Source of the DNA: Brachybacterium saurashtrense
GTDB taxonomy: Bacteria > Actinomycetota > Actinomycetes > Actinomycetales > Dermabacteraceae
Reading direction: 5' to 3'
Length of the DNA: 64,000 nt
Assembly (NCBI RefSeq): GCF_003355475.1
Contig: NZ_CP031356.1
Span: 1,860,001 to 1,924,000, forward strand
This document shows positions 1-64,000 of the stretch, in pieces. The notes under the pieces were generated by a model that saw nothing but the letters and a program-made list of their open reading frames with translations, was not told where the DNA came from and made no database searches. A program made the position numbers and the translations under genes. Position 1 is the stretch's first letter; every line of letters starts with the position of its first letter.

Positions 1-261
1 GGGCACGGGGGTGACCTCGACGGAGACGTCCGGGTTCGCCTCCTCGAAGCCCTTGATCAGCTCGGGCAGCTTCTCGCCCTCGGCGCCCATCGCCCAGACG
101 GTGAGGGAGCCGGTGGCCTCCCCCTCGGCAATCGGGGCGGCGGGCTCGGCGGCGCCGCTGCCGCCCTCCTCGGAGCGGCCGCAGGCGGCGAGCAGGCCGA
201 GGGCGGCGGCGGCGCCGAGGCCGGTGACGGTACGGCGGGTGGGTCGCGGGGTGGTGCTCAT
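1..261 (-). CDS. Sugar ABC transporter solute-binding lipoprotein (N-terminal part)
   Basis: First 87 codons of an exported solute-binding protein; the remainder lies beyond the left edge. The N-terminus has a twin arginine (RRTVTG, about residues 9-14), a hydrophobic stretch and a lipobox LLAAC with the acylated Cys at residue 27, then a Gly/Ser/Glu-rich linker. The following GSLTVWAMG and the segment predicting a first helix (KLPELIKGFEEANPDV) match the start of the family-1 extracellular binding fold used for sugars and oligosaccharides. The ATG overlaps the stop of the upstream lacI-type gene (ATGA), so the two are translationally coupled. Permease genes probably follow outside the window. 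The substrate cannot be told from this fragment. Confidence 0.82.
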   Translation of the reverse strand, partial: MSTTPRPTRRTVTGLGAAAALGLLAACGRSEEGGSGAAEPAAPIAEGEATGSLTVWAMGAEGEKLPELIKGFEEANPDVSVEVTPVP

Positions 262-1340
262 GAGATCTCCTCTGTGGTGGTGACGGTGCCGGCGGGGAGC
301 ACGGCGGGCGGTCGGGGGGTGGGGGCCGGGCAGCCGCAGGAGCTGCGCAGCACGAGGGACGAGTCGACGACGACGGGTTCCTGCACGGGGGCGCCGTCGA
401 TGCGGGCGGCGAGCCGACGGGCGGCCAGGCCGCCCAGGGCGGCCACGTCGTGACGCACGGTGGTAAGGCTCGGGGTGAGGTAGCGGGCGGTGAGGGTGTC
501 GTCCCAGCCGGTGACGGCGAGGTCCTCCCCCACGCGCACGCCGGCGGCGCTCAGGCGAGCGACGAGCGGGATCGCGAGCTCGTCATTGCCGCAGACGAGG
601 GCGTCGAGCCCGGCGAGCCCGCGACCGGCCAGCAGCCTGTCGGCCACGGCGTGACCGGCCTCCTCGACGGGCTCGGCCTCGAGGTGGGCCGCCGGGGCGA
701 GGCCCGCCTCCTGCAGCGCCTCGAGATGACCGCGGTGGCGCAGGCCCAGATCGGCGTCGTCCTCCGCGATGCCCACGAAGCCGATGCGCCGGCGGCCGTG
801 GGCGATCAGGTGCGCGGTGAGCTCGCGGGCGGTGCGCAGGTTCTGCGCGAAGAACGCATCGGCGCCTGCCAGACGGCGGCGGGCGACGGTGACGGTGGGG
901 CGCACGGCGGCGACCCGGGCCACGGCCGCGTCGTCCACGCCGCTGCGCGCCATGAAGGCGACGCCGTCCACGCGCCCCAGGAGGTCGCGCACGGACTCGG
1001 CGCGGGTGTCGGCGGGCGAGACGAGGTGGAGCACCACAGACAGGCCCAGCCGGGAGGCGGCGAGTTCGAAGCCCACCAGCAGCTGGGCGTAGTACGGGCC
1101 GTCGATGTGCGGCAGCACCACGCCGAGGGCCCGGCTGCGCCGCACGGCGAGGGCGCGGGCGGCGGCGGCCGGGACGTAGCGCAGCTCCTGGGCGGCGGCC
1201 AGCACGGCCTCGCGGGTGCGGGGGGCCACGCTGCCGCTGCCGGCGAAGGTGCGGCTCACGGTGGCGATGGAGACGCCGGCGCGCTCGGCCACCTGGTAGA
1301 TCGTGGCGCCGGAGGGCGCGGCGGGTTGCGGGGGTGCCAC
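258..1340 (-). CDS. LacI-family transcriptional regulator
   Basis: A 360-residue repressor. Residues 13-65 form the LacI helix-turn-helix and hinge (TIYQVAERAGVSIATVSRTF, then the minor-groove helix PAAAARALA). The rest is a periplasmic-binding-protein-like effector domain beginning RSRALGVVLPHIDGPYYAQLL and ending in the LacI signature region VTGWDDTLTARYLTPSLTTVRHD. The GTG start at 1340 is chosen because GGAGG lies 7 nt upstream. The gene overlaps the following solute-binding gene by 4 nt (ATGA), so it probably controls that uptake system, and two perfect LacI-type operators lie 78-120 bp upstream. The tail carries two close Cys (SCGC), of no known role. The effector is unknown. Confidence 0.93.
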   Translation of the reverse strand: MAPPQPAAPSGATIYQVAERAGVSIATVSRTFAGSGSVAPRTREAVLAAAQELRYVPAAAARALAVRRSRALGVVLPHIDGPYYAQLLVGFELAASRLGLSVVLHLVSPADTRAESVRDLLGRVDGVAFMARSGVDDAAVARVAAVRPTVTVARRRLAGADAFFAQNLRTARELTAHLIAHGRRRIGFVGIAEDDADLGLRHRGHLEALQEAGLAPAAHLEAEPVEEAGHAVADRLLAGRGLAGLDALVCGNDELAIPLVARLSAAGVRVGEDLAVTGWDDTLTARYLTPSLTTVRHDVAALGGLAARRLAARIDGAPVQEPVVVDSSLVLRSSCGCPAPTPRPPAVLPAGTVTTTEEIS

Positions 1341-1417
1341 GGTCGGTCCTCCTCGTCCTCGAGCAGCGGTGGGGGTCCGGTCCCGGGCGGCATCGTCCGG
1401 GTGGGACCAGCGCCAGA

Positions 1418-1460
1418 TGGAAGCGCTTACAGTTCGTGCGTCACACTGTAAGCGCTTCCA
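1418..1460. promoter_or_regulatory. Paired LacI-type operator
   Basis: Two 14-bp elements, TGGAAGCGCTTACA (1418-1431) and TGTAAGCGCTTCCA (1447-1460), are exact reverse complements of one another. Counting one more flanking base each, they form a 15/13/15 inverted repeat. Each element holds the AAGCGCTT core typical of LacI/CcpA-type operators. The centres are 29 bp apart, close to three helical turns. The position just upstream of the lacI-type gene suggests autoregulation of the regulator-transporter operon. Confidence 0.85.
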
Positions 1461-1537
1461 GTCCGGGATGGCAAGCCCTCCCCCCGAGGTCGGCTCGCTC
1501 GGGACGGCGGAGGGGGTGGTCGGCCGGCGCGCCGACC

Positions 1538-1672
1538 TGCTCAGAGGGTCTGACGCGCAGACGTGCTCAGAGGGTCGGACGCGCCGGCGTGCTCAGCACG
1601 TCGGACGCCCCCGGGCGTTCAGCAGGCTGGACACCCCTGGGGTTCAGCGCGTCGGAGGCACGGGACGCTCAG
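1538..1672. repeat. 26-bp degenerate tandem repeat downstream of hisD
   Basis: TCAG recurs at 1541, 1567, 1593, 1619, 1644 and 1669, so the period is 26, 26, 26, 25 and 25 bp. Each unit reads roughly TCAG, a variable triplet, GTCGGACGC and a GC-rich end. Several units contain small perfect hairpins (ACGCCC-CC-GGGCGT and ACCCC-T-GGGGT). The last unit starts on the hisD stop codon, so on the minus strand the array forms the 3' untranslated region of hisD. There are no spacers, so this is not a CRISPR. Confidence 0.75.
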
Positions 1673-3006
1673 CGGCGGAAGCGCACGTCGATCGCGTCCC
1701 CGTGGGAGGGCAGGCCCTCGGCATGGGCGAGCGCGGTGGCCGCGTCGCGCGCACCGGCGAGGGCGTCGCGGTCGTACTGCACCACGTGGATGCCGCGCAG
1801 GAAGGTCTGCACGCCCAGCCCGCCGGTGAAGCGCGAGGTGCCCCCGGTGGGCAGCACGTGGTTCGAGCCCGCGGCGTAGTCGCCGAGGCTCACCGGGCTG
1901 TGCGGGCCCACGAACACCGCCCCCGCATTGGTGACCCGGGCCGCGACCTCGGCGGCGTGCTCGGTGTGGATCTCCAGGTGCTCCGCGCCGTAGGCGTCCA
2001 CCACCGCGAGGCCCTGCGCGAGGTCCGCCACCAGCACGGCGCCGCTCTGCTCCCCGCGCAGCGAGGTCGCGATGCGCTCGTGGTGCGCGGCCGCGGGCAC
2101 CTGGGCGGCCAGCTCCGCCTCGACGGCCTCGACGAGGGCGGGCGAGTCGGTGACCAGCACGCTCGCCGCCAGCGGATCGTGCTCGGCCTGGGAGATGAGG
2201 TCTGCGGCGACGAAGGCGGGATCCGCCGTGTGATCGGCGAGGATCGCGATCTCGGTGGGGCCCGCCTCGGCATCGATGCCCACCCGCCCGCGCACCAGGC
2301 GCTTGGCGGCGGCGACGTACACGTTGCCGGGCCCGGTGACCAGGTCCACGCCGGCCAGGGCCGTCCCGTCCCCGAGATCCTCGGCGCCGTGGGCGAGCAG
2401 GGCGATCGCCTGGGCACCGCCGGCGGCGAGCACCTCGGTGACCCCCAGCAGCGCGCAGGCGGCGAGGATCGTGGGGTGCGGCAGGCCGCCGAACTCCTTC
2501 TGGGGCGGGGAGGCCAGCACGATCTGCTCCACCCCGGCGGTCTGGGCGGGCACCACGTTCATCACCACGGAGCTGGGCAGCACGGCCCGCCCTCCGGGCA
2601 CGTACAGGCCCACCCGTCGCACGGGCACCCAGCGCTGGGTCACGGTGCCCCCGGGCACCACCTGCACCGTCTCGTCGCGCCGCACCTGGGCGGCGTCGAC
2701 CCTCCGCACCCGCGCGATCGACTCCTCGAGCGCGGCGCGGATCGCCGGATCGAGCTCGGCGAGCGCCCGGTCGAGCGCCTCCTGCGGCACGCGCAGATGC
2801 TCGGGCCGGATGCCGTCGAAGCGCTCGGAGGCCTCGAGCACGGCCTCGGCGCCGCGGGCGGCGACGGCCTCCACCACGGGCCGGACGGCGTCGGCGGCGG
2901 CGTCCACGTCCAGCGCGGCGCGCGGCAGCGCCGCCGTGAGCTCGGCGACGGTGAGGGTGCGGGCGCGCAGGTCGGTCGTGGCCAGGAACGGGGCAGGGGC
3001 GGACAT
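1669..3006 (-). CDS. hisD: Histidinol dehydrogenase
   Basis: Cytosolic Zn enzyme that oxidises L-histidinol to L-histidine in two NAD-dependent steps, the last step of histidine synthesis. The 445-residue length is normal for the family. Motifs: GLYVPGG at 133-139, the [16 protein letters not shown] block at 221-236, zinc ligands in ISQAEHD (Gln273, His276), the AEHLEIH block at 341-347 with its catalytic His/Glu, and [13 protein letters not shown] at 375-387. The ATG at 3006 follows a TAGACT -10 box by 6 nt, so the mRNA is probably leaderless. No other his gene is adjacent in the window. The 3' end runs into the 26-bp repeat. Confidence 0.97.
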
Positions 3007-3215
3007 GCCCCCAGTCTAGGAGCGCCGCGGGTCCCGGGCACTCCGCGACCGACGGGCGGGAGCGGCGCGGGCGGGAGGCGCGGGCGTCGGTCCGAGGCGC
3101 AGGCGTCGGCGGCAGGCGCGGCACAGGATCGCGGGGCCGGACCGGACGGCGAGGCGGGCACGCCGCGCCCTCTCGGTCTGCGTCGTGGCGCGCACGGCGG
3201 GCTAGGGTCGTCCCC

Positions 3216-4043
3216 GTGCTTCTCGCCTTCCTTCTCACGCTCGTCGCCGGCGGCGCCACCAGCATCGGCGCCGCGCTCGGCGTGCTCGGCCGCGGCACCA
3301 GCCCGAAGGCGCTGGCGGGCGGGCTGGGGCTCTCCGCCGGTGTGATGCTGTACGTCTCCTTCGTGGAGCTGCTGCCCGAAGGGGTGCGGGTGCTCTCCGG
3401 CGGCACCGCCGATGCCCGAGGGACCGCCCTGGGGGTGCTCGCGTTCTTCGTGGGCATCGCGGTGATCGCCGTCATCGATCGGCTGGTGCCCGAAGCGGTG
3501 AGCCCGCACGAGTTGGCCGGCCGCATGGAGGGCAGCCACGGCCATGCCGAGCTGCGCGATCCCGAGGAGCAGGCGGCCGACAGGATGCTGCGCGCCCGCC
3601 TGCTGCGCACCGGCGCGGTCACCGCGATCGCGCTCGCCGTGCACAACGTCCCCGAGGGCTTCGCGACCTTCGTCGCCGCCCTGCAGGCCCCCGAGGTGGC
3701 GCTGCCCGTGGTCGCGGCGATCGCGCTGCACAACATCCCGGAGGGCCTCGCCGTGGCGGTGCCGGTGCGGCGCGCCACCGGCTCGCGCGCGAAGGCGTTC
3801 TGGCTCGCCACCATGACGGGACTGGCCGAACCGGTGGGCGCCGTGATCGGATTCCTGCTCCTGGCCCCCCTGCTCAGCGGGGACGCGATGGGGGCGATCC
3901 TCGCCGGCGTCGCCGGGGTGATGGTGTTCGTCTCCCTCGACGAGCTGCTGCCCGCGGCGGAGGAGACCGGCGAGCACCACACCGTGATCTACTCCCTGAT
4001 CGCCGGGATGGCCGTCATGGCCGCCACCCTGCTGGTGCTGTGA
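3216..4043 (+). CDS. ZIP-family divalent metal transporter (ZupT-like)
   Basis: A 275-residue integral membrane protein with about eight transmembrane segments, importing zinc or other divalent metals (Fe, Mn) into the cytosol. The two metal-binding helices carry the family signatures HNVPEGFATF (143-152) and HNIPEGLAVAVP (172-183), matching the ZupT branch. A His/Glu-rich loop between helices 3 and 4 (SPHELAGRMEGSHGHAEL, around 96-113) is typical of the variable cytoplasmic loop. The GTG start at 3216 lies 7 nt after TAGGGT, a leaderless-type arrangement. A small lipoprotein gene follows 10 nt downstream and may be cotranscribed. The metal preference cannot be told from sequence. Confidence 0.9.
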   Translation: MLLAFLLTLVAGGATSIGAALGVLGRGTSPKALAGGLGLSAGVMLYVSFVELLPEGVRVLSGGTADARGTALGVLAFFVGIAVIAVIDRLVPEAVSPHELAGRMEGSHGHAELRDPEEQAADRMLRARLLRTGAVTAIALAVHNVPEGFATFVAALQAPEVALPVVAAIALHNIPEGLAVAVPVRRATGSRAKAFWLATMTGLAEPVGAVIGFLLLAPLLSGDAMGAILAGVAGVMVFVSLDELLPAAEETGEHHTVIYSLIAGMAVMAATLLVL

Positions 4044-4053
4044 GGCCGGCGCC

Positions 4054-7588
<3,535 letters not shown>

Positions 7589-7605
7589 CCCGCTGAGCTC
7601 TGCTC

Positions 7606-7645
7606 GACGCCGGCCCGATCGCTCCTGCGCGGTCGGGCCGGCGTC
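7606..7645 (+). terminator. Terminator hairpin after icd
   Basis: GACGCCGGCCCGA (7606-7618) and TCGGGCCGGCGTC (7633-7645) form a perfect 13-bp stem with a 14-nt loop, 18 bp after the icd stop. There is no clear T-run. Confidence 0.75.
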
Positions 7646-7695
7646 CCGCGTCCGCCACCGCCTCGCCGCCCCGCCCCTCGACCCGGAGGTCTCCC

Positions 7696-8484
7696 GTGCC
7701 CGTCATCCCCTCCCCCGTCGACGGCGTCGACCTGCGCTACGACGTCTCCGGGGACGGCCCGCCGCTGGTGCTGCTGCACGGCTCCGTGCTCTCCCGCGCG
7801 ATCTGGCGCGGGCTCGGATACCTCGCCCCGCTCGCCGCCGAGCAGACCGTGCTGCGCCTGGACCTGCGCGGGCACGGCCTCTCGGGCACGCCCCACGACC
7901 CCGCCGCGTACACGCAGGAGGTGTTCGTCGAGGACCTGCTCGCGGTCCTCGACGCCGAGGGGATCGGGCGGGCCGCGCTGCTGGGCTACTCCCTCGGGGC
8001 ACGGATCGCGCTGAGCACCGCGCTGGCCCACCCCGACCGCGTGTCCCGCCTGGTGAGCCTGGGCGGCTCCGCCTCCGCCCAGCGGGGCGCGGTGGACGCG
8101 GTGTTCTTCCCCGGCGTGATCGAGGCCGTGCGGGACGGGGGCATGGAGGCGTTCTGCGCCGGGCAGGGGCTCAGCCCCGGGGTCGACGGCCGTCGAGCGC
8201 GCGCCACCCGCACCGCCTTCCTCGCCGCGGACCCCCTCGCGATCGCGGCGCTGCTGGCCGCGACCGACGCCACCGACGCCGTGCCGGATCACGCGCTCGC
8301 CGACTGCTCCGTGCCCGCGCTGTGGATGGCCGGGAGCGAGGACCATCCCCGCCACGAGGAGTCCCGCCGCGCCGCCGCACTCATGCCGGACGCGGAGTTC
8401 GTCTCGCTGCCCGGCCGGGACCACGGCGGCACCCTTGCCACGGCCGACGAGGTGCTCGCGCACGTGCTCCCGTTCCTGCGCTGA
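7696..8484 (+). CDS. Alpha/beta-fold hydrolase
   Basis: A 262-residue cytosolic serine hydrolase of unknown substrate. The oxyanion motif LLHGS is at 26-30, the nucleophile elbow GYSLG at 97-101 (Ser99), the acid Asp216 in GSEDHP, and the catalytic His243 in GRDHGG. The cap region (about 125-190) is short. The GTG start at 7696 has GGAGG about 7 nt upstream. It lies alone between icd and a convergent permease gene. Esterase, lactonase and C-C hydrolase activities are all possible for this family. Confidence 0.88.
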   Translation: MPVIPSPVDGVDLRYDVSGDGPPLVLLHGSVLSRAIWRGLGYLAPLAAEQTVLRLDLRGHGLSGTPHDPAAYTQEVFVEDLLAVLDAEGIGRAALLGYSLGARIALSTALAHPDRVSRLVSLGGSASAQRGAVDAVFFPGVIEAVRDGGMEAFCAGQGLSPGVDGRRARATRTAFLAADPLAIAALLAATDATDAVPDHALADCSVPALWMAGSEDHPRHEESRRAAALMPDAEFVSLPGRDHGGTLATADEVLAHVLPFLR

Positions 8485-8566
8485 GACCTCGCTCCCCGCG
8501 CTCCGTCCCGGCGGGCCGTCGCCCGTCCGCTCCCCTCGGGCCGTGCCGCCCGCCCCTCCGGTGAGC

Positions 8567-9376
8567 TCAGAGCACCTGGCGCACCAGGGCGATCAGCGCG
8601 ACCGCCACGATGATCCCACGCAGCAGCCACTCCGGCATCCGCTTGGCCAGGTGCGCCCCGAAGTAGCCGCCCAGCAGCGCGCCCACCGCGATCGCGGCGG
8701 TGGCGAGCCACACCACCTCCACCCCCAGCACCAGGTGCGCGACGAGGTAGACGAGGGCGGCGGCGAGGTTCACCACCAGGCTCAGCAGGTTCTTGATGCT
8801 GTTGACCGATCCCATCGCGCGGCCGGTGAAGGTGCCCAGCACGCCCAGGTACAGCACTCCCTGGGCAGCGGTGAAGTACCCGCCGTACACGGAGGCCCCG
8901 CCCATCGCGGCCACGAGCGCCGGTGAGCGGTACGGGCTGCGCTCCGGTGCGGAGGCACCGCTGCCCCGCCGGCGGGCAGCACGCCGCTCGCTGCGGGCGC
9001 GCAGCGCCGCCGTGAGCCGCTTCTGGAACAGCACCATCGCCAGCGCCACCACGATGAGGATCGGCACCACCACGTCGAGCGCCGCGACCGGGGAGGCCAA
9101 CAGCAGCAGCGCGCCGGCCGTGGCGCACACCGCGGTGACCAGCACCAGCGGTCCCAGGTTCCCGCGCTCCCGGGCGATCTCGCGGCGGTACCCGTAGGTG
9201 GAGCCGAGGGTGGAGAACAGGATCCCGATCGTGTTGGTGCGCACCGCGGTGCCGGGCGGGATGCCCAGGGCGAGCAGCACCGGCAGGGTGAGCAGGGACC
9301 CGGAGCCCACCGCGGCGTTGATGGCGCCGGCCAGGGTGCCCAGGGCGAGCAGGACGAGCAGCGAGAGGGGTTCCAC
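8567..9376 (-). CDS. TauE/SafE-family membrane permease
   Basis: 269 residues with about eight transmembrane segments. The first helix GTLAGAINAAVGSGSLLTLP and the second repeat MGGASVYGGYFTAAQGVLYL carry the duplicated Gly-rich signatures of the TauE/SafE (DUF81) family, which exports sulfite or sulfoacetate in characterised members. A basic loop (SERRAARRRGSG, about 129-140) separates the two halves. The GTG start at 9376 lies 8 nt after a TAGGGT box. No sulfur-metabolism gene is adjacent, so the substrate is open. Confidence 0.85.
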   Translation of the reverse strand: MEPLSLLVLLALGTLAGAINAAVGSGSLLTLPVLLALGIPPGTAVRTNTIGILFSTLGSTYGYRREIARERGNLGPLVLVTAVCATAGALLLLASPVAALDVVVPILIVVALAMVLFQKRLTAALRARSERRAARRRGSGASAPERSPYRSPALVAAMGGASVYGGYFTAAQGVLYLGVLGTFTGRAMGSVNSIKNLLSLVVNLAAALVYLVAHLVLGVEVVWLATAAIAVGALLGGYFGAHLAKRMPEWLLRGIIVAVALIALVRQVL

Positions 9377-9441
9377 GACCGTCGACCCTATCGGCGATCC
9401 GCGCCGGCTCGGGGCGCGGGTCGCGGTGCGGTCGGCTCAGC

Positions 9442-9828
9442 TCAGCGCCCGTGCTCCTCCAGCACGTCGCGCAGCACCTGGGCGTGGTTGTGCGCGGTGT
9501 CCTTCGCGGCGTAGAGGAGCACGAGGGTGCTCGCGCCCGCCTGCCGCGTGCGCTCCAGCAGCTCGCCGGCGGCATCGCCGGTCTCGAGCTCCTGCCGGTA
9601 GCGCGCGGCGAACTCCTCGAAGTCCAGCTCGCCGTGGTGGAAGGCGGTGCGCAGCGCCGTGCTGGGGGTGACGTCCTTGTCCCACTCGTCGTGGGCGAGG
9701 CGCTCCTTCTTCACCCCGCGCGGCCACAGCCTGTCCACCAGCACCCGGCGCTCCCCCGGGGCGGGGCCGTGCTCGTCCAGCACATCGTGCACGCGCTCGA
9801 GGCGGATCGTGAGGGGGGGGGCGGTCAT
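9442..9828 (-). CDS. DUF488 family protein
   Basis: 128 residues. Contains the family blocks RVLVDRLWPRGVKKERL (about 28-44), WDKDVTPSTALRTAFHH and LVLLYAAKDTAHNHAQVL of DUF488 (YeaO type), a small cytosolic family without an established function. The ATG at 9828 has GGAAGG 6 nt upstream, which rules out the longer in-frame extension. It is probably transcribed with, or read from, the tpx region, though two hairpins lie between them. Confidence 0.85.
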   Translation of the reverse strand: MTAPPLTIRLERVHDVLDEHGPAPGERRVLVDRLWPRGVKKERLAHDEWDKDVTPSTALRTAFHHGELDFEEFAARYRQELETGDAAGELLERTRQAGASTLVLLYAAKDTAHNHAQVLRDVLEEHGR

Positions 9829-9850
9829 CGTGGTCCTTCCGTGGCGGGGT

Positions 9851-9868
9851 GCTCCCGGGGCCGGGAGC
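9851..9868 (-). terminator. Hairpin between tpx and the DUF488 gene
   Basis: GCTCCCGG (9851-9858) and CCGGGAGC (9861-9868) form a perfect 8-bp stem around GG. It follows a larger hairpin and may add to termination of tpx transcription. Confidence 0.55.
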
Positions 9869-9870
9869 AA

Positions 9871-9910
9871 CAGGGCCCGGCGCCCGCCGTGAGGCGTGCA
9901 CCGGGCCCTG
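9871..9910 (-). terminator. Terminator hairpin after tpx
   Basis: CAGGGCCCGG (9871-9880) and CCGGGCCCTG (9901-9910) form a perfect 10-bp stem 17 bp past the tpx stop; the loop holds a further GCC/GGC pairing. Confidence 0.7.
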
Positions 9911-9926
9911 GGGAGGCAGGAGCGGC

Positions 9927-10424
9927 TCAGGCGAGGACGGCCCGGGCGGCCTCGTAGTCGGGCTCCTCGGAGACCTCGGCGACCTGCTCGGTGTACACCA
10001 CGGAGCCGTCGGCGTCGGTGATCACCACGGCGCGGGAGAGCAGACCGGCCAGCGGGCCGTCCGCCATGGTCACGCCGAAGTCCTCGCCGAAGGAGGAGCG
10101 GAAGGCGGAGCCGGTGACGACGTTCTCGATGCCCTCGGCGCCGCAAAAGCGGGCCTGCGCGAAGGGCAGGTCCTTCGAGACGCAGACGACGACGGTGTTC
10201 TCGAGGCCGGCGGCGAGCTCGTTGAACTTCCGCACGCTCATCGCGCAGGTGCCGGTGTCCAGCGAGGGGAAGATGTTCAGCACCACGCGCTTGCCGGCGA
10301 GGTCCGCGCTGGTGACGGCGCCGAGGTCCTGGCCGACGAGCTCGAAGGCCGGGAGGGCGGTGCCGGTCGCGGGCAGCTCGCCGACGGTGGTGACGGGGGC
10401 GTTCTTGAAGGTGATGGAAGCCAT
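9927..10424 (-). CDS. tpx: Thiol peroxidase Tpx
   Basis: 165-residue atypical 2-Cys peroxiredoxin that reduces alkyl and hydrogen peroxides using thioredoxin. The peroxidatic Cys60 lies in FPSLDTGTCAMSVRKFN and the resolving Cys94 in FAQARFCGAEG, the same spacing as in E. coli Tpx (Cys61/Cys95); the extra Cys81 is also shared with that enzyme. Start at 10424 chosen because GGGGG precedes it and the N-terminus (MASITFKNAPVTTVGELP) fits homologues. Cytosolic, single-gene unit with a hairpin downstream. Confidence 0.97.
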   Translation of the reverse strand: MASITFKNAPVTTVGELPATGTALPAFELVGQDLGAVTSADLAGKRVVLNIFPSLDTGTCAMSVRKFNELAAGLENTVVVCVSKDLPFAQARFCGAEGIENVVTGSAFRSSFGEDFGVTMADGPLAGLLSRAVVITDADGSVVYTEQVAEVSEEPDYEAARAVLA

Positions 10425-10478
10425 GCCCCCATCATCGACGCGGGATCGCGCTGACACAAGCCACGCTCGCCGAGGCGC

Positions 10479-11375
10479 TCACTCCATCGTCGCGCGCAGT
10501 CGCCCGACCTGCTCGTCGATGTCGAAGTCCGCCGCAGGCCACTGCGGGTCGATCTCTCGCAGCGCGTCGATCAGCAGCTGCTGCACGGCGATCCGCGCGT
10601 ACCACTTGCGGTCGGCGGGAACCACGTGCCACGGCGCTCCGACGGTGGAGGTGGCGCGCAGCGCGCGGGTGTAGGCGTCCATGTAGTCGTCCCAGTGCTC
10701 ACGCTCGTCGACGTCGCCCGGGTTGTACTTCCAGTGCTTGTCGGGGCGTTCGAGCCGCTCCATGAGCCGCTCGCCCTGCTCCTCGTGGGAGACGTGGAGC
10801 ATGACCTTCACGACCGTCGTCCCCGCGGCGGCGAGCTCCCGCTCGAAGGCGTTGATCGCCGTGTACCGGGCGCGGATCTCCTTCGCGTCGGCCCAGCCGT
10901 GGACGCGGTGGATCAGCACGTCCTCGTACTGGGAGCGGTCGAACACGCCGATCGTCCCCGGGGCGGGGGCGTGCGGGCGGATCCGCCACAGGAAGTCGTG
11001 CTCCTTCTCCTCCGCGGTGGGCGCCTTGAACGCGGTGATCTCCACCCCCTGCGGATCCACGCTGCCCACCACGTGGCGCATGATCCCGCCCTTGCCGGAG
11101 GTGTCCATGCCCTGCACGATCAGCAGCACGGAGCGGCCGTCCGCCGCGCCGTGGTGGGCGGCGTAGAGCCGCTCCTGGAGTTCGTCGAGTTCCGCATCCC
11201 GAGCGAGCAGGAACTCCCGTCCCTCCGCCTTCTTCCCGGAGAAGCCGGGAGTGGCGCGCGGGTCGAAGTCCCGCACGTCACCCTTCCAGTCGTTCGCGAG
11301 GGGGAAGCCGCGAGGCGCCGGCGCCTCGGGACTCGTGGTGGACGCATTCTTGGAGGACTTCTTCGACTTCGCCAT
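10479..11375 (-). CDS. ppk2: Polyphosphate kinase 2 family protein
   Basis: 298 residues. PPK2 enzymes transfer phosphate between polyphosphate and nucleotides in the cytosol. Visible motifs: Walker A GMDTSGKGG (89-97), Walker B region FDRSQYEDVL with Asp146, and the lid RPDKHWKYNPGD (210-221). The N-terminal 20 residues are Lys/Ser/Thr-rich and probably disordered. One-domain length and the TSGKGG loop indicate PPK2; whether it phosphorylates NDPs (class I) or NMPs (class II/III) cannot be decided here. The ATG at 11375 lies 7 nt after TACGCT, a leaderless arrangement. Confidence 0.93.
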   Translation of the reverse strand: MAKSKKSSKNASTTSPEAPAPRGFPLANDWKGDVRDFDPRATPGFSGKKAEGREFLLARDAELDELQERLYAAHHGAADGRSVLLIVQGMDTSGKGGIMRHVVGSVDPQGVEITAFKAPTAEEKEHDFLWRIRPHAPAPGTIGVFDRSQYEDVLIHRVHGWADAKEIRARYTAINAFERELAAAGTTVVKVMLHVSHEEQGERLMERLERPDKHWKYNPGDVDEREHWDDYMDAYTRALRATSTVGAPWHVVPADRKWYARIAVQQLLIDALREIDPQWPAADFDIDEQVGRLRATME

Positions 11376-11497
11376 GTGCAGGAGCGTAGCGGGCGCAGCG
11401 CGCAGCGGGGGTGACGACGGGCGCAGCCCGCCGGAGGGGCCCGCGGGAGGACGGGGCGCGCTTGACCGCGAGGGGTCGGGGGCGGAAGTGTCGGGGG

Positions 11498-12742
11498 ATG
11501 ACCCCTGAGCCCGTGCACCGTCCCCTCGCCGCCGACGCCCCCGCCGCCTCTCCTCGCACCACGGATGCCGGCACGACCTTCGCGATCACCGGCGCCCATG
11601 TGGTGCCGATCGAGGGCGAGCCCTTCGACGGCACGGTCCTGGTGCGCGAGGGGCGCCTCTGCGCGCTCGGCCCGGAGCTCGCCGTCCCGGCAGGGGTCGA
11701 GGTCCTCGAGGCCGACGGCGCCTGGCTGCTGCCCGGCTTCGTCGATGCGCACGTGCACCTGGGCGTGGACGAGGAGGGCGAGGGCTGGGCCGGCGACGAC
11801 ACCAACGAGATGACCGACCCGGTGATGGCCGCGGCCCGCGCGATCGACGCCGTCAATCCCCTCGACATCGGCTTCGACGACGCGATCATCGGCGGCGTCA
11901 CCGCGGTGAACGTGAACCCCGGCTCCGGCAACCCGATCGGCGGGCTCGCCGTCGCGCTGCGCACCCACGGCCGGGTCGTGGACGAGATGGTGCTGCGCAG
12001 CCCCTCCGGGCTGAAGGCCGCGCTCGGCGAGAACCCCAAGCGCGTCTACGGGGAGAGGAAGCAGACCCCCTCGACGCGGCTCGGGGTCGCGCTCACGATC
12101 CGGAAGGCCTTCGCCGCCGCGCGGGCCTGGTCCGCGAAGCCCGCCGAGGAGCGGGACGCGGATCTGGTCTCCGAGGCGCTGACGGCGGTGCTCGAGCGGG
12201 AGATCCCCTGGCGTCAGCACGCCCATCGCGCCGACGACATCGCGACCGCGCTGCGGCTGGCCGAGGAGTTCGGCTATCGGCTGGTCCTCGACCACGGCAC
12301 CGAGTCCCACCTGATCGCGGACCGCGTGGCCGAGGCCGGTGTGCCGGTGCTCTACGGGCCGCTGATCGTCTCCCGCTCCAAGGTCGAGGTGCGCCACCGC
12401 ACCCCGGCCGCCCCGGGGCTGCTCGCCGCCGCCGGGGTCGAGGTCTCGATCATCACGGACCATCCGGTGGTGCCGATCGAGTTCCTCGTCCATCAGGCGG
12501 CGCTCGCGGTCAAGCACGGGATGGATCCCGCGGACGCGCTGCGCGCCCTCACCCTCCACCCGGCGCGGGTGCTCGGCCTCGAGGACCGCCTCGGCGCGCT
12601 CGCCCCCGGCAAGGACGCGGATCTGGTGCTGTGGGAGGGCGATCCGCTCGACGTGCGGAACCGCAGCCTGCGCGTGTGGCAGGGCGGGCGCGAGGTGATG
12701 CACCGCGGGGCCGACGGCGAGGCCGTGATCGCCCCGCGCTGA
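11498..12742 (+). CDS. Imidazolonepropionase-like amidohydrolase
   Basis: 414 residues with the metal-dependent amidohydrolase fold: N-terminal beta-sandwich, the metal motif HVH at 85-87 (GFVDAHVHLG), then QHAHRADD near 220, LDHGTE, and ITDHPVVP carrying the last metal-site Asp, and the C-terminal cap ending GKDADLVLWEGDPLD. The layout fits the hydantoinase/imidazolonepropionase-like group acting on cyclic amides or isoaspartyl-type bonds; the substrate is not identifiable. The ATG at 11498 is preceded by GGGGG. It points the same way as the phosphoketolase gene 162 bp on, which has its own likely -10 (TACGGT at 12831). Confidence 0.88.
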   Translation: MTPEPVHRPLAADAPAASPRTTDAGTTFAITGAHVVPIEGEPFDGTVLVREGRLCALGPELAVPAGVEVLEADGAWLLPGFVDAHVHLGVDEEGEGWAGDDTNEMTDPVMAAARAIDAVNPLDIGFDDAIIGGVTAVNVNPGSGNPIGGLAVALRTHGRVVDEMVLRSPSGLKAALGENPKRVYGERKQTPSTRLGVALTIRKAFAAARAWSAKPAEERDADLVSEALTAVLEREIPWRQHAHRADDIATALRLAEEFGYRLVLDHGTESHLIADRVAEAGVPVLYGPLIVSRSKVEVRHRTPAAPGLLAAAGVEVSIITDHPVVPIEFLVHQAALAVKHGMDPADALRALTLHPARVLGLEDRLGALAPGKDADLVLWEGDPLDVRNRSLRVWQGGREVMHRGADGEAVIAPR

Positions 12743-12904
12743 TCCGCGCGCGGGGCGTCGGGCGGGCCGGCCGCACCGCGCATGGCAGGCGCGGGACCTT
12801 TCGTCCCTTCCCCGGGGCGGCCCGTGCCCCTACGGTGGCGGTGTCGGCGCCGAGCCGGTCCGCGGCGCGGCACCCAGGCCCACAGGTCCGCTCAGGAAGG
12901 CATC

Positions 12905-15376
12905 ATGTCCCCCACTCCCGCATGGCCCGATGCACCCGCCTCCGCCCCCTCCGACACCGACCTGACGCGACTCGACGCCTGGTGGCGCGCCGCGAACTAC
13001 CTCTCGGTCGGTCAGATCTACCTCAAGGACAATCCGCTGCTGCGCAAGCCGCTGCAGCGCGAGCACGTCAAGCCGCGACTGCTGGGCCACTGGGGCACCA
13101 CCCCCGGCCTCACCTTCCTCTACGCGCACGCGAACCGCGCCGTCGTCCAGCGCGGGCTGCACGCCATGTACATCACCGGCCCCGGGCACGGCGGTCCGGG
13201 CCTGGTGGCGTCCACCTACCTCGAGGGCACCTACTCCGAGGTGTACCCCGCGGTGAGCGAGGACGAGGAGGGGATGAGGCGCCTGTTCACCCAGTTCTCG
13301 TTCCCCGGCGGGATCCCCTCCCACGTCGCCCCGGAGACGCCAGGCTCGATCCACGAGGGCGGGGAGCTGGGCTACGCCCTCTCCCACGCCTACGGGGCGA
13401 TGTTCGACAGCCCCGACCAGATCGCGTTCACCGTGGTGGGCGACGGCGAGGCGGAGACCGGACCGCTGGCCACCTCCTGGCACTCCAACAAGTTCGTCAA
13501 CCCGCAGCAGGACGGCGTGGTGCTGCCGATCCTGCACCTGAACGGGTACAAGATCGCCAACCCCACCGTGCTCGCGCGCATCGGCGACGAGGAGCTCGAG
13601 GCGCTGATGCGCGGGTACGGGCACGAGCCGCTGTTCTTCGAGGGCGGGTTCGACGACGAGGACCCGCTGGAGATCCACCGACGCTTCGCGGAGGTGCTCG
13701 ACACGGCTCTGGACCGCATCGCGGAGATCAAGGCGCAGGCCGCCGAGGACGCCGCGGCCGGCCGGGAGACCGACCGGCCGGCCTGGCCGATGATCGTGCT
13801 GCGCACCCCGAAGGGATGGACCGGCCCGAAGGAGATCGACGGTCAGCGCACCGAAGGGTCCTGGCGCTCGCACCAGGTGCCGCTCACGAGCGCCCGCGAC
13901 ACCGACGAGCACCTCGCCGACCTCGATGCGTGGCTGCGCTCCTACCGTCCCGAGGAGCTCTTCGACGAGGAGGGGAAGCTCGCCGAGGAGATCGCCGCCG
14001 CCGCGCCGACGGGCTCGCTGCGGATGTCCGCGAACCCCTCGACCAACGGCGGCGCCGTGCTCACGCCGCTGCGCCTGCCGGACTTCCGGGAGCACGCCGT
14101 CGACGTGCCCGTCCCGGGCGGCTCGGTCTCCGAGGCGACGAAGGTGCTGGGCACCTGGCTGCGGGAGGTGGTGCGCGAGAACCCCGAGACCTTCCGGATC
14201 TTCGGCCCCGACGAGACGGCCTCGAACCGGCTCCAGGCGGTCTACGAGGTCACCGACAAGCAGTGGAACGCGGAGCTCGAGGAGCACGACCGCGCCGAGC
14301 ACCTCGCCCGGGCGGGCCGCGTCATGGAGGTGCTCTCCGAGCACCAGTGCCAGGGCTGGCTGGAGGGCTACCTCCTCACCGGCCGGCACGGGATGTTCTC
14401 CTCCTACGAGGCGTTCATCCACATCGTCGACTCGATGGTCAACCAGCACGCGAAGTGGCTGAAGGTCACCAACGAGATCGAGTGGCGCCGTCCCCTGGCC
14501 TCGCTGAACTACCTGCTGAGCTCGCACGTGTGGCGCCAGGACCACAACGGCTTCTCCCATCAGGACCCGGGCTTCATCGACCACATGGTCAACAAGAAGG
14601 CCGAGATCGTGCGGGTCTACCTGCCGCCGGACGCGAACACGCTGCTGTCCGTCTACGACCACTGCCTGCGCTCGAGGCAGTACGTGAACGTCGTCGTCGC
14701 CGGCAAGCAGCCCAACCCGAACTGGCTGAGCATGGACGAGGCGATCCTCCACTGCACCCGGGGCCTGGGCATCTGGGAGTGGGCCGGGACCGAGCGGTCC
14801 GGCGAGGAGCCGGAGGTGGTCCTCGCCGCCGCCGGCGACATCCCCACCATCGAGGTCCTCGCCGCGGCGAAGATCCTCCGCGAGGAGATCCCGGATCTGC
14901 GGGTGCGGGTGGTGAACGTGGTGGACCTGATGCGCCTGCAGGACGACACCGAGCACCCGCACGGTCTCTCGCAGCGCGCCTTCGAGGGGTACTTCGGCAC
15001 GGAGGCGCCCGTGGTCTTCGCCTACCACGGCTACCCGTGGCTGATCCATCGCCTGGCGTACCGCCACGACCGGCTCGGTCGCCTGCACGTGCGCGGCTAC
15101 AAGGAGGAGGGGACCACCACGACCCCCTTCGACATGCTCATGCTCAACGACACCGATCGCTACCACCTGGTGATGGACGTGATCGACCGGGTCGACGGGC
15201 TGGGCACCCGCTACGCGGGGCTGCGTCAGCGGATGGTGGACACCCGCCTGCGCTGCCGGGCCCATGCCTACGAGCACGGGGAGGACGCCCCGGAGATCAC
15301 CCAGTGGCGGTGGAGCGACGAGGTGGACGCGGACCTCGGCGCGGCGGCGGCCGACACCGGCGGCGACAACGGATGA
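12905..15376 (+). CDS. xfp: Xylulose-5-phosphate/fructose-6-phosphate phosphoketolase
   Basis: 823-residue cytosolic thiamine diphosphate enzyme that cleaves xylulose 5-phosphate (and often fructose 6-phosphate) with phosphate to acetyl phosphate plus glyceraldehyde 3-phosphate (or erythrose 4-phosphate). Visible family features: GPGHGGPG near residue 97, the ThDP motif [19 protein letters not shown], the [20 protein letters not shown] block, and the C-terminal [18 protein letters not shown]. Start at the ATG with AGGAAGG upstream; an in-frame earlier ATG at 12782 has none. The acylphosphatase gene begins 43 bp after the stop, probably in the same operon. Length is normal for the family. Confidence 0.97.
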
Positions 15377-15419
15377 GCTGCGCGTGGCTCGGGCACGTCG
15401 CGCGGTACAGGAGGGACAC

Positions 15420-15716
15420 GTGGAGAGCACCCCGGAGGGCAGCGCGCCCGTGCGACGGATCGTCCGTGTGCACGGCCGGGTGCAGGGCGTCGGCTACCGG
15501 ATGGACGCCGCCGCGGCGGCCTCGCGCTGCGGCGTGGCCGGGACCGTGAGGAACCTGCTCGACGGCTCGGTGGAGGCCGATGTGGAAGGGCCTCCGGAGG
15601 CCGTCGAGGCGATGATCGCGCACCTGCGCCGCGGGCCGAGCACCGCCCGGGTGGACGGCGTGGACGTGCGCCGAGACGCGCCCCGCGGCGCCACCGGGTT
15701 CCGCATCGCCGGCTGA
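15420..15716 (+). CDS. acyP: Acylphosphatase
   Basis: 98-residue cytosolic enzyme hydrolysing acyl phosphates such as acetyl phosphate or 1,3-bisphosphoglycerate. Signature VHGRVQGVGYR ends in the phosphate-binding Arg27, and GTVRNLLDGSVE holds the catalytic Asn45, the usual Arg/Asn pair spaced 18 residues. The GTG start at 15420 has GGAGG 6-10 nt upstream. It follows phosphoketolase, which makes acetyl phosphate, and it could limit acetyl phosphate build-up; that link is inference from position. Confidence 0.93.
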   Translation: MESTPEGSAPVRRIVRVHGRVQGVGYRMDAAAAASRCGVAGTVRNLLDGSVEADVEGPPEAVEAMIAHLRRGPSTARVDGVDVRRDAPRGATGFRIAG

Positions 15717-15732
15717 GCCGTCCGCGCGCGCG

Positions 15733-15767
15733 CACGACCCCGGCAGCGAGGAGCTGCCGGGGTCGTG
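15733..15767. terminator. Bidirectional terminator hairpin
   Basis: CACGACCCCGGCAGC (15733-15747) and GCTGCCGGGGTCGTG (15753-15767) form a perfect 15-bp stem with a GAGGA loop, between the convergent acylphosphatase and NAD(P)-binding genes. Confidence 0.8.
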
Positions 15768-15804
15768 GGGTCGTGCCGCACGGCGCGGCGGGCCGGGCCG
15801 TGCG

Positions 15805-16452
15805 TCAGGAGGCGGCGTCGAGGGCGGCGCCGATCTCCTGCTCGCCGTCGTTGTAAGGGAGGAATCGGCCGACGGTCGCGGGCCGCTCGAGGGCCGCGAC
15901 GATCGTGCGCGCCACGTTGCCCCGGGAGACGCTCCCGCCCTCCGCGGCGGCGGTGTCGATCCGACCGGACGGCTCCTCGAGGGTGAGCCGGGAGGGTGCG
16001 AGGATGGTCCAGCGGAGGTCGGTGCCCCGCAGGTGCTCGTCGGCGCGGGCCTTCGACTCGGCGTAGGCGAAGAAGGGGTTGTCCTCGCTCACGCCGTGCT
16101 CCAGCGAGGCCCCGAAGTAGCTCACCATCACGTAGCGCTCGGCGCCCACCCGCTGGGCGGCGTCCATCGACGCGATCGCCGCGTCCCGGTCCACGGCCAC
16201 CGTGCGCTCCGGGTTCCCGCCGCCGGCCCCCGCAGACCACACCACGGCGTCCCTCCCGCGCAGCAGCTCGTCCCAGCCCCCGGCGTCCAGGCTCTCGATG
16301 TCGCTGAGCACCGCCTGGGCGCCGGTCGCCTCGACCTCCGCGGCGTGCTCCGGGTTGCGGATCACGGAGTGCACCGTGTGTCCCGCCTCCACGAGCAGCG
16401 GCGCCGCGAGCAGTGCGACCTTGCCATGTCCTCCGATGAGTGCGATATCCAT
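15805..16452 (-). CDS. NAD(P)-binding SDR-like protein (YhfK/SDR_a5 type)
   Basis: 215 residues with a Rossmann fold: IALIGGHGKVALLAAPLL (3-20) is the nucleotide-binding turn of atypical extended SDRs. Further blocks are VVWSAGAGGG, YVMVSYFGAS and FAYAESKARADEHLRGTDLRW, where Tyr/Lys of AYAESK sit near the usual catalytic position. Members resemble NmrA-like redox sensors or sugar-nucleotide reductases; activity is not predictable. The ATG lies 6 nt after CAGGGT, a possible leaderless start. Confidence 0.85.
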   Translation of the reverse strand: MDIALIGGHGKVALLAAPLLVEAGHTVHSVIRNPEHAAEVEATGAQAVLSDIESLDAGGWDELLRGRDAVVWSAGAGGGNPERTVAVDRDAAIASMDAAQRVGAERYVMVSYFGASLEHGVSEDNPFFAYAESKARADEHLRGTDLRWTILAPSRLTLEEPSGRIDTAAAEGGSVSRGNVARTIVAALERPATVGRFLPYNDGEQEIGAALDAAS

Positions 16453-16607
16453 GGCCCCACCCTGTCACCGTGCGCGCCCCAGGTCGAGGGCCGGCCGGCG
16501 ATGTTCGCGCTCGGTGGAGCCGGGGCCCGCTCGGCCGTTCCCCGGAGCCCCGCTATCCTGGGCGCGGCCGCCGCCCCAGCGGCTCACGCCGCACGAAGGG
16601 ACCCAGC

Positions 16608-17645
16608 ATGGCCGGTGGACTCGCCGCACTCCTCGATGACGTCGCCGCGATCGCGCGCCTGGCCGCCGCCAGCGCGGACGACGTGGCCGCCGCCTCCGCC
16701 AAGGCCGGCTCGAAGGCCGTGGGCGTGGTGATCGACGACGCCGCGGTGACGCCGCAGTACATCCAGGGCATCAAGCCTCAGCGGGAGCTGCCGATCATCT
16801 GGCGGATCACCAAGGGTTCGCTGCGCAACAAGTTCGTGATCATCCTGCCCGCGCTGCTGCTGCTGAGCGTGGTCGCACCCTGGCTGCTCACCCCGATCCT
16901 CATGCTCGGCGGCCTCTATCTCAGCTTCGAAGGCGCGGAGAAGATCATCGAGCTCGTGCGGGGGAAGCCCAAGAAGGCTCCCGCGAGCGCGCAGGGCGCC
17001 GCCGCGGAGGACAAGGTGGTCTCCGGCGCGGTGCGCACCGACCTCATCCTCTCCGCCGAGATCATGGTGATCTCGATGAACTCGGTGGACACCGACAGCC
17101 TGTGGATGCGCGCCGCCGTGCTCGCGGTGATCGCCCTCGGCATCACCGCCCTGGTGTACGGCGCGGTGGGCCTGCTGGTGAAGATGGACGACATCGGTCT
17201 GGCCATGGCGCAGGACGAGGACGCCCCCGAGGCCCGGCGCCGCTTCGGCGACGGCCTGGTGCGGGCGATGCCGCGCGTGATGGACGTGATCAGCTACGTG
17301 GGCATGATCGCGATGCTCTGGGTGGGCGGCCACATCCTGCTGGTGGGCACACACGAGCTGGGCCTGGCCCAGCCGTACGGGTTCGTGCACCACCTCGAGG
17401 AGATCGTGGCGGGCGCGGCCGGGGTGGGCGGGGTGCTCGCCTGGCTGGTGAACACCTTCTTCTCGTTCCTGCTGGGCCTGCTCGTGGGCTCGGTGGCGGC
17501 GGCGATCGTGCACGTGCTGCCGATCGGCCACCACGGCGAGGAGGGTTCCCCCGCCGAGGCCGCGGCCGGCGAGGCCGCCGAGGATCAGACCGACGACGGC
17601 TCCGCCGCCGGCGAGACCGGGGCGGTCACTCCTCCGTCGCGGTGA
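16608..17645 (+). CDS. DUF808 (YedI-family) inner membrane protein
   Basis: 345 residues. N-terminal soluble part MAGGLAALLDDVAAIARLAA, then the YIQGIKPQRELPIIWRI block and LRNKFVIILPALLLLS first membrane helix, with about six to seven membrane segments in total, as in DUF808/YedI proteins of unknown function. The C-terminus is acidic and Ala-rich (GEEGSPAEAAAGEAAED). A TATCCT -10 box at 16553 and GAAGGG before the ATG define the start. Its last 20 bases overlap the end of the convergent phosphoribosyltransferase gene. Confidence 0.88.
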   Translation: MAGGLAALLDDVAAIARLAAASADDVAAASAKAGSKAVGVVIDDAAVTPQYIQGIKPQRELPIIWRITKGSLRNKFVIILPALLLLSVVAPWLLTPILMLGGLYLSFEGAEKIIELVRGKPKKAPASAQGAAAEDKVVSGAVRTDLILSAEIMVISMNSVDTDSLWMRAAVLAVIALGITALVYGAVGLLVKMDDIGLAMAQDEDAPEARRRFGDGLVRAMPRVMDVISYVGMIAMLWVGGHILLVGTHELGLAQPYGFVHHLEEIVAGAAGVGGVLAWLVNTFFSFLLGLLVGSVAAAIVHVLPIGHHGEEGSPAEAAAGEAAEDQTDDGSAAGETGAVTPPSR

Positions 17646-18138
17646 CCGGCGGCTCGGCCGACCACGGGAAGACGATCCACTCGTCCGTGCGGCGCCACAC
17701 GAAGTCCGGGTCCACCACCGAGGCGGACTTCGCGTAGAGCACCGCGCTGCGGGCGTCGGCGCCCATCTCGCGCAGCAGGTCGAGCACGAGCGCGAGGGTG
17801 CGGCCCGAATCGGCCACGTCGTCGACCACCAGCAGGCGCTTGCCCCGGATCGACTCGGTGTCGAGCATCGGCGCGAGCAGCACCGGGTCCGGGAGCGTCT
17901 CGTGCACGTCGGTGTAGAACTCGACGTTGATGGCATCGGAGAGCTTCACCCCGAGCGCGTAGGAGAGCGAGCCGGCCGGCAGCAGACCGCCGCGGGCCAC
18001 GGCGATGATGATCTCCGGCGTGAAGTCGGAGTCGGCGATCGTCTGCGCCAGCTGCCGGGAGGCGGTCCCGAACAGCTCCCACGTGAGCACCTCCTTCTCG
18101 ACGAGGTCGGAGGAATCGGCGTGGTAGGCCTGCGTCAT
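17626..18138 (-). CDS. Purine-type phosphoribosyltransferase
   Basis: 170 residues with the type I PRTase fold. The PRPP loop LLVVDDVADSGRTL is at about 103-116, preceded by IIIAVARGGLLPAGSL (first PPi loop). The N-terminus LTWELFGTASRQLAQTI and the FPWSAEP end match the hypoxanthine/xanthine-guanine PRT-like or Gpt-like salvage enzymes in actinobacteria. It should attach ribose 5-phosphate from PRPP to a purine base in the cytosol; the base is undetermined. The stop overlaps the convergent DUF808 gene by 20 bp. Confidence 0.88.
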   Translation of the reverse strand: MTQAYHADSSDLVEKEVLTWELFGTASRQLAQTIADSDFTPEIIIAVARGGLLPAGSLSYALGVKLSDAINVEFYTDVHETLPDPVLLAPMLDTESIRGKRLLVVDDVADSGRTLALVLDLLREMGADARSAVLYAKSASVVDPDFVWRRTDEWIVFPWSAEPPVTATEE

Positions 18139-18243
18139 CGGGTCACTGCTCCTGGGGATCGTGGGCGCGGAGGGCTCCGATGGTAGCGCCGGGGAGCGCT
18201 CCGCGCCGCGCTGCGCCGGGGGCGCATGGCCGATCCCTCAGCC

Positions 18244-18262
18244 GCGCCCCGGGGCGGGGCGC
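18244..18262 (-). terminator. Candidate terminator after the BCCT gene
   Basis: GCGCCCC (18244-18250) and GGGGCGC (18256-18262) pair across a 5-nt loop, about 30 bp beyond the end of the BCCT reading frame. The surrounding DNA is very GC-rich, so the assignment is weak. Confidence 0.4.
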
Positions 18263-18291
18263 ACCGGCCCGCCCGGCCCCGGGGTCCCGTG

Positions 18292-20376
18292 CTACCGCCC
18301 GTCCGACGGGGCGTCCGTCGGGCCGGCCTCGCCGTCGTCCTCCTCCAGGGGCTCGCCGTCGAGGCCGAGGTAGACCCCGCGCTCGTAGTCGTACGCGACG
18401 GGGTTGCCCCCCTCGTCGGTGCGCGCGTACCACTCGGTGACCTCCATGGCGGTGGAGTCGAACTCCGCGCCGGTGGCGAGGTCGCTGTCGGTGGCGGTGG
18501 GCTCCACGGCGAGCGCGAAGTGGTCCCCGTACTCGGCCACGCCCTGCTTGACCGCGTTCTCGATCGCCACCTCCTGGTACTGGTCCCGGATCATCATCGG
18601 GTCGTTGCGCAGCTCCCTGATCAGCGCCACCACCATCAGGATGAGGATGACGGCGAAGGGCAGCGCCGTCACCACGATGAGGTTCTGCAGGCCGGCGAGC
18701 GCGTTCTGCCCTCCGAAGAACAGGATCACCATGGCGATCCCGGCCATGCACAGCGCCCAGAACACGGTGACCAGGCGATTCGGGGAGGGGTTGCCCTTCT
18801 GCGAGAGCTGCGAGTTCACCAGCGAGGCGGAATCGGCCGAGGTGATGAAGAAGATCGCGAGCATCACGATGACGATCGCGGAGATCACCGTCCCGCCGGG
18901 CAGCTGATCCACCACGGCGAAGAAGATCTCCGCCGGCGCCGGCAGCGAGTCGACGGTGCCGTCGGTCGCGATCGCCCCGGAGGGATCTGAGATCCCCACG
19001 GTGTTCCCGGCGGCGTCCAGCTCGCTGGCCCGGCGCTGCAGTCAGACCGAGGTGCCGCCCAGCACGGCGAAGGCGAGGATGATGATGCTGGAGGGGATCA
19101 GCAGCACGCCGAGCACGAACTGGCGGATGGTGCGGCCGCGGGAGATCTTCGCGGTGAACACGCCCACGAAGGGCGCCCAGCTCACCCACCAGGCCCAGTA
19201 GAAGGTGGTCCACGAGGAGAGGAAGCCCTGCATGTCCTCGCCCTCGGCCATGTTCGCGCCGAGCATCGCGGCCAGGGAGCCCAGGTACTCGGCGATCGCG
19301 CCGGGGATGATGTTCACCAGGAACACGGTGGGGCCGACGACGAAGATGAACACCGCCAGCAGCAGCGCGAGCATCATGTTGATGTTCGACAGCCAGCGGA
19401 TGCCGCGGTTCACGCCGGAGACTGCGGAGGCAATGGTGCCGGCGGTGAGCACCATGATCATGAGCATCGCCGCCGCGTTCCCGGCGGTGCCCAGGCCCGT
19501 GACGATCTGCACCCCGCCCGCGATCTGCATGGCGCCGATGCCCAGGGACGCGGCGGTGCCGAAGAGTGTCGCGATGATCGCGAGCCCGTCGATGATCCGG
19601 CTGGGCAGGGAGGAGGTGCTGCCGCCCCACAGCCCGGCCACGATCGCGCTCATCAGCGGCACCCTGCCGCGGCGGAAGGACACGTACGCCACGGCCAGGC
19701 CCACCACGGCGTAGATCGCCCAGGCGTTGATCCCCCAGTGGAGGGCAGACTGCGCGATCGCGCCCTTCATCGCGGCGATCGACCCGGCGTCGTACTCGGC
19801 CCCCGGTCGCGGGGAGAGGGAGAAGGTGAGCGGCTCGTAGGGGCCGAAGAAGATGATGCCGATGCCGAAGCCGGCGCCGAACAGCATCGCCTCCCAGGAG
19901 CCGGTGCCGAACTCGGGCTTCTCCCCGTCCAGCCCCAGCGGGATCTTCCCGTACCGGGACAGGGCGATCACCAGCAGCACGATCACCATGCCGATCGCGA
20001 TGACGTTGAAGACCCAGCCGAAGTTCTCCATCACCCAGGCGAGCGCCGCGCTGGAGACGTCGAAGACCTGCTGCGGGGCCAGCACGCCCCAGGCCACGAA
20101 GCCCACGATCAGCGCGCCCACGGCCACCAGGACGCCGCGGTCAATGCCGTAGCGCACCTTCTGGTCCTCCACCGAGACGCCGGGCACCAGCGCGGGGTGG
20201 ATGCTGTGCGGGTAGCTCACCTCGTCGAGGAATCGGCGCGCCTGGCGCCGTGCGGCATAGACGCGGCGATGCTGCTGGGCGGCGTACTCGTCGGCGGCGG
20301 CGGCCACGTTCTCGGGCGAGCCGCCGCCCGCGGCGGGCGTGCGCCGCCCCGCCTTCTTCTGGGCGGGGACGTTCAT
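18292..20376 (-). pseudogene. BCCT-family transporter interrupted by an in-frame TGA
   Basis: The reading frame is continuous over 694 codons except for one TGA at codon 445 (19044-19042). Upstream are the BCCT (glycine betaine/choline/carnitine) features: cytosolic N-tail, about nine membrane segments, and the tryptophan box WAWWVSWAPFVGVF of TM8. TM9 ends AVLGGTSV, then TGA, then LQRRASELDAAG in the same frame, followed by the last helices (about 235 codons) and an acidic cytosolic C-tail. Many homologues have Trp just after the GGT motif, so TGG to TGA by one transition is likely. As read, the product stops at 444 residues and lacks TM10-12. A separate downstream start (GTG at 18999) has no ribosome site. 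Sequencing error or readthrough remain possible. The start ATG has GGAGG upstream. Confidence 0.85.
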
Positions 20377-20518
20377 GGTTCCTCCAGGGTAGGGACGCGG
20401 CCACTGCAGTGGCGGGCCCCACACATCCCGGCGCCGCACGGGAGAACCGGCGCGCAGTCGTGGCCTCCTCCCCCGGGCGACCGCGACAATGCCCCACATT
20501 TGCCACGCATTCCCACTG

Positions 20519-20547
20519 TTGCTTTGTGTGGTTTTCGGGCGTAGAGT
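20519..20547 (+). promoter_or_regulatory. Probable promoter of the fructose operon
   Basis: TTGCTT (20519-20524), a 17-bp spacer and TAGAGT (20542-20547) form a good sigma-70-type promoter in the least GC-rich stretch of the divergent BCCT/DeoR region. CCACA and TGTGG motifs on either side may belong to the DeoR-type operator. The DeoR ATG is 60 bp downstream. Confidence 0.65.
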
Positions 20548-20607
20548 TACGGCACCGAGGCCGCCGCACGCGGCCTGCCACTGGTCGACGAAGCAGGTGA
20601 GCAGCCG

Positions 20608-21363
20608 ATGTATGCCGCAGAGAGACGCCGTCTGATCCTCGAGGAGCTCACGAGCACGGGCCGGATCACCGTCGCGGACCTGTCCGCCCGGCACGAGGTC
20701 GCCACCGAGACCATCCGGCGGGACCTCGACGAGCTCGCCGAACGCGGCCTGCTCGAGCGCGTGCACGGCGGGGCGATCCCCCGCCGCGAGGCTGAGCCGG
20801 ATCTCGAGGCCCGCCGCGTCACCCACATCGACGCCAAGCGCCGCATCGCCCTCGCCGCCGCCGCCCTGCTGCCCCGCGACGAGCAGGCCGCGGTGCTGCT
20901 GGACGCCGGCACCAGCACCGCCGAGCTCCTCCCCCATCTCGCCGGACGGCGCGGCCCCGTGATCACCAACGCCCCCGCCATCGCGCAGGGCGCCCTGGTC
21001 CACACCGATCTCGCGGTGCACGTGCTGCCTGGCCGGGTGCGCCCCACCACGCAGGCCGCCGTGGGGGCCGCCACCGTGGACGCCCTGCGGGCGCTGCATC
21101 CCCGGGTCGTGTTCCTGGGCTGCAACGGTCTGGACGCCGAGGGGGCCACCACCCCGGATCCGGACGAGGCCGCGGTGAAGACGGCGATGGTCCGCTCCGC
21201 CGCGCAGCGGGTGGTGCTGGCCGACTCCTCCAAGCTCGGCGCCCGCCACCTGGTGCGCTTCGCCGCGCTCGAGGACGTCGACGCGCTGGTCACCGACGCC
21301 GCGCCGCCGGAGCCGCTGCGCCGCGCGCTCGCCGAGGCCGGGGTGGAGGTGCACCTGGCATGA
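20608..21363 (+). CDS. DeoR-family regulator of the fructose operon
   Basis: 251 residues. N-terminal DeoR winged helix (residues 1-57: RRRLILEELTSTGRITVADLSARH, then TETIRRDLDELAERGLLERVHGGA), C-terminal sugar-phosphate sensor domain with LLDAGTSTAELLP (DxGTT-type loop) and VFLGCNGLDAEG. The stop overlaps the fruK ATG (ATGA), so it is the first gene of a three-gene fructose operon. By analogy with FruR proteins of this family it probably represses the operon until fructose 1-phosphate appears. Confidence 0.92.
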   Translation: MYAAERRRLILEELTSTGRITVADLSARHEVATETIRRDLDELAERGLLERVHGGAIPRREAEPDLEARRVTHIDAKRRIALAAAALLPRDEQAAVLLDAGTSTAELLPHLAGRRGPVITNAPAIAQGALVHTDLAVHVLPGRVRPTTQAAVGAATVDALRALHPRVVFLGCNGLDAEGATTPDPDEAAVKTAMVRSAAQRVVLADSSKLGARHLVRFAALEDVDALVTDAAPPEPLRRALAEAGVEVHLA

Positions 21364-22316
21364 TCCTCACGCTCACCGCCAACCCCTCCCTCGACCGCAC
21401 GGTCGACCTGGGCGGGCCGCTCACCCCGGGCGGCGTGCACCGCATCGCCGAGGAGTCCACCCAGCCGGGAGGCAAGGGCATCAACGTCGCCCTGGGCGTG
21501 CACCGCGCCGGCCTGCCTGTGATCGCCGTGCTGCCCGCCCCCGCGGACGACCCTCTGCTGGCCCTGCTGGAGGCGGAGGGGCTCCCCCACCGCGCCTCCC
21601 GGAGCACGGGCCGGGTGCGCACCAACCTCACCGTGCTCTCCACCCCGCAGCTGACCACCAAGATCAACGAGCCGGGCGCACGGCTGGACGCCGCGGAGGC
21701 GGCCGCGCTCGAGGAGCTGCTGCTGGAGGCGGCCTCCCCAGGGGACCGCGTGATGCTCTCCGGCTCGCTGGCCCCCGGACTGCCGGCGGAGACGTACGTG
21801 CACCTGGTCGACCGCCTGCACGCTCGCGGCGCGCGGGTGGGGGTGGACACCTCCGACGCGCCCCTGGCGGCTCTCGCCGCGGCGCTGCCGGGCATCGCGC
21901 CGGACGTCCTCAAGCCCAATGCGGAGGAGCTCGGCCAGATCCTCGGCACCGACGGCGTGGCCCTCGAACAGGACGCCGCCGACGGCCGCCTCGAGGGCAT
22001 CCGCGACGCCGCGCTGGATCTCCACCACCGCGGCGTGGGTGCCGTGCTGGTCACCCTGGGCGGCGCCGGCGGGCTGCTCGCCACGGAGGGGCGCGCGTGG
22101 TACAGCCCGTCCCCGCCCGGCCCTGTCCTCTCCACCGTCGGCGCCGGGGACTCGGCGACCGCCGGCTACCTCATCGCCCAGGAGCGGGGCGCCGACCCCG
22201 GCGCCCGCCTCGCCCTCGCGCTCGCCTACGGGACGGCCGCCGTGGGCCTGCCCGGCACCACCATCCCCCGCCCGGAGCAGGTCCGCGTGGACGCGGCCCG
22301 CGTGCGCGCCCTCTGA
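21360..22316 (+). CDS. fruK: 1-phosphofructokinase
   Basis: 318-residue PfkB/ribokinase-family enzyme that phosphorylates fructose 1-phosphate to fructose 1,6-bisphosphate. Substrate motif PGGKGINVA (36-44) and the C-terminal ATP/anion-hole signature STVGAGDSATAGYL, with the catalytic Asp in GAGD, are intact. LKPNAEEL is also family-typical. Translation is coupled to deoR (4-nt overlap). The fructose PTS permease gene follows 64 bp downstream. Confidence 0.96.
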   Translation: MILTLTANPSLDRTVDLGGPLTPGGVHRIAEESTQPGGKGINVALGVHRAGLPVIAVLPAPADDPLLALLEAEGLPHRASRSTGRVRTNLTVLSTPQLTTKINEPGARLDAAEAAALEELLLEAASPGDRVMLSGSLAPGLPAETYVHLVDRLHARGARVGVDTSDAPLAALAAALPGIAPDVLKPNAEELGQILGTDGVALEQDAADGRLEGIRDAALDLHHRGVGAVLVTLGGAGGLLATEGRAWYSPSPPGPVLSTVGAGDSATAGYLIAQERGADPGARLALALAYGTAAVGLPGTTIPRPEQVRVDAARVRAL

Positions 22317-22380
22317 TCCCGCCGACACCCCGGCCCCTCCTCATCCCGCCCCGCGGATGAGCCCGTTCGAAGGAGAACCG

Positions 22381-24483
22381 ATGTCCGCTCCCCTGATGAC
22401 CCCCGACCTGGTGCGCCTGGAGGTCGATCCTCCCGGCGACAAGCACGCCGTGATCGGCCTGATGGCCGATCTCATCGCCGCCACCGGCCGCGCCGAGCGC
22501 GACGGGCTGGAGGCCGGGCTGCTCGCCCGCGAGGAGTCCTTCGCCACCGGGATGCCCGGCGGGTTCGCGATCCCGCACTGCCGCACCGAGGCGGTGCACG
22601 AGGCGGCGCTCGCGCTGGTGCGCCTCCGCGAGCCGGTGGACTTCGGCGCCGCCGACGGCCCGGCCGATCTCGTCCTCGCGATCTCCGCCCCCGCGGGCAC
22701 CGACGACCAGCACCTGCAGCTGCTCGCGCAGCTCTCGCGCGCGCTGATCCGCCCCGAGTTCCTCGCCGCGCTGCGCGGCGCCGGCACGCCCGCGGAGGCC
22801 TCCGCGCTCGTGATGGGCGTGCTCGAGCCCGCCCCCGAGACACCGGAGCAGGACGCCCGGCCGTCCGACGAGGGCCCCGGCCCGCAGCGGGCGACCGCGG
22901 GAGCCGCCGCAGAGGCCGCTCCTGCGAACGCCGCGGTCACTGCCGCCGCCCCCGGCGAGTCGGCTGTGGACGGCGCCCCGGTGCTGCTCGCGATCACCTC
23001 CTGCCCCACCGGCATCGCCCACACCTACATGGCCGCCGAGTCCCTCGAGAACGCCGCGAAGGAGAAGGGCGTCGAGCTACACGTGGAGACGCAGGGCTCC
23101 GGCGGCATCACCCCGTTCACCCCTGAGCAGATCGCGGCGGCGAGCGCGCTGATCGTCGCGGCGGACGTCAACATCTCCGGGAGGGAGCGCTTCGCGGGGC
23201 TCCCTCTCGTGGAGCATCCGGTGAAGAGGGCCATCTCCCACGGCCCGGCGATGATCGACGAGGCCGTCGCCGCCGCCGCGGATCCGTCGTCCCGCCGTGT
23301 CCCCGCCGGCGGCGGCGAGGCGCCCGCGGAGGGCTCCGGCGGCGAGTCCTCCCAGTCCTGGCCGCGCCGGATCCAGGGCGCGGTGATGACCGGCGTGTCC
23401 TACATGATCCCGTTCGTCGCCGCGGGCGGTCTGCTGATGGCGCTCGGCTTCCTGATCGGCGGCTTCGACGTCGCCTTCGTCGCCCAGGACGTGGCCACCG
23501 GCTCCTCGCTGTCCTCCCTCCCCGACGCCCAGCAGTACGAGGGCACCGCCGGGACCATGCTCACCGAGCGCTCCGGGCTCGCGCTCTACCTGGGCGCCGT
23601 GCTGTTCACGCTGGGCAGCCTGGGCATGAGCTTCCTGGTCGCCGCGCTCTCTGGCTACATCGCCTTCGGGCTCGCCGGCCGCCCCGGCATCGCCCCCGGC
23701 TTCATCGGCGGTGCGGTCTCCGTGGCCGTGGGCGCCGGGTTCCTGGGCGGGCTGATCACCGGCCTGCTCGCCGGGCTGATCGCCCTGTGGTTCACCACTC
23801 TCGCCCCGCCGCGCTGGCTCGCCGGGCTGATGCCGGTGGTGATCATCCCGCTGCTCACCACCCTGCTCGTGGGCGGCCTGATGCTGCTGTTCCTGGGCCG
23901 CCCGCTGGCGGCGCTGATGACCGCGCTGCAGGACGGGCTCACGGGGATGTCCGGCTCCTCCGCGATCCTGCTGGGCGTGATCATCGGGCTGATGATGTGC
24001 TTCGACCTCGGCGGGCCGGTGAACAAGGCCGCGTACCTGTTCGCCACCGCCGGGCTCTCCCAGGGCACCGAGGCCTCCTTCCAGATCATGGCCGCCGTGA
24101 TGGCCGCCGGCATGGTGCCGCCGCTGGCGATGGCGCTGTCCACCGTGGTGCGGCGCCGGCTCTACTCCCCGGTGGAGCGGGAGAACGGGACCACCGCCTG
24201 GCTGCTCGGCGCGGCGTTCATCTCCGAGGGGGCGATCCCCTTCGCCGCCGCGGACCCGCTGCGCGTGATCCCCTCCTCGATGGCGGGCGGCGCGGTAACC
24301 GGCGCACTGGTGATGGCGCTCGGCGTGGGGTCCCAGGCCCCGCACGGCGGCATCTTCGTGGCCTTCGCGATCTCCCCCGTGTGGGGCTTCGTGCTCGCGA
24401 TCCTCGCCGGGACGCTGGTCTCCGCCCTGCTGGTGACCGTGCTCAAGGAGCTCGGCGCCCGTCGGGCCGGCGCCGCCGCCTGA
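22381..24483 (+). CDS. fruA: Fructose-specific PTS EIIABC permease
   Basis: 700-residue membrane protein that imports fructose with phosphorylation to fructose 1-phosphate. Domain order EIIA (1-150, phosphorylated His66 in GFAIPHCRT), Ala/Pro-rich linker, EIIB (200-300, phosphocysteine Cys208 in AITSCPTGIAHTYMAAE), second linker, EIIC (about 335-695, ten or so membrane segments, with SGYIAFGLAGRPGIAPGF and GGPVNKAAYLFAT). No HPr-like domain is fused. ATG at 22381 has GGAG 7 nt upstream. Third gene of the deoR-fruK-fruA operon, which ends in a perfect palindrome. Confidence 0.97.
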   Translation: MSAPLMTPDLVRLEVDPPGDKHAVIGLMADLIAATGRAERDGLEAGLLAREESFATGMPGGFAIPHCRTEAVHEAALALVRLREPVDFGAADGPADLVLAISAPAGTDDQHLQLLAQLSRALIRPEFLAALRGAGTPAEASALVMGVLEPAPETPEQDARPSDEGPGPQRATAGAAAEAAPANAAVTAAAPGESAVDGAPVLLAITSCPTGIAHTYMAAESLENAAKEKGVELHVETQGSGGITPFTPEQIAAASALIVAADVNISGRERFAGLPLVEHPVKRAISHGPAMIDEAVAAAADPSSRRVPAGGGEAPAEGSGGESSQSWPRRIQGAVMTGVSYMIPFVAAGGLLMALGFLIGGFDVAFVAQDVATGSSLSSLPDAQQYEGTAGTMLTERSGLALYLGAVLFTLGSLGMSFLVAALSGYIAFGLAGRPGIAPGFIGGAVSVAVGAGFLGGLITGLLAGLIALWFTTLAPPRWLAGLMPVVIIPLLTTLLVGGLMLLFLGRPLAALMTALQDGLTGMSGSSAILLGVIIGLMMCFDLGGPVNKAAYLFATAGLSQGTEASFQIMAAVMAAGMVPPLAMALSTVVRRRLYSPVERENGTTAWLLGAAFISEGAIPFAAADPLRVIPSSMAGGAVTGALVMALGVGSQAPHGGIFVAFAISPVWGFVLAILAGTLVSALLVTVLKELGARRAGAAA

Positions 24484-24506
24484 CCGGCTCCGCGCACCGG
24501 TCGCCG

Positions 24507-24534
24507 GGAGCGCCCCACCGCGGTGGGGCGCTCC
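24507..24534 (+). terminator. Terminator palindrome after fruA
   Basis: GGAGCGCCCCACCG (24507-24520) followed directly by its reverse complement (24521-24534) makes a 28-bp perfect palindrome, 24 bp after the fruA stop and immediately before the -10 of the next gene. Confidence 0.8.
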
Positions 24535-24550
24535 TCGTATGCTCGGCTCC

Positions 24551-25390
24551 GTGAGGCTCCACGACCCGCTGCTGCGCGCCGACGGCCCGCTGGGCCAGAT
24601 GCCCGCCTACGGCGGGGCGCACCTGACGATGCTGGCGCTGCTCGTCCTCGCCGCGCTGGGCCTGGTGCTCTGGGCGCGCCGCACCCCGGCCGCACGGGTG
24701 GAGCGGGTGCTGCGCGGAGCGGGCTGGGTGCTGCTGGCCAACGCGGTGTTCTGGACGGCCTGGGGGGTCATGCCCTGGGCCTGGAACATCGACGAGTCGC
24801 TGCCGCTGCACTACTCGGACGCGCTGCGCTTCCTGGTGCCGCTGGCGCTGATCACCCGGGCCCCGTGGGCGGTGGTGGTGAGCTGGTACTGGGGGCTGAC
24901 GCTGAACATGCAGTCCGTGCTCACCCCGGACGTGAACTACTTCGTGTGGGTGCCGCTGGAGTTCCTGGAGTACTGGCTGGCGCACGGCGCGGGCGTGCTC
25001 GCCCCGACGGTGCTGGTGTGGGGGCTGGGGATCCGCCCCACCTGGCGGGGGTACGTCGCGGCCTACGCCGTGACCGTGGGCTGGGCCGCGCTCGCGATGA
25101 CCGGCAATGCGCTCACCGGTGCCAACTACGGCTACCTCAACCGTGCTCCCAGCGGGCCGTCGCTGCTGGACGTGCTGGGGCCCTGGCCGTGGTACCTGCT
25201 GGTCGAGGCGGTGCTGATCGCGGCGGTGTGGGCGCTGATGACGCTGCCGTGGACCCTGCGGGATCGGCGTGCAGGCACGCCCCTGCTGGGGCGCGCCGGG
25301 CTGGCACGCCGGGCGGTGCCCGCTCAGGCCAGCAGCTCCACCTCCGACAGCCGCAGCGGGCCCTGGGAGGCGGAGACCACCAGACGGTGA
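24551..25390 (+). CDS. YwaF/TIGR02206-family integral membrane protein
   Basis: 279 residues with about seven membrane helices. Shows the family pattern of conserved residues in membrane segments: LPLHYSDALRFLVPLAL, TLNMQSVLTPDVNYFVWVPLEFLEYWLAHG and NYGYLNRAPSGPSLLDVLGPWPWYLL. Function unknown. The GTG at 24551 is preferred over the ATG at 24539 because a TATGCT -10 box (24538-24543) lies 7 nt before it, which would make the ATG part of the promoter; the mRNA would be leaderless. The last 67 bp overlap the end of the convergent GH92 gene. Confidence 0.82.
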   Translation: MRLHDPLLRADGPLGQMPAYGGAHLTMLALLVLAALGLVLWARRTPAARVERVLRGAGWVLLANAVFWTAWGVMPWAWNIDESLPLHYSDALRFLVPLALITRAPWAVVVSWYWGLTLNMQSVLTPDVNYFVWVPLEFLEYWLAHGAGVLAPTVLVWGLGIRPTWRGYVAAYAVTVGWAALAMTGNALTGANYGYLNRAPSGPSLLDVLGPWPWYLLVEAVLIAAVWALMTLPWTLRDRRAGTPLLGRAGLARRAVPAQASSSTSDSRSGPWEAETTRR

Positions 25391-28300
25391 TGTAGGCAGG
25401 GGCGCGGTGCACGGATCTCGAAGGGGCGGGTCTGGCGGCGCCACCGGAAGCGCTCCTCGGTGCGCTCGTCGAGCAGCTCCCAGCTCTCGCCGTCATCGGA
25501 GCCCTCCAGGCGCCATGCGATCGGGTCACCGCCCTCGGAGGCGGAGGAGGTGAGGGTGAGGAACTGCGCCTGCTGCGGCTCGCCCAGCTCCGGGAGGTCG
25601 ATCACGGCCCGCGCGGCCGGGAAGCTGCGCTCGGTGCGGGCGTCGTCGTCGCGCAGCGGATCCGACTGGTCGGAGGCGAACAGGTCCCGCAGCGGCTGCG
25701 GGCGCTCACCGGGCGCGGTGGGCGAGGGCGGCACCTCGCCCCAGCCGCCCGGCTCGGCCCCGAGCTGCAGGTGCAGGGTGCCGCGCAGGGCGGCATGGTC
25801 GATCCATGCCTGCGGGTGGTCCTCGCCGTCCACGGTCATCGCGGTGATGCAGGTGTCCTCCGGCCGCTGGGCCTCGGCCACCACGGTGAAGGGCTCGCCG
25901 CCCAGGGGGCGCACCTGCGCGCGGGGGAACAGCGGTGCCACGAGGTGGTAGCGCCCGGTGCCCAGCTGCAGCGGGTATAGGCCCAGCGCGGTGAGCAGCC
26001 ACCAGGCGCTCATCTCGCCGTTGTCCTCGTCCCCCGGATAGCCCTGCCCGATCTCCTCGCCCACGAACAGCCGCCGCTGCACCTCGCGCACGATCCGGGA
26101 GGCCTCCTCGGGCGCGCCCACGTGGTGGAAGAGGAAGGGGATGTGGTGGGAGGGCTGGTTGGACATGCCGAACTGGCCCATCCGCACCGCGCGCGCCTCC
26201 ACCATCTCGTGGATCACGTCGCCGTAGCTGCCGGGCCGATCGGCCCGCTCCGGCGTCGCGAAGAACTCCTCCAGCCGGCCGCGCAGCATCTCGCGGCCGC
26301 CGTAGAGCGCGGCGAGGCCCTCGCCGTCGTGCGGGACGTGGAAGGCGAAGTTCCAGCCGTCGGTCTCGGTGTAGTCCCCGCCCCACCGGCGCGGGTCGTA
26401 CTCCTCGGGGCGCTGCGCGAAGGCGCCGTCCGCGCGCCTGCCCTGGAAGAACTCGATCGCCGGGTCGAACAGCAGCGGATAGTTCCGGCTGCGGGCCTCG
26501 AGGTAGTGCGACTCCTCCCGCAGCCGGGCGGCCTCGCGCTCCTCTCCGTCGCGCTCCGCGCGCTCGGCGAGCAGCGCCGCCTGGGCGGCGAGTCCGGCGT
26601 CGTTGATGTGCGCCTCGAGCGTCCAGGAGACCGATTCGGGGGTGGAGGAGTCGACGAAGCCGGTGAACACGGCGCGCTCGTTGCCCTTCCGCCCCACCTC
26701 GGCGAAGGCGGGGGCGACGGTGGCGTTGCGCAGCCCGGACTCGTAGGCCGCGACCGGGTCCGGCAGCGGCACGCCCTTGACCTGCAGATCGGCGAAGGAG
26801 ATGTCGCTGCTGGTGCCGGTCATGCAATCGGCGTAGCCCGGGGAGGACCAACGCGCGATCCACCCGCCCTCGCGATGCTGCTGCACGAAGCCGTCGGCCA
26901 GCTCGGCGGCGCGCTGCGGATACAGCAGGGCGTAGGCCGGCCAGGCGGTGCGGTAGGTGTCCCAGAAGCCGTGGTTGACGTACAGGGGGCCGGGCACGAC
27001 CTGCGCGTTGCTGCGCTGATCGGTGGCCTCGCCCTTCGTGGGCAGCACGGGGCTGGCGTGCACCGGCTCGGGCCGCTGTGCCGTGCCCGCGTTCTCCCAG
27101 TGCGAGTTCGGGTACAGGTTCAGGCGGTAGAGGTTGCCGTACAGGGTGCGGCGCTGGGGGCCGGTGGCCTCCGGCACCTCGATCACCCCCAGACGCTCGG
27201 TCCAGGCGGCGTGCGCCGCGCGGCGCACGTCCTCGAAGGTGCGGCCCTCGAGCTCCTGGGCGAGGGTGCGCCGGTTCTGGGCCTGGCCGAGGTAGCTGGT
27301 GGACAGCCGCAGCGTGACGCGCTCCGTGCCGGGGGCGAAGCTGAGCACGCTCCCGCCGCTGTCCCCGCGGGCCTGCGCCACCGAGACCGGGGCGGGCTCC
27401 ACCTGGGCCTGCACGTACATGCGGGTCGCGCCGTCGGCGCGGTGATCGCCGGTGACGTCCACCCAGGTCTGCACCCGGCCGTCGAACACGGCGCCGGAGG
27501 CGTCGAGGCGGGCACGCTCGTCCACGCCCTCGAGCAGCAGGTGGCCCTGCTCCTGCCCCGGGGGCAGGTCGATCTCGCACAGCGCGCCGTGGTCGGTGGG
27601 GGCCAGGCGCAGGGCGATCCCGCCGTCGAGCGCGACCTCGTAGAGGTCCGGTCTCGCCGTCTCGCGGCCGTGGTCGAAGCCGCGGGCCCGGGCCGCGGGC
27701 GTGGCGTCCGGCTCCGCGCCCAGCAGCGGCATGAGCAGGAACTGGAGACGGTCGCCCATCCAGGGGCTGGGCTGATGGGACACGGCCATCCCCTGCAGCC
27801 GCGGCCGGTTGTCGGGCCCGTTGGCCCGGTGGTACTCGTACAGCCAGCGCCGGGTGCGCGCATCGGTGACCGGGGTGAACATCGCGAAGCCGTTGGGCAG
27901 GGCCGCCAGCGGCAGGGTGTTCCCGCGGGAGAAGGCGCCGGAGGCATGGCTGCCGCGGCGGGTGTCCACCCAGGCCACCGGGTCCTCGAGCGGCGGGTCC
28001 TGCGGCCGCGGGCCCAGGTAGGGGCCGTCGATCCAGGCCGTGAGCACCTGGTCCGCCTCCTCCGTCCTCAGCGCGCCGCTCGGGGCGGCACCGTCCTCGA
28101 GGTCGGCCTCGGGGTCGTGCGGGGCCTCGAGCACCACTCGCACCTCGGTGATGCGCCGGCCGACGAGCCCCTCGAGCGGCACCTGCACGTCGTTCCACTG
28201 GTCCGGGAAGAGGATCCGGCCCTCGCCGAGACCGTCTGCGGTGGCGAGGGTGCCGTACTGGTCGCGCGGGGCGTGCTCGGAGAGGCGGCTGCCGTCGTCG

Positions 28301-28557
28301 AGCACGAGGTCGAGCGCGAGATGGGTGGCGCCCCAGGTCTGTGCGGCGTCCAGCACCGGATGCACGAACCAGCGCAGCACGTCGCCGGCGGCGATCGTGC
28401 GGCCGGCCACCCCGGCGAGCCCCGGGATCGCCGGCAGGGCGGCGTCGCCGTGCTCCCCCGCGACGCCGTGGCAGAGCACGGCCGCGGGCGCGAGGAATCC
28501 GGCTCCGTCCTTGCTGGTGGGTGCTCCGACGGGTCCGCTGTCTGCGACGACGATCAT
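25324..28557 (-). CDS. GH92-family alpha-mannosidase with C-terminal F5/8C-like domain
   Basis: 1077 residues. The GH92 module occupies about 190-860: VDTRRGSHASGAFSRGNTLPLA, YGNLYRLNLYPNSHWENAG, NHGFWDTYRTAWPAYALLYP, and the catalytic-region motif GDEDNGEMSAWWLLTALGLYPL. GH92 enzymes are Ca-dependent exo-alpha-mannosidases. The C-terminal ~120 residues (FLTLTSSASEGGDP..RLEGSDDGESW..) resemble a coagulation factor 5/8 carbohydrate-binding module, and the first ~180 residues form another beta-sandwich. There is no signal peptide, so it is probably cytosolic, unlike many GH92 enzymes. The ATG lies 7 nt after TAGCCT. No sugar transporter is adjacent. Confidence 0.93.
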   Translation of the reverse strand: MIVVADSGPVGAPTSKDGAGFLAPAAVLCHGVAGEHGDAALPAIPGLAGVAGRTIAAGDVLRWFVHPVLDAAQTWGATHLALDLVLDDGSRLSEHAPRDQYGTLATADGLGEGRILFPDQWNDVQVPLEGLVGRRITEVRVVLEAPHDPEADLEDGAAPSGALRTEEADQVLTAWIDGPYLGPRPQDPPLEDPVAWVDTRRGSHASGAFSRGNTLPLAALPNGFAMFTPVTDARTRRWLYEYHRANGPDNRPRLQGMAVSHQPSPWMGDRLQFLLMPLLGAEPDATPAARARGFDHGRETARPDLYEVALDGGIALRLAPTDHGALCEIDLPPGQEQGHLLLEGVDERARLDASGAVFDGRVQTWVDVTGDHRADGATRMYVQAQVEPAPVSVAQARGDSGGSVLSFAPGTERVTLRLSTSYLGQAQNRRTLAQELEGRTFEDVRRAAHAAWTERLGVIEVPEATGPQRRTLYGNLYRLNLYPNSHWENAGTAQRPEPVHASPVLPTKGEATDQRSNAQVVPGPLYVNHGFWDTYRTAWPAYALLYPQRAAELADGFVQQHREGGWIARWSSPGYADCMTGTSSDISFADLQVKGVPLPDPVAAYESGLRNATVAPAFAEVGRKGNERAVFTGFVDSSTPESVSWTLEAHINDAGLAAQAALLAERAERDGEEREAARLREESHYLEARSRNYPLLFDPAIEFFQGRRADGAFAQRPEEYDPRRWGGDYTETDGWNFAFHVPHDGEGLAALYGGREMLRGRLEEFFATPERADRPGSYGDVIHEMVEARAVRMGQFGMSNQPSHHIPFLFHHVGAPEEASRIVREVQRRLFVGEEIGQGYPGDEDNGEMSAWWLLTALGLYPLQLGTGRYHLVAPLFPRAQVRPLGGEPFTVVAEAQRPEDTCITAMTVDGEDHPQAWIDHAALRGTLHLQLGAEPGGWGEVPPSPTAPGERPQPLRDLFASDQSDPLRDDDARTERSFPAARAVIDLPELGEPQQAQFLTLTSSASEGGDPIAWRLEGSDDGESWELLDERTEERFRWRRQTRPFEIRAPRPCLHHRLVVSASQGPLRLSEVELLA

Positions 28558-28753
28558 GCCCACCAGGCTATCGACTGCCGCGGCCGCCGCGGGCGCGGCG
28601 TCCCTGTCGCGGACGGCCGGGACCGCGCCGCGCGTTCGCCGTCGCCGTCGCGGGCGGGGCGGCCGGTCCGGGGCGGGGGGAGCTCCCCCTCGCGCCGCGC
28701 GCCCCGAGCGTCGATACTGGCGGGGAACTCCTTCCCCGGTCCCGGAGAACGCC

Positions 28754-29251
28754 ATGACCACCGCACCGCCGTCCGGCCCCTCCGCCCCGTCCCCGGCCTC
28801 CCGTCCCCGCCGCCCGCTCTGGCATTGGCTGCTGCTGGCCGGTGTGGGTGCCGTGGGCCTGCTGGTGGTGGCCGTGCTCGGGGTGATCATCGCGATCCAG
28901 CTGCTCACGCGCGGCAATCCGCAGGCCACCCTCGAGGACTACTACTCCTCCCTGGAGACCCAGGACTGCGAGCTGTTCATGGACTCGACCACCGCGGCCT
29001 TCCGCGAGGCGGCGGGGGTGACCGGCTGCGACGCCTTCGAGCAGGCCGTCGGCTCGGCCACCAGCATCGACTTCGAGGTCGACGACAGGACCAACCGCCG
29101 GGGATACGCCATCTTCACGGTGACCGAGAGGCATCAGGTGGAGGGCCAGGAGCTCGAGGCCACCCTGAGCTACTACGTGCGGCGGATCGACGGCCAGTGG
29201 GATCTCGACGGCATCGTGCTGGACGAGATCGACGGCGAGCCCGTGCTCTGA
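28754..29251 (+). CDS. Single-pass membrane protein with DUF4878/NTF2-like domain
   Basis: 165 residues. Pro/Ser-rich cytosolic N-tail, one hydrophobic helix (about 26-50: LLLAGVGAVGLLVVAVLGVIIAI), and an extracytoplasmic domain starting NPQATLEDYYSSLETQDCELF that fits small lumazine-binding/DUF4878-type (NTF2-like) domains. Two Cys (DCELF and TGCDAF) could pair. Start ATG has GGAG upstream. Function unknown. Confidence 0.8.
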   Translation: MTTAPPSGPSAPSPASRPRRPLWHWLLLAGVGAVGLLVVAVLGVIIAIQLLTRGNPQATLEDYYSSLETQDCELFMDSTTAAFREAAGVTGCDAFEQAVGSATSIDFEVDDRTNRRGYAIFTVTERHQVEGQELEATLSYYVRRIDGQWDLDGIVLDEIDGEPVL

Positions 29252-29273
29252 GTCCCACCGCGTCCGGCCGGCC

Positions 29274-29289
29274 CCCGTCGTCCGACGGG
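29274..29289. terminator. Short hairpin between convergent genes
   Basis: CCCGTCG (29274-29280) and CGACGGG (29283-29289) pair around TC, between the DUF4878-like gene and tdk, which converge here. Confidence 0.5.
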
Positions 29290-29308
29290 TCCCAGCGGTC
29301 GGCCGGTC

Positions 29309-29884
29309 TCAGCGGTCGGCGACGCGGTGACCGCGGCAGCGGGCCTGGTACGACTCCGCCCCGCCCACCTGCTCCGCCGTGGCGCGCAGCGCCTCCGCAC
29401 CGTCCTGGACCAGCCGCACGTGGAAGGCCGCGTCGGCCCCGCACACCGTGCACACGGCGGTCAGCTTCACCACCTCCTCCGCGCTCGCCATCAGCGCGGG
29501 CAGCGGCGCGAAGGGCTCGCCCTCGTAGGTGACGCACAGGCCGGCCACCACCACGTCGATCCCGCGCTCCAGCAGCTCCTCGAGCACGGGCACGAGGGCC
29601 GGGCCGAAGAACTGCGCCTCGTCCAGCGCGAGCAGGTCGGGGCGCGCCCCGGCCATCGTCTCGCGCAGCTGCGCGGCATCGGCCAGCATCCGCGCCGGGG
29701 AGCTGCGACCGGCATGCGTGGACAGGCGCCCGGCGCCGCCGCGGTCGTCGAGCCGGTGGCCCACCACCTCGACGTGCAGGCCCGCCAGCTGCGCCCGGTG
29801 CACCCGGCGCAGCAGCTCCTCGGTCTTCCCGGCGAACATGGGCCCCGCGATCACGTGCAGGCAGCCGGCGTCGGCGCAGCGCAT
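29309..29884 (-). CDS. tdk: Thymidine kinase
   Basis: 191-residue cytosolic type II thymidine kinase, phosphorylating thymidine to dTMP in the salvage pathway. Walker A GPMFAGKTEELLRR (14-27), Walker B LLALDEAQFF with catalytic Glu, lasso/zinc region CTVCGADAAF and YQARCRGH forming the C-terminal zinc site (three Cys, one His). Start ATG at 29884 lies 6 nt after TACGCT, so leaderless; the longer in-frame reading is excluded because it would run through the divergent mug gene. Confidence 0.96.
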   Translation of the reverse strand: MRCADAGCLHVIAGPMFAGKTEELLRRVHRAQLAGLHVEVVGHRLDDRGGAGRLSTHAGRSSPARMLADAAQLRETMAGARPDLLALDEAQFFGPALVPVLEELLERGIDVVVAGLCVTYEGEPFAPLPALMASAEEVVKLTAVCTVCGADAAFHVRLVQDGAEALRATAEQVGGAESYQARCRGHRVADR

Positions 29885-29938
29885 GCGGCCAGCGTACGAC
29901 CCCGCGGCCGCCCCCGCGGTGCGCGGTACGGTGAGGCG

Positions 29939-30589
29939 ATGAACGCCCGCCGCCCCTCCCCGCTGGCCGGCCGCCGGCCCACCCGGCAGGAGCTGGCCGC
30001 CTTCGCCACCGAGGATCCGGACGCGATCGACGACGTCCTCCCGGACCCGGAGCACGGCGAGACCCTGCGCCTGCTGATCGTGGGGATCAACCCCGGCCTC
30101 TGGACCGCCGCGGTCAACGCCCCCTTCGCCCGGCCCGGCAACCGCTTCTGGCCCTCGCTGCACCGGGCCGGGCTCACCGCCCGCGCGGTGGACGCCTCCT
30201 ACGGCCTCGACCCCGCCGACGAGCGGGACCTGCGCGAACGCGGCATCGGGATCACGAACCTCCTGGGCCGGGCCACGGCGCGCGCGGACGAGCTCGGCCG
30301 GGAGGAGCTGCGCGAGGCCGGCCGCCGACTCGTGGCACGGATGGACACCCTGCGCCCCCGCACCGTCGCGATCGCCGGCATCACCGCCTTCCGCCTGGCC
30401 TACGACCTCCCCCGCGCCCGGCTGGGCCGGCAGGATCCGGCGCTGGTTCCGGGCTGGCCGGCGGAGGTCGCACTGCACGTGGTCCCCCAGCCCAGCGGTC
30501 TGAACGCGCACGCCACGGTCGACTCCCTCGCCGAGGACTGGCGGGCGGTGGCCGACAGCGCGGGTGTCCGGCGCGCGAACGGGGCCTGA
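29939..30589 (+). CDS. mug: G/U mismatch-specific DNA glycosylase
   Basis: 216 residues of the Mug/TDG family (uracil-DNA glycosylase superfamily), removing uracil or thymine mispaired with guanine. Active-site motif LLIVGINPGLWTAAVNAPFA (catalytic Asn in GINPG) at about 45-64, FARPGNRFWPSLHRAGLT, and the intercalation motif VVPQPSGLNAH. The ATG at 29939 is 6 nt after TACGGT, a leaderless arrangement that mirrors the divergent tdk 54 bp away. The DNA-repair role is from the family. Confidence 0.94.
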   Translation: MNARRPSPLAGRRPTRQELAAFATEDPDAIDDVLPDPEHGETLRLLIVGINPGLWTAAVNAPFARPGNRFWPSLHRAGLTARAVDASYGLDPADERDLRERGIGITNLLGRATARADELGREELREAGRRLVARMDTLRPRTVAIAGITAFRLAYDLPRARLGRQDPALVPGWPAEVALHVVPQPSGLNAHATVDSLAEDWRAVADSAGVRRANGA

Positions 30590-30718
30590 CCGCGCGGAGA
30601 CGAGCCGGGGAAGGCCTGGAGGCACCTGCGGTCATCACGGGGGCTTTGGGCGGGCCATGGCTTAGAGTGCCGGGAAGGTCCCGCCCGGCGGGACGCCCCG
30701 AGCCCCGAGGAGACCACG

Positions 30719-30859
30719 GTGAGCTGCACCGAGCGCCCCGACATCCCCGACGACCACAAGCGGTTCTCCCTCGGCGAGGACTGGATCGCGACCCTGGTGG
30801 GGCTCGTGCTGTTCGGCGCGTGCATGGCCGGCCTGATCGCCCCGGAGCTGATCCCGTGA
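30719..30859 (+). CDS. 46-residue single-TM membrane peptide, coupled to YeiH
   Basis: GTG start with GAGGAG upstream, 46 codons, ending in TGA that overlaps the GTG of the next gene (GTGA). The sequence begins with a short acidic tail (SCTERPDIPDDHKRFSLGE) and has one membrane helix DWIATLVGLVLFGACMAGLI. The EDW-x-GLVL pattern looks like the first helix of longer YeiH/putative sulfate exporter proteins (~480-500 residues), so this may be that segment as a separate polypeptide. That relation is inference. It is too short for many gene finders. Confidence 0.75.
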   Translation: MSCTERPDIPDDHKRFSLGEDWIATLVGLVLFGACMAGLIAPELIP

Positions 30860-32073
30860 GCGCCGCGGAGCGCACCGGCGCCGCCGCGAGCGCCGCCGCC
30901 GGACACGGCACCGCCGCAGTGACCGGCACCGCAGAGGGGACCGGCACCGGCGACGGGACGGGCGGTGCCCCGTCCCCGCGGGCGGGGCTCGGGTGGACGG
31001 CGGCGGGCCTGGTGATCGTGGTGGGCCTCGCCGGGCTCGTCTCGGTGCTCACCGACCAGGTGCCGGCGCTCACCGAGGGCACCGGCTTCGGCAGGATCGC
31101 GAGGTCCATCGAGTACCCCGTGTACGCGATCGCCCTCGGCTTCGCCGCCAACGCCGTGCTCTCGGTGACCGGGGTGCGCCGGCGCATGGCCGCCGCGTTC
31201 CGCACCGAGCTGTTCATCAAGGTGGGCCTGGTGCTGCTGGGGGCGAGCGTGAACTTCGCCGTGGTGGTGCGGGCCGCCGGGCCCGCCGTGCTGCAGGCGG
31301 TGCTGCTGATCACCGTGGTGTTCGCGTTCACCTGGTGGTTCGCGGGCCTGCTCGGCGTGGACGACAGGCTCCGGGCGCTGCTCGCCTCGGCGCTGTCCAT
31401 CTGCGGCGTCTCCGCCGCCGTGGCCGCGGCGGGCGCGGTCGAGGCGAAGAAGGAGCAGCTGGCGTACACCGCCACCCTGGTGATCGTCTTCGCGGTGCCG
31501 GCGATCTTCCTGCTGCCGTGGCTGGCCGGCCTGATGGGCCTCTCCCCCGCCGTGACCGGAGCCTGGATCGGCGGCAACATCGACACCACCGCCGCGGTCA
31601 CCGCGGCCGGCGCGGTCGCCGGCGAGCAGCCGCTGCAGATCGCCTCGATCGTGAAGGTCACCCAGAACGCCCTGCTGGGCGTGGTCGCCGTGCTGCTCAC
31701 CCTCTACTTCTCCGTCAAGGTCGCGGGCGATGCCGCCGGGGGCGCGCGCCGGTTCGGCGACCGACGCTCGCTGGCGATGCTCTGGCAGCGCTTCCCGAAG
31801 TTCGTGCTCGGCTTCCTGCTCGCCTCGGTCGTGGCCACCGTGCTGGCGGAGTCGATGCCCGCCGCGCTGCTCGAGCCGCGCCAGGACGCGGCCAAGGAGC
31901 TGCAGGTCTGGGCGCTCACCCTCGCCTTCGTCTCGATCGGCCTGGAGTTCGACGCGGGCAGCATCAAGGAGGCGGGCTGGAAGCCGATCGCGGTGTTCGC
32001 CGCCGCCACCCTCGTGAACCTGGTGGTGGGCCTGGGACTCGCCGTGCTCCTCTTCCGCGGATTCACCTTCTGA
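30856..32073 (+). CDS. YeiH/UPF0324 putative sulfate exporter
   Basis: 405 residues with about ten or eleven membrane helices. Family blocks include YPVYAIALGFAANAVLSV, FIKVGLVLLGASVNF, LLASALSICGVSAAVAAAGAV, and GNIDTTAAVTAAGA. PF03601 proteins are called putative sulfate exporters, but the substrate is not established. The N-terminal ~45 residues are Ala/Gly/Thr-rich and unstructured. GTG start at 30856 overlaps the small membrane-peptide gene (GTGA), so translation is coupled and the two products are probably partners. Confidence 0.9.
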   Translation: MSAAERTGAAASAAAGHGTAAVTGTAEGTGTGDGTGGAPSPRAGLGWTAAGLVIVVGLAGLVSVLTDQVPALTEGTGFGRIARSIEYPVYAIALGFAANAVLSVTGVRRRMAAAFRTELFIKVGLVLLGASVNFAVVVRAAGPAVLQAVLLITVVFAFTWWFAGLLGVDDRLRALLASALSICGVSAAVAAAGAVEAKKEQLAYTATLVIVFAVPAIFLLPWLAGLMGLSPAVTGAWIGGNIDTTAAVTAAGAVAGEQPLQIASIVKVTQNALLGVVAVLLTLYFSVKVAGDAAGGARRFGDRRSLAMLWQRFPKFVLGFLLASVVATVLAESMPAALLEPRQDAAKELQVWALTLAFVSIGLEFDAGSIKEAGWKPIAVFAAATLVNLVVGLGLAVLLFRGFTF

Positions 32074-32276
32074 GCCCGCCCGTCGGCTCACCGGCCCCTC
32101 CCGCGCCGGGAACCGCCTCGCGGCGGGGTCGCCGCCCGGTCGGCGCCGTGGCCGGGAGGCCGCGGAATCGCTTGCGGCGCCCTGCCCCGCGTGGAATGGT
32201 TGAGCGGACCCAGGTGGGGCGCTGATGCCGAACCGGTCGTGAGGTGCCCCGCACGTCGAGCATGCTGGAGGTCCCT

Positions 32277-33383
32277 GTGAAACTGCCCTGGCTCACGCCC
32301 GTCCTCGACCGCCACGGTCCCCTCGTCTCGGTGCATCTCGACACCACGCGCACCGATCCCTCGGCGGCCTCCGAGCTCGAGGCACGGTGGGCGCAGATGC
32401 GCTCCCGGCTCGCGGCCGACGGCACTCCGTCGGCCCTGCTCGCCGAGATCGAGGAGTCCGTGCTGACCCCCTCGCCTCTCGGAGGCCGCCACGGGCGCTC
32501 GGTGTTCGCCTCCGACGACGGGATCCTCGTGGACCGGGTGCTGCCGGCGCCGCCGCTGCACGAATCCGCCCACCGCGGCGAGTTCCCGCAGCTGCTGCCG
32601 CTGCTGCAGCTGATCCCGTTCGCCGTGAGCCAGCTGCTGGTGGTGGTGGACCGCGCGGGAGCGGACCTGCACCTGAGGGCGCCGGAGAACCCCTCGATCG
32701 CGCACGGACCGAACGGGCTCGGCGAGGACGCGACGGTGGAGGGCGGCCACGACGTCCTGCACAAGGCGAGCGTGGGCGGAGGGCCGCAGCACGGCTGGCG
32801 GGCCGACAACTTCGAGGCCCGGGTGGAGGACTCCTGGGAGCGCAACGCCGACGCCGTGGCCGAGGCGGTCGAGCGGGTCCTGCGCACGCGGAACGTCGAC
32901 ATGGTGATGGTCAGCGGGGACGTGCGGGCGCTGGGACTGCTCCGCGACGCCCTGGGGCGGGAGACCCGTGAGCGGCTGATCGAGGTCTCCGGCGGCTCCC
33001 GCGGCGCCCCGCTGGACCGGGGCCCGTTCCGCGAGGAGATCGGCCGCGCCACCGAGGAGTTCATCGCGGGGCGGCAGCGCGACCTCGCCGAGCGGTTCCA
33101 CGAGAGCCAGGCCCGCGACGGCGCCTCCGTCGGCGGCGCGGCAGAGGTCTCCCAGGCCCTCGCCCGCGGCCAGGTCGAGGAGCTGGTGTTCGTCAGCGGG
33201 CACGAGCCAGCCGGCATCGAGGAGCTGCTGCGCGCCGCACTCGCCACCGACGCCGCCGTGTCCGCACTGCGCGAGGAGACCGCGAGGATCCCCGAGGGCG
33301 TGGGGGCGCTGCTGCGCTGGCGCGACGGGACCACGCCGTCCAACAGCATCGGGTCGATGTCCGGCGACTCCCGGCGGGAGTGA
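32277..33383 (+). CDS. baeRF/Vms1-type eRF1-like protein
   Basis: 368 residues. Resembles the bacterial Rv2629-like (baeRF2/Vms1) family, related to peptide-release-factor folds. N-terminal MKLPWLTPVLDRHGPLVSVHLDTTR, central LLVVVDRAGADLHL, then GGGPQHGWRADNFEARVEDSWE at about 165-186 in the position of the catalytic-loop/helix junction, and a C-terminal domain ending VFVSGHEPAGIEELLRAAL. A role in ribosome rescue or stress is family-level inference. GTG at 32277 is chosen because GGAGG sits 5 nt upstream; ATG at 32262 is the alternative. Confidence 0.8.
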   Translation: MKLPWLTPVLDRHGPLVSVHLDTTRTDPSAASELEARWAQMRSRLAADGTPSALLAEIEESVLTPSPLGGRHGRSVFASDDGILVDRVLPAPPLHESAHRGEFPQLLPLLQLIPFAVSQLLVVVDRAGADLHLRAPENPSIAHGPNGLGEDATVEGGHDVLHKASVGGGPQHGWRADNFEARVEDSWERNADAVAEAVERVLRTRNVDMVMVSGDVRALGLLRDALGRETRERLIEVSGGSRGAPLDRGPFREEIGRATEEFIAGRQRDLAERFHESQARDGASVGGAAEVSQALARGQVEELVFVSGHEPAGIEELLRAALATDAAVSALREETARIPEGVGALLRWRDGTTPSNSIGSMSGDSRRE

Positions 33384-33441
33384 CCCGGCCGCGGCCCGAG
33401 GCCGGGGCCCTCCGGCCGGCGGTCCCAGGCGCCTCGGCCCC

Positions 33442-33471
33442 CACCCCGTGCGGCGCGCGCCGCACGGGGTG
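33442..33471 (+). terminator. Terminator palindrome after the baeRF-like gene
   Basis: CACCCCGTGCGGCGC (33442-33456) is followed directly by its reverse complement (33457-33471), a 30-bp perfect palindrome 59 bp after the stop. Confidence 0.7.
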
Positions 33472-33511
33472 ATCCTCCACGCTCGGCGGCCGGGCGCGCG
33501 GGCGCGCCGTG

Positions 33512-33655
33512 TAGACTGGCCCGCGGCAACGGGGGAGTATCCGTCGCGCTGCGCCCGTCATCACGGGGACTGACGACGGTCCTCCGGGCGCAGCGGCCCG
33601 TCCGGGAGACCGGCGGGCGGAGAGACCCGGGTCCATCACGCGACCCTGGAGAACC
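33512..33655 (+). promoter_or_regulatory. Probable yybP-ykoY (Mn2+) riboswitch leader of terC
   Basis: A -10 box TAGACT (33512-33517) is followed by GGGGAGTA (33532-33539), a perfect 11-bp stem CGCTGCGCCCG/CGGGCGCAGCG (33547-33557 with 33585-33595), GTCATCACGGGG inside that stem (33557-33568), and two GAGACC motifs (33606-33611, 33622-33627). GGGGAGUA, GUCANCAC and GAGACC are the most conserved elements of the yybP-ykoY family, a manganese riboswitch commonly found before TerC/Alx-type genes. GGAG at 33648-33651 then precedes the terC ATG. Assignment from memory of the family consensus; no structure program was run. Confidence 0.78.
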
Positions 33656-33660
33656 CCCTC

Positions 33661-35046
33661 ATGACCGTCTCCCCCACGATCTGGATCCTCACGATCGTCC
33701 TGATCGTCGGCCTGCTGGCCTTCGACTACATCTTCCACGTGCGCAAGGCGCACATCCCCACGATCCGCGAGGCGGCGATCTGGTCCGCCATCTACGTGGG
33801 CGTCGCCCTGCTGTTCGGCGTGGGCGTGTTCGTCCTCGGCGACAGCACCATGGGCACCGAGTACTTCGCCGGGTACGTCACCGAGAAGGCCCTCTCGGTG
33901 GACAACCTCTTCGTGTTCCTCGTGATCATGAGCGCGTTCTCCGTGCCTCGCGAGGACCAGCAGAAGGTGCTGCTGTTCGGCATCACCTTCGCGATCATCG
34001 CCCGCACCGGCATGATCCTGGCGGGCGCCGCCGCGATCGAGGCCTTCGCCTGGGCGTTCTACATCTTCGGCGCGATCCTGCTGTACACCGCCGCGAAGAT
34101 GCTGCTGGAGGAGTTCAAGGACGAGGAGAAGGAGCAGGGGGATGCGCTCTTCGTCCGCCTGGTGAAGAAGGTCCTCCCCGCCACCGACGAGTTCGACGGC
34201 GACCGCCTGTTCACGATCGAGAACGGCAAGCGCGTGCTCACCCCGATGCTGCTGGTGATGATCGCCATCGGCGGCACCGACCTGCTGTTCGCCCTCGACT
34301 CCGTCCCGGCGATCTTCGGCCTCACCCAGAACACCTACATCGTGTTCACGGCCACCGTCTTCTCGCTGCTGGGGCTGCGGCAGCTGTACTTCCTCATCGA
34401 CGGGCTGCTCGACCGCCTGGTGTACCTCTCCTACGGCCTGTCCCTCATCCTCGCGTTCATCGGTGTGAAGCTCGTGATCCACGCCCTGCACGAGAACGAT
34501 CTGGGCTTCATCAACGGCGGCGAGCCGGTGCACGCGATCCCCGAGATCACCACGTCCCTGTCCCTCACCGTGATCATCGGCGTCCTCACCATCACGGTGC
34601 TCGCCTCCCTGATGTCCCCCAAGGGTCGCGCGCAGGCGGCCGTCAACGATGCGCACCGCGAGGCGCAGGCCTACCTCGAGATGACCTACGCGGAGTTCGA
34701 GCGGAAGCGCGACGCGATGTACGACCGCATGATCGCGCACGAGAAGATCATCGACGGCCTGCCGGAGAGGTTCCAGGGCATGGTCGTGGCGGAGAAGAAC
34801 GTGCGCGAGCTGCTGGCGGACGCCCACCTTGTCCACGACCGTCGCACCGAGTTCAACGAGCGCGGCGAGCGCTCGGACGAGCAACCCGACGGCCTCGTGG
34901 TCACCCGGCCCGACGGCACGGTCGCGACCGACCCCAGCGGCACCGTGATCACGGTGGCCCGGGAGAAGGAGCTGCGGGAGGCGAAGGAGGCCAAGCGGCG
35001 CGAGCGCGAGCAGGCCCGCGCCGAGCACGCCGCCGCGCGCGACTGA
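33661..35046 (+). CDS. TerC/Alx-family membrane protein
   Basis: 461 residues, about nine membrane helices. Family blocks: EKALSVDNLFVFLVIMSAF (about 75-93) and GGTDLLFALDSVPAIFGLT (about 203-221), holding the acidic residues (Asp, Asn, Asp) that line the putative ion site. TerC/Alx/MeeF proteins are linked to Mn2+ efflux or metallation of exported proteins. The tail after about 340 is long, charged and hydrophilic (ends ERKRDAMYD..., KEAKRREREQARAEHAAARD) with no domain I recognise. A leader with yybP-ykoY features precedes it, so Mn2+ induction is likely. Confidence 0.92.
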   Translation: MTVSPTIWILTIVLIVGLLAFDYIFHVRKAHIPTIREAAIWSAIYVGVALLFGVGVFVLGDSTMGTEYFAGYVTEKALSVDNLFVFLVIMSAFSVPREDQQKVLLFGITFAIIARTGMILAGAAAIEAFAWAFYIFGAILLYTAAKMLLEEFKDEEKEQGDALFVRLVKKVLPATDEFDGDRLFTIENGKRVLTPMLLVMIAIGGTDLLFALDSVPAIFGLTQNTYIVFTATVFSLLGLRQLYFLIDGLLDRLVYLSYGLSLILAFIGVKLVIHALHENDLGFINGGEPVHAIPEITTSLSLTVIIGVLTITVLASLMSPKGRAQAAVNDAHREAQAYLEMTYAEFERKRDAMYDRMIAHEKIIDGLPERFQGMVVAEKNVRELLADAHLVHDRRTEFNERGERSDEQPDGLVVTRPDGTVATDPSGTVITVAREKELREAKEAKRREREQARAEHAAARD

Positions 35047-35054
35047 CCGGCTCC

Positions 35055-35099
35055 GCACGGGGGCGCGACGCCGGCCTCGCCGGCGGCGCGCCCCCGTGC
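35055..35099 (+). terminator. Terminator hairpin after terC
   Basis: GCACGGGGGCGCG (35055-35067) pairs with CGCGCCCCCGTGC (35087-35099), with a nested GCCGGC/GCCGGC pairing inside. It starts 8 bp after the terC stop and ends just before the -10 of mph. Confidence 0.78.
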
Positions 35100-35111
35100 C
35101 AGACTGGACGG

Positions 35112-36023
35112 GTGCCCGAGGACCTCTCCCCCGCCGATCGCGAGGCTCTGCTGCGCCTCGCCGCCGCCCACCAGCTGGACCTCGATCCCGCGAGCCTCCG
35201 CACCGAGGAGATGGGGCTCGACTTCCGCGTGGCCTTCGGCCGCACGGTCGACGGCGAGGACTGGGTGCTGCGGATTCCCCGCCGCCCGGATGTGCTGGCG
35301 CGCGCCGAGGTGGAGGGACGGCTGCTGGACCTGGTCCGCCCTCGCCTCGACGTCGCCGTCCCCGACTGGCAGGTCCGCTCCGAGGAGCTGATCGCCTACC
35401 CCCTCCTGCCCGGCGAACCCGGGCTGTCCCTCACTGCCGAGGGCGGCGTGACCTGGACCGTCCCGCAGGATTCGCGGGTGTACGCCGCCGCCCTGGGAGA
35501 CCTGCTGGCGCAGCTGCACGCCGTCGACGCGGACGCCGCCGCCCGCACCGGGGTCGAGGTGCTCGAGCCCCATGCCCTGCGCCCGCGCCGGCACGCGGAC
35601 CTGGAGCGGGTCGCCGCCCACTTCTCGATCGCCCCGGCGCTGCGGGAGCGCTGGGAGCAGTGGCTGGCGGACGACGCGCTGTGGCCCGATCACACCGTCC
35701 TCACCCACGGCGAGATCTACCCGGCCCACACCCTGGTGCGCGACGAACGCATCACGGCGGTGCTCGACTGGACCACGGCCGCGGTCACCGATCCGGCGAC
35801 GGATCTGATGTTCCTGGCGTCGAGCGCTCCGCAGGAGGTGTTCGAGGTGGCGCTGGAGCACTACACGGCCGGTGGCGGCCGGCCCTGGCCCCGGATCGCC
35901 GAGCACTGCGCGGCGATGCTCTCCGCCTCCCCGCTCGCCTACGGCCTCTACGCGCTGGAGACCGGCGAGGAGGAGCATCGGGCGGCCGCCGCGGCGGCGC
36001 TCGACCCGCCGACGGAGAGCTGA
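35112..36023 (+). CDS. mph: Macrolide 2'-phosphotransferase
   Basis: 303-residue antibiotic-inactivating kinase of the Mph group (APH fold). The N-lobe has WVLRIPRRP (51-59) with the usual Arg/Pro pattern. The C-lobe catalytic segment is LTHGEIYPAHTLV (197-209), where the residue normally Asp in the HGD motif is Glu201, followed by the metal-binding Asp219 in VLDW. Mph enzymes use GTP to phosphorylate the desosamine 2'-OH of macrolides. The GTG at 35112 lies 6 nt after CAGACT. It sits between housekeeping genes with no mobile-element signature, so it looks chromosomal and intrinsic. Chromosomal Mph genes are known in Brachybacterium; the drug range cannot be judged here. Confidence 0.88.
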   Translation: MPEDLSPADREALLRLAAAHQLDLDPASLRTEEMGLDFRVAFGRTVDGEDWVLRIPRRPDVLARAEVEGRLLDLVRPRLDVAVPDWQVRSEELIAYPLLPGEPGLSLTAEGGVTWTVPQDSRVYAAALGDLLAQLHAVDADAAARTGVEVLEPHALRPRRHADLERVAAHFSIAPALRERWEQWLADDALWPDHTVLTHGEIYPAHTLVRDERITAVLDWTTAAVTDPATDLMFLASSAPQEVFEVALEHYTAGGGRPWPRIAEHCAAMLSASPLAYGLYALETGEEEHRAAAAAALDPPTES

Positions 36024-36231
36024 CCCCCAGCGACCGTTCAGGGACGTGACCTGGCGGACACCGCGAGGTCAATGATCACAAAACCATCACGACCCTGCAC
36101 AGGTTGCGCATCACCGCAGGTCGCAGCGGCCCCATGGGCCGACGCCGGTGCCATGAACACTGACAATCCGGGTCAAGACTGCGCCAGGTGCCCCCGCGCC
36201 CCCTTGTCCGCCCCGGGGCCCCATCCCCTAG

Positions 36232-37251
<1,020 letters not shown>

Positions 37252-37330
37252 GGATCGCCCCTCCACCCGAGGTTCTCCGCCTCGCGCCTCGTCCCTCCGG
37301 GAGCGACGCGCGCGGCACGACCTCGCCGCA

Positions 37331-37362
37331 CGGCCGGGCCACCCCCACGGGTGGCCCGGCCG
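37331..37362 (+). terminator. Terminator hairpin after the Rpf gene
   Basis: CGGCCGGGCCACCC (37331-37344) and GGGTGGCCCGGCCG (37349-37362) form a perfect 14-bp stem with a CCAC loop, 79 bp after the stop. Confidence 0.8.
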
Positions 37363-37546
37363 CTGCACGTGGCGGCACGGCCGCTGCGTGTGGCCGCCGG
37401 CCCCGGCTCGCCCCAGCTCGCGCTACGACGCGCGATGGCAACAGGCGGCATTCTGCACCCCTTCGCCACCGCTGCGCCTCGCAGGCACCCCACCCTCTCC
37501 CCGCGCGTCGATCCGAGAATCGGCCCGCCACCTGCTGAGAACCTCG

Positions 37547-37569
37547 GGAAAGCTTTTTCCTGCTAAGGT
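37547..37569 (+). promoter_or_regulatory. Promoter and LacI-like operator of the GPH symporter
   Basis: Extended -10 TGCTAAGGT (37561-37569) lies directly after GGAAAGCTTTTTCC (37547-37560), whose GGAAA/TTTCC arms resemble half-sites of LacI/XylR-type sugar repressors. No regulator gene is next to it. Confidence 0.55.
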
Positions 37570-37729
37570 GGCGCCGGATGCAACGACTGGCAACTCGCCC
37601 CTCCGCTCATGGCAACTGGCCAGACTTCGAGCATTCGTCCAGCCCCTCAGCTGGACCCCGCGGACCCGCGCCGCCCCGCCTCCCGGCGACGGCCGCCCGC
37701 GCATCTCGAGGACGAGTCGGAGGAGCACG

Positions 37730-39196
37730 ATGACGAGCACCCACACCCCCCATCCCGCGACGGAGCCGCCGTCGCCGCAGACCCCGGTCCAGGTCGCCAC
37801 GCGACCGTTCGGCTGGCGGGACAAGATCGGCTACATGTTCGGCGACTGGGGGAACGACTTCACGTTCCTCCTCCAGTCCACCTTCTTCCTGATCTTCTAC
37901 ACCAACGTGATGGGCATCAACGCCGCACACGTGGGCACACTGCTCTTCGCCGCGCGCCTGCTGGACGCCTTCACCGACGTGGGTGCGGGCCGCCTCATCG
38001 ACACCCTGCGCCCCGGCCGCTCCGGTCGCTTCAAGCCCTGGCTGCTGCGGATCATGATCCCGGTGACCGGCGCCGCCTTCCTCATGTTCTCCCCCTTCGT
38101 GGCCGACGGCGCCTACGGCACCCGCCTGGCATGGATGATCGTCACCTACCTTCTGTGGGGCTCGGTCTTCTACACCCTGATCAACATCCCCTACGGCTCG
38201 ATGGCCTCGGTGATCTCCAACGATCCCGGGCACCGCGCCTCGCTGTCCGTGTTCCGCTCCCTGGGGGCGACCCTCGCCAACATCGCCATCTCGGTGATCC
38301 TGCCGCTGATCGTGTTCGTGCAGGTCTCGGGCCAGTCGACGATGGACGGCACCCGCATGATGTGGGCGGCGCTCGGCTGCGCGGTGCTGGGCGTGCTCTG
38401 CTACCTGCTGTGCTTCGTGAACGTCGAGGAGCGCATCACCACGCCGCCGAAGGAGCGCGCGGATCGCCAGAGCCTGTGGGCGGCGCTCGGCACGATGCTC
38501 ACCAACCGCGGCCTCACCGGGCTGATCGTCACCGCACTGTTCATGCTCGTCGCCTTCATGATGTTGGGCGGCATGATGCCGTACATGCTCAACGAGTACT
38601 TCAACGACGGCCAGCTGCTGAGCATCGTGAACTTCGTGGGCCTGGCCCCCACCCTTCTGCTGGTCCCCGTCGCCGCGAAGCTCGCGAAGACCTTCGGCAA
38701 GCGCGAGGTGGGCATCGTGGGACTCGTCCTCGCCGTGGCCTCCGGCGTGGTGCTGTTCGTGCTCCGCACCGACAGTCCGTACGTGTTCATGGTGGGTTAC
38801 GCGCTGCTGATGCTCGGCGTCTCCGCGCTGAACATCCTCATCTGGGCCTTCATCACGGACGTCATCGATCTGCAGGAGATCCGCACCGGGGAGCGCAACG
38901 ACGCGACCGTGTACGGCATGTACTCCTGGTCCCGCAAGCTCGGCCAGGCCATCGCGGGCGGCCTCACCGGCTGGGCGCTGGGCTGGATCGGCTACGAATC
39001 CGGCGGCGTGGTCCAGACCCAGTCCGTGCTCGACGGCATCTACACCCTCGGCACCCTGGTCCCGGCGCTGCTCCTGGCGGCCTCGCTGCTGGCGCTGCTG
39101 TTCTGGTACCCGCTGTCCAAGAAGCGGGTGGACGAGAACGTCGCGGTCCTCGCCGAGCGCCACGCCTCCGCAGCCTCCACCACCGAGCAGTCCTGA
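37730..39196 (+). CDS. GPH-family glycoside/pentoside symporter
   Basis: 488 residues, twelve membrane helices. N-terminal GYMFGDWGNDFTFLLQSTFF and DVGAGRLIDTLRPGRSGRFKPWLL are the GPH (MelB/XynB-type) signatures, with the conserved Asp in helix 2 and the RxGRxKPW loop between helices 2 and 3. It should import a glycoside or sugar with H+ or Na+. ATG at 37730 has GGAGGAG upstream. The next two genes (oxidoreductase, isomerase) suggest the substrate is catabolised by them, but a terminator separates this gene from them. Confidence 0.9.
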   Translation: MTSTHTPHPATEPPSPQTPVQVATRPFGWRDKIGYMFGDWGNDFTFLLQSTFFLIFYTNVMGINAAHVGTLLFAARLLDAFTDVGAGRLIDTLRPGRSGRFKPWLLRIMIPVTGAAFLMFSPFVADGAYGTRLAWMIVTYLLWGSVFYTLINIPYGSMASVISNDPGHRASLSVFRSLGATLANIAISVILPLIVFVQVSGQSTMDGTRMMWAALGCAVLGVLCYLLCFVNVEERITTPPKERADRQSLWAALGTMLTNRGLTGLIVTALFMLVAFMMLGGMMPYMLNEYFNDGQLLSIVNFVGLAPTLLLVPVAAKLAKTFGKREVGIVGLVLAVASGVVLFVLRTDSPYVFMVGYALLMLGVSALNILIWAFITDVIDLQEIRTGERNDATVYGMYSWSRKLGQAIAGGLTGWALGWIGYESGGVVQTQSVLDGIYTLGTLVPALLLAASLLALLFWYPLSKKRVDENVAVLAERHASAASTTEQS

Positions 39197-39202
39197 GCCT
39201 CG

Positions 39203-39236
39203 CGGCTCGACGGCCCTGCACGGGGCCGTCGAGCCG
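39203..39236 (+). terminator. Terminator hairpin after the GPH symporter
   Basis: CGGCTCGACGGCCC (39203-39216) and GGGCCGTCGAGCCG (39223-39236) form a perfect 14-bp stem, 7 bp after the stop. A TATAGG box follows at once and may start the next transcript. Confidence 0.8.
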
Positions 39237-39437
39237 TATAGGCTCGTCGACGGCGGCAACCGCATTCCCGTCGGGCTCGCCGTGTCCCGCTTCGCGCGGG
39301 ACGGGCCGCAGGCCTCGACGCCGTCGCGCGCCGCCCGTCCCACCACGCCGCCGTCGCATCACCTGCCGCGCCCCTCGGGCGCGGCTCCCGCATCCACCGC
39401 ACCACCCACCACCCACCACCACAGGAACGGAGACACC

Positions 39438-40610
39438 ATGTCGGAGAAGACCGTCCGCCTCGGCATCATCGGATACGGCGCCCAGGGCGGCATGTACGCC
39501 GGCGTCATCAGCGACGGGAAGGTCGAGGGGATGAGCCTCGGCGCGATCGCGGACACCGACCCCGCCAAGAAGGAGCTCGCCGCCGAGAAGCACCCGGACG
39601 TGCCCTTCTACGACGACTACCTCGCCATGCTCGACTCCGGCGACGTCGACGCCGTGGTCACCACGGTGCCGCACTACCTGCACCCGGAGATGACCATCAC
39701 CGCGCTCGGCAAGGGGATCCACACCCTCACCGAGAAGCCCGCCGGCGTGTACACGAAGCAGGTCGAGGAGATGAACGCCTTCGCGGCGGCCCATCCAGAG
39801 ACCACCTTCGCGATCATGTTCAACCAGCGCACCAACCCCGTCTACACCGACCTCAAGGCGCTGATCGACTCCGGCGAGCTCGGGGCGCTGCGCCACACCT
39901 CCTGGATCATCACTTCCTGGTGGCGCCCGCAGGGCTACTACGACCAGTCCGCCTGGCGCGCCACCTGGGGCGGCGAGGGCGGCGGCGTGCTGGTGAACCA
40001 GGCACCCCACCAGCTGGACCTGTGGCAGTGGCTGGCCGGCGCGCCGAAGAAGGTGTTCGCGAAGCTCGCCTTCGGCTTCCGGCGCGACATCGCCACCGAG
40101 GACGAGGTCAATGCCCTGGTCGACTTCGGCGACGGGGTCACCGGCCACTTCATGACCTCCACCAACGACGTGATCGGCACCGACCGCCTCGAGCTGCTGT
40201 TCGACAAGGGCAAGGTGGTGGTCGACAAGTCCACCAAGGTCACCGTGTACCGCCTCTCCGAGGACGAGCGGGTCCTCTCCGAGAAGATGACCATGCAGGA
40301 GGTGTCCCAGCTGTTCCGCGGCGAGCTGGATCCCTCCACGCTCTACACGGTGGAGGAGAAGGAGTACGAGTCCGCCTGGGGCGTCCAGCACATCGAGGTG
40401 CTCACCAACTTCGCCGCCCACGTCAACCACGGCACGCCGCTGATCGCCGACGGCGCGGAGGGCCTGAACGGCGTGCGCCTCGCCTCCGGCATGCAGCTCT
40501 CGGCCTGGACCGGCCGCGAGATCGACCTGGTCGACTACCCCGCCGAGGAGTACCTCGCCGAGCTGAACGCCCGCATCGAGGAGGAGGGGACGTTCCCCAC
40601 CCGCTCCTGA
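39438..40610 (+). CDS. Gfo/Idh/MocA-family oxidoreductase
   Basis: 390 residues. Rossmann N-domain with GIIGYGAQGGMYAGV (9-23) and the EKPAG motif near residue 97, then an alpha/beta domain with GGGVLVNQAPHQLDLWQWLAG where the His of the DxxxH-like site is catalytic in relatives. Members oxidise sugars or inositols with NAD(P). ATG at 39438 has AGGAACGGAG upstream after a ~195-nt leader that contains two hairpins and no riboswitch motif I know. Probably co-transcribed with the isomerase 107 bp downstream. Confidence 0.9.
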   Translation: MSEKTVRLGIIGYGAQGGMYAGVISDGKVEGMSLGAIADTDPAKKELAAEKHPDVPFYDDYLAMLDSGDVDAVVTTVPHYLHPEMTITALGKGIHTLTEKPAGVYTKQVEEMNAFAAAHPETTFAIMFNQRTNPVYTDLKALIDSGELGALRHTSWIITSWWRPQGYYDQSAWRATWGGEGGGVLVNQAPHQLDLWQWLAGAPKKVFAKLAFGFRRDIATEDEVNALVDFGDGVTGHFMTSTNDVIGTDRLELLFDKGKVVVDKSTKVTVYRLSEDERVLSEKMTMQEVSQLFRGELDPSTLYTVEEKEYESAWGVQHIEVLTNFAAHVNHGTPLIADGAEGLNGVRLASGMQLSAWTGREIDLVDYPAEEYLAELNARIEEEGTFPTRS

Positions 40611-40717
40611 GAGTCCTCTGCCCCGGGCCGGCCCGTCGTCAGCACGCCGCCGGCCCGCGGCGCCCCTCTCCGCACGTCGCCCACCCCGCACCACCGCCAC
40701 CCACGAAGGAGTACCCC

Positions 40718-41566
40718 ATGCCCGTCCTCGGACTCCAGCTCATGATGCTCAAGGACCAGATCAACGAGACAGGGATGTACGAGGTGCTGCGCCAGGTGCG
40801 CGAGCTCGACATCGACGCCGTCGAGGTCTCCCAGGTGGAGATGACCGACCAGCTCATCGACGACCTCGTGCGGGGTCGGGAGGAGCTCGGCGTGGAGACC
40901 GCGGCGATGAGCGCCTCGATCGCGCCCGGCGGCAACGGCTTCGCGCTCGAGACCGAGTTCGACCGCGCCGTGGACGCCTGCCGCCGCACCGGTGCCCGCT
41001 TCCTGCGCATCGGCATGATGCCGTTCAGCGCGATGACGTCTAAGGAGGCCTGCGAGGAGTGGGCCGCCTCGGTGGAGCCGTACGCGGCCCGACTGGCGGA
41101 GCAGGGAGTGACGCTCTGCTACCACAACCACCACGTGGACCTCATCCAGTTCGACGGCGAGCGCATCTTCGACATCGTGCGCCGGGTGGCCCCGTCGCTG
41201 CTGTTCGAGGTGGACCTGCACTGGGTGCAGCGCGGCGGGATGGCCCCGCTGGACATGCTCGAGGCGTACACGGGCGCCTGCAAGCTCATCCACGTCAAGG
41301 ACTTCCGCATCGCTCCCCTTCCCGCCGACGCGGTGGAGAAGATGGAGGCCGGGGAGATGGACAGGAAGGCGTTCTACGACGTGTTCCTCTCCCTGTCCCA
41401 GTTCGCGGAGGTGGGCCAGGGCAACATGAACTGGCCCGCGCTGCTGCCGGCGGCGGAGAAGGCCGGCGCCGAGTACTTCCTCATCGAGCAGGACGACACC
41501 TACGGCCGCGACCCGCTGGACTGCATCCGCGAGTCCCGCGAGTACCTGCGCTCGATCGGGTACTGA
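40718..41566 (+). CDS. Sugar phosphate isomerase/epimerase (TIM barrel)
   Basis: 282 residues of the xylose isomerase-like/AP-endonuclease 2 fold. Metal-site pattern: Glu in DAVEVSQVEM, YHNHHVDL (about 139-146), LLFEVDLHWVQRGG with Glu/Asp, LIHVKDF and LIEQDDT. The ATG has AAGGAG upstream. Together with the preceding Gfo/Idh/MocA enzyme it forms a catabolic pair common in inositol or keto-sugar pathways; the exact substrate is open. Confidence 0.88.
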   Translation: MPVLGLQLMMLKDQINETGMYEVLRQVRELDIDAVEVSQVEMTDQLIDDLVRGREELGVETAAMSASIAPGGNGFALETEFDRAVDACRRTGARFLRIGMMPFSAMTSKEACEEWAASVEPYAARLAEQGVTLCYHNHHVDLIQFDGERIFDIVRRVAPSLLFEVDLHWVQRGGMAPLDMLEAYTGACKLIHVKDFRIAPLPADAVEKMEAGEMDRKAFYDVFLSLSQFAEVGQGNMNWPALLPAAEKAGAEYFLIEQDDTYGRDPLDCIRESREYLRSIGY

Positions 41567-41587
41567 CCCGCCCCCGCGCTCCGCTCC

Positions 41588-41623
41588 GGCGCCCGGCCCC
41601 GTGCACGCACGGGACCGGGCGCC
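41588..41623 (+). terminator. Terminator hairpin after the isomerase gene
   Basis: GGCGCCCGGCCCCGTG (41588-41603) pairs with CACGGGACCGGGCGCC (41608-41623) with a single C-A mismatch and a CACG loop. Confidence 0.78.
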
Positions 41624-41819
41624 GTGCTGTGTGCCGAGGGGGCGCAGCCCGTCGGCACGCCGCATTCCGGCGGCACCGGGCCCGGGGCGGCGCGGTGGGG
41701 GCAGGGGCGAGACACATCGCACGGAATGCCGTTTCCTGACCGGGTTCTGGGTGCTCCCGGAACGCGCCTCCAGGGTTCGGGGCGTAGCGTCGCCCGCGCC
41801 CACGACCACAGGAGGCACA

Positions 41820-42617
41820 GTGAAGGTTCCCAGCTCCCGAGCCCTTCGGCGCACCCTCGCGGCGCTCACGCTCACCACGGCCCTCGCCGTCACCGGATGC
41901 AGCGGCGATCAGGCCGCGACGTCGGGTGCGAGCGATGGCGGCGGCCAGGCGCCGGCGGCCAGCGACGGCGGCGGTCAGCCCGCCGCCGGCGAGCAGGCGG
42001 CGCCCGAGGCCGATCTCTCGGACGTCCCGGACGTCGTCGCGACCGTGAACGACGAGGAGATCACCAAGGACGAGTTCACCGCGGCCTACGAGGGCCAGCT
42101 CCAGCAGGCCGCGGCCCAGCAGCAGACCACCGGCGAGGAGGTGGACCAGGCCGCGCTCAAGGAGCAGGTGGCGAATCAGCTGGTGGACAACCGGCTGCTC
42201 CAGCAGGGCGCGGAGGACGCCGGCGTCGAGGCGTCCGACGAGGACATCGACGCCATGCTCGAGCAGATCGCCCAGCAGAACGGCCTGGGCTCTGCCGACG
42301 AGGTGGTCTCCGCCCTCGAGCAGCAGGGCATGAGCGAGGAGCAGGTGCGCGAGGACGCCGCCACCCAGGTGGAGCTCACCACCTTCATCGAGCAGGAGGC
42401 GGACGTCCAGGAGCCCTCGGACGAGGAGCTGAAGGAGCAGTACGACGCGATGCTCGAGCAGCAGGAGGAGGCCGGCGGGGACACCTCCCAGGTGCCCCCG
42501 TTCGAGGAGGTGCGGGACCAGCTCGCCCAGCAGGCGGTCTCCCAGCAGCAGAACGAGGCCGCGGCCTCGCTCGCGCAGGAGCTGCGGGAGAGCGGGGACG
42601 TGACGATCCACCTGTGA
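41820..42617 (+). CDS. SurA N-terminal-domain lipoprotein chaperone
   Basis: 265 residues. Lipobox LAVTGC (23-28), then a Gly/Gln-rich linker, then VVATVNDEEITKDEFTAAYEGQL, the start of the SurA/PrsA-type chaperone fold (SurA_N_3), followed by helices rich in Gln/Glu. There is no clear parvulin PPIase domain, so it is the short form: a membrane-anchored folding helper on the outer face of the cytoplasmic membrane. GTG at 41820 has GGAGG 5 nt upstream. Confidence 0.88.
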   Translation: MKVPSSRALRRTLAALTLTTALAVTGCSGDQAATSGASDGGGQAPAASDGGGQPAAGEQAAPEADLSDVPDVVATVNDEEITKDEFTAAYEGQLQQAAAQQQTTGEEVDQAALKEQVANQLVDNRLLQQGAEDAGVEASDEDIDAMLEQIAQQNGLGSADEVVSALEQQGMSEEQVREDAATQVELTTFIEQEADVQEPSDEELKEQYDAMLEQQEEAGGDTSQVPPFEEVRDQLAQQAVSQQQNEAAASLAQELRESGDVTIHL

Positions 42618-42647
42618 GCCGCGCTCCCGCACCGTGATCGACGACGA

Positions 42648-42675
42648 GTCCCCTCCGCCAGGCGGCGGAGGGGAC
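42648..42675. terminator. Bidirectional terminator hairpin
   Basis: GTCCCCTCCGCC (42648-42659) and GGCGGAGGGGAC (42664-42675) form a perfect 12-bp stem with an AGGC loop between the convergent SurA-like gene and tctA. Confidence 0.78.
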
Positions 42676-42699
42676 CCGTCGGCGTCCGGCGAGGGCGGC

Positions 42700-44208
42700 T
42701 CACACGTCGCGTCGGGTCCGGGAGCGTACGGCCGTGCGCACGGAGAGCGCGATCACGGCGGCGAGCAGGGTGTAGATCACGATCGCGATGGGGCTGGAGA
42801 CCAGCACCCGCGGATCGCCCACGGAGGAGAGCAGCGCATCGCGCAGCGAGGTCTCCGCCAGCGGACCCAGCACCATCCCGATCATCAGCGGCGCCACCGG
42901 GTAGTCGTACCGGCGCATCAGGAAGCCGACCACGCCGATCGCCAGCAGCAGCACCAGGTCGAAGACGGCGCCGGAGGTGGCCCAGATCCCCAGCCCGCAG
43001 AACAGCGCGATCCCGCCGTACAGGTGGGGCTTGGGGATCAGCAGCAGCTTCGCCCACAGCCGGGCGAAGGGCATGTTGATGACCAGCAGCACCACCATCG
43101 CCAGGAAGAAGCTGGCCAGCAGCGCCCACACCAGGTCGGCGCTGTTCTCGAACAGCAGCGGCCCGGGCTGGAGCCCGTACTGCCGGAAGGCGGCCAGCAT
43201 GATCGCGGCGGTCGCGGAGACGGGCAGGCCGAGCGCCAGCAGGGCACCCATCGCCATGCCCGTGGTGGCGTTGCCGGCCGCCTCCGGCGCGGCCAGGCCG
43301 CGGATCGCTCCCTTGCCGAACATCGGGTTCCTGCGGCGGCGGTCGATGCGCCGCTCCGCCTCGTAGGCGAGGAAGGTGGGCACCTCGGCGCCGCCGGCCG
43401 GGATCACGCCGAAGGGCAGCCCGATCGCGGTGCCGCGGGCCCAGGCCGGGGCGGCGTCGACGAACTCCGCGCGGCTGAGGAACGGGCGCCCCTTCGCCCC
43501 GCGGATCTCGAGGTCCTCCGTGTCGCGGCGCACACGGGAGGCGATGAACAGCACCTCGCCCAGGGCCAGGATCGCCACCGTCACCGTCACCAGGGAGACG
43601 CCGTCGAACACCTGGGGCAGCCCCATCGTGTACCGCGGCAGGCCGGAGACGCCGTCCACGCCGATCACCGTGATGCCGATGCCCACGATCAGCGCCGCCA
43701 GGCCCTTGAGGACGTTGTCCGAGACCACCGAGGAGGTGGCGACGAAGGCGAACAGCGCCAGGGCGAAGAACTCCGGCGGTCCGAAGGCGGAGGAGAGCGC
43801 CACCAGCGTGGGTGCCAGGAACACCACCAGCGCGGAGGCGACCATGCCGCCCACGAAGGCCCCGATCGCGGCCGTGGCCAGCGCCTGCGGCGCCCGGCCG
43901 TCGTTCGCCATCCGGTGGCCCTCGAAGGTGGAGGCGATCGCGGAGGCCTGCCCGGGGGTGTTCAGCAGGATCGCCATCGTGGAGTCGCCGAAGAGGCCGC
44001 CGAAGTACACGCCGGCGAAGAGGATGAAGGCCGCGGTGGGGTCCAGGGCGAAGGTCATCGGCAGCAGCAGCGCCACCGCCATCGAGGACCCCAGCCCGGG
44101 CAGCACGCCCACGGCCGTGCCGAGCAGGCAGCCCACGAGCACCCACAGCAGGTTCATCGGGGTGAGGGCCCCGGCGAAGCCCTGCATCAGCAGATCGATC
44201 TGTTCCAT
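42700..44208 (-). CDS. tctA: Tripartite tricarboxylate transporter large permease
   Basis: 502 residues, about twelve helices, with the TctA signature GCLLGTAVGVLPGLGSSMAVALLLP (about 26-50) and the second repeat GVIPAGGAEVPTFLAYEAERR (about 270-290). It carries the main transport channel for citrate or another tricarboxylate. The ATG overlaps the tctB stop (ATGA). Third gene of the tctC-tctB-tctA operon. Confidence 0.94.
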   Translation of the reverse strand: MEQIDLLMQGFAGALTPMNLLWVLVGCLLGTAVGVLPGLGSSMAVALLLPMTFALDPTAAFILFAGVYFGGLFGDSTMAILLNTPGQASAIASTFEGHRMANDGRAPQALATAAIGAFVGGMVASALVVFLAPTLVALSSAFGPPEFFALALFAFVATSSVVSDNVLKGLAALIVGIGITVIGVDGVSGLPRYTMGLPQVFDGVSLVTVTVAILALGEVLFIASRVRRDTEDLEIRGAKGRPFLSRAEFVDAAPAWARGTAIGLPFGVIPAGGAEVPTFLAYEAERRIDRRRRNPMFGKGAIRGLAAPEAAGNATTGMAMGALLALGLPVSATAAIMLAAFRQYGLQPGPLLFENSADLVWALLASFFLAMVVLLVINMPFARLWAKLLLIPKPHLYGGIALFCGLGIWATSGAVFDLVLLLAIGVVGFLMRRYDYPVAPLMIGMVLGPLAETSLRDALLSSVGDPRVLVSSPIAIVIYTLLAAVIALSVRTAVRSRTRRDV

Positions 44209-44837
44209 CAGAAACCCCCTCCCAGGAGGCCGGAGGGCAGGTTCAGGCCCAGTCCGGTGCCGAAGACCAGGTAGATGAGCGAGCTGAGGAACAGCGCGAT
44301 CAGGATGTCGAAGAGCGGTCGGCGGGAGCCGAACCCGTGCGCGGTGCACCAGAACACGAGCGCGCCGGCGAGGATCCACCCCAGCCACGGCAGCAGCACG
44401 GCGAAGGCGAGGAACCCGCCCACCACCCAGGCCAGCGAGACGAAGTCCGAGTGGGTGCGGTCGCGGCGCCCGGGGGTCTCGGGGACGGGCTCCGGGGTGC
44501 GCAGCACGCCCAGGGCGAGCAGGGCGGCGAGTACCAGACCCACCGTTCCGAGCAGCACGGGGAAGAACCGCGGGCCGGGGAAGTCGGTCTCGGCGGCGGG
44601 GATAAGGGCCGCGCCGACGAGCAGGAACACGCTGAAGGCGGCGAGCAGGCCGGGCATGAGCAGGCCCGAGCGCCCGTGCCAGAAGCCGTGCTCCGTCTCC
44701 TGCGGGGCCCCGTCGGCCGCGGCGGTGCCAGGGGCGGTGGCACCCGGTGCGGCGGCGTCGGTCTCCGCCGCATCGGGCGCGGCGGCGTCGGGCGCAGCGG
44801 CGTCCCGGGAGGCGCCGGCGGGGGTGTGGTCGGTCAT
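44208..44837 (-). CDS. tctB: Tripartite tricarboxylate transporter small permease
   Basis: 209 residues, four membrane helices as usual for TctB, starting near residue 58 (GLLMPGLLAAFSVFLLVGAAL). The N-terminal 50 residues are an Ala/Pro/Asp/Thr-rich tail with repeated AAPDAA units, longer than in most homologues. Overlaps tctC and tctA by 4 nt at each end, so it is translationally coupled to both. Confidence 0.92.
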   Translation of the reverse strand: MTDHTPAGASRDAAAPDAAAPDAAETDAAAPGATAPGTAAADGAPQETEHGFWHGRSGLLMPGLLAAFSVFLLVGAALIPAAETDFPGPRFFPVLLGTVGLVLAALLALGVLRTPEPVPETPGRRDRTHSDFVSLAWVVGGFLAFAVLLPWLGWILAGALVFWCTAHGFGSRRPLFDILIALFLSSLIYLVFGTGLGLNLPSGLLGGGF

Positions 44838-45904
44838 CCGCGGATCTCCTCGAACAGTGCGGCGATGCGCTCGGTCTCGGACTCGATGTAGTCCACCAGC
44901 TCGTCGTGCCCCAGGGGCACCTCGCGCCAGGAGTAGCGCTGCACGGCGTCCTTCCACTCGGGGGTGGCCGTCGCCTCCTCCACCAGCGCCTCGAGCTCGG
45001 CGATCTCCTCGTCGGTGGTGATCGGTGGGGCGAACAGGGCGCGCCAGTTGGTGAGCGTCACGTCGTAGCCGAGCTCCGGCAGGGCGGGGAGGTCCACGCC
45101 CTCCAGGCGCTCGGGCGCGACGATGCCGAGGCCGCGCAGACGCCCCGCCTCCACCTGCGGCAGCATGTCCGCGAAGCCGCCGGCGGTGGCCTGCGCAGTG
45201 CCGTTGAGCAGCGCCTGGATGGCCTCGCCGCCGCCGTCGGAGGGGATGTAGGTGGTCTCGCCGGGATCCACCCCGGCGGCGAGCGCGAGGTCGGTCATCA
45301 CCAGCTGGTCGAAGGAGCCGCCGCCGGTCCAGGCCAGGTGCGCGGGGTCCTCCTGCCAGGCCTCGACCAGCGAGTCGAGGTCCTGGTGCGGGGAGTCCGC
45401 CGGGACGGTGATCATCGCGAACTCCTCGACCACCCGTGCGATCGGGGTGACGTCCTCGATCTGCGACTCGGTGCCGAACTGGATCTGGGCGGCGATCTGG
45501 CCGGTGCCGCCCACCATCAGCATGTTGGGGCGGTTCTGCTGGGCGACGTTGCCGATCGCGATGGTGCCGCCCGCCCCGGGCACGTTGACCACCTGCACGT
45601 TGCCCACCAGGGAGTGGGCGCGCATCGCCTGCTGCAGCTCGCGCTGGAAGGCGTCCCAGCCGCCGCCCGCGGCCGCGGGGGCGACGAGGGTGAGGTTGGA
45701 CCGGACGTCCGTGCCGCTGGAGCCGTCGCGGATCGACTGGTAGGCGGCCGCGCCGATCACGGGGACGGCGAGGACGCCGAAGCCGATGCTGAGGGCCCGG
45801 CGGCGGGTGGGTGTAGACGGGGACCGCGGAGGGTCCTCCTGCTCCGAGGGTGCGATGTCACGTCTCCTTCGTCCGGCGCGCTGCACGGCCTCGGCAGGCG
45901 CCAC
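44834..45904 (-). CDS. tctC: Tripartite tricarboxylate transporter substrate-binding protein
   Basis: About 356 residues. The signal region has RRRALSIGFGVLAVPVIGAAAY (Tat-like but no lipobox); the TctC binding fold starts NLTLVAPAAAGGGWDAFQRELQQ and includes NVPGAGGTIAIGNVAQQ. It captures the tricarboxylate outside the cell. The frame is open up to 45931, but TACACT (45926-45921) looks like the -10, so a start there is unlikely. GTG at 45904 is used here. AAGGAG is 7 nt before an ATC codon at 45856, which might be an unusual start. First gene of the operon. Confidence 0.88.
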   Translation of the reverse strand: MAPAEAVQRAGRRRRDIAPSEQEDPPRSPSTPTRRRALSIGFGVLAVPVIGAAAYQSIRDGSSGTDVRSNLTLVAPAAAGGGWDAFQRELQQAMRAHSLVGNVQVVNVPGAGGTIAIGNVAQQNRPNMLMVGGTGQIAAQIQFGTESQIEDVTPIARVVEEFAMITVPADSPHQDLDSLVEAWQEDPAHLAWTGGGSFDQLVMTDLALAAGVDPGETTYIPSDGGGEAIQALLNGTAQATAGGFADMLPQVEAGRLRGLGIVAPERLEGVDLPALPELGYDVTLTNWRALFAPPITTDEEIAELEALVEEATATPEWKDAVQRYSWREVPLGHDELVDYIESETERIAALFEEIRG

Positions 45905-45920
45905 GGTGCGCTGGTCGGAC

Positions 45921-45969
45921 AGTGTAAACACGATCGGCCGGACCGTCGGGCCGACGGTCCGCCGATCGG
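45921..45969. promoter_or_regulatory. tctC promoter and overlapping inverted repeat
   Basis: CGGACCGTCGG (45939-45949) and CCGACGGTCCG (45951-45961) are a perfect 11-bp inverted repeat around one G, extended by GATCGG on both sides with a 1-nt bulge. It lies upstream of the minus-strand -10 TACACT (45926-45921) and covers the place of its -35. The usp gene diverges from the other side with a TAGGGT box at 45971. Confidence 0.65.
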
Positions 45970-46005
45970 CTAGGGTGCCCGCACGGACAACCCGAAGGAG
46001 CTCCC

Positions 46006-46350
46006 ATGTCAGTCCTCGTCGCCGGCACCGACACTCCCGCGGGCCGTGCCGCGTACCGCTTCGCGATCGAGGAGGCGCGCCGCCGCGGGGAGGATCTGAT
46101 CGTCTTCGCGCTCGACGGCACCCACCTCCCCTCCGAAGAGCTCGGCGACGTCGCCGAGACCGTCGAGTTCCCGGACGAGCGCTCGCAGTCCCACACCGGG
46201 GACCTCATCGACCGCGCCGAGGGGGAGGACGTCTCCGTGCTGGTGATCGGGGTGCGGCACCGTTCGGCCGTCGCGAAGCTGTTCCTGGGCTCCTCCGCGC
46301 AGGAGATCATCCTCGAGGCGAACAAGCCGGTGCTCTGCGTCAAGGCATGA
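46006..46350 (+). CDS. Universal stress protein
   Basis: 114 residues, short for the family (about 140-150). MSVLVAGTDTPAGRAAYRFAIEEARRRG is the usual N-terminus, and VIGVRHRSAVAKLFLGSSAQEI is the ATP-binding signature G-x2-x9-GS. The shortened region is between them, where the usual linker and alpha3 lie. AAGGAG precedes the ATG. Stress role and ATP binding are inferred from the family. Confidence 0.9.
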   Translation: MSVLVAGTDTPAGRAAYRFAIEEARRRGEDLIVFALDGTHLPSEELGDVAETVEFPDERSQSHTGDLIDRAEGEDVSVLVIGVRHRSAVAKLFLGSSAQEIILEANKPVLCVKA

Positions 46351-46351
46351 C

Positions 46352-46398
46352 GGAGCGGCCGGTCCGGGCTCCGCGACGGAGCCGGGACCGGCCGCTCC
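46352..46398. terminator. Terminator hairpin between usp and the GMC gene
   Basis: GGAGCGGCCGGTCC (46352-46365) pairs with GGACCGGCCGCTCC (46385-46398); inside, GGCTCC/GGAGCC adds six pairs after one G-G mismatch. It separates convergent genes. Confidence 0.78.
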
Positions 46399-46405
46399 CC
46401 CGCCG

Positions 46406-47971
46406 TCACACGGTGCCGGCGCGCAGCGACTCGGCGATGTGCTCGGCCTGACGGATCGCGAGCGCCACGATCGTCAGCGTCGGGTTCGCCGCCGCCCCGG
46501 TGGTGAACTGCGACCCGTCGGAGACGAACAGGTTGGGCACGTCGTGCGCCCGCCCGAAGCGATCCACCACGCCGTCCTCCGGCCGCTCGCTCATCCGGCA
46601 GGTGCCGAGGTTGTGCGTGGAGGGGTACGGGGTGGTGCGGTGCGTGCCCACCGCCCCCACGGCCTCGTACAGCGCCTCGCCGCGGGAGTAGGCGTGCTCG
46701 CGCATCGCGAGGTCGTTGGGGTGGTCGTCGAAGTGGACGTGCGCGACCGGCAGGCCGTGCTGGTCCATGACGGTGGAGTCGAGGGTGACCGCATTGGACT
46801 CCTGAGGCATGTCCTCCCCCACCAGCCAGCATCCGGCGGTGTTCTCATAGGCGTCCAGCAGCCGGGTGAAGCTCGGCCCCCAGGCGCCGGGCTCCACGAA
46901 GCTCGCCATGAAGGCGGGCCCCAGCGAGATGGTCTGGATGTAGTAGCCGCCGGCGAAGCCGCGGGAAGGGTCGTGCACGGATTCGTCGCTGATGCACCCG
47001 GCCATCGTCTCGCCGCGGTACATGTGCACCGGCTTGTCGAACTGCGCGTACACGCTGCCGGTCATGTGACGCATGTAGTTACGGCCCACCATCCCGGAGG
47101 AGTTCGCCAGCCCGTCGGGGAACATCGCCGAGGAGCTCAGGTGCAGCAGGCGCGGCGTCTCGATCGCATTGCCCGCCACGCACACCAGCCTCGCGGCCTG
47201 ACGGTGCAGGTTCCCCTCGGAGTCGAGGTACAGCACGGCATCGGCCCGGCCGGTGCGGTCGTGGAGGATCTGCGCGACGTGGGAGTCCGGGCGCAGATCC
47301 AGCTTCCCGGTGGCCAGCGCCCGCGGGATCTCCCGCACCATGGTGGACCACTTCGAGCCGTTCTTGTCGCCCTGGAAGTTGAAGCCGTCCTGGACGGAGG
47401 CGGGGCGGCCGTCGTAGGGCTCGGCGTTGGTGCCGTACGGGCCGGTGGCGTAGTACCGGTACCCGAGCTTCTCCGCACCGGCGGCGAGCACCTTGTAGTT
47501 GTTGTTCGCCGGCAGCGGCGGCCGGCCGCCGCGGTGGGTGGAGCCGATCGCGTCCTCCGCGCGGGTGTAGTACGGCGCGAGCTCCTCGTAGGTGAGCGGC
47601 CAGTCCATGAGGCTGGCGCCGTCGATGCGGCCGTACACGCTGCGGGTGCGGAACTCGTGGGGCTTGAAGCGCGGGGTCGCCCCGGACCAGTGGGTGGTGG
47701 TGCCGCCGACGGCCTTGACGATCCAGGCGGGGAGGTTCGGGAAGTCCTTCGCCACCCGCCAGCTGCCGGAGGTGGTGCGGGCATCCGACCAGGCCATCTG
47801 GTCGAAGGCGGCCCATTCGAGGTTCATGTAGTCCTCGCCGCGCAGGTACGGGCCGGCCTCGAGCAGGACGCACTCGATGCCCTGCTTGGTGAGCTCGTGG
47901 GCGAGGGTGCCGCCCCCGGCGCCCGAGCCGATGATGACGACGGCCTCGGTGGAGTGATCGATCGTGGTCAT
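46406..47971 (-). CDS. GMC-family flavoprotein oxidoreductase
   Basis: 521 residues. FAD-binding VVIIGSGAGGGTLAHELTKQG (11-31), then the substrate domain and the C-terminal GMC_oxred_C (HNLGTCRM, then DRFGRAHDVPNLFVSDGSQFTTGAAANPT) holding the catalytic His. This subtype is the large subunit of gluconate/fructose/sorbose dehydrogenase-like complexes, often with a subunit-3 partner. The ATG overlaps the upstream gene's stop by ATGA. The electron acceptor and substrate are unknown; no cytochrome subunit is present here. Confidence 0.92.
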   Translation of the reverse strand: MTTIDHSTEAVVIIGSGAGGGTLAHELTKQGIECVLLEAGPYLRGEDYMNLEWAAFDQMAWSDARTTSGSWRVAKDFPNLPAWIVKAVGGTTTHWSGATPRFKPHEFRTRSVYGRIDGASLMDWPLTYEELAPYYTRAEDAIGSTHRGGRPPLPANNNYKVLAAGAEKLGYRYYATGPYGTNAEPYDGRPASVQDGFNFQGDKNGSKWSTMVREIPRALATGKLDLRPDSHVAQILHDRTGRADAVLYLDSEGNLHRQAARLVCVAGNAIETPRLLHLSSSAMFPDGLANSSGMVGRNYMRHMTGSVYAQFDKPVHMYRGETMAGCISDESVHDPSRGFAGGYYIQTISLGPAFMASFVEPGAWGPSFTRLLDAYENTAGCWLVGEDMPQESNAVTLDSTVMDQHGLPVAHVHFDDHPNDLAMREHAYSRGEALYEAVGAVGTHRTTPYPSTHNLGTCRMSERPEDGVVDRFGRAHDVPNLFVSDGSQFTTGAAANPTLTIVALAIRQAEHIAESLRAGTV

Positions 47972-48558
47972 GCCTGCCCCTTCGTCCCGCGGCCGGTGCG
48001 ACCGGCGCGCGCCCTGCTCTGTCCGGCCGGGACGGCGGCGCCCCGGACGCTCCTGGTGGTCGCCCCGCGCGGGAGGTCGGAGACGACCTCCTGCAGCGGC
48101 TCGCCGTCGTACTCCTCGATCCGCGGCTCGGGCAGCCAGTCGAGGTCGTCGAAGCCCCGGTGGAGGTAGCCGCCCTTGTCGAAGGAGGGGCCCTCGTAGC
48201 CGAGCACCTCCCACACCTCCTCGTCCTCGTAGAGGCTCACCACGACCGTCTGCCGCACGAAGCCGAAGAACGTGGTGTGCTGGATGCGCAGCAGCAGCGG
48301 CAGCGCCTCCTCGGCGCTCAGCGCGGCGAAGCGCCCCTGAGCGAGGGCCTGCAGGGAGTCGAGCCCGTGGCTGAGCTTCACCCGCATCCACGCGCTCTCC
48401 TCCGCGGCGCAGCGGACGGTCTCCGCGGCGCGACGGTAGGCGGACTCCGGCACCTGTTCGTGCGGGAACGCGGCCCTGATCATCGCGACCAGGGTCTCCT
48501 GCGCCTCGTCGGTGCCCTCGATCTCGTTCACGGCGTCCTCGCCGCACGGTGCACTCAT
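47968..48558 (-). CDS. Gluconate 2-dehydrogenase subunit 3-like protein
   Basis: 196 residues of PF13618: helical core AQETLVAMIRAAFPHEQVPESAYRRAA, LLRIQHTTFFGFVRQTVV, and the FDKGGYLHRGFDDLDWLPEPR block. No Tat signal is visible, unlike subunit 3 of the periplasmic enzymes, which suggests a cytosolic complex with the GMC partner. ATG at 48558 has AAGGGG upstream; earlier ATGs at 48603 and 48579 are alternatives. The stop overlaps the GMC start. Its C-terminus is Arg/Gly-rich. Confidence 0.85.
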   Translation of the reverse strand: MSAPCGEDAVNEIEGTDEAQETLVAMIRAAFPHEQVPESAYRRAAETVRCAAEESAWMRVKLSHGLDSLQALAQGRFAALSAEEALPLLLRIQHTTFFGFVRQTVVVSLYEDEEVWEVLGYEGPSFDKGGYLHRGFDDLDWLPEPRIEEYDGEPLQEVVSDLPRGATTRSVRGAAVPAGQSRARAGRTGRGTKGQA

Positions 48559-48663
48559 GGCAACCCCTTCCCACTGCATCGTCGTCAGTGATCCGGAGCA
48601 CACGCTAGGCAGGGGCCCCGAGCCGGGCCAAGCGCGGTTATCGCGAGGCGAGAACGAGGGCGG

Positions 48664-49515
48664 TCAGTGCGCCTGCGCGCCCCAGCGGTAGGCGCGGCCG
48701 GCGCGGGAGGCGCAGGCGCGCACCCGGTCCTCGACGTGCCGCATCCGGCCCTCGTAGGCGGCCACCGGCGCGGAGACCGCCACCGTGCCCACCAGCATGC
48801 CGTCGTCGGCCTTGATGGTCGCGGCGAGGCAGCTGGTGCCGGGCACGAACTCCTGGTGCTCCCAGGCGATGCCGCGCTCGGCGATGTCCTCGAGCTGGGC
48901 GCGCAGCAGCTGCGGGTCCACCACGGTGCGGTCGGTGTGGGCGCGCAGCGGCCCGTCGGCGAGGTAGGCCTCCCGCTCCTCGGGGGCGAGGGAGGCCAGG
49001 CCCGCCTTCCCGAAGGCGGTCGCATGGGGGCTCTCGTGGAAGCCGAAGCCGAGCGGGGACAGCCTCGGTGCCTGCGGGGAGTCGGAGACGTGCACCACCA
49101 CGAAGTCGGTGCCGCGGTGGATCGCCAGATACGCGGCCATGCCGAGGTCGCGGTGCATGGCGTGGACCTCCTCCCGCACGGTGCGGGGGATGCCGAGATC
49201 CTCGTGGAGGCCCACGGCGAGGCGGTGCAGCTGGTACCCGAGCGCGAAGCGCTTCTCGGACCGCAGGTGCACCAGGTACTCGCTGCGGATCAGCTCCTGC
49301 GCGATCCGGTACACCGTGGGCAGCGGGATCGAGGTGACCTCGGCGATGCCGCGCGCGGTGCTGCTGCCGTGGGCGGCCACCGCCTCCAGCACGGCCAGCG
49401 CCCGCGCGATCTGCCCGCCCTGTTCGGGGGCGTCCCGGTGCTCGTGGGGTGCGCGAGGCCCGTGAGGCTCCCCGGAGGCGCGGGGCGCCGGGGGCTCTTC
49501 CGTCGAGGTCATCAT
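48664..49515 (-). CDS. IclR-family transcriptional regulator
   Basis: 283 residues. Winged helix about 40-100 (GQIARALAVLEAVAAHGSSTARGIAEVTSIPLPTVYRIAQELI), then the IclR ligand domain (LGYQLHRLAVGLHEDLGIPRTVREEV, HESPHATAFGKAGLA, LAATIKADDGMLVGTVAVSAP). ATG chosen after AAGGAGG. It diverges from the ABM/SDR genes across a 27-bp inverted repeat (49563-49589), the likely operator, and it precedes the subunit-3/GMC genes by 106 bp on the same strand, so it may control all of them. Confidence 0.92.
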   Translation of the reverse strand: MMTSTEEPPAPRASGEPHGPRAPHEHRDAPEQGGQIARALAVLEAVAAHGSSTARGIAEVTSIPLPTVYRIAQELIRSEYLVHLRSEKRFALGYQLHRLAVGLHEDLGIPRTVREEVHAMHRDLGMAAYLAIHRGTDFVVVHVSDSPQAPRLSPLGFGFHESPHATAFGKAGLASLAPEEREAYLADGPLRAHTDRTVVDPQLLRAQLEDIAERGIAWEHQEFVPGTSCLAATIKADDGMLVGTVAVSAPVAAYEGRMRHVEDRVRACASRAGRAYRWGAQAH

Positions 49516-49562
49516 CGCCCTCCTTCCGGCGCCCATTCTGCCCGAGCCGTGCGAGGTCGAAG

Positions 49563-49589
49563 CATGATTCTTGCCCTGCGAGAATCATG
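49563..49589. promoter_or_regulatory. IclR-type operator palindrome
   Basis: CATGATTCT (49563-49571) and AGAATCATG (49581-49589) are perfect inverted repeats separated by 9 nt; with one mismatch the arms extend to 12 bp. It is 48 bp upstream of the IclR ATG and 62 bp upstream of the ABM ATG, in the shared divergent region. Confidence 0.8.
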
Positions 49590-49650
49590 GTTCCGTCCCT
49601 GCCGCGCGCACGGCAGGGTGATGGCGTCGCCACCGAGAAAGGACCCGACG

Positions 49651-49971
49651 ATGATCCTCATCAACGTGAAGTTCCCTGTGAAGCCTGAGTTCGCCGACCG
49701 CTGGCCGGAGATCGCGAGCGAGTTCACCGAGACCACCCTCGCCGAGCCCGGGAACCTGTGGTTCGAGTGGTCCCGCAGCGTGAAGGACCCGAACACCTAC
49801 GTGCTCATCGAGGCCTTCACCGACGAGGGCGCGGGCCCGCACGTGAACTCCCCCCACTTCCAGAAGATGCAGGAGGAGTTCCCGCAGTACCTCGCCGCGC
49901 AGCCGCAGATCATCTCCCACCAGATCGACAGCGACGGCTGGGGCCCGATGGGCGAGATCACGGTGGACTGA
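49651..49971 (+). CDS. Antibiotic biosynthesis monooxygenase-domain (quinol monooxygenase-like) protein
   Basis: 106 residues: MILINVKFPVKPEFADRWPEIASEFTETTLAEPGNLWFEWS is the ferredoxin-like ABM fold (YgiN type), with FVLIEAFTDEGAGPHVNSPHFQKM as second half. Small dimers of this fold act as quinol monooxygenases or heme-degrading enzymes; the role here is unclear. GAAAGGA is before the ATG. A terminator with a T-run follows, so the SDR downstream probably has its own promoter. Confidence 0.85.
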   Translation: MILINVKFPVKPEFADRWPEIASEFTETTLAEPGNLWFEWSRSVKDPNTYVLIEAFTDEGAGPHVNSPHFQKMQEEFPQYLAAQPQIISHQIDSDGWGPMGEITVD

Positions 49972-50016
49972 AAGCCGACGGCGACGGTGCCTCATCGCGC
50001 CCGCCGCCGAGCAGCA

Positions 50017-50050
50017 GGGGGACGGAGCACAACGCTCCGTCCCCCTTTCT
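50017..50050 (+). terminator. Intrinsic terminator after the ABM gene
   Basis: GGGGGACGGAGC (50017-50028) and GCTCCGTCCCCC (50034-50045) form a perfect 12-bp stem with an ACAAC loop, followed by TTTCT, the only one in the window with a short T-tract. Confidence 0.85.
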
Positions 50051-50174
50051 CATGGGGCGAGAGAGCGCTTCTCGCTCGGTGAGAGGCCTCGTTGCCGCGC
50101 GCGTGGGGCGTTGGTGGGGTGGTCGCGGCGGCCCGATGAGCGTGCCGCCCGGTCCACTCGAGGAGGAGTTCACC

Positions 50175-51011
50175 ATGACCACCACCCCCACCGACGCATC
50201 CACCGTCGAGACCGCCCGCTCCCGCGCCCCGGAGGGGCCGCGGGTCGCGGCCGTCACCGGCGCCGCGCGCGGCATCGGCGCGGCGATCGCCCGGCGGCTC
50301 GGGGCCGACGGCCTCCACGTGATCGTCGCGGATCTGCCGTCGATGCAGGAGGGCGTCGCCGGCACCGTCGAGGCGATCACGGCCGCGGGCGGCACCGCGA
50401 CCGGGGCCGAGACCGACGTGACCGACGAGGCCTCGGTCGAGCAGCTCGTGGCCACCGCGGTGGAGGCGGGCGGGCACCTGGACGTGTTCGTCGCCAACGC
50501 CGGCATCGCCCAGGTCCAGGAGCTGCTGGACTACGACCCGGAGGACTTCCGGAAGATCCTGGACGTGAACGTCTCCGGGGTGTTCCACTCCTACCGGCAG
50601 GCCGCCCGGCAGATGATCGCCCAGGGGCACGGCGGGAAGATCATCGGCGCCGCCTCGATCGTCGCCTTCCGGCCCTTCGCCCTGCTGGGCCCCTACTCGG
50701 CCACGAAGTGGGCGGTGCGCGGCCTCACCCAGGCCGCGGCGATGGAGTGGGCGGAGCACGGCATCACCGTGAACGCCTACGGACCCGGCATCGTGGGCAC
50801 CGCGATGTGGGACCTCATCGACGAGAAGCTCGCCGCCAAGAACGGCCAGCAGCGCGGCGAGGCGCTGGCGGAGAACGCGCGCTCGATCCACCTGGGTCGG
50901 GTCTCGGTCCCGGAGGACGTCGCCGCGATGGTCTCCTATCTCGCGGGCGCGGACTCCGACTACGTCACGGGCCAGACGATGCTGGTGGACGGCGGGATCC
51001 AGTTCAGCTGA
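50175..51011 (+). CDS. Short-chain dehydrogenase (acetoin/diacetyl reductase-like)
   Basis: 278 residues. Classical SDR: cofactor loop TGAARGIGAAIA (28-39), NAGI, catalytic Ser in GAASIVAF, and YSATK (Tyr and Lys). The C-terminal MLVDGGIQF matches acetoin/butanediol or 3-oxoacyl reductase-like enzymes. An N-terminal Thr-rich extension of about 20 residues is present. AGGAGGAG precedes the ATG. A GCGAGA/TCTCGC inverted repeat (50057-50075) lies upstream. The last 8 bp overlap the end of the convergent membrane-protein gene. Confidence 0.88.
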   Translation: MTTTPTDASTVETARSRAPEGPRVAAVTGAARGIGAAIARRLGADGLHVIVADLPSMQEGVAGTVEAITAAGGTATGAETDVTDEASVEQLVATAVEAGGHLDVFVANAGIAQVQELLDYDPEDFRKILDVNVSGVFHSYRQAARQMIAQGHGGKIIGAASIVAFRPFALLGPYSATKWAVRGLTQAAAMEWAEHGITVNAYGPGIVGTAMWDLIDEKLAAKNGQQRGEALAENARSIHLGRVSVPEDVAAMVSYLAGADSDYVTGQTMLVDGGIQFS

Positions 51012-52176
51012 CGGCCCCGTTCAGGGCGCCCGCACCGCGGCGGTCCCGGCGCGAGCCGGGGCCGCCGCGCGGCAGGGAGGCCGGGGCGGGCGTGCGCGGC
51101 GGGCCGAGGAGCGCGCTGGTCACGGCGGTGACCACGAAGAGGAGCAGCGCGAGCACGCCGAGCACACCGCCGAGCTGCCAGGCGGGCCGCCACTGCAGGG
51201 CGTCGCCGAGTCCCAGCCGCACCACGAGACTGAGCTGCAGCAGGACGAGCGGCAGCCACAGCGCGGGCCGGTACGGCAGCGGGATCCGCAGCACGGCGGG
51301 CAGGATCGTGGTGGAGTGCGCCATGATCATCGAGAGCGTGTAGCCGAGCAGGATCGCGTGCGCGACGGCGTCGTAGGCGCCGCCCACGGGCCGCCCGCCG
51401 AGCATGAGCACGCCGGCGGCGACGGCCAGCCACACGTAGCCGGCCAGGACCGCGGCGGCCATGAAGCGGGGCCCGCCCGGCATGCGCACCGTGCGCCGGG
51501 CGACGTCGTGCTGGACGAGCCAGATCGCGAGGGCGGCGAGCGCGACGCCGAGCAGCACCGCCCCGGCCTCGGCGTGCCACAGCCCGATCAGGAGCGCGGC
51601 GACGATGCTCGCGGCGTGCGCGAGGAGGCGCGGCCCGGCGGAGGGGCCGAGCGTGATGCGGGCGAGCTCGACCCGTTCGGCCGCGATGGTGAGGACCACG
51701 AAACCGATCAGCCAGGGCAGCACGTCGTCGAACAGCGCCCCTCCGGCCCAGCGGAGCGCGCCGCCGCAGGCGAGGCCCGCGGCGAGCAGCTGGACGAGCA
51801 CGGCGTCGTCGTGCTGGCGCCGCCACAGCGGGATGTACACCAGGGTGAACGCGGCGGTCCCGACGACCAGCAGGACCTGCCCGACCGCGAGCGGCAGCGG
51901 GTCCGCGAGAAGGCTGATCCCCGCCAGGCCCAGCAGGCCCGGGGCGAGGAACCCGTACCAGCGGTCCAGGGCGGTGGCGCGCTCGAGGGCGATGAGCGTG
52001 CCCACGAACCCGAGCACGAGCAGCATCCCGTGCACGAGGGGCAGGCGGTCGGTGGTGACGGGGGCGGGCAGGCCCAACAGGAGCAGCGCCGCGTCGAGTC
52101 CGGCGAGCAGGGCGAGGCCGGCCGGGAGCATCCAGCCGAGTCGCCAGGAGGGGCGCCGACGGGGCGGCGCGCTCAC
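51004..52176 (-). CDS. 12-TM heme-copper/NnrS-like membrane protein
   Basis: 390 residues, about twelve membrane helices. Buried His appear in the second and later helices: LPLVHGMLLVLGFVGTLIALERA and DAVAHAILLGYTLSMIMAHSTTILPAVLRIP, a pattern seen in cytochrome-oxidase-subunit-I-like and NnrS proteins that bind heme or metal. Function unknown. GTG at 52176 overlaps the stop of the HTH regulator (GTGA) and has GGGAGG upstream, so the two are translationally coupled. An NO, oxygen or heme role is inference from the His pattern and neighbours. Confidence 0.85.
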   Translation of the reverse strand: MSAPPRRRPSWRLGWMLPAGLALLAGLDAALLLLGLPAPVTTDRLPLVHGMLLVLGFVGTLIALERATALDRWYGFLAPGLLGLAGISLLADPLPLAVGQVLLVVGTAAFTLVYIPLWRRQHDDAVLVQLLAAGLACGGALRWAGGALFDDVLPWLIGFVVLTIAAERVELARITLGPSAGPRLLAHAASIVAALLIGLWHAEAGAVLLGVALAALAIWLVQHDVARRTVRMPGGPRFMAAAVLAGYVWLAVAAGVLMLGGRPVGGAYDAVAHAILLGYTLSMIMAHSTTILPAVLRIPLPYRPALWLPLVLLQLSLVVRLGLGDALQWRPAWQLGGVLGVLALLLFVVTAVTSALLGPPRTPAPASLPRGGPGSRRDRRGAGALNGAVS

Positions 52177-53009
52177 CCCGCCTCCCGGAGGCGGAGCCTG
52201 CACACCCCGGGGGCGGCGAAGGGCACCAGCTCCGACCAGGCCGCCGGTCGCACTGCCCCATCGGGTGCCGCCCGGTCGGGGGCCGGCACCTCGGGCACGG
52301 CGCTCTCCCCCGTGAGGAGGGCATCGACGAGTCCGCGGTGCACGGCGCAGACCACCTCGGGGTGCTGATCGGCGGCCTCCAGCAGCGGGCAGCGGTGCAG
52401 GGAGATGTCCTCCCCGTCATCGGCCGGGGCGAAGCCCTGGGCCGCCATCACGTGCAGCACGCGCTCGCGGGGCGTCGGCACGGTCGAGCCGGTGGGCAGA
52501 TCGTCGAGGACCTGGCGGCCCCAGGACAGCCCGGCCTCGTGCGCGGTCGCGGCCGGGTCGGGGCTGGTGCGCGCGATCGTCTCGGCGAGCACTCCGGCGA
52601 GCGCGGCGTAGGGCGACGCGGCGCCGTGGAGGGTGGGGCGCCACAGCCAGGCGGGGCGGCCGCGGCCCTCGGCCGGGGCGAGCGCGCGGGTGGCATGCCC
52701 GTCGGCGAGGAGCTGGTCGAGGTGGCCGCGCACGGTGTTCTCGTGCAGGCCGGTCGCGCGGCTGAGCGCGCCCACGGAGACGGGCGCGGCCTGCGCTTCG
52801 AGGGTGCGCAGCACCTGCTCCCTGGCGGCGGTGTGACGGCGCCCCTCGGCGCTGCGCCGAGGGATGGGCGGCGAGGTCGCCGCCGCGGGCGCGGAGGCGT
52901 GGCGGCGCGCAGGCGCGTCGGCGGCCATCGCGTCGGCAGGAGCCGGGCCGGCGGCCGACGGATCCTCGGGCACGATCGCGGGACCTCTCTCCTGATTTTC
53001 CACGGACAT
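52173..53009 (-). CDS. HTH regulator with Cys-rich (SufR/ArsR-like) sensor domain
   Basis: 278 residues. Ala/Pro-rich tail (1-55), winged helix at about 57-118 (AREQVLRTLEAQAAPVSVGALSRATGLHENTVRGHLDQLL), then a sensor region with HRCPLLEAADQHPEVVCAVHRGL (about 205-228) and a final GVCRLRL. Similar CPF...HPELVC...C patterns occur in DeoR/MarR-like Fe-S regulators, so a Fe-S or metal cluster held by these three Cys is probable but unproven. The ATG lies 6 nt after TATATT, so the mRNA looks leaderless. Coupled to the downstream 12-TM gene. Confidence 0.85.
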   Translation of the reverse strand: MSVENQERGPAIVPEDPSAAGPAPADAMAADAPARRHASAPAAATSPPIPRRSAEGRRHTAAREQVLRTLEAQAAPVSVGALSRATGLHENTVRGHLDQLLADGHATRALAPAEGRGRPAWLWRPTLHGAASPYAALAGVLAETIARTSPDPAATAHEAGLSWGRQVLDDLPTGSTVPTPRERVLHVMAAQGFAPADDGEDISLHRCPLLEAADQHPEVVCAVHRGLVDALLTGESAVPEVPAPDRAAPDGAVRPAAWSELVPFAAPGVCRLRLREAG

Positions 53010-53077
53010 GACCGTAATATATCCGTGAGACCTGCGCAGGACCGGATGTCCTGCCCACCCCGAGGACAGGAGCCGAC
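53010..53077. promoter_or_regulatory. Divergent promoter region of the HTH/DUF2249 module
   Basis: 68 bp between two start codons. Contains TATATT (-10 of the HTH gene, 53021-53016), the palindrome CCTGCGCAGG (53031-53040) and an inverted repeat GCAGGAC-N5-GTCCTGC (53036-53054). A GGAC motif recurs at 53062. The inverted repeat could bind the HTH protein and control both genes; the DUF2249 gene's own -10 is not obvious. Confidence 0.65.
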
Positions 53078-53395
53078 ATGGCCGACATCACCATCCAGCG
53101 CTCGCGCGAGGAGGCGGTGGACCAGAAGCCGAACCAGCCGGGCTGCGCCTGCGGCGAGCACGACGAGGGCCTGCCCGAGCTGGACGTGCAGACGATCCCG
53201 CACGCGATCCGCCACGCCTCGATCTTCGGTGCGATCGAGTCGCTGGTGCCCGGCGGCGGGCTGATCCTCTCCGCGACCCACAACCCGGTCCCGCTGCTCC
53301 TGCAGCTCCAGGCCAAGCACGGCGAGCTCTACGCCGCCGAGTACCTCGACCAGGGCCCCGAGCGCTGGCGGATCGAGATCCGCCGCACCGCCTGA
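53078..53395 (+). CDS. DUF2249-domain protein
   Basis: 105 residues. Contains CACGEHDEG (about 23-31) and the DUF2249 core LPELDVQTIPHAIRHASIFGAIESLVPGGGLILSATHNPVPLLLQLQ. Members of this family are often found near nitrate/NO and oxygen-response genes, and function is not established. The ATG has ACAGGAG upstream. It shares its control region with the HTH gene. Confidence 0.88.
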   Translation: MADITIQRSREEAVDQKPNQPGCACGEHDEGLPELDVQTIPHAIRHASIFGAIESLVPGGGLILSATHNPVPLLLQLQAKHGELYAAEYLDQGPERWRIEIRRTA

Positions 53396-53422
53396 GGCGA
53401 CGCGCCGCCGCGGCGGGCCTCA
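53393..53422. terminator. Hairpin framed by two convergent stop codons
   Basis: TGAGGC (53393-53398) pairs with GCCTCA (53417-53422), and GCCGCC/GGCGGG pairing lies inside. The outer ends are the stop codons of the DUF2249 and DUF899 genes. Confidence 0.5.
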
Positions 53423-54190
53423 ATGCCCTCCGCGGCGCCCCAGCGTGGTCACCGGGGCGGCGCCGGGGCGCGCCCACTGCGGCAGCGGGCGACTGGTCTC
53501 GCCCCAGGTGGGGGTGCCCTGGGCGTCGGTGCGCCAGGTCCAGCAGGCGTGGCGCCCGGCGGGCCACCCGTCGGGCACGTCCTCCCACTCCTCGCCGCGA
53601 CCGTACGGGGTCATGTCCAGCAGGCCCATCGAGAAGTTCACCCGTTCGTTGCCGCGGCCGGTGGTGCGGTAGGTGAGGAACACCCGCTCCCCGTCGCGCA
53701 GGAAGCTCGCCAGGTGCCCCATGTCGCCGCCGATCGGCGGCGGGGCGTCGCGCACCGAGTACCAGGGCACCCGCTTGTAGCCCATGAAGGCGGTGAAGGG
53801 GTGCACCTCCTCCCAGCGCCCGGTGGTGAGGATCGCGAGGGAGACGCCGTGGGCGTGGAGATAGGTGGCGTCGTGCAGGTGCCAGGCGGTGGTGGTGCGG
53901 CCCTCGCACTGGCCCTGGTGCGGTGCACCGTCGTGCCACATGTGCTGGTAGACCACGAGCCGGTCCCGGCCCTCGAAGAGGCCGCGGAACGGCACGGGCC
54001 CCACGGGACCCACCACGGCGGCATCGCCGTCGACCTCGACCATGGGCAGGCGGCGCCGGGCGGCGGCGATCGCATCGCCCTCCCGGGTGTGCGCCTTCTC
54101 GCGCGCCAGCAGCTCCTCGCGGGCGCGCTGCCAGGCGTCCATGTCGACCACGGGCGGGCGGCCGGGGCGGTCCGGTGCGGCGGAGCTCAT
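53420..54190 (-). CDS. DUF899 (thioredoxin-like) family protein
   Basis: 256 residues. Family blocks: AWQRAREELLAREKAHTREGD, YQHMWHDGAPHQGQCEGRTTTAWHLHDA, FPAFMGYKRVPWYSV-like TAFMGYKRVPWYSVRD, and MTPYGRGEEWEDVPDGWP. DUF899 proteins have a thioredoxin fold; the redox CxxC is replaced here (PHQGQCEG), so it may not be a dithiol enzyme. ATG overlaps the upstream gene's stop (ATGA). Confidence 0.85.
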   Translation of the reverse strand: MSSAAPDRPGRPPVVDMDAWQRAREELLAREKAHTREGDAIAAARRRLPMVEVDGDAAVVGPVGPVPFRGLFEGRDRLVVYQHMWHDGAPHQGQCEGRTTTAWHLHDATYLHAHGVSLAILTTGRWEEVHPFTAFMGYKRVPWYSVRDAPPPIGGDMGHLASFLRDGERVFLTYRTTGRGNERVNFSMGLLDMTPYGRGEEWEDVPDGWPAGRHACWTWRTDAQGTPTWGETSRPLPQWARPGAAPVTTLGRRGGH

Positions 54191-54903
54191 CGCGTCTCCT
54201 CTCCGTCGTGCGCGTCGCCCTCGTCGGGTGGGGCGCCCTCGTCGTGCGCGGCTCCGCCGTCGCGCCGCCATTCAGTACCCGGCGGCTGCTCGAGGTGGGT
54301 GGGGGCGTACTCGAGCAGCTGGAGCCCGCCGTCGAAGGTGCGCGATTCCACCAGCTCCAGCGCGAAGTCCTCGAACTGCTCCCAGATCCGCTCCAGGCCG
54401 GTGCGGCCGGTGATCACGGGGAACAGCACCACGCGGAAACGGTCCACCAGCCCGGCGCGCATCAGGGAGTGACTGAGCCGGATGCTGCCGGTGGTGGTCA
54501 ACGGCGCGGTCGCGGTGCGCTTCAGCTCTCGCACGGCCTCGATCGCATCGGTCGCCACGAGGGTGGTGTTGGCCCAGGCCAGCGGCTGGGTGAGGGTGGA
54601 GGAGAAGACGATCTTGGGGAGCTGCGCCATATGGGCGAAGCTCTCCTTCTCCTCCGTAGAGATGTCGATCCGCTCGGTCTGCAGGGCCATCTCGGACATC
54701 AGCCGGTAGGTGGTCGCACCCATCAGGGTCACGCCCTCGGGCTGCGCGCCGAGCCAGGCCAGGTAGTCGGTGCTCTGGAGTCCCCACCAGCCGGGCCAGC
54801 CGTCCCCGGCGGCGCATCCGTCCAGGGACAGGATGAAGTCCACCACCAGCTCCCCGGCCGCGGGGCGTCGGCTGAGGGGTCCCGGTGCGTGCGTGTCGCT
54901 CAT
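54187..54903 (-). CDS. RibD C-terminal/dihydrofolate reductase-family protein
   Basis: 238 residues. VVDFILSLDGCAAGDGWPGWW (20-40) and LMGATTYRLMSEM, LPKIVFSSTL and LTTTGSIRLSHSLMRAGLVD match the RibD_C/DHFR-like reductase fold, which binds NADPH. Substrate unknown; many are annotated as deaminase/reductase. ATG at 54903 has GAGGAG upstream. Coupled to the DUF899 gene by ATGA. Confidence 0.88.
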   Translation of the reverse strand: MSDTHAPGPLSRRPAAGELVVDFILSLDGCAAGDGWPGWWGLQSTDYLAWLGAQPEGVTLMGATTYRLMSEMALQTERIDISTEEKESFAHMAQLPKIVFSSTLTQPLAWANTTLVATDAIEAVRELKRTATAPLTTTGSIRLSHSLMRAGLVDRFRVVLFPVITGRTGLERIWEQFEDFALELVESRTFDGGLQLLEYAPTHLEQPPGTEWRRDGGAAHDEGAPPDEGDAHDGEETR

Positions 54904-55043
54904 GGCGATCGCTCCTCGGAGACGGCCCCGCCGCGGTGCGGGGCGAGTGCTCCCAGCCAAGCACTCTGCGCCGGCGGCGTCCAGGGGCGGGCCGCGCGAG
55001 TGACGACTCGGGGCGCTGAGGCATTCCTCCCACCGAGGAGACC

Positions 55044-55073
55044 TTGCACTTACTGCAACTTTCCGCCTACTGT
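55044..55073 (+). promoter_or_regulatory. DHA2 exporter promoter with palindromic operator
   Basis: TTGCAC (55044-55049), an 18-bp spacer and TACTGT (55068-55073) form a promoter. TTGCA-N5-TGCAA (55044-55058) overlaps the -35 and resembles a TetR/MarR-type operator. No regulator gene is adjacent. Confidence 0.65.
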
Positions 55074-55130
55074 CGATGCGGGCGATGATGCCGAGAACGC
55101 GGCGGGACGACGAGGAGGAGCAGGAGCCAG

Positions 55131-56597
55131 GTGGCGATCGAGACGGGTGAGATGCCGGCAGTGGGACGCAGCGACGATGCAGGACCGAGCGGGCAGGCGT
55201 CGCCCCCGCCGGCGGTGAACCCGAACCTCGTGATGGCGGTGCTGCTCGCCGGCGCGTTCGTGATCATCCTCAACCAGACCCTGCTGAACACGGCGCTGCC
55301 CGCCTTCATGGCGGACTTCGGCATCACCGCGAACTCCGCACAGTGGGTCACCACGCTGTTCATGCTGGTCAACGGGATCATGATCCCGGCCACCGCGTTC
55401 CTCATCCAGAAGTTCTCCACCCGCACGATGTTCTTCGCGGCGATGGGCATCTTCGCGCTGGGCACCGTGATCTGCGCGGTGGCGCCGGTGTACCCGGTGC
55501 TGCTGCTGGGCCGCGTGGTGCAGGCCGCCAGCGGCGGCATGATCATGCCGCTGATGCAGACGATCCTGTTCGCGATCTTCCCGATCGACCGTCGTGGCAC
55601 CGCGATGGGCACCTTCGGCCTGGTGATCTCCTTCGCCCCGGCGATCGGCCCCACGCTCTCGGGGTTCATCGTGGACCACTGGTCCTGGCGGGTGCTGTTC
55701 GTGATGATGCTGCCGATCGCCCTGGGCGCGCTGGTGTTCGCGCACTTCACGCTGAAGAACGTCACCGAACGCACGGATCCGCGGCTGGACGTGCTCTCGC
55801 TGATCCTGTCCACCCTCGCCTTCGGCGGGCTGCTGTTCGGCTTCAGCAACGCGGGCAACGTGGGCTGGGCGGATCCGCAGGTGTACGTGCCCCTGGTCGT
55901 GGGCGTGCTGGCGCTGGTCTGGTTCGTGCGCCGACAGCTGCGACTGGAGGAGCCGCTGCTGGAGCTGCGCGTGCTCACCAACCCCATGTTCACGCTGGGC
56001 ACGGTGCTGGGCATGCTGGTGTTCATGGCGATGATCGGCGGGATGCTGATGATCCCGCTGTACATGCAGAACATGAGCGACTTCACCGCGATGGAGTCCG
56101 GCCTGGTGCTGCTGCCCGGCGCGGTGATCATGGGCGTGATGTCCCCGGTGACCGGGCGGATCTTCGACCGCTTCGGCGCCTCGGCGCTGGCGATCATCGG
56201 CTTCACGCTGCTGACGGTGACCAGCGTGCTGCTGGGCCTGCTCACCCCGGAGACGTCCTTCGCCTACATCGCAATCGTCAACGCGGTGCGGATGCTGGGA
56301 ACGGCGATGGTGATCATGCCGGTCACCACGGCGGCGCTGAACCAGCTCTCGCCGCGGATGGTGCCCCACGGCGCCGCGGTGAACAACACCATGCGGCAGG
56401 TGGCGGCGTCGCTCGGCACCGGGGTGCTGGTGACGGTGATGACCGCGGCCGCCCGGGATCCGGAGGTGTACGGCATGGCCGGGCCGATCCACGGCGTGAA
56501 CGTGGCGTTCTGGGTGGCCGGCGGCATCGCGGCGCTGGGCCTGATCGGCGCCTGCTTCCTGCGCGGCTCCCGGCCGCGGGCGGTGGCCGCGGACTGA
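55131..56597 (+). CDS. DHA2-family multidrug MFS exporter
   Basis: 488 residues with 14 membrane helices (DHA2, EmrB/QacA/LmrB type). Motif D-like LNQTLLNTALPAFMADFGI (helix 1), motif A-like region after helix 2, motif C GLVISFAPAIGPTLSGFI in helix 5. Probably expels drugs with H+ antiport. GTG at 55131 has AGGAG upstream. Its promoter holds an inverted repeat. The gene ends in a strong hairpin facing the convergent oxidoreductase. Confidence 0.92.
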   Translation: MAIETGEMPAVGRSDDAGPSGQASPPPAVNPNLVMAVLLAGAFVIILNQTLLNTALPAFMADFGITANSAQWVTTLFMLVNGIMIPATAFLIQKFSTRTMFFAAMGIFALGTVICAVAPVYPVLLLGRVVQAASGGMIMPLMQTILFAIFPIDRRGTAMGTFGLVISFAPAIGPTLSGFIVDHWSWRVLFVMMLPIALGALVFAHFTLKNVTERTDPRLDVLSLILSTLAFGGLLFGFSNAGNVGWADPQVYVPLVVGVLALVWFVRRQLRLEEPLLELRVLTNPMFTLGTVLGMLVFMAMIGGMLMIPLYMQNMSDFTAMESGLVLLPGAVIMGVMSPVTGRIFDRFGASALAIIGFTLLTVTSVLLGLLTPETSFAYIAIVNAVRMLGTAMVIMPVTTAALNQLSPRMVPHGAAVNNTMRQVAASLGTGVLVTVMTAAARDPEVYGMAGPIHGVNVAFWVAGGIAALGLIGACFLRGSRPRAVAAD

Positions 56598-56611
56598 CGC
56601 CCGCACAGACC

Positions 56612-56643
56612 GACGGCCCTGCACCGTGCGGTGCAGGGCCGTC
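56612..56643. terminator. Bidirectional terminator hairpin
   Basis: GACGGCCCTGCACC (56612-56625) and GGTGCAGGGCCGTC (56630-56643) form a perfect 14-bp stem with a GTGC loop between the convergent exporter and oxidoreductase genes. Confidence 0.82.
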
Positions 56644-56661
56644 CTCGTCGTCGCAGCGCCC

Positions 56662-57588
56662 TCAGCGGGTGGTGTCCACGAGGATCTTCCCGGAGACCGT
56701 CCCGTCGCGGTTCGCCTCGAAGGCGGAGGCCGCCTCGGCCAGCGGCACCGTGCGGGCGATCTCGACCTGCAGGGCCCCGGCCGCGACCTGCTCGAGCAGG
56801 CTCCGCAGTCGGGCGCCGTCGGGCCGCACCCAGACCCAGCGGCCCCCGGCCTCCTCCACGGAGGGGTCGGCGATGGAGACGTGCCGGCCGTCGTCGGCGA
56901 GGACGGCGAGGGTCTGCTCGCGCACGCCGCCCACGAAGTCCGCGACGGCGTCGACCCCGTCGGGCGCGAGCTCGCGCACCTGCTCCACCAGCCCATCCCC
57001 GTAGGTGAGGGGCTCGACGCCGAGCGAGCGCAGCCTCTCGTGGTTCCGGGGCGAGGCGGTGCCGAGCACGCGGGCGCCCCGGGCCCGGGCCAGCTGCGCG
57101 GCGAGGTGGCCCACTCCCCCGGAGGCGGCGTGGAGCAGCAGGGTGTCCCCCTCCGCGACCTGCAGTGTCTCGAGGCTGCGCAGGGCGGTGAGACCGGCCA
57201 GGGGCAGGCCGGCGGCGACCTCGCTGCGCACGCCGTCCGGGATCGCGGCGACCGAGGTGGCCGGCAGCGCCACGTACTCGGCGAAGGTGCCGCCGTGGAT
57301 GACGTCCTTGCGGCCGTAGGAGGCGACGCGATCGCCCGGGGAGAACTCGGGGGTGTCGGGGCCGACGGCCTCCACCACGCCGGCCACGTCCCAGCCGGGG
57401 ATGACGGGGAAGACGGCGTCGATCAGGGAGTCCAGGCCGCCGGCCATCACCTTCCAGTCCACGGGGTTCACGGCGGCGCGCTCCACCCGGATCAGCACCG
57501 AGCCGGGGCTGAGGGTGGGCATCGGGGCGTCGTCGGTGAGCTGGAGGGTGGAGGGGTCGCCGTACTGGGAGTAGGTCATTGCACGCAT
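56662..57588 (-). CDS. NADPH:quinone oxidoreductase-like (zinc-free MDR) protein
   Basis: 308 residues of the medium-chain dehydrogenase family without zinc ligands. GroES-like N-domain (VNPVDWKVMAGG, GWDVAGVVEAVGPD), then the cofactor site LLHAASGGVGHLAAQLARARGARV (about 149-172). ATG at 57588 (MRAMTYSQYG) is preferred; ATG at 57579 is possible. There is no clear ribosome site before either. The acceptor is probably a quinone or enal. Confidence 0.88.
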   Translation of the reverse strand: MRAMTYSQYGDPSTLQLTDDAPMPTLSPGSVLIRVERAAVNPVDWKVMAGGLDSLIDAVFPVIPGWDVAGVVEAVGPDTPEFSPGDRVASYGRKDVIHGGTFAEYVALPATSVAAIPDGVRSEVAAGLPLAGLTALRSLETLQVAEGDTLLLHAASGGVGHLAAQLARARGARVLGTASPRNHERLRSLGVEPLTYGDGLVEQVRELAPDGVDAVADFVGGVREQTLAVLADDGRHVSIADPSVEEAGGRWVWVRPDGARLRSLLEQVAAGALQVEIARTVPLAEAASAFEANRDGTVSGKILVDTTR

Positions 57589-57744
57589 GTGGGGGCAACG
57601 CGCAGCGGCCGGATGGCATTCCTGCGGGCGGGCGGACGGCGCGGCGGGCACCACCGGGCGGGTCCTCGCGGCGCGGCGCACCCCCGGCACGTCCGGGGGA
57701 CAGCACCAGTGCCCGCGCGGCGTCCTGCGTCTACGGTCGGTGCC

Positions 57745-57987
57745 ATGAACACCTTCTTCGCCACCCTGCGCGGATTCCGCTTCCGTCGCGGACCCCGACG
57801 ACTCGCCGGGGGCATCGCCGGCGGCCTCGCCGATCTCACGGGGCTCGACGTCTGGCTGATGCGCGTGCTCGTCCTCGCCTCGTTCCTGCTGCCGGTCCTC
57901 GGCGTCGGCGCCTATCTCGTGGTGTGGTTGCTCACGCCCTGGCAGGACGGCACCATCCCGCTCGAGAGGGTGCTGGACCGGCGCTGA
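57745..57987 (+). CDS. PspC-domain small membrane protein
   Basis: 80 residues. FRRGPRRLAGGIAGGLADLTGLDVW then a membrane helix MRVLVLASFLLPVLGVGAYLVVWLL and a short tail. This is the PspC domain, often a partner of phage-shock or sigma/anti-sigma systems, here alone. The ATG follows TACGGT by 7 nt, so it may be leaderless. Confidence 0.9.
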   Translation: MNTFFATLRGFRFRRGPRRLAGGIAGGLADLTGLDVWLMRVLVLASFLLPVLGVGAYLVVWLLTPWQDGTIPLERVLDRR

Positions 57988-58145
57988 CGGCGGTCGCGCA
58001 CTGCGCGCCGACGTGGCGTGCACCTCATCCGACCGAGTCCCTCCATGAACGCCCTCACCTGCACGGATGACGGTGCATGACGGGAGGGTCCCATATCCGG
58101 GAGCGCCGGAGCATGCTGGCCGGCATGAGTCCTACAGTCGAGGCC

Positions 58146-58640
58146 ATGCTCACCGATACCGCGCTGCGCGAGGCGTACTCCCACTTCCCCCAGGGCGTGG
58201 TCCTGGTCGCAGCCGAGGTGGACGGCGTGCGCCACGGCATGGTCGCCTCGACCTTCACCGTGGGCGTGTCCCTCGAGCCGCCGCTGGTCTCCCTCGCGGT
58301 GCAGCACAGCTCGAAGACCTGGCCGATCCTCCAGCAGCACGGTCACCTCGGCGTGACGGTTCTGGGGAGGTCCCACTCCGCGGTGACCCGTCAGCTCGCC
58401 TCCTCCGATCGTGAACGACGCTTCGAGGGCGTGGACCTGCGGGTGGACCCCCTCGGCGCCCTCGTCCTCGAGGACGCCCCGGCCTGGATGACCACACGGG
58501 TGTACGACTCGATGCGCGCCGGGGACCACGACGTGGTGCTGCTGGAGGTGCTGGCGATCGACAGCGCCCCGGAGGCGGAGGCGATGGTGTTCCACCGCAG
58601 CCGCTTCAAGGAGCTGGTGCGGGAGCATCTGCCCGCCTGA
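58146..58640 (+). CDS. Flavin reductase-domain protein
   Basis: 164 residues. LREAYSHFPQGVVLVAAEVDGVRHGMVASTFTVGVSLEPPLVSLAVQHSSKTW is the FMN-binding flavin reductase fold, which hands reduced flavin to a partner oxygenase. ATG at 58146 is preferred over 58113 or 58125 because TACAGT lies 7 nt before it. Copies of GATGACGG occur upstream here and before the next gene, an acyl-CoA-dehydrogenase-fold protein, so the two may form a two-component monooxygenase. Confidence 0.85.
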   Translation: MLTDTALREAYSHFPQGVVLVAAEVDGVRHGMVASTFTVGVSLEPPLVSLAVQHSSKTWPILQQHGHLGVTVLGRSHSAVTRQLASSDRERRFEGVDLRVDPLGALVLEDAPAWMTTRVYDSMRAGDHDVVLLEVLAIDSAPEAEAMVFHRSRFKELVREHLPA

Positions 58641-58782
58641 GCGCATCCTGCCGCGCCCTGGATGACGGCAGGTCACGGCGCGCGACCTCGGATGACGGCG
58701 TGCGACGGGCTCCCTGGCCACCGCCCTCATGCGGCCCTACTGTCGGGCATCACCACTCGTGATGACCGACGAAAGGCACGAC

Positions 58783-60042
58783 ATGACCACGCTCCGCGAG
58801 CTCCGTGACCGCTTCTCCCCCGTGTTCGAGACCATCGCCGCCGGCGCGCTGGAGCGGGAGCGCACCCGCGCCCTGCCCCGCGCCGAGGTGCGCGCCCTGG
58901 CGGAGGCCGGCTTCGGTCGCCTGCGCCTGCCGGTGCGGGCCGGCGGCCTGGGCGCCACGATCCCGCAGCTCAGCGCGCTGCTGGTGGACCTGGCCGCCGC
59001 CGATTCGAACCTCCCGCAGATCTGGCGCGGACACATCGCCTTCGTGGAGGACCTCCTGGTCACCCCGCACGCCGCCTTCCGGGACCGCTGGCTGGACCGG
59101 ATCGCGGGCGGCGCCGTGCTCGGCAACGCCTGGTCGGAGATCGGCACGGTGGAGCGCGGCACCCAGGGCACCCGCCTCACGGTCGACGGCGAGCGCGCCG
59201 AGGTGACGGGCCGGAAGTTCTACACCACCGGTTCGCTCTACGCCGACCACTCCGACACCCTGGTGCAGGCGGCCGACGGCACCCAGCACATCGCCGTGGT
59301 GCCGCTGGACCAGCCGGGGGTGGAGATCAGCGACGACTGGGACGGCTTCGGCCAGAGGCTCACCGGCACCGGCACGATCGTGTACCGCCGCGCCGCGCTG
59401 GATGCCCGTGACGTGATCCCCTTCGAGGACCGCTTCGGGTACCAGACGGCCGTGTACCAGCTGGTGCTGCTCGCCGTGCACGCGGGCATCGCCGCGGCCG
59501 TCGAGGCGGACGCGGTGGAGGCGGTCGCCGCCCGCACCCGCACCTACAGCCACGGCAACGCCGACAGGGTGCGGGAGGACCCGCAGATCCTCCAGGTGGT
59601 GGGCGAGATCTCCGCGGTCTCCCACACCGCGGCGGCCCTCGTCCAGCAGGTGGCGGAGGCGGTCCAGGCCGCGCACGAGGCGGCCACGATCGGCGGCGAG
59701 CAGGCCCGCGCCGCGGAGGTGACCGCGGAGCTCGCCTCGGCGCGGGCGCAGGTGGTCGTCTCGCGCCTGGTGCCCGAGGCGGCCACCCGGCTGTTCGACG
59801 CGCTCGGCGCCTCGGCCGTGCGGGAGTCCGCCGCCCGGGACCGCCACTGGCGCAACGCCCGCACGGTCGCCTCCCACAACCCGTGGGTGTACAAGGCGCG
59901 AGAGATCGGCGCCCACGCGGTCAACGGCACCGCGCCGGGATTCCAGTGGGCGATCGGGACCGTCCCGGCCCCGGCGCCGACGGCGGCGGACGCGCCGACG
60001 GGCGAGGACGCAGCGGTGCTCAGCGCGGCGCAGCCTGCGTGA
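58783..60042 (+). CDS. Acyl-CoA dehydrogenase-fold flavin monooxygenase (SfnB/DszC-like)
   Basis: 419 residues. N-domain FETIAAGALERERTRALPRAEVRALAEAGFGRLRLPVRAGGLGATI (SfnB/DszC-like start), middle NAWSEIGTVERGTQGTRLTVDGERAEVTGRKFYTTG, C-terminal helices with RVREDPQILQVVGEIS. No typical acyl-CoA catalytic Glu is evident, so a flavin-dependent oxygenase is more likely than a dehydrogenase. GAAAGG precedes the ATG; a TACTGT -10 is at 58739. Overlaps the convergent hydrolase end by 23 bp. Substrate (sulfonate, thiophene or other) unknown. Confidence 0.88.
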   Translation: MTTLRELRDRFSPVFETIAAGALERERTRALPRAEVRALAEAGFGRLRLPVRAGGLGATIPQLSALLVDLAAADSNLPQIWRGHIAFVEDLLVTPHAAFRDRWLDRIAGGAVLGNAWSEIGTVERGTQGTRLTVDGERAEVTGRKFYTTGSLYADHSDTLVQAADGTQHIAVVPLDQPGVEISDDWDGFGQRLTGTGTIVYRRAALDARDVIPFEDRFGYQTAVYQLVLLAVHAGIAAAVEADAVEAVAARTRTYSHGNADRVREDPQILQVVGEISAVSHTAAALVQQVAEAVQAAHEAATIGGEQARAAEVTAELASARAQVVVSRLVPEAATRLFDALGASAVRESAARDRHWRNARTVASHNPWVYKAREIGAHAVNGTAPGFQWAIGTVPAPAPTAADAPTGEDAAVLSAAQPA

Positions 60043-60907
60043 GGAACCCGGCGATCTCGGCGGCGACCTGCGCGGGGTGGGTGAACGCCACGTCATGGCC
60101 GGCGCCGGGGATCACCGCGGTGCGCGTCTGCGGCAGCAGGCCCCGCAGCCAGTCGCCGACCGTCGCGAACAGCGGCCCGTGCGCCTCGCCCTCGATGTGC
60201 AGCACCGGACAGGACAGGGCGGCCGCACGCTCCGCGGGCAGCGTCCACGCCAGCAACGCCGGGATGTCCACGGCGAAGACGGTGGGCGCGTCGAGCAGGA
60301 TCCGCTCGCTCATACCGGGGACCACGGCGTCGAGGTCCTCCCGCCAGTGAGGGCCGGCCACCTTGTCCTGGAGCGCCTCGAGCGCGGCCACGGGGCCGAG
60401 CGACTCGTGGAGGTCCAGCAGCTCCCGGTTCGCCGCCAGGAAATGCTCGGCGCCCGGCGCGAGCAGCGGCGGCGGCTCGACGAGCACCAGGCCCCGCACC
60501 CGGCCGGGATGGGCGAGCGCCAGCTCCAGGGCGATGGCGACGGAGAAGCTGTCGCCGAGCACATGGGCGCTTCCGGTGCCGCAGGCGTCGAGCACGGCGA
60601 GGGCGTCGGCCGCCTCGCGCACCAGGGAGCCGGGCCGCGGCGCCGGTGGGCTCGCGCCGTAGCCGCGCCGCCGGTAGCGGAGGATCCGTGCCGTCCCGGC
60701 CAGGCGCGGCTGCCGGGCCAGCGGGTCCAGGTGCTCGGCGGCCGCCGTGGTGGGGACCAGCAGCAGCGGGATGCCCTCGCCGCGCGCCCGCGCGCCCAGC
60801 GCGGCCCCGTCCGCCCGCACGCCCGACGGGACCGCGTCGGCCCCCGTGCCGTCGCCGCCGGGTGGGGTGGCACTCCCCTCGCCGTCAGGCGCCGTCGCTG
60901 CTGCCAT
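60020..60907 (-). CDS. Alpha/beta-fold hydrolase
   Basis: 295 residues. Disordered Pro/Gly/Ala-rich N-tail, then LLLVPTTAAAEH (oxyanion region without the usual HG), YRRRGYGASP, the elbow LGDSFSVAIALE (Ser in GDSFS, last Gly replaced by Ser), and GAGHDVAFTHP with His. ATG at 60907 lies inside the end of hppA (23-bp overlap), so it may be read from the hppA transcript. Substrate unknown. Confidence 0.85.
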   Translation of the reverse strand: MAAATAPDGEGSATPPGGDGTGADAVPSGVRADGAALGARARGEGIPLLLVPTTAAAEHLDPLARQPRLAGTARILRYRRRGYGASPPAPRPGSLVREAADALAVLDACGTGSAHVLGDSFSVAIALELALAHPGRVRGLVLVEPPPLLAPGAEHFLAANRELLDLHESLGPVAALEALQDKVAGPHWREDLDAVVPGMSERILLDAPTVFAVDIPALLAWTLPAERAAALSCPVLHIEGEAHGPLFATVGDWLRGLLPQTRTAVIPGAGHDVAFTHPAQVAAEIAGFLTQAAPR

Positions 60908-63314
60908 CGCCCGGTCGCCGCCCCTCGTGCCCCGCGTGCTCCGTGGTGCCCGCGACGGCCGGGCGCCCGTCGGCCGCCCCTGCCGAGTGCCCGTCGGCAG
61001 CACCGGCCGGGTGCCTGTCGGCAGCACCGGCCGGCTGCCCGTCGGCCGGGTCCCCGTCGGTCTCCAGCACCACGCCGCGCCGGATCGAGATCGTCACCGC
61101 CACGGCGATCACGGCGACCGCGGCCCCCGCGATGAGGTAGCGCACCGGGTTCGCCTCGCCGCTGAGCGCGCTCATCCCCACCACGGCGGGCGCGATCAGC
61201 ACGGCCACCAGGTTCATCACCTTGATCAGCGGGTTGATGGAGGGGCCGGCCGTGTCCTTGAACGGATCGCCCACGGTGTCGCCGATCACGGTCGCCTCGT
61301 GGGCGTCGGAGCCCTTCCCGCCGTGGTGGCCGTCCTCCACCAGCTTCTTCGCGTTGTCCCAGGCGCCGCCCGCGTTGGCGAGCAGGATCGCCATCAGCAC
61401 CCCGGCCGCGATGGCGCCGGCCAGGTAGCCCGCCAGCGCCGAGGCGCCCAGGCCGAAGCCCACCGCGATCGGGGCGGCGACGGCGAGCAGCCCGGGGGTG
61501 GCGAGCTCGCGCAGGGAGTCGCGGGTGACGATGTCCACCACCCGCCCGTACTCGGGCTTCGCGGTGCCCTCCATGATCCCGGCGATCTCCCGGAACTGCC
61601 GCCGCACCTCGAACACCACCGCGCCGGCGGCGCGACCCACCGCGCTCACGGCGAGCCCGGAGAAGAGGAACACCACCGCGGCGCCGATGATCACGCCCAC
61701 CAGGGTCTGCGGGGCGAACACCACGGACTGCGCGAGGAAGTCCTGGTAGCGGTCCCCGAGCACGCCGCGGATCGCATCGGTGTAGGAGCCGAACAGCGCG
61801 GTGGCGGCCAGCACCGCGGTCGCGATCGCGATGCCCTTGGTGATGGCCTTGGTGGTGTTGCCCACGGCGTCGAGCTCGGTGAGCACCTGGGCGCCCTCGT
61901 CGTCCACGTCCCCGGACATCTCGGCGATGCCCTGGGCGTTGTCGGTGACCGGGCCGAAGGTGTCCATCGCCACGATCACCCCCACCGTGGTGAGCAGCCC
62001 GCAGCCGGCCAGCGCGATCGCGAACAGGCCGGTGACCCCCGCGCCGCCCAGCAGGAACGCCCCGAACACGGCGCCGGCGATCACCAGCGCCGTGAACACG
62101 GCCGATTCCAGTCCCAGCGAGAAGCCGGAGAGGATCACGGTGGCCGCGCCGGTGCGCGAGGTGCCCGCGACCTGCCGCACCGGCCGGTCCTCGGTGCTGG
62201 TGTAGTAGCCGGTGAGGTAGAGGATCAGCACGCCCAGCGCGATGCCGATCACCACGGCCCCGGCCGCGACGATCCGCGGATCGTCCACCGCGGCGCCCGC
62301 GTCCTCGACGCCCAGGGCCGCGAAGCTGCGGGGCAGGTGCACGAAGGCGGCCACCGTGCACAGCACGGCGGAGACCAGCGCCGAGATCAGGAAGGAGCGG
62401 CGGATGGTGCGCAGCGCGCTCACCCCCTTCTGCGGGGTGGTGAGGTAGAGCCCGATGAGGGCGGTCACCACGCCGATCGCGGGGACGATCAGCGGGAACA
62501 CCATCCCGGCCTCGCCGAAGGCGGCGCGGCCCAGGATCAGCGCGGCGACCAGCGTCACCGCGTAGGACTCGAACAGGTCCGCGGCCATGCCCGCGCAGTC
62601 GCCCACGTTGTCGCCCACGTTGTCCGCGATGGTGGCCGCGTTGCGGGGATCGTCCTCGGGGATGTTCTGCTCCACCTTGCCCACCAGGTCCGCGCCGACG
62701 TCCGCCGCCTTGGTGAAGATGCCGCCGCCCACGCGCATGAACATCGCCACCATCGCGGCGCCGAAGCCGAAGCCCTCCAGGACCAGCGGCGCATCGCCGC
62801 GGAAGAGCAGCACCACGGCGCCCGCGCCCAGCAGGCCGAAGCCGATCGTCGCCATGCCCACGCAGGCACCGGTGCGCACCGCGATCAGCATCGCCGGGTC
62901 GCGGCCCGTCTCCCGCGCCGCGGCCGCCACCCGCACGTTGGCCCGCACCGCGAGCCACATGCCCAGGTAGCCGATCAGGCCGGAGAACGCGGCGCCCACC
63001 AGGAACGCGACGGAGCGGGCGCCGCGCAGCAGCATCCCGTCGGCGCCGGTCTCCCCGTGGGCGGGGAGCAGTAGGAGCAGCACGAAGGCGATCGCGGCGA
63101 ACAGCCCCAGGGTGCGCAGCTGCCGGCGCAGGTAGGCGGCGGCACCCTCCTGCACGGCGCCGGCCACGGCGTTCATGCTCGGGGTGCCGGCCTGGGCCCG
63201 CAGCACCTCGCTGCGGAACCGGAACGCCATCGCGATCGCGATCAGGGCGATCACCACGATGACGCCGAGGGTGCTCATGCTGGCCAGGGAGAGGGTGAGG
63301 GGATCCGGGGTCAT
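60885..63314 (-). CDS. hppA: K+-independent H+-translocating membrane pyrophosphatase
   Basis: 809 residues, about 16 membrane helices. Pyrophosphate site DVGADLVGKVE and the Asp/Asn-rich DNVGDNVGD; second Asp block TDNAQGIAEM; and GNTTKAITKG, where Lys (not Ala) marks the K+-independent class. It uses PPi hydrolysis to pump H+ out of the cytosol. The C-terminus has three to four octapeptide repeats (PAGAADGH type, encoded by 24-bp repeats at 60987-61034) and a hydrophilic tail, absent in most relatives. A likely -10 TAGGGT is at 63395-63390. Confidence 0.95.
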   Translation of the reverse strand: MTPDPLTLSLASMSTLGVIVVIALIAIAMAFRFRSEVLRAQAGTPSMNAVAGAVQEGAAAYLRRQLRTLGLFAAIAFVLLLLLPAHGETGADGMLLRGARSVAFLVGAAFSGLIGYLGMWLAVRANVRVAAAARETGRDPAMLIAVRTGACVGMATIGFGLLGAGAVVLLFRGDAPLVLEGFGFGAAMVAMFMRVGGGIFTKAADVGADLVGKVEQNIPEDDPRNAATIADNVGDNVGDCAGMAADLFESYAVTLVAALILGRAAFGEAGMVFPLIVPAIGVVTALIGLYLTTPQKGVSALRTIRRSFLISALVSAVLCTVAAFVHLPRSFAALGVEDAGAAVDDPRIVAAGAVVIGIALGVLILYLTGYYTSTEDRPVRQVAGTSRTGAATVILSGFSLGLESAVFTALVIAGAVFGAFLLGGAGVTGLFAIALAGCGLLTTVGVIVAMDTFGPVTDNAQGIAEMSGDVDDEGAQVLTELDAVGNTTKAITKGIAIATAVLAATALFGSYTDAIRGVLGDRYQDFLAQSVVFAPQTLVGVIIGAAVVFLFSGLAVSAVGRAAGAVVFEVRRQFREIAGIMEGTAKPEYGRVVDIVTRDSLRELATPGLLAVAAPIAVGFGLGASALAGYLAGAIAAGVLMAILLANAGGAWDNAKKLVEDGHHGGKGSDAHEATVIGDTVGDPFKDTAGPSINPLIKVMNLVAVLIAPAVVGMSALSGEANPVRYLIAGAAVAVIAVAVTISIRRGVVLETDGDPADGQPAGAADRHPAGAADGHSAGAADGRPAVAGTTEHAGHEGRRPGDGSSDGA
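60963..61050. repeat. 24-bp tandem repeat in the 3' end of hppA
   Basis: Units 60987-61010 and 61011-61034 differ at one base (GTGCCCGTCGG versus GTGCCTGTCGG start) and are flanked by degenerate copies. They encode the AGAAD octapeptide repeats of the HppA tail. Confidence 0.75.
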
Positions 63315-63468
63315 GGGGGCCTCCGCACGTCGTCGTGGGTCTGGGGGCCATGCCGCGCTCCACGGTGAGCGGGCCTGCCCTGTGCGGGCACCCTAGTCCC
63401 GTTCCGTGCCCTGCGACAGGTGCTTCGCGCAGATGGGTGCCGTTCGTGCAGGTGAGCGGGCAGGACAC

Positions 63469-63516
63469 GGGTCGCAGGGTGGGCTGAGGGGCGGGCTGCG
63501 GGACGGGCTGCGGGGT
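63469..63516. repeat. 12-bp tandem repeat in the hppA/dodecin intergenic region
   Basis: GGGCTG starts at 63481, 63493 and 63505, giving three 12-bp units (GGGCTGAGGGGC, GGGCTGCGGGAC, GGGCTGCGGGGT), with a weaker copy at 63469. Unknown significance. Confidence 0.7.
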
Positions 63517-63607
63517 CCGTCCCCTGGTTCGCGCGCCCGGCGCGGCGTACCGTGTGCGCACCGATCCCGCGGGGTGCGGCCCCGCGGCCGTCCACCAGGA
63601 GGCCACC

Positions 63608-63817
63608 ATGGCAGGGCACGTGTACAGCATCACCGAGATCGTCGGCACCTCGCCGGAGAGCACCGACGACGCGGTGAAGAACGCCATCGCAGAGGCGTCG
63701 AAGACCCTGCGCAACCTCGACTGGTTCGAGGTGCAGTCGATCCGCGGGCACCTCGAGGACGGCTACGTCGCCGACTGGCAGGTGACGCTGAAGATCGGCT
63801 TCCGCCACGAGAGCTGA
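63608..63817 (+). CDS. Dodecin
   Basis: 69 residues: HVYSITEIVGTSPESTDDAVKNAIAEASKTLRNLDWFEVQSIRGHLEDG is the dodecin fold, a dodecameric flavin-binding storage/buffer protein. The Trp (DWFEV) and the RG motif are the flavin-stacking and contact residues. AGGAGG precedes the ATG; TACCGT at 63550 may be the -10. Confidence 0.95.
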   Translation: MAGHVYSITEIVGTSPESTDDAVKNAIAEASKTLRNLDWFEVQSIRGHLEDGYVADWQVTLKIGFRHES

Positions 63818-63849
63818 ACACACCGCGCACCGGCGCCGAGCACACTGCG

Positions 63850-63888
63850 CACGAGGGGCCGCGACCGTGGTGGTCGCGGCCCCTCGTG
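63850..63888. terminator. Terminator hairpin after dodecin
   Basis: CACGAGGGGCCGCGACC (63850-63866) and GGTCGCGGCCCCTCGTG (63872-63888) form a perfect 17-bp stem with a GTGGT loop, between dodecin and the convergent gene at the right edge. Confidence 0.85.
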
Positions 63889-63928
63889 GAGCGGTGCACC
63901 CTGCGGGCGGCGGGCCCGTCGGCGCCGC

Positions 63929-64000
63929 TCAGGCGGTGACGGGCGCGGCGTCCTTCCCGCTGCCGTCGCGGTGCCGGCCGCGACGGATCAGCTGCACCAC
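63929..64000 (-). CDS. C-terminal fragment of an unidentified protein
   Basis: 23 codons and a TGA stop on the minus strand, reading VVQLIRRGRHRDGSGKDAAP and three more residues. The rest is beyond the right edge. The basic tail resembles the end of a membrane protein, but nothing can be assigned. Confidence 0.45.
   Translation of the reverse strand: MVQLIRRGRHRDGSGKDAAPVTA

What the first reader, a model, noticed from the sequence alone, without database searches (positions are those of the whole stretch)
30719..32073. Split YeiH: a 46-residue TM peptide overlapping the permease by GTGA
The peptide's helix resembles the first helix of long YeiH/putative sulfate exporter proteins, and its stop overlaps the YeiH start, so the stoichiometry of the two would be linked. 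A separate extra helix could be a regulatory or assembly subunit.
Basis: inference. Interest (0 to 1): 0.6.

Follow-up and report, generated by a model that had tools for sequence, protein, structure and literature searches.

The report
Detached helix subunit of YeiH transporter
A 46-residue one-helix membrane protein overlaps the gene of a YeiH-type (putative sulfite/sulfate exporter) transporter; the pair is conserved from actinobacteria to Chloroflexi and one betaproteobacterium, the helix is fused to the transporter in other bacteria, and so it is very probably an undescribed second subunit of this pump.

Summary
ORF 30719-30859 (GTG start, 46 aa, one TM helix) ends inside the start of a 405-aa YeiH-like permease (30856-32073), overlapping by GTGA. 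It is a real gene. Thirteen of 14 congeneric orthologues keep it; an IS element cut the 14th. Their last Pro codon is CCG in 13/13, preserving the GTG start, while other invariant Pro codons vary. The peptide occurs upstream of this YeiH subfamily in about 27 named genera plus Chloroflexi and Solirubrobacteraceae MAGs. In 96/96 loci the two genes keep one frame relation, and 95/96 have a start codon overlapping the stop. In 38 congeneric genomes it occurs in 13, always beside this YeiH. Long YeiH proteins of Proteobacteria carry the same helix fused at their N-terminus (KEDWWA[IV]WLGL). The fused-helix profile picks out only the peptide among 11,734 ORFs (101/101 hits); canonical YeiH lacks it. 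Best explanation: a translationally coupled one-helix subunit of a YeiH-type anion exporter. Binding, substrate and regulatory versus structural role are untested. No Pfam or NCBIfam model covers it, and searches of an open-access library found no description.

The parts
30707..30712 (+). Shine-Dalgarno-like GAGGAG, 6 nt before the peptide's GTG
   Evidence: sequence; comparable purine-rich sites precede most homologous peptides
30719..30859 (+). 46-aa single-helix membrane peptide (proposed YeiH small subunit), motif RPDxPDDHKRFSLGEDWxATxxG; stop TGA 30857-30859
   Evidence: ORF; conserved in 13 congeneric orthologues and about 83 further loci; no Pfam/NCBIfam hit
30785..30841 (+). predicted TM helix of the peptide (residues 23-41, IATLVGLVLFGACMAGLIA), directly after the conserved EDW; basic residues on the N-terminal side, so probably N-in
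   Evidence: hydropathy and charge count
30844..30847 (+). GGAG inside the peptide's 3' end, 8 nt before the YeiH GTG: possible own ribosome site of YeiH
   Evidence: sequence only; inference
30856..30859 (+). GTGA overlap: stop of the peptide and start of YeiH
   Evidence: conserved 13/13 in genus, start codon overlapping the stop in 95/96 loci
30856..32073 (+). YeiH-like permease, 405 aa, PF03601 (E 1e-41); TIGR00698 hit below its cut-off (64.9 vs 232.6)
30997..31053 (+). YeiH's own first TM helix (residues 48-66); by order and context it corresponds to the third TM of the long fused YeiH, so fused forms have one extra helix between it and the EDW helix
   Evidence: hydropathy
31096..31992 (+). 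PF03601 (Cons_hypoth698) core of the permease

Best explanation
The 46-aa peptide is a dedicated one-helix subunit of a divergent YeiH (putative sulfite/sulfate exporter) subfamily. SHOWN: it is a real, conserved protein-coding gene, always immediately upstream of this YeiH and overlapping its start; its helix is the counterpart of the N-terminal EDWWA helix that Proteobacteria (and a frame-shifted Bacteroidota copy) carry fused to YeiH; canonical YeiH proteins lack the helix. INFERRED: ribosomes that end the peptide at TGA restart at the overlapping GTG/ATG, so the two chains are made together in the same place; the peptide inserts N-in/C-out and packs against the transporter, probably at the scaffold side rather than in the substrate path, as the fused helix would, supporting assembly or activity. 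The permease probably works as an elevator-type secondary exporter of sulfite, sulfate or a related anion. Because the peptide's C-terminus should face out and YeiH's N-terminus in, the two could not simply be joined; the fused proteins have an extra TM helix between them that restores the topology.
For: Pair conserved with fixed frame and start overlap in 95/96 loci, two overlap types xTGA and TGATG/TAATG. Co-occurrence in the genus: 13 genomes with peptide, all with the YeiH orthologue, none of the genomes without it. Synonymous codon variation, with CCG fixed only at the overlap. Fused homologues and reciprocal profile hits. Tree: helix-bearing proteins, split or fused, lie apart from 26 canonical YeiH (SH-aLRT 91). 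Loss cases: IS cut (L006/L060) and a deletion that removes the peptide and the yeiH start together (L094). TM layout peptide + YeiH-TM1 versus TM1-TM2-TM3 in fused forms; K/R/H mean 2.69 before and 0.12 after the helix. Overlapping or near-touching pairs are enriched for heteromeric complexes, 30.4% vs 6.8% in E. coli (PMC10666635). YeiH needed for sulfite resistance in Salmonella (PMC12880088), proposed sulfite exporter elsewhere (PMC11582611). Some loci lie near SsuC- and MetNQ-like ABC genes; one fused gene near TauD, LLM oxidoreductases and epsC. Weak fold matches to CPA antiporters and CitS.
Against: No physical or expression data. One clean exception: Herbihabitans (L104) has the YeiH and no detectable peptide anywhere in its genome. 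Canonical YeiH works without the helix. Overlapping genes are common, and most such pairs in E. coli do not form complexes. In Brachybacterium the neighbours are not sulfur genes. Foldseek found nothing at E<=0.001. The fused/split similarity rests on about 24 columns of a TM helix.
Confidence: 0.77

Rival explanations
1. The peptide binds YeiH but is a regulator (an inhibitor or activity modulator in the manner of AcrZ), not a constitutive structural subunit.
For: Small one-helix proteins are known that modulate pumps (AcrZ-AcrB, PMC7267776); canonical YeiH lacks the helix; one genome has YeiH without the peptide.
Against: It is coupled in cis to YeiH in every split locus and fused permanently in other lineages, which fits a fixed-stoichiometry part better than a separately controlled regulator.
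Confidence: 0.15
2. The short ORF matters for its translation only: an upstream ORF that controls yeiH through termination-reinitiation, the peptide itself having no function.
For: Strict overlap of stop and start (95/96).
Against: Amino-acid sequence conserved across phyla with synonymous codon variation; homologous helix fused in frame in other YeiH.
Confidence: 0.05
3. The two ORFs are one protein joined by programmed -1 frameshifting at the overlap, or one gene broken by mutation.
For: All pairs have the same relative frame (96/96); fused homologues exist.
Against: The junction sequence differs between lineages (CCCGTGA, CCCTGATG, CTAGTG, TAATG) with no common slippery site, yet a start codon is nearly always kept; peptide and YeiH topologies would clash if joined directly (inference).
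Confidence: 0.03

Closest known systems
YeiH / putative sulfate exporter (PSE, TC 2.A.98, PF03601): E. coli/Salmonella YeiH, Paracoccus SuyZ
   Same: The 405-aa partner has the PF03601 domain (E 1e-41) and the same overall layout.
   Different: Below the TIGR00698 cut-off; belongs to a separate branch with an extra helix as its own gene; canonical YeiH has no such helix.
Long fused YeiH of Proteobacteria (annotated 'putative sulfate exporter family transporter', e.g. Sphingobium WP_270093998.1)
   Same: Same EDW helix at the N-terminus, followed by the same core.
   Different: One polypeptide; one additional TM helix between the EDW helix and the YeiH part.
Small accessory subunits of transporters (AcrZ of AcrB, KdpF, MetS of MetP)
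   Same: Short one-helix protein tied to one transporter; MetS and KdpF are co-encoded with it (recalled from general knowledge).
   Different: No detectable sequence relation (no NCBIfam or Pfam hit for the peptide); different transporter family; function here untested.

Membership tests
PF03601 / YeiH-type PSE family (partner protein) | PF03601 score above the gathering cut-off | tested here: met
   143.3 bits vs 24.5
TIGR00698 YeiH subfamily | score above the curated cut-off | tested here: not met
   64.9 bits vs 232.6: a divergent subfamily, not TIGR00698
PF03601 / YeiH-type PSE family (partner protein) | CPA/elevator-like fold reported for YeiH | tested here: inconclusive
   AF2 model pLDDT 79.6, pTM 0.77; best PDB hits are CPA antiporters and CitS (TM to 0.45), none at E<=0.001
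PF03601 / YeiH-type PSE family (partner protein) | exports sulfite or sulfate | not testable with these tools
   only indirect: literature on YeiH/SuyZ and sulfur genes near a minority of loci
EDW N-terminal helix of long YeiH | [KNSG]EDWxA + TM helix N-terminal to a YeiH core | tested here: met
   hhalign prob 95, E 3.7e-8 over 24 columns; reciprocal search 101/101 specific
Co-encoded one-helix transporter subunit | separate small ORF with one TM helix, in cis to one transporter family | tested here: met
Co-encoded one-helix transporter subunit | physical association with, or requirement by, the transporter | not testable with these tools
   needs bench work

The most novel reading that the evidence does not exclude
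A two-chain YeiH: a previously unrecognised family of one-helix subunits required by a widespread anion exporter subfamily, made in fixed ratio by stop-start overlap, with fused versions that needed a bridging helix to keep the topology.
Probability: 0.6. Interest if true: 0.6.

Novelty: new variant of a known kind. Interest (0 to 1): 0.52.

Why it matters
YeiH-type exporters protect bacteria from sulfite, yet their mechanism is unknown and the searches here found no relative of this protein with a solved structure. If the partner helix is needed, expression or knock-out of yeiH alone in actinobacteria would give misleading results, and the pair should be cloned together. The natural series canonical / split / fused makes the role of one helix in an elevator-type transporter directly testable. 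The peptide has no model in Pfam or NCBIfam, so it is likely to be listed as hypothetical or missed.

Tried and rejected
PDB sequence search with the YeiH profile: no hits. Pfam/NCBIfam on the peptides: only chance-level hits. Peptide search in 349 Pseudomonadota genomes: one true split pair (the query genome Pseudothauera), one fused form (L142), and one chance hit (L141). Weak class-level hits L051, L052, L053 and L055 rejected as chance: no YeiH nearby. Promoter/terminator scan: nothing (the sigma-70 consensus is a poor model for high-GC actinobacteria). Gene neighbourhood as a function clue: only a minority of loci have sulfur-related ABC genes, none in Brachybacterium, so it was not leaned on. 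Programmed frameshift considered and rejected (no common slippery site). An AF2 model of peptide plus YeiH as a pair was not attempted: no multimer mode. Paper searches for a small subunit of YeiH found nothing; the library holds open-access papers only.

Full report
What is there. The window lies in a 3.72-Mb single-contig genome; the congeneric loci are Brachybacterium. ORF 30719-30859 encodes MSCTERPDIPDDHKRFSLGEDWIATLVGLVLFGACMAGLIAPELIP; the YeiH-like ORF starts with the GTG at 30856, whose last two bases and the next A form the peptide's TGA. The YeiH frame is open upstream, so its start is not given by the ORF alone. It is fixed by comparison: all 13 intact congeneric pairs have the same CCCGTGA junction, and the last, invariant Pro codon is CCG in 13/13 while the two other invariant Pro columns are CCG in only 2/13 and 1/13. 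That third base is free for the peptide but needed for the GTG, so the overlap is under selection.

Is the peptide a gene. Eighteen of 46 residues are invariant in the genus, and invariant residues vary in their synonymous codons; pooled uncorrected pN/pS is 0.45. In 38 genomes of the genus the peptide is found in 13, all of which carry the YeiH orthologue; the only other genome with that orthologue (G028) has it cut by an inserted transposase gene.

How far it goes. A peptide HMM in 395 genomes of the class and a scan of GTDB contigs with the YeiH alignment gave 96 distinct pairs: Actinomycetota (Brevibacterium, Micromonospora, Pseudonocardia, Nocardia, Cellulomonas, Gulosibacter, Actinomyces and others; about 27 named genera over all loci), two Chloroflexi MAGs, a Solirubrobacteraceae MAG and the betaproteobacterium Pseudothauera. 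The peptide is always a separate ORF upstream. In 96/96 the frame relation is the same; in 95/96 a start codon overlaps the stop, as xTGA or as TGATG, TAATG or TAGTG. Where the last base is C and the first kind is impossible, the second is present in 37 of 38. Exceptions: L071 has the peptide but no start codon overlapping its stop; L006/L060 and L059 keep only a truncated YeiH (IS insertion shown for L006); L094 has a deletion that removes peptide and yeiH start together; L104 alone has YeiH and no peptide anywhere in its genome.

Fused forms. Long YeiH proteins from Caballeronia and Sphingobium plasmids and from Pseudomonadota genomes begin with KEDWWA[IV]WLGL and a TM helix. Profile-profile comparison with the peptides gives probability 95, E 3.7e-8 over 24 columns. 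The fused N-terminal HMM searched against 11,734 ORFs from the split loci gives 101 hits at E<1; every one is the peptide. In the long proteins the peptide HMM matches best at TM1, and canonical YeiH gives no match of note. PF03601 starts after this helix in the fused proteins, which is why it has no model. In a maximum-likelihood tree of cores, 26 canonical YeiH fall on one side and all helix-bearing proteins on the other (SH-aLRT 91), the latter including the split clade, the fused clade, a Hymenobacter gene with the fused layout but a frameshift, and a second split lineage from the actinomycete family f22. The tree is unrooted and has long branches, so fission versus fusion is open.

Topology. 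The peptide has one TM helix with basic residues almost only before it (mean K/R/H 2.69 before, 0.12 after, 84 peptides), suggesting N-in/C-out. Window YeiH has one TM helix before the core; fused YeiH has three. The fused form thus has exactly one more helix between the EDW helix and the YeiH part. Inference: without it the outward C-terminus of the peptide could not be joined to the inward N-terminus of YeiH.

Function. The literature ties YeiH to sulfite: needed for sulfite resistance in Salmonella, predicted Na+/H+-antiporter-like (PMC12880088), and proposed sulfite exporter in Paracoccus and Hyphomicrobium (PMC11582611). Here the AF2 model (pLDDT 79.6, pTM 0.77) has weak matches to CPA antiporters and CitS, none significant. 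A minority of loci are near SsuC- or MetN/MetQ-like ABC genes; a fused gene sits among TauD, LLM oxidoreductases, epsC and a ferredoxin/FAD pair. Sulfite or sulfate export is therefore plausible for this subfamily, not shown. Stop-start overlap allows local re-initiation and is enriched among complex subunits (30.4% vs 6.8% in E. coli; PMC10666635).

Verdict. The finding and its interpretation hold up: a conserved small protein, homologous to a fused helix, coupled to a YeiH-type exporter. It is best read as an undescribed one-helix subunit; binding and role need the bench.

Noticed in passing
L006 / L060 (same locus, FME24), upstream of YeiH: A transposase gene is inserted at about codon 57 of yeiH, removing the peptide and the YeiH N-terminus; the genome has no other peptide copy.
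   Followed up: yes
L094, about 2974-2990: Compared with its close relative L088, a roughly 200-bp deletion removes the peptide gene together with the start of yeiH.
   Followed up: yes
L143, 925-1500: Hymenobacter plasmid YeiH with the fused EDW helix is frame-shifted after the second TM region and carries no CDS annotation.
   Followed up: partly
L050 (- strand) and L054: A second, distant YeiH lineage also has an upstream EDW/VDW peptide; in L050 peptide and YeiH are in the same frame, separated only by TGA CCC before a GTG.
   Followed up: partly
G000:C1:1412210-1413097: The genome holds a second YeiH paralogue (35% identity); the peptide search found no peptide beside it.
   Followed up: partly
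G444:C13:50-154 (L136): A Chloroflexi MAG has a second, diverged copy of the peptide at a contig end.
   Followed up: no
window 30662-30668: TTAGAGT about 50 nt before the peptide start resembles an actinobacterial -10 box, which would make the peptide the first gene of its transcript; the sigma-70 scan did not call it.
   Followed up: no
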